Assembly (NCBI GenBank): GCA_027011025.1
Contig: JALVAU010000065.1
Coordinates: 1-11,983, forward strand
Reading direction: 5' to 3'
Length of the DNA: 11,983 nucleotides
DNA from: Campylobacteraceae bacterium
GTDB lineage: Bacteria; Campylobacterota; Campylobacteria; Campylobacterales; Sulfurospirillaceae
The position numbers were made by a program, and so were the translations under genes. The notes below the pieces were generated by a model, which made no database searches, had not been told where the DNA came from, and worked only from the letters and a program-made list of their open reading frames with translations. This document shows positions 1 through 11,983 of this stretch, piece after piece. Each line of letters starts with the position of its first letter. Within the stretch, counting starts at the first letter, position 1.

Positions 1-1
1 A

Positions 2-82
2 TTTGACCATTCTTTATCCCCGCTTGCGCGCGACTATTGTCTAAAGGATATGTATGACAAAAATTGCGAAGGAAATGTTTGA
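2..82 (+). CDS. possible 3' end of an unidentified upstream gene (partial)
   Basis: If a plus-strand gene enters the window from the left, frame 2 is open to a TGA at 80-82 and would give 26 residues ending NCEGNV, with two cysteines. Frame 3 is open only to a TAA at 42-44. A second reading is a 27-codon ORF at 54-137 (starting MTKIAKEM) with an AAAGGA ribosome site at 44-49. Neither peptide is recognisable. The first 45 bases are more GC-rich than the rest of the window. I cannot tell whether this is coding; a divergent gene starting leftward at position 10 is also conceivable. Confidence 0.25.
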   Translation, partial: FDHSLSPLARDYCLKDMYDKNCEGNV

Positions 83-96
83 AAAATCATATGATA

Positions 97-181
97 TTGA
101 TCATAGTGTGAATTTAGCTTCTATAAATGAAGAATAGGGTAAAATAAGATAAATATTAATATGAAGTAAAGAGGGTGGCGA
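97..181 (+). promoter_or_regulatory. gyrA leader with candidate promoter and ribosome binding site
   Basis: The best sigma-70-like elements are TTGATC at 97-102 and TATAAA at 122-127, with a long 19-nt spacer. A second -10 candidate, TAAAAT, lies at 140-145. In this phylum the -35 box is usually weak, so only the -10 matters and the choice is uncertain. The ribosome site AGAGG at 170-174 lies 7 nt before the gyrA ATG and is convincing. Confidence 0.3.
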
Positions 182-2683
182 ATGGAAAATCTTTTTGATA
201 GCAATCAAGACATAAAAGAGATAAATATAGAGGACTCTATAAAGACTAGTTATCTTGACTACTCTATGAGTGTTATAATCGGTAGGGCATTGCCGGATGC
301 AAGAGATGGTTTGAAACCGGTACATAGGAGAATCTTATATGCTATGAATGACTTGAGTATCAGCTCAAGAAGTCCTTATAAAAAATCGGCTCGTATAGTC
401 GGTGATGTCATAGGTAAATACCACCCTCATGGTGATACTGCTGTATATGATGCACTTGTAAGGATGGCTCAACCATTTTCTATGAGAATTCCTTCTGTTG
501 ACGGACAGGGTAACTTTGGTTCGATAGACGGAGATAATGCAGCTGCCATGCGTTATACTGAAGCTCGTATGACACCTCTTTCGGAAGAGTTGCTAAAGGA
601 CTTAGATAAAGAGACAGTTGATTTTGTGCCAAACTATGACGATAGTATGAGTGAACCGGATGTGCTTCCTAGTCGTGTTCCAAATCTGCTTTTAAATGGT
701 TCTAGCGGTATCGCAGTTGGTATGGCTACAAATATTCCTCCACACTGTCTTGATGAGTTAATAGATGCTCTTTTGCTTTTGATAGATAATCCACAAGCCG
801 GACTAGATGAAGTGATGGAATTTATAAAGGGTCCGGATTTTCCAACTAAGGGTATTATCTTTGGTAAAAAAGGTATTTTAGATGCCTATAAAACAGGTCG
901 TGGACGCATCAAAATCAGAGCTAAAATCCACATAGAGAAGAAAGGCAACAAAGATGTAATCATCATAGATGAATTGCCTTATCAAGTAAATAAATCGAGA
1001 TTAATCGAGCAAGTTGTGGCACTTGTCAAAGATAAACAAGTCGAAGGCATTAGTGAGATAAGAGACGAGAGTGATAGAGATGGTATAAGAGTTGTTATAG
1101 AACTCAAAAGAGATGCCATGAGTGAAATTGTCTTAAACAACCTATATAAATCAACAAATCTTGAAGTGACCTTTGGTGTCATACTGTTGGCTATTGAAAA
1201 CAAAGAGCCTAAAGTATTTACTCTTATTGAGCTGTTGCAACTCTTCTTAAAACATAGAAAAACAGTCATAATCAGAAGAACAATTTTTGAATTAGAAAAA
1301 GCAAAAGCCAGAGCTCATATCTTGGAAGGTTTGAAAATTGCACTTGATAATATCGACGATGTTATAAAGCTCATCAAGTCAAGTGCTGATGCCAAAGAGG
1401 CAAAAGCCGGTTTGGTTTCTACATTTGGATTGAGTGAAATTCAAGCAAGTGCAATTTTGGATATGAAACTCCAAAGACTTACAGGCTTAGAGAGAGAAAA
1501 GATTGAAAATGAATTAGAGGCTCTTAAAAAAGAGATGGATAGACTCAATGCTATTCTTAAGAGCGAAGATATACTAAATGACTTGATAAAAAAAGAGCTT
1601 ATTGAGATAAAAGACAAATTCAAATCACCTCGTATCACTGCGATAGAAGATAATTATGATGATATAGATATAGAAGATTTAATTCCAAATGAGCCTATGG
1701 TTGTCACTATTACCCATAGAGGATATATAAAAAGAGTTCCGCTTAAATCTTATGAAAAGCAGAAAAGAGGCGGAAAAGGAAAGACTGCTATAACTACTTA
1801 TGATGATGACTTTATAGAAAATTTCTTTGTCTCAAATACTCATGATACTTTGATGTTTGTGACTGATAGAGGTCAATTGTATTGGTTGAAGGTTTATAGA
1901 ATTCCAGAGGGAAGTAGAACTGCAAAAGGAAAAGCGGTTGTAAATCTCATACAGTTGCAGCCTGATGAGAAGATAATGGAGATTATACCGACTACTGATT
2001 TTAGTGAAGAGAAGTCGTTAGCATTTTTTACAAGAAACGGTATAGTTAAAAGAACAAATCTAGCAGAATTTAAAAACATAAGATCTGTCGGTGTTAGAGC
2101 AATCACTCTTGATGATGATGATGAATTAGTCACAGCAAAAGTTGCAACTAAAGAGATAAAAAATCTCTTCATAGTGACTAAAAAAGGTATGTGTATAAGA
2201 TTTGATATCGAAGATACCAGAGAGTTAGGTAGAACTGCCAGAGGTGTGGCAGGAATTCGCTTTAAAGAGGAAGGTGATGAGGTTGTAGGAGCGGTTACAA
2301 TCTCTAGTGATGAAGAAGAGCTTTTGACTGTCAGTGAAAAGGGTATCGGCAAGAGAACTACTGCACAAGAATATCGTTTACAAAAACGGGGCGGCAAAGG
2401 CGTAATAGCTATGAAATTAACTGCAAGAACAAAGGATTTGGTTGGTGTTGTTATTGTAGATGAAAACAAGGATTTGATGGCTCTTGGAAGTAGCGGAAAG
2501 ATGATAAGAGTTGATATGCAAACTATCAGAAAAGCCGGTAGAAATACAAGTGGCGTTAAAGTTGTCAGCGTTTCAGGAGATGATATAGTAGCAAGCATTG
2601 CTAGATGTCCAAAAAAAGAGCCTGAAGAGATAGATGTGATCAGCGAAGCAGAGGTTGTGACTATTAAAACAGATGTGGAATAA
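182..2683 (+). CDS. gyrA: DNA gyrase subunit A
   Basis: This is the breakage-reunion subunit of the A2B2 type II topoisomerase that introduces negative supercoils using ATP hydrolysed by GyrB. At 833 residues it is near the usual full length. The N-terminal winged-helix region carries [16 protein letters not shown] (35-50), the HPHGD motif (81-85) and the catalytic tyrosine Tyr125 in RYTEAR, which forms the 5'-phosphotyrosyl link. The quinolone region reads Thr86 and Asp90, the susceptible form in Campylobacter numbering. A coiled-coil arm follows (about 370-490). The C-terminal DNA-wrapping beta-pinwheel has the GyrA box QKRGGKG at 527-533, a second identical QKRGGKG at 734-740 and an acidic tail. 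The GyrA box separates it from ParC. It is the first gene in a row with flgP, 38 nt upstream. Identification is certain. Confidence 0.98.
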
Positions 2684-2692
2684 GAGTTGCTT
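2676..2692 (+). promoter_or_regulatory. candidate sigma-54 (RpoN) promoter for flgP-flgQ-flgR
   Basis: The sequence TGGAATAAGAGTTGCTT has GG at 2677-2678 and GC at 2689-2690, exactly 10 nt apart, as the -24/-12 elements of sigma-54 promoters require. It also matches the TGGAA...TTGCTT flavour used by flagellar genes in Campylobacterota. It straddles the gyrA stop codon (2681-2683). Transcription would start near 2702, giving a leader of about 20 nt that keeps the AAAGG ribosome site (2711-2715) of flgP. The downstream genes are flagellar and include the sigma-54 activator itself. Chance matches to GG-N10-GC are common, so this remains a prediction. In C. jejuni, as I recall, flgP and flgQ were reported as largely independent of sigma-54. 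Confidence 0.5.
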
Positions 2693-2721
2693 GTAGATAA
2701 AAAATCAATTAAAGGTGCGTA

Positions 2722-3234
2722 ATGAAGAGATATATCTATATGGCCATATATAGTATGGGGGCTTTGATAGTATTTTCTGGTTGCAATGGTTTGATGCCTA
2801 AGCAGCAAGTTCAAAAACCAAAGGTTATTAAAAAAGTTGTTGTTCAAAAGATAGATAAAGAAGAGATAAAGCAGGCTATCAGAGATGAAAGATTGGCGGA
2901 ATTGGATAAAATGCCTCCTAAAGAGTTTGTAGTATATGGAGAGGGGATTGCACCTATGAATACCATCTCGCCGGCTCAGGCCATAGCACTTGCAAAGAGA
3001 GCTGCTGTTACAGATGCGTATCGTCAGCTTGGAGAAAAACTTTATGGCATAAGAGTAAATGCAAAAGAGACTGTAAAAGATGCAGCACTTAAAGATTCTC
3101 GTATAGTGACTCAAGTAAACGGCTTGATAAAAAATGCTACTATTACTGAAAATAAATATAAAGATGGTCTATATACTGTTAGGATGGAGCTACTTTTGAG
3201 CAGAGCTAAGTGGAAAGAAATCTTTTCGTATTAA
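2722..3234 (+). CDS. flgP: LPP20-family outer-membrane lipoprotein FlgP (flagellar basal disk)
   Basis: The 170-residue product has a short basic N-terminus, a hydrophobic segment (about 5-17) and a lipobox FSGC with the lipidated Cys21. Phe rather than Leu at -3 is slightly unusual. A basic, charged linker (about 27-65) leads to an LPP20-like domain (about 68-160), recognisable by the helix AQAIALAKRAAVTDAYRQLG and the ending YTVRMELLL. In C. jejuni FlgP is an outer-membrane lipoprotein needed for motility but not filament assembly, and it forms the basal disk around the motor. The assignment rests on this domain and on the order gyrA-flgP-flgQ-flgR-asd. It has an AAAGG ribosome site 6 nt before the ATG, and its 3' end overlaps flgQ by 25 nt. 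LPP20 proteins have other roles in this phylum, so the symbol is less certain than the family. Confidence 0.85.
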   Translation: MKRYIYMAIYSMGALIVFSGCNGLMPKQQVQKPKVIKKVVVQKIDKEEIKQAIRDERLAELDKMPPKEFVVYGEGIAPMNTISPAQAIALAKRAAVTDAYRQLGEKLYGIRVNAKETVKDAALKDSRIVTQVNGLIKNATITENKYKDGLYTVRMELLLSRAKWKEIFSY

Positions 3235-3599
3235 TTCTGTTTTTAAACTCTGTAGTTGGGAGTGACATTTTTTGGTTTTCATACAGGAGTGTCACTTCAA
3301 ACAAAACTCTAATATATGAAGAAAAAAACATATCTCCTTTGACCAACCCTTATATAGGGAACATATCCTCTACATGTAGAGTTAAAATAAGCAGGCAAAA
3401 AAACAGCTCTACTTTGGATATTTTAAATCAAAATTTCTATAAAATTTTACCCTGTTTCTATTCTGGAAAAGCAAGGGTATTGTCTCAAACTAAAAGCAGT
3501 ATCTATAGCTTGAAAGATGAGGTAGAGCTAAAAATAGAACCCGTTAGGTTTATAGTAGATTTTAAAGATGATTTTGCTAATATAACTATCCTGAAATAA
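3210..3599 (+). CDS. flgQ: probable FlgQ, exported motility protein
   Basis: This 129-residue protein has a short N-terminal signal-like segment: Arg3, then the hydrophobic stretch LFVLILFLNSVVG (5-17), with plausible cleavage after Gly17. The rest is soluble, with two cysteines (56 and 82) that could form a periplasmic disulfide and no other recognisable motif. The start is GTG at 3210. An in-frame TAA lies directly before it (3207-3209), and no ATG or GTG follows within the signal region, so the start is nearly forced. The ribosome site is weak (GAG at 3198-3200), suggesting translational coupling to flgP, whose last 25 nt it overlaps. In C. jejuni FlgQ maintains FlgP level or localisation in the outer membrane. 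The name rests mainly on gene order; the sequence alone would be called hypothetical. Confidence 0.7.
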   Translation: MERNLFVLILFLNSVVGSDIFWFSYRSVTSNKTLIYEEKNISPLTNPYIGNISSTCRVKISRQKNSSTLDILNQNFYKILPCFYSGKARVLSQTKSSIYSLKDEVELKIEPVRFIVDFKDDFANITILK

Positions 3600-3615
3600 T
3601 TCACTAGGCATTTGC

Positions 3616-4911
3616 ATGAAAATAGCTATCGTAGAAGATGATATAAATATGAGAAAATCACTAGAATATGCCCTTAAAGAGTATAGAGAGTTTAAAGTGG
3701 TATGCTATAAAAATGCTATAGAAGCCTTGAAAAAGATAGATGATAGCGTCGAGCTAGTTATCACAGATATAAATATGCCCGGTATGGATGGAATTGAATT
3801 TGTAAAAAAGCTAGATAATAGATTTGACATCATTGTGATTACTGGAAATGCTACGCTAAATCGTGCTATTGAGTCGGTTCGATTAGGGGTAAAAGATTTT
3901 TTGACAAAGCCATTTGAGATAGATACATTAGTTGATGCGATCAAGAGAAATGTTAAGATAAGAGCTAAAACTTCAAAAGTAAAAGCTCAACCAAAAGATG
4001 GAAATAGGGATTTTTTAGGAAGTTCAAAAGAGTTAGAAGCTTCATTGTCATTGGCAAAAAAAGCAGCAAGAACAGATGCTAGTGTTTTACTTTTGGGGCA
4101 GAGTGGAGTAGGAAAAGAGCTTTTTGCCAACTATATTCATAAAAATTCCAATAGGGCAAAAAATAAATTTATAGCTATAAATATGGCAGCAATTCCTGAA
4201 AATCTTTTGGAGAGTGAGTTGTTTGGATATGAAAAAGGAGCTTTTACCGATGCTCTTAATGAGAAAAAAGGGTACTTTGAGCTAGCTCACAGGGGCACTA
4301 TATTTCTCGATGAAATAGCGGAGATGTCAGTAGCTCTTCAGAGTAAACTTTTGAGAGTTTTGCAAGAAAGAGTAGTTTATAGGGTAGGGGGATTGAAGCC
4401 TATACCGGTTGATGTCAGGATAATTTCTGCAACAAATGCCGATATTTTAAGAGTTATAAGAGATGGAAAATTTCGGGAGGATTTGTATTTTAGATTAAAT
4501 ACCATTCCTATCAAAATAGCACCTCTTAAAGATAGAAAAGATGAGATTATGCAGATTGCTCAAAAAACTCTCCAAGAGGTAAAGAGCAGGTATGATTTAC
4601 CAAATAGAGTTTTTTCTTCCCAAGCAAAAGAGGCACTTTTAAATTATGATTGGCCAGGAAATATCAGAGAGTTGATATCAGTTGTTCAAAGAGCTGCAAT
4701 TTTAAGTGATAATGAAACCATAAGTACTGAAGATCTATTTTTAGATAGCAGAAGTGTAAACAATATAAATAGTATGGAAAAAGAGTTGATACAAGAGGTG
4801 CTTCAAAGTGTGAATGATAACATAAGTGAAGCTAGTAAGATATTAGGAATGAATAAAAAAGCTCTTTTGAGCAAAATAAAGAAGTATCTAATCAAGAGTA
4901 GCACCAATTAA
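3616..4911 (+). CDS. flgR: sigma-54-dependent response regulator FlgR
   Basis: This 431-residue NtrC-type activator uses ATP hydrolysis to open promoters held by RNA polymerase-sigma-54. In this phylum FlgR, phosphorylated by the kinase FlgS (not in this window), switches on rod, hook and other middle flagellar genes. The receiver domain (1-110) has the acidic Asp8/Asp9, the phospho-acceptor Asp51, Thr76 and Lys98. The AAA+ domain (about 132-365) has Walker A GQSGVGKE (161-168), the sigma-54 contact loop GAFTDA (208-213), Walker B GTIFLDEI (227-234), sensor I around 268-274, FREDLYFRLN with candidate arginine fingers (286-295), and sensor II WPGNIREL (346-353). A Fis-type helix-turn-helix occupies about 402-426. 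Asp replaces the usual second Gly of GAFTGA. Its gap to flgQ is 16 nt, with a weak ribosome site. The last ten codons, including the stop, lie in the left arm of a long palindrome. Confidence 0.92.
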   Translation: MKIAIVEDDINMRKSLEYALKEYREFKVVCYKNAIEALKKIDDSVELVITDINMPGMDGIEFVKKLDNRFDIIVITGNATLNRAIESVRLGVKDFLTKPFEIDTLVDAIKRNVKIRAKTSKVKAQPKDGNRDFLGSSKELEASLSLAKKAARTDASVLLLGQSGVGKELFANYIHKNSNRAKNKFIAINMAAIPENLLESELFGYEKGAFTDALNEKKGYFELAHRGTIFLDEIAEMSVALQSKLLRVLQERVVYRVGGLKPIPVDVRIISATNADILRVIRDGKFREDLYFRLNTIPIKIAPLKDRKDEIMQIAQKTLQEVKSRYDLPNRVFSSQAKEALLNYDWPGNIRELISVVQRAAILSDNETISTEDLFLDSRSVNNINSMEKELIQEVLQSVNDNISEASKILGMNKKALLSKIKKYLIKSSTN

Positions 4912-5045
4912 TAGCACAAAAAGAATGGTGCAAGTACAAGGCAGATTTGTGCAGGACTAGCTGAAGCTAATTCAAACAAATCTAACGCAGTAATTGTGCC
5001 GTTATCTTTGTGTTATTAATTGGTGTTACTCTTGATTAGATACTT
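4882..5045 (+). repeat. 164-nt long palindrome / giant hairpin between flgR and asd
   Basis: Positions 4882-4913 and 5014-5045 are inverted copies differing at one of 32 bases (G4901 against T5026, a G-U pair in RNA). Pairing continues unbroken through 4920/5007, giving 39 consecutive pairs with two G-U. Further in, the arms still pair with scattered mismatches and wobbles (4924-4933 with 4994-5003, then 4935-4937 with 4990-4992). After an internal loop, AGATTTGT (4943-4950) pairs with ACAAATCT (4976-4983). The tip GGACTAGC-TGAA-GCTAATTC (4954-4973) closes on a TGAA tetraloop. Symmetry stops sharply at 4881/5046, and no target-site duplication is visible. There is no T-run after it, so it is not a standard intrinsic terminator. 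It could be an RNase III substrate, an operon insulator, a MITE-like element or an inverted duplication. Confidence 0.9.
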
Positions 5046-5048
5046 AAG

Positions 5049-5061
5049 TATAATATTGAGG
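5049..5061 (+). promoter_or_regulatory. candidate -10 box and ribosome site before asd
   Basis: A perfect TATAAT lies at 5049-5054, just outside the right arm of the long palindrome, with no clear -35 box (normal for this phylum). The ribosome site GAGG at 5058-5061 is 7 nt from the asd ATG. Initiation 6-8 nt after the -10 box would give a leader of about 8 nt and cut into that ribosome site. The box may therefore be a chance match in AT-rich DNA, or may serve a near-leaderless transcript. Confidence 0.3.
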
Positions 5062-5068
5062 TAGGATA

Positions 5069-6094
5069 ATGAGAAAGTATAATGTAGCCATAGCAGGTGC
5101 TACAGGAGCAGTTGGCGAAGAGTTATGTAGAGTTTTGGAAGATTTGAATTTTCCAGTAGGAAATCTTTTTCCACTAGCAAGTGCAAAAAGTGTTGGTTTG
5201 GATGTAGAGTTTAGAGGAAAAAATTATAAAGTTTTAGAACTTACCGAAACTGTTTTTGAAGAAAATGAGATTGACATAGCTTTTTTTAGTGCAGGAGGAA
5301 GTGTGTCAGCTAAATTTGCTCCATTTGCAGCAGAGGCCGGAGCAGTAGTCATAGACAATACAAGCCATTTTAGGATGGATAGAGATGTACCTTTGGTAGT
5401 TCCTGAGTGCAACCCAAACGATATATGCGAGTGGAAAAACAGAGGAATAATAGCAAATCCAAACTGCTCAACCATACAGATGGTACAAATTTTAAAGCCA
5501 CTTGATGATGCTTTTGACATCAAAAGAGTTGATGTGAGTACTTATCAAGCAGTAAGTGGAGCAGGAAAAGAGGGGATGGCAGAGCTTGTTAATCAAATGC
5601 AAGATTTTTTTGCTTTCAAGTTAGATGAGAGTAAAGTAGAAAAATTTCAGCATAGAATTGCACTAAATGTTATACCACATATCGATGTCTTTGGAGATAA
5701 TGACTACACAAAAGAAGAGATGAAAATGGTCAATGAGACACAAAAGATTCTTCATAAAGATGTAGAAGTAAGTGCTACATGTGTGCGAGTTCCGATACTC
5801 AGAAGCCATAGTGAAGCTATAACTATACATTTTGCAGATTCAGTTGATGCTAATCGTGCTAGAGATATTTTAAGTAGTGCACCTAGCGTGGTAGTTGTTG
5901 ATGAGCCTAGTAAAAATGAGTATCCTATGCCTATCATCTCAACAGATACAGATGAGACTTATGTGGGACGAATTAGAAAAGATATATATAGAGACAATGT
6001 GCTTCATCTCTGGTGTTGTGCCGATCAGATAAGAGTTGGAGCTGCTACAAATGCAGTAAGGATTGCTCTAAAATGGATAGAAACAGAGGGGTAG
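5069..6094 (+). CDS. asd: aspartate-semialdehyde dehydrogenase
   Basis: This enzyme reduces L-aspartyl-4-phosphate with NADPH to L-aspartate 4-semialdehyde, the branch point to lysine/diaminopimelate (and so peptidoglycan), threonine and methionine. At 341 residues it has the usual bacterial length. The N-terminal Rossmann fold carries GATGAVGEE (10-18). The catalytic Cys133 sits in NPNCSTIQ, Gln160 in the conserved QAVSGAG stretch (160-166), and Arg240, Arg245 and the catalytic His247 in RVPILRSHSEA. It is the first gene of a compact run with the UPF0114 protein (1 nt gap), hemE and a radical SAM gene. In C. jejuni asd also follows flgR, but here the long palindrome separates them, so the two may be transcribed separately. 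Identification is secure. Confidence 0.97.
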   Translation: MRKYNVAIAGATGAVGEELCRVLEDLNFPVGNLFPLASAKSVGLDVEFRGKNYKVLELTETVFEENEIDIAFFSAGGSVSAKFAPFAAEAGAVVIDNTSHFRMDRDVPLVVPECNPNDICEWKNRGIIANPNCSTIQMVQILKPLDDAFDIKRVDVSTYQAVSGAGKEGMAELVNQMQDFFAFKLDESKVEKFQHRIALNVIPHIDVFGDNDYTKEEMKMVNETQKILHKDVEVSATCVRVPILRSHSEAITIHFADSVDANRARDILSSAPSVVVVDEPSKNEYPMPIISTDTDETYVGRIRKDIYRDNVLHLWCCADQIRVGAATNAVRIALKWIETEG

Positions 6095-6095
6095 T

Positions 6096-6599
6096 ATGCT
6101 AGAAAGAATATTTGAAGCAGGGCTTTGGTCAAGTAGATTTATAACACTTTTGGCTGTTGTATTTGGAGTTTTAGGAGCGATAGTTCTGTTTCTCGTCGCA
6201 AGTGCAGATATATTTAAAATATGCATCTCAGCCTATAATTATTACTTCCTCGGAGTTCATTTAAGCGATTTTCATACTTTAGTTGTTGGTGAAATTATTG
6301 GGGCCGTTGATCTCTATTTGATAGGAGTCGTGCTTTTGATATTTGGTTTTGGTATATATGAACTATTTATCTCTGAAATTGATGTGGCAAGCGAAAAAGG
6401 CAAGATTTTAAATATAACTAGCTTGGATCAGCTCAAGGACAAAATAGCAAAAGTCATAGTGATGGTGCTCGTTGTAAATTTCTTCCAAAGAGTTTTACAT
6501 ACGGATTATAATGGCGCAAAAGAGATGTTGTATTTTGCAGCTTCCATAATGGGGCTTGCGATTGGGTTATATTTTTTAGGAAAGGTTGGAAAACATTGA
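6096..6599 (+). CDS. UPF0114/YqhA-family inner-membrane protein
   Basis: The 167-residue product has four predicted membrane helices (about 16-38, 64-90, 116-133 and 145-163). It also has the family's recognisable stretches: [20 protein letters not shown] (77-96) and the amphipathic loop [11 protein letters not shown] (110-120) before helix 3. The family (PF03350) is widespread, but I know of no established biochemical role. The ATG lies one base after the asd stop, with GAGGGG (6086-6091) as the ribosome site inside the asd end. Its own stop shares bases with the hemE start (TGATG). The close packing suggests co-transcription with asd and hemE. This need not mean a shared pathway, because this phylum often packs unrelated housekeeping genes together. 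Confidence 0.85.
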
Positions 6600-7630
6600 T
6601 GAGTAAAATTTTTATAGATGCCTGTTTTGGCAAAAAAACACCTTACACGCCAGTATGGATGATGAGACAAGCAGGTCGATATCTGCCGGAATATATGGAA
6701 GTTAGAAGTAAAGCGGGCGATTTTTTGTCGCTTTGCAGAGATCCGCAAAAAGCTTGTGAAGTCTCTCTTCAGCCTGTTGATATAGTTGGCGTTGATGCTG
6801 CTATCATGTTTAGTGATATACTTGTAGTTCCTATGGAGATGGGAATGGAGTTGAAATTTGTCAAAGGTGAGGGTCCTGTTTTTCCAAATCCTATCACATG
6901 CATGGAAGATATAGAGAAACTAGATATCCAAAAAGCTGCGAAAGATTTAGAATATGTATATGAAACTATAAGGCTTATAAGATCTAAACTAGCAGACGAT
7001 AAAGCACTTATCGGTTTTTGTGGTGCACCTTGGACACTTGCAACTTATATGATAGAGGGACAAGGCACCAAAACTTATGCAAAAGTAAAAAAACTGATAT
7101 ACTCCAAGCCCAAACTTATGCATGCACTTCTTGCAAAAGTTACCGAGGCGCTAAAACTCTATATGGCAAATCAGATAAAAAGTGGAGCGGATGTAGTGAT
7201 GATTTTCGACTCTTGGGCTGCTGCTCTTGAAGAGAGTGCTTATTTTGAGTTTAGTTGGAACTATATAAAAGAGTTAACCAGCTACTTAAAATCAAATTTT
7301 CCAGATACTCCTATTATCGCTTTTCCAAAAGGAATCAGTGGCTATTTAGATAAGATTGATGGTGATTTTGATGTCTTTGGAGTTGATTGGTCAACACCTA
7401 TGGAATTAGCAAAAGAGAAGCTAGGGGACAGATATGTGCTTCAAGGCAATATGGAACCAACAAGACTTTATGATAAAAATGCTATTGATGAAGGTATAGA
7501 AAAAGTTATTGGTGTCATGAAAAATGAAAGACATATTTTTAATCTAGGACATGGTATTTTACCTGATATTCCAGTAGATAATGCAAAATATTTTATAAAA
7601 TCAGTTCAAGAAAAAACAAAGAATCTATGA
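6599..7630 (+). CDS. hemE: uroporphyrinogen-III decarboxylase
   Basis: This cytoplasmic homodimeric enzyme removes four carboxyl groups from uroporphyrinogen III to give coproporphyrinogen III, without a cofactor, in heme synthesis. The 343-residue product has the signature [18 protein letters not shown] with substrate-binding Arg23 and Arg27. It also has the catalytic Asp73 in [16 protein letters not shown] with Tyr150, DSWAAAL, and NLGHGI near the C-terminus. I take ATG at 6599 as the start. The in-frame TTG just before it (6596) would add only one residue, while ATG gives the common stop-start overlap TGATG with the upstream gene. Purine-rich ribosome sites lie at 6578-6590. The stop overlaps the next start as ATGA. 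Identification is secure. Confidence 0.97.
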
Positions 7631-8535
7631 GTGAGATAATCTTTGGGCCGGTCAATTCAAGAAGATTTGGCAAATCTTTGGGAATTGATCTCTCTCCCTC
7701 TTTTAAACAGTGTAATTTTGATTGTGTATATTGTGAACTAAAGGGCGCTAAAACAGTAGATAAAATGCAAGATGTCGTGAGTGTAATAGATGTTATTGAT
7801 GCACTAAAAATGGCACTGAAAAAGCATAAAGATTTGGATGTTATTACAATTACCGCAAATGGAGAACCGACTCTATATCCATACTTAGATGAATTGATAC
7901 TTGAGATAAACAGAATCAAACAAGAAAACAGACTACTCATCTTGAGCAATGGTGCCAACATAGTAGATAAAAATATCGCTAGAGCTTTAAGTAAGATAGA
8001 TATAGTAAAACTTTCTCTTGATTGTGCTAGTAAAAAATGTTTTAAAAAGATAGACAGACCATATAGCAATATTGATTTAGATGAAGTCATAGAATCAATG
8101 AAGAGTTTTTCAAGAGACTACAAAGGCTCTTTAGTCATAGAAATTTTGGTAGTTAAAGGCATAAACGATAAAGACGAAGAGTTTGAAAAGCTAAACACCA
8201 TATTAAACGAGATAAAACCAGACAGAGTAGATATAAGCACGATAGACAGACCTCCGGCATATAGTGTCCAAAGAGTTGAGACATCAAAACTAAAAGAGCT
8301 TTCAGAAAAGTTAGAGAATCTACATGTAAGTATAGCTTACAGGAAAGATTACGAGGGTAAAAAAGAGTCTTTTAGTGAAGCTGGAATCTTAAATTTGATT
8401 TCAAAAAGACCTCAAAGTGAATCTGATATAAAACTCTATTTTGATGATGACGCAAAAATAAAATTTAAAAATATGTTAAAAAAAGGTATTATTAAAGAAG
8501 AAGTAATCGCAGGAACAAAGTTTTTTGTAGTGTAA
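7627..8535 (+). CDS. radical SAM protein, COG0731-like, function unknown
   Basis: This 302-residue protein starts [16 protein letters not shown] and has the iron-sulfur motif CX3CX2C at Cys29, Cys33 and Cys36, which binds the 4Fe-4S cluster that cleaves S-adenosylmethionine. NGEPTLYP (78-85) is the GGE-like SAM-binding strand of the fold. A RPPAYSV segment (208-214) lies near the end of the partial barrel. The last 50 residues (about 251-302, [13 protein letters not shown] onward) look like a small winged-helix domain, common in this subgroup. The substrate is unknown. The first base of its ATG lies within the hemE stop region (ATGA, 4-nt overlap), so translation is probably coupled to hemE. 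As I recall, the same pairing occurs in C. jejuni (Cj1243-Cj1244), hinting at a link to heme or tetrapyrrole metabolism, but that is inference. The stop codon lies in the stem of a hairpin. Confidence 0.85.
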
Positions 8536-8562
8536 GTGTATGGATAAAATCCATACACTTAC
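8532..8562. terminator. hairpin between convergent operons, possible bidirectional terminator
   Basis: A perfect 14-bp inverted repeat (8532-8545 with 8549-8562) encloses an AAA loop and includes the stop codon of the radical SAM gene. It ends 8 nt before the stop codon of the convergent permease gene. Neither strand has a T-run after the stem, so it is not a textbook intrinsic terminator. It could still stop transcription weakly or protect both 3' ends. Confidence 0.6.
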
Positions 8563-8569
8563 AAATATA

Positions 8570-10741
8570 TTAAGCCAAAGCTTTTTGCTTTTTGACTTTT
8601 GCTTTTTGAATTAGATATACACTTGCATACAGTGCAACACCGATCACATAAGATACATAATGAGATGGAAAATCTAAATGTGTCGCCATTAATTTTGGAA
8701 GCATCATAAATGGTATCAATGTTAACAGCAATAATCTCTCTATAGTGTTTACCTTAGTTAGCATAAATCCCTGAGTTGCAGAGGTAAATGCGAACATACC
8801 AGCAACAGCTCCGATAAATATAATAGCAATTTCAGCAGGATTGGATATCCAAACCCATTTAGATGCGTCATTTGGGTCTGCAGGGTCAACGCTCTCTATC
8901 ATCAAAAGGTTATTGTTGAAAAAGAACATAAATGGTAGTATCGCAGTTCTTATATCATAGAAAAATCCTTGTAATCCTGTCTTAATCGGATCCGCTTTTG
9001 CTATTCCGGCTGCGGCATATGCCGCTAGTCCCACAGGTGGCGTATCATCCGCTAGAATACCAAAGTAGAATACAAACATGTGAGCTGCTATCATAGGTAT
9101 GACATAGCCATTTTGATTAGCAAGTTGCATGATAACAGGAGCTGTCAATGAAGCCATAACGATATAGTTTGCTGTTGTTGGAAGCCCCATACCAAGTATC
9201 AGTGATGTGATGGCAGTAAATAGGAGTACAAGTATGATATATCCATGTGAAAGTTGATCGATAACATCAGATAGAATCAAACCGATTCCAGTTAGCGTAA
9301 CCGAACCAACTATGATACCGGCAACACCGGTAGCTATCGCAATTGGAACCATACTCTTAGCACCGTTTACCATTCCCCAGCCTATATCTGTAAAACCTTG
9401 GATAAATACACCTTTGGTTAATTTCTCTTTTTTCATAAGAGCTGCTATCGGTCTTTGTGTTATCATGATGAGCATCATAAACATGATGGCATTAAATGCT
9501 GCACTCTGAGCAGAATGTCTAAGAATAATCAAAGTGTACATCAAAAAGAAAATAGGTATGATATAGTGAATACCTCTGATAAATAGAGGCCAAGCTTTTT
9601 GAAGTTTACTTGGGTCTTCACCTTTTAGCCCCTGTTTTTTGGCTTCTAAGTGAACTATATAAAATAGTGCAAAATAACTAGTAAATGCTGGTACAAACGC
9701 TGCAAAGACTATCTCTGTATAGTTTAGTCCCAAAAATTCAGCCATGATAAATGCGGCGGCTCCCATGATAGGAGGCATCAGTTGTCCATTGACTGATGAG
9801 GCAACTTCTACCGCACCTGCTTTATGGGCAGGGAAGCCCAACCTTTTCATTAGAGGAATTGTAAATGTTCCTGTTGTTACAGTATTTGCTATAGATGAAC
9901 CAGATATGATTCCCATCATTCCAGAAGCTGCAACTGAAGCTTTTGCCGGCCCACCGTCATATTTTCCAAGTAGTGTATATGCTAGATTTATAAAGTATTC
10001 ACCAGCACCCGCCCTATCAAGCAAGGCTCCAAAGAGAACAAATAAAAATACATAACTAGCACTAACACCAAGTGGCACACCAAATATACCCTCAGTTGTC
10101 AACACCATTTGTCCCATAAGTTTACTTACACTTGCGCCTTTATGGGCGATTAGGTCTGGCATATATGGTCCAAATATGTCATATATTATAAATATAACTG
10201 ATATCAGAGGCAGTGGAAGCCCCATAACACGCCTAGCACCCTCGAGAACTATAATACAGACTAAAACACCGACTACAACATCAGTTTGCGTCCAAGCGCC
10301 TGAGCGCATAGCAAGATTTGTGTATTCGTACCATTTGTATAGAACAACTACTATACCAACGATAGCAAAGGCAAAATCGTACCAAGTTATTTTTTTTCTT
10401 AAATTTACAGTTTTAAATATAGGATAAACAGTGTATGCGAGTATTACAGCAAATGCTAGATGTCCAGCTCTTGCAAAGACACTATTTATAGGATTTATAA
10501 CTATATACATCTGAAATGCTGACCAAGTAAAAGCGATTACCGCTATAAACCAATATTGCCAAGTGCCATCTGGAAATATTCTCTGCCCTTCAAGCTCACT
10601 TATGAGCTTCTCCTCATCTTCTACATCAACAGGAATCGGTGGAACCTCTTCTTTTAGATGTGATAGATTATCTAGTGCCTCTTCGTTATCTTTTTCGATC
10701 TCTTCAAGGTACTCTTTATTCATTTGGCCATGTTTCTTCAA
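8570..10741 (-). CDS. TRAP transporter fused permease (DctQ-DctM type)
   Basis: This 723-residue inner-membrane protein fuses the small (DctQ-like) and large (DctM-like) TRAP subunits, the arrangement normally paired with TAXI binding proteins. It takes up an organic solute, probably driven by an ion gradient such as Na+. A hydrophilic, acidic N-terminus (1-60) precedes the small-subunit helices (about 62-190). The large part has the family's hairpin motifs GSSIANTVTTGTFTIP (281-296), GMGLPTTANYIVMASLTAP (517-535) and GILADDTPPVGLAAYA (561-576). The tail is lysine-rich and encoded by repeated AAAAGC-like units. The start is TTG at 10741, set by a strong GGAGG 6 nt upstream; the next ATG (10723) is 24 nt from that site. 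It lies 116 nt downstream of the TAXI gene. The substrate cannot be told from sequence. Confidence 0.93.
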   Translation of the reverse strand: MKKHGQMNKEYLEEIEKDNEEALDNLSHLKEEVPPIPVDVEDEEKLISELEGQRIFPDGTWQYWFIAVIAFTWSAFQMYIVINPINSVFARAGHLAFAVILAYTVYPIFKTVNLRKKITWYDFAFAIVGIVVVLYKWYEYTNLAMRSGAWTQTDVVVGVLVCIIVLEGARRVMGLPLPLISVIFIIYDIFGPYMPDLIAHKGASVSKLMGQMVLTTEGIFGVPLGVSASYVFLFVLFGALLDRAGAGEYFINLAYTLLGKYDGGPAKASVAASGMMGIISGSSIANTVTTGTFTIPLMKRLGFPAHKAGAVEVASSVNGQLMPPIMGAAAFIMAEFLGLNYTEIVFAAFVPAFTSYFALFYIVHLEAKKQGLKGEDPSKLQKAWPLFIRGIHYIIPIFFLMYTLIILRHSAQSAAFNAIMFMMLIMITQRPIAALMKKEKLTKGVFIQGFTDIGWGMVNGAKSMVPIAIATGVAGIIVGSVTLTGIGLILSDVIDQLSHGYIILVLLFTAITSLILGMGLPTTANYIVMASLTAPVIMQLANQNGYVIPMIAAHMFVFYFGILADDTPPVGLAAYAAAGIAKADPIKTGLQGFFYDIRTAILPFMFFFNNNLLMIESVDPADPNDASKWVWISNPAEIAIIFIGAVAGMFAFTSATQGFMLTKVNTIERLLLLTLIPFMMLPKLMATHLDFPSHYVSYVIGVALYASVYLIQKAKVKKQKALA

Positions 10742-10752
10742 CCTTTACCTCC
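10739..10752 (-). promoter_or_regulatory. strong ribosome site deciding a TTG start
   Basis: On the minus strand GGAGG (10752-10748) is followed by six bases and then TTG (10741-10739). This is the best Shine-Dalgarno sequence in the window and is well placed for TTG, not for the first ATG at 10723. A strong ribosome site with a weak start codon may set a low but steady permease level relative to the binding protein. Confidence 0.7.
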
Positions 10753-10763
10753 TAATTTATACA

Positions 10764-10806
10764 GGGTATTTCCAAACACTAATAAAATTAAGATTTAGAA
10801 ATACCC
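10764..10806 (-). repeat. inverted repeat near the permease start
   Basis: GGGTATTTC at 10764-10772 and GAAATACCC at 10798-10806 form a perfect 9-bp inverted repeat around a 25-nt AT-rich loop. In the minus-strand transcript it ends 12 nt before the permease ribosome site. It forms a tandem pair with the stem-loop at 10816-10845 and could affect mRNA stability or permease translation. Confidence 0.5.
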
Positions 10807-10815
10807 CTTTTTATG

Positions 10816-10845
10816 TTTGAAGCCCTAGTGTTTTAGGGCTTCAAA
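10816..10845 (-). repeat. intercistronic stem-loop after the TAXI gene
   Basis: A perfect 12-bp stem (10816-10827 with 10834-10845) with a 6-nt loop begins about 12 nt after the TAXI stop codon. No T-run follows on the minus strand, so full termination is unlikely. Binding-protein transporter operons often use such structures to protect the upstream message and make far more binding protein than permease. That role is inferred. Confidence 0.65.
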
Positions 10846-10857
10846 TGTAACAAGTTA

Positions 10858-11805
10858 CTATAAAATACCTGCTTCTTTAAATGCTTTTACAGCACCTGGA
10901 TGTTGAGGGATACTCAAACCATCAAGAAGGCTTTTTTTAGTAATTGTTTTATAAGCTGGGTGAAGCTTTTTGAAAGCTGCAAAATTGTCTAGGATAGTTT
11001 TTACTACAGTATAGACAACTTTATCACTAGTTTTTGCACTAGTAACCAAAACAGCTTTTACACCGATACTTGGAGTATCATGAGTAACACCTTTGTAGAA
11101 TGTTCCAGAAATGATACCTTTTGCATAGTAAGGGTATTTTTTAACTAGCATATCAACTGGTTTTCCTTCGATTGGAATCAAGTCAATATCAACTGAGTTA
11201 GCAGCATCTTTGATATTTGCTGTTGGGTGACCAAATACTGCAAAATAACCATCTACATGATCATCTTTAAGTAGTGTTGGGCCTTCACTTGAACTTAACT
11301 CATCAATTTGTTTTAAATCAGAGTGTTTGATACCAAACGCTTTAAGAACTATTTCAGTAGTCATTCTAGTTCCTGAGCCCGGGGTGTCTATGTTAACACG
11401 CTTACCTTTTACATCCATCAAAGTTTTGATGCCAGATCTTTTAGCAACTACAAATGAAAGCAATTCAGGATAGATAGCCATAGTACTTCTTAACTCTTTT
11501 ATAGCCTTACCTTTGAATTTGCCTATACCATTGTATGCTTGATATGCAGTATCACTTTGTGAAATACCAAAATCAAGCTCACCTTGATGAATAGTATTTA
11601 CATTGTATACTGAACCACCAGTTGACTCAACAGAACATCTGATGCCTGTTTTTTTCTTTTGCTTGTTTACCATTCGGCAAATTGCTCCACCAGTCGGATA
11701 GTAAACACCTGTAACACCACCGGTTCCGATAGTGATAAATTGCGCTGCAAATGCAGGAAGACTCAAAGCACCAGCTAACGCTATAGTAGCAAGTTTTTTG
11801 TTCAT
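10858..11805 (-). CDS. TAXI-family TRAP transporter solute-binding protein
   Basis: This 315-residue periplasmic protein binds the substrate and delivers it to the fused permease encoded next. A typical Sec signal peptide (MNKKLATIALAGALSLPAFA, cleavage near Ala20 or Ala21) precedes the TAXI hallmark IGTGGVTGVYYPTGGAI (26-42). STGGSVYNV (61-69), ELDFGISQSD (76-85) and RVNIDTPGSGTR (136-147) also match the family. Cys43 and Cys57 are the only cysteines of the mature protein and could form a disulfide in the periplasm. The start is supported by AAGGAG (11816-11811), 5 nt before the ATG. It is the first gene of the minus-strand operon. The family includes glutamate/glutamine binders, but the ligand here is not predictable. 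Confidence 0.95.
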   Translation of the reverse strand: MNKKLATIALAGALSLPAFAAQFITIGTGGVTGVYYPTGGAICRMVNKQKKKTGIRCSVESTGGSVYNVNTIHQGELDFGISQSDTAYQAYNGIGKFKGKAIKELRSTMAIYPELLSFVVAKRSGIKTLMDVKGKRVNIDTPGSGTRMTTEIVLKAFGIKHSDLKQIDELSSSEGPTLLKDDHVDGYFAVFGHPTANIKDAANSVDIDLIPIEGKPVDMLVKKYPYYAKGIISGTFYKGVTHDTPSIGVKAVLVTSAKTSDKVVYTVVKTILDNFAAFKKLHPAYKTITKKSLLDGLSIPQHPGAVKAFKEAGIL

Positions 11806-11824
11806 GTAAACTCCTTTAAAATTT

Positions 11825-11842
11825 TTAACTCTGCAGAGTTAA
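11825..11842. promoter_or_regulatory. 18-bp perfect palindrome, candidate operator of the TRAP-TAXI operon
   Basis: TTAACTCTGCAGAGTTAA is perfectly self-complementary and lies 8 nt upstream of the TAXI ribosome site. The symmetry, length and position suit a dimeric repressor or activator. In RNA it has no room for a proper loop at full length, which favours a DNA site. No regulator gene is present in the window, so the binding factor is unknown. Confidence 0.5.
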
Positions 11843-11860
11843 TATGCGGTAATAGTAGCA

Positions 11861-11890
11861 ACTATAACCTTGATTTTTCTTAAAAAAAGC
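11861..11890 (-). promoter_or_regulatory. weak candidate promoter for the TRAP-TAXI operon
   Basis: On the minus strand TATAGT (11866-11861) could be a -10 box, with a T-rich stretch about 17 nt upstream (near 11884-11889), as is typical of this phylum. Transcription would start near 11854, placing the 18-bp palindrome at about +12 to +30. Other AT-rich -10-like hexamers occur nearby, so the choice is tentative. Confidence 0.25.
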
Positions 11891-11983
11891 AATTAATTTT
11901 TTATTTAGAATTTTTATTTAATAGACTCTTTTCCATATATTTTTTATTTTTTATTTTTTTTTATAGAAATCTTGACTTTAGAG
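11891..11983. other. very AT-rich right edge with T-tracts
   Basis: No gene is visible. Positions 11940-11962 are T6-A-T6-A-T9, which read as A-tracts on the TRAP operon strand and may give intrinsic curvature or an UP-like element. TTGACT at 11972-11977 could be the -35 box of a plus-strand gene beyond the window, but nothing downstream can be seen. Confidence 0.4.

Follow-up and report, generated by a model that had tools for sequence, protein, structure and literature searches.

The window analysed here, a stretch of 11,983 nt from the draft genome of a Campylobacteraceae bacterium (contig JALVAU010000065.1), contains flgR (3616-4911), whose product carries sigma-54 activator domains, followed by asd, which starts at position 5069. 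Across the 3' end of flgR and most of the gap between the two genes lies a palindrome of 164 bp (4882-5045), the longest among the inverted repeats listed for the window. Folding of the segment 4870-5060 with RNAfold gives -88.3 kcal/mol, against a mean of -35.1 for shuffled sequences (sd 3.96, z -13.4), none of 200 of which reach the native energy. The two 56-bp arms (4882-4937 and 4990-5045) are held together by 48 Watson-Crick pairs, with five G-T pairs, one A-C and two other mismatches. An earlier, sequence-only reading of this DNA had placed the palindrome correctly, and its 39 outer pairs (4882-4920) do run without interruption, the two G-T pairs among them being 4901-5026 and 4914-5013. 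The TGAA tip and the alternative pairing of GCACCA with TGGTGC are likewise seen in the sequence, and the absence of a terminator T-run agrees with a count of zero terminator-like sites at this copy. That the palindrome takes up the whole flgR-asd gap is true only in part: it includes the flgR 3' end but stops at 5045, 23 nt 5' of the asd ATG (5069). Elsewhere in the window, the minus strand of 8570-11805 holds two large frames (723 and 315 aa) that by eye resemble a TRAP transporter membrane subunit and a TAXI-type binding protein.

The palindrome as a whole (4882-5045, with no strand assigned) is delimited by its inverted repeat, its fold, its copies in the genome and the empty junction in relatives, and can be divided as follows, all parts being given on the plus strand. 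The left terminal inverted repeat (4882-4914) is the 5' half of a 33-bp outer stem and a variant of the end type we call F1, beginning AAGTATCTAATCA; it pairs with the right terminal inverted repeat, the 3' half of that stem (5013-5045), and is of a type common to other copies. Between the two lies a single hairpin arm of type A (4915-5012), which is matched by our covariance model R1 at 4916-5011 with an E-value of 1.6e-17. Inside this arm, an internal loop is formed by AAGGC (4938-4942), in columns that are invariant or nearly so in the type A alignment (A1), and by AACGCAG (4984-4990), conserved in the same alignment. The conserved tip AGGACTAGC-TGAA-GCTAATTCAA (4953-4975; tip motif 4956-4975) comprises an AGG/TCAA loop and a covarying tip helix. 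The right border reads TA (5045-5046), as is common in the flanks of type F1 copies, and the left border (4881-4882) reads GA.

Comparison with relatives shows that this element is an insertion. The last nine codons of flgR (KYLIKSSTN) and its stop codon (4882-4911, plus strand) are supplied by the palindrome, and flgR has a different 3' end in related genomes. The palindrome is absent from all seven genomes of the genus whose junction could be read (G001, G002, G003, G005, G006, G008 and G009; loci L022-L028), and in these loci the flgR 3' end reaches or overlaps the asd start codon; G004 and G007, with no usable asd, fall outside the comparison. The insertion ended the flgR-asd overlap seen in relatives, against which the window shows a 157-nt gap with a strong hairpin, and left a very stable hairpin upstream of asd. 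The FlgR regulator itself is probably little affected, because the HTH_8 match extends no further than residue 424 of 431. The sequence-only reading named an unrelated, unpaired spacer in relatives and a single-copy element among the findings that would count against its view; the relatives' junction is indeed unpaired and different, but the element is multi-copy.

A BLAST search with 4870-5060 against the draft genome of the window (G000) gave 30 matches on 17 contigs, its own site included; several of them cover the core or one end only, and some are located at the ends of contigs. The tip motif ACTAGC-N2-8-GCTAATTCAA occurs 19 times in this genome (reversed control, 0), and 14 of these occurrences form seven plus/minus pairs spaced 102-103 bp apart. 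A complete element can be read from such pairs: it measures approximately 265-272 bp and consists of a 33-bp outer stem formed by the ends, a first arm of ~97 nt, the nine-base joint CCCnnnGGG and a second, inverted arm, the arms being imperfect hairpins of ~95-99 nt. The window copy retains both ends and one arm. Further one-armed copies were found (L051, L078, L080, L089, L118 and L178), as were armless palindromes of 50-60 bp, and one-ended remnants are common among the copies inspected.

This geometry holds in a set of 105 non-redundant palindromic copies from loci L001-L227, to which the window's family contributed 28 and wider genome contigs 77; the set was drawn up after removal of duplicates, tip matches within 60/80 nt of a locus end and inverted repeats scoring below 14. 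Seventy-five copies are 255-300 bp long, and 69 of these contain CCCnnnGGG; in 60 of the 75 the distance from the start to the tip is 72-76 nt. Another 13 of the 105 measure 140-190 bp. When length is defined by the terminal repeats, it peaks at 268 bp for end type F1 (6/16 copies), 266 for F3 (9/13), 266-269 for F2 (9/10) and 265 for F6 (12/19). Elements of this size, and of the 240-277 bp found in 18 of 20 further copies (see below), contain no transposase gene. L125, where two tip motifs stand 1.9 kb apart around a helicase-like gene, proved on inspection to be the site of two separate, complete elements, and by eye L112, L137 and L166 look like chance matches to the tip pattern. Among the options put forward in the sequence-only reading, the MITE-like element is the one that fits, given the matches on 17 contigs, the empty site in relatives, the terminal inverted repeats and the target duplications of a sister family described below; its interpretation of the palindrome is in this sense partly supported.

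Some loci show more intricate arrangements. In L097, L147 and L148, from Candidatus Thiodiazotropha, elements lie side by side within a few hundred bases, suggesting insertion near or into one another, and at approximately 420-590 of L051 a one-armed element with TTACTCC-type ends appears by eye to sit inside what is left of a GGGCACC-type element. L152, L183 and L197 share a 26-bp insert with GGTAAAACTCCGCAACGAAGTGAGGACAA in the same arm. One-ended remnants comprising ~12-20 nt of terminal repeat occur near apparent gene starts in L290, L295, L300, L307 and others (single-contig genomes, by eye), and may be deletion scars or excision footprints. In genome G205 (L301, L303, L304, L305 and L306), the GGGCACCTCTAAA end belongs to a longer repeat, of the form ...CAAAATATCTATA-GGGCACCTCTAAA..., that is present in several copies.

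The family extends well beyond the window's genus. An exact search of genome contigs for the tip recovered at least 114 stretches, and those among the matches listed come from Sulfurovum, Sulfurimonas, Nitratifractor, Sulfurospirillum and other Campylobacterales, as well as from Gammaproteobacteria such as Candidatus Thiodiazotropha. Covariance model R1, which describes the type A arm, finds matches in 47 of 298 genomes and 20 of 58 genera of the window's phylum, and in 66 of 274 genomes of the class to which the Thiodiazotropha genome G068 belongs; these counts are lower bounds, because the strict filters used lose weak matches. Twenty copies taken from 12 of those 66 genomes comprise 18 two-arm elements and two one-armed ones (L319 and L328, the latter by eye). 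We considered viral spread and set it aside: the exact tip motif is absent from the viral contigs searched, and the GC-rich copy L320 has no match in phage records. Against plasmids, L320 gave one 64-nt partial match to a Halomonas record and the copy in L010 gave none.

What persists across this range is a fold. We collected 138 arms, dropped seven outside the range of 93-100 nt and reduced the remaining 131 to 40 clusters with one representative each, 24 of type A with the AAGGC/AACGNNG loop (alignment A1) and 16 of type B, mostly with GTRAGAT/AGATTGCC (A2). Helix sequences vary among copies while pairing, helix lengths and loop motifs are kept. In type A arms, 34 of 37 pairs have changed on both sides, 94.8% of cells are paired compared with 61.4% after shuffling, and covariation stands at 0.887 compared with 0.237, a value reached by none of 500 shuffles; in type B arms, both-side changes are seen in 35 of 41 pairs, and 94.4% of cells are paired compared with 67.6%. 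Shifting the partner by one to three columns lowers pairing to 34-55%. The alignments were made with MAFFT independently of structure, but since the structure was predicted from the same alignments and the copies are related, these shuffle controls are to be read as indicative and not as a probability. The AAGGC/AACGNNG and AGG/TCAA loops, the CCCnnnGGG joint and the helix lengths are all retained, both in AT-rich Campylobacterota and in the GC-rich genomes of the Thiodiazotropha class.

The sequence-only reading had taken the G-U wobbles of the window copy as a sign that an RNA fold is kept, and a strand test of the 69 two-arm copies (the six of 75 without CCCnnnGGG being left out) upholds this only in part. 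Non-Watson-Crick pairs of the outer stem show no clear strand preference (G-T 50, A-C 37). Read on one and the same strand, arm 1 has 82 G-T and 14 A-C pairs and arm 2 has 9 and 97, so that wobbles are favoured on each arm's own strand. Because this bias comes mainly from arm positions 13-16 (G-T 168, A-C 2 in 138 arms; G-T 37, A-C 20 at positions 0-12), we claim no general RNA signature. The conserved wobbles argue for a folded single strand, whether of RNA or of ssDNA.

The most serious alternative is that the arms are transcribed and act as a structured RNA, be it a small RNA, an RNase III substrate or a protein-binding RNA, and that mobility is only the means by which such a gene has spread. 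Strong covariation, conserved loops and the fixed own-strand wobbles of positions 13-16 would all be expected of such a gene, and the Correia/NEMIS MITEs are described as acting at the RNA level in the available part of PMC10969869. However, the two arms lie on opposite strands, so that any transcript would contain one of them in sense orientation and the other in antisense, and the outer stem lacks a clear wobble bias. No Rfam match reached the gathering score in nine sources, and a search of five loci at E<=1 returned two Rfam matches, neither of them on an element; a known RNA family can on these searches be set aside. The window copy, moreover, has no terminator-like site and no excess of promoters (2 found, 1.5 expected). 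We regard this explanation as possible but rather unlikely. Separately, a sub-threshold TPP riboswitch match, clipped by the end of the locus, was seen at 1-86 of L144 (48.8 bits compared with a gathering score of 54.3).

Covariation could also arise in a plain MITE palindrome with no functional core, in which the terminal repeats pair and the palindrome is corrected by template switching during replication. Template switching can equalise the arms of a palindrome, mimicking compensatory change without selection, which counts against a structure-selected core, and the near strand-neutrality of the outer stem speaks for a plain palindrome. Correction of this kind would nevertheless erase internal loops, and yet AAGGC/AACGNNG, AGG/TCAA, CCCnnnGGG and the helix lengths persist, which leaves this explanation with little probability. 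We also considered an integron attC site, whose paired core sites follow the consensus RYYYAAC ... GTTRRRY; YAAC is common on the 3' side of the arm, but the opposing 5' side is AAGGC and not GTTRRRY (A1, by eye), and this candidate was rejected.

In contrast to the core, the ends of the elements fall into several unrelated types, and similar arms are found with different ends. Type F6, with ACCTGAG ends, is flanked by a 5-bp duplication TNNNA in 14 of 19 copies, where shuffled flanks predict 2.0, and type F3, with GGGCACC ends, by a 4-bp duplication in 5 of 13 (2.1 expected), a weak signal. The 16 F1 copies have T and A in 13 and 15 cases at the left flank and in 15 and 13 at the right; identical flanking dinucleotides, seen in 10 of 16, lie at the shuffle expectation of 9.8 because TA is nearly fixed, and the corresponding figures are 4 of 10 for F2 (4.9 expected) and 2 of 7 for type G (2.8). 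These counts cover copies with typed end patterns, which excludes the window copy, ending AGTATC. The statement in the sequence-only reading that there is no target-site duplication is accurate for the window copy, which has GA at its left flank, TA at its right one and no visible duplication, and does not extend to the sister family F6, in which duplications are clear. According to the available part of PMC2170065, in vitro products of an IS630-family element are sometimes irregular: in 3 of 39, one side has TA and the opposite side a lone A.

Pairwise comparison of the 69 two-arm copies identified 96 arm pairs that are at least 80% identical while their terminal repeats are less than 60% identical, although many of these pairs are non-independent and the end measure is generous, the better of two alignments being scored for ends that are short and AT-rich. 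L008 and L125 share 96% and 86% identity in their arms, while their ends, AAGTATCTGACC... and CCTAGTACCGTTCACGC..., reach 59% on the generous measure and are by eye unrelated except for an inner TTTAA; L146 and L165 have one arm 85% identical and ends 41% identical. In our view, the core has persisted while the ends around it were exchanged.

To ask what moves the element, we searched for a transposon that shares its ends. Inverted pairs of ends 0.8-3 kb apart were not seen by eye for F1 in 10 genus genomes, for F6 in eight genomes, for F3 in five single-contig genomes or, among the matches listed, for the gammaproteobacterial type G in seven genomes. DDE_3 genes (PF13358) are present in four of 13 carriers searched and in none of the five genus genomes searched; with the F1 pairs of 10 genomes and the DDE_3 genes of these five as the material, no transposase sharing the window's type of terminal repeat was found. 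A partner can be proposed for a different end type. In genome G074, locus L343 contains a decayed element of ~1.4 kb with ends GTACTCCGACAA / GTACTCCATCAA, lying between CTA and TAG, whose coding part is split over separate frames, one of which matches DDE_3. Across eight DDE_3 loci, both such ends were found only in L343; L340 has one, L338 has one reading like an element end and the other five have none. Gammaproteobacterial copies of the GTACTCC end type begin GTACTCCKTCAA, and L120, L148 and L178 lie between CTA and TAG, L139 (also in G074) having other flanks. From the ~12 end bases that this one decayed copy shares with the GTACTCC type, we infer an IS630-type partner for that end type in Gammaproteobacteria.

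The mover might instead be a Y1 (RAYT) transposase with the folded arms as its recognition site, which would make the family REP- or REPIN-like. The inverted pair of strand-specific imperfect hairpins recalls such elements, and Y1_Tnp genes (PF01797) were found in 39 of 44 family genomes. Two of the carriers, G000 and G004, which are incomplete drafts (92.1% and 90% complete), gave no PF01797 match, however, while the other genus genomes, non-carriers included, have it, and on this ground RAYT was set aside as the mover. The 5-bp duplications of F6 are also not expected of IS200/IS605-type enzymes, and the arm base is paired. By eye, alignments A1 and A2 show neither a GTAG nor a CGTC foot left unpaired; GTAG as a string is seen inside some tips. 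We therefore hold a REP-like origin to be decidedly improbable. Finally, an insulator or attenuator that evolved locally between flgR and asd, an idea of the sequence-only reading that draws on the position and stability of the hairpin, is scarcely credible, since a local insulating function is unsupported for an interspersed repeat that is missing from all seven readable same-genus relatives and has related pieces on 16 other contigs.

We consider it likely that the palindrome came in by insertion and represents an internally shortened copy from a MITE-like, non-autonomous superfamily that depends on transposases and has a structure-selected core. The full element is an inverted pair of units, each a terminal repeat of ~33 bp with an arm of ~95-99 nt, joined by CCCnnnGGG, and DDE transposases of more than one family would move it in trans by way of the terminal repeats. 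What preserves the arms may be their folding as single strands, each arm on its own strand, in a form that a putative protein or process would read; selection would then be the cause of the maintenance of the fold. Whether the folded form is ssDNA, during replication or transposition, or RNA is close to evenly balanced, and we lean slightly towards ssDNA. The window copy would have lost CCCnnnGGG and its second arm by deletion at the helix junction. More tentatively, and with rather less than even confidence, we propose that the two-armed core is a mobile 'chassis', shared by Campylobacterota and Gammaproteobacteria in conserved form and selected apart from any one transposase, which repeatedly gains new terminal repeats and so parasitises several transposase families, its arms being read as ssDNA or RNA by a putative conserved factor.

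Bacterial MITEs are usually seen as the collapsed remains of one insertion sequence. Titles and abstract openings in the literature, mostly outside subscription papers, contained no description of the present element. As far as the available text of PMC2229807 goes, the elements that it lists measure ~100-200 bp and have contiguous terminal repeats of 4-24 bp; like the present element, the bacterial MITEs Correia/NEMIS, ERIC and RUP are short and non-autonomous with terminal inverted repeats and 5'-TA-3' ends, and their transcripts form long stem-loops (PMC2229807, PMC10969869, in the portions available). TA is the target of these MITEs, and RUP is linked to IS630-Spn1. Unlike them, the element reported here has an outer stem of ~33 bp, two inverted arms with conserved loops, CCCnnnGGG, several unrelated end types and a range spanning two phyla. 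The CIR elements of Caulobacter and Brucella, in the accessible description (PMC2229807), resemble it in having two linker-joined arms and a phylogenetically conserved structure, but are set apart by that description in lacking an outer stem in which the ends pair with each other. By these descriptions, neither the TA-flanked MITEs nor CIR bring together ends that pair, two strand-specific arms and several types of end. REPINs and the GTAG and CGTC REPs, which go with RAYT or TIRYT, are likewise inverted pairs of imperfect hairpins, and RAYT genes can carry flanking terminal inverted repeats (PMC3733652, available part; RAYT-like enzymes are also covered in the accessible part of PMC6006769). 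REPs are, however, 20-40 bp long with a GTAG or CGTC tag, whereas the arms described here measure ~95-99 nt and carry different motifs, and 5-bp duplications are seen in one family. The likeness to IS630/Tc1-mariner elements, for which a TA duplication is reported in the available part of PMC2170065, lies in the TA or CTAG flanks and in the GTACTCC ends common to the decayed DDE_3 element; in contrast to them, the present element has no internal transposase, and its F6 type has 5-bp duplications.

Overall, a branched fold whose helix lengths and loop motifs are fixed has been kept across two phyla, while the sequences of its helices and its ends change. Covariance model R1 can be used to annotate such intergenic repeats, including those that fall at the ends of contigs in the draft genome G000. 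If the core is indeed selected, it would point to a new recognition factor and to a way in which non-autonomous elements may outlive their transposase.
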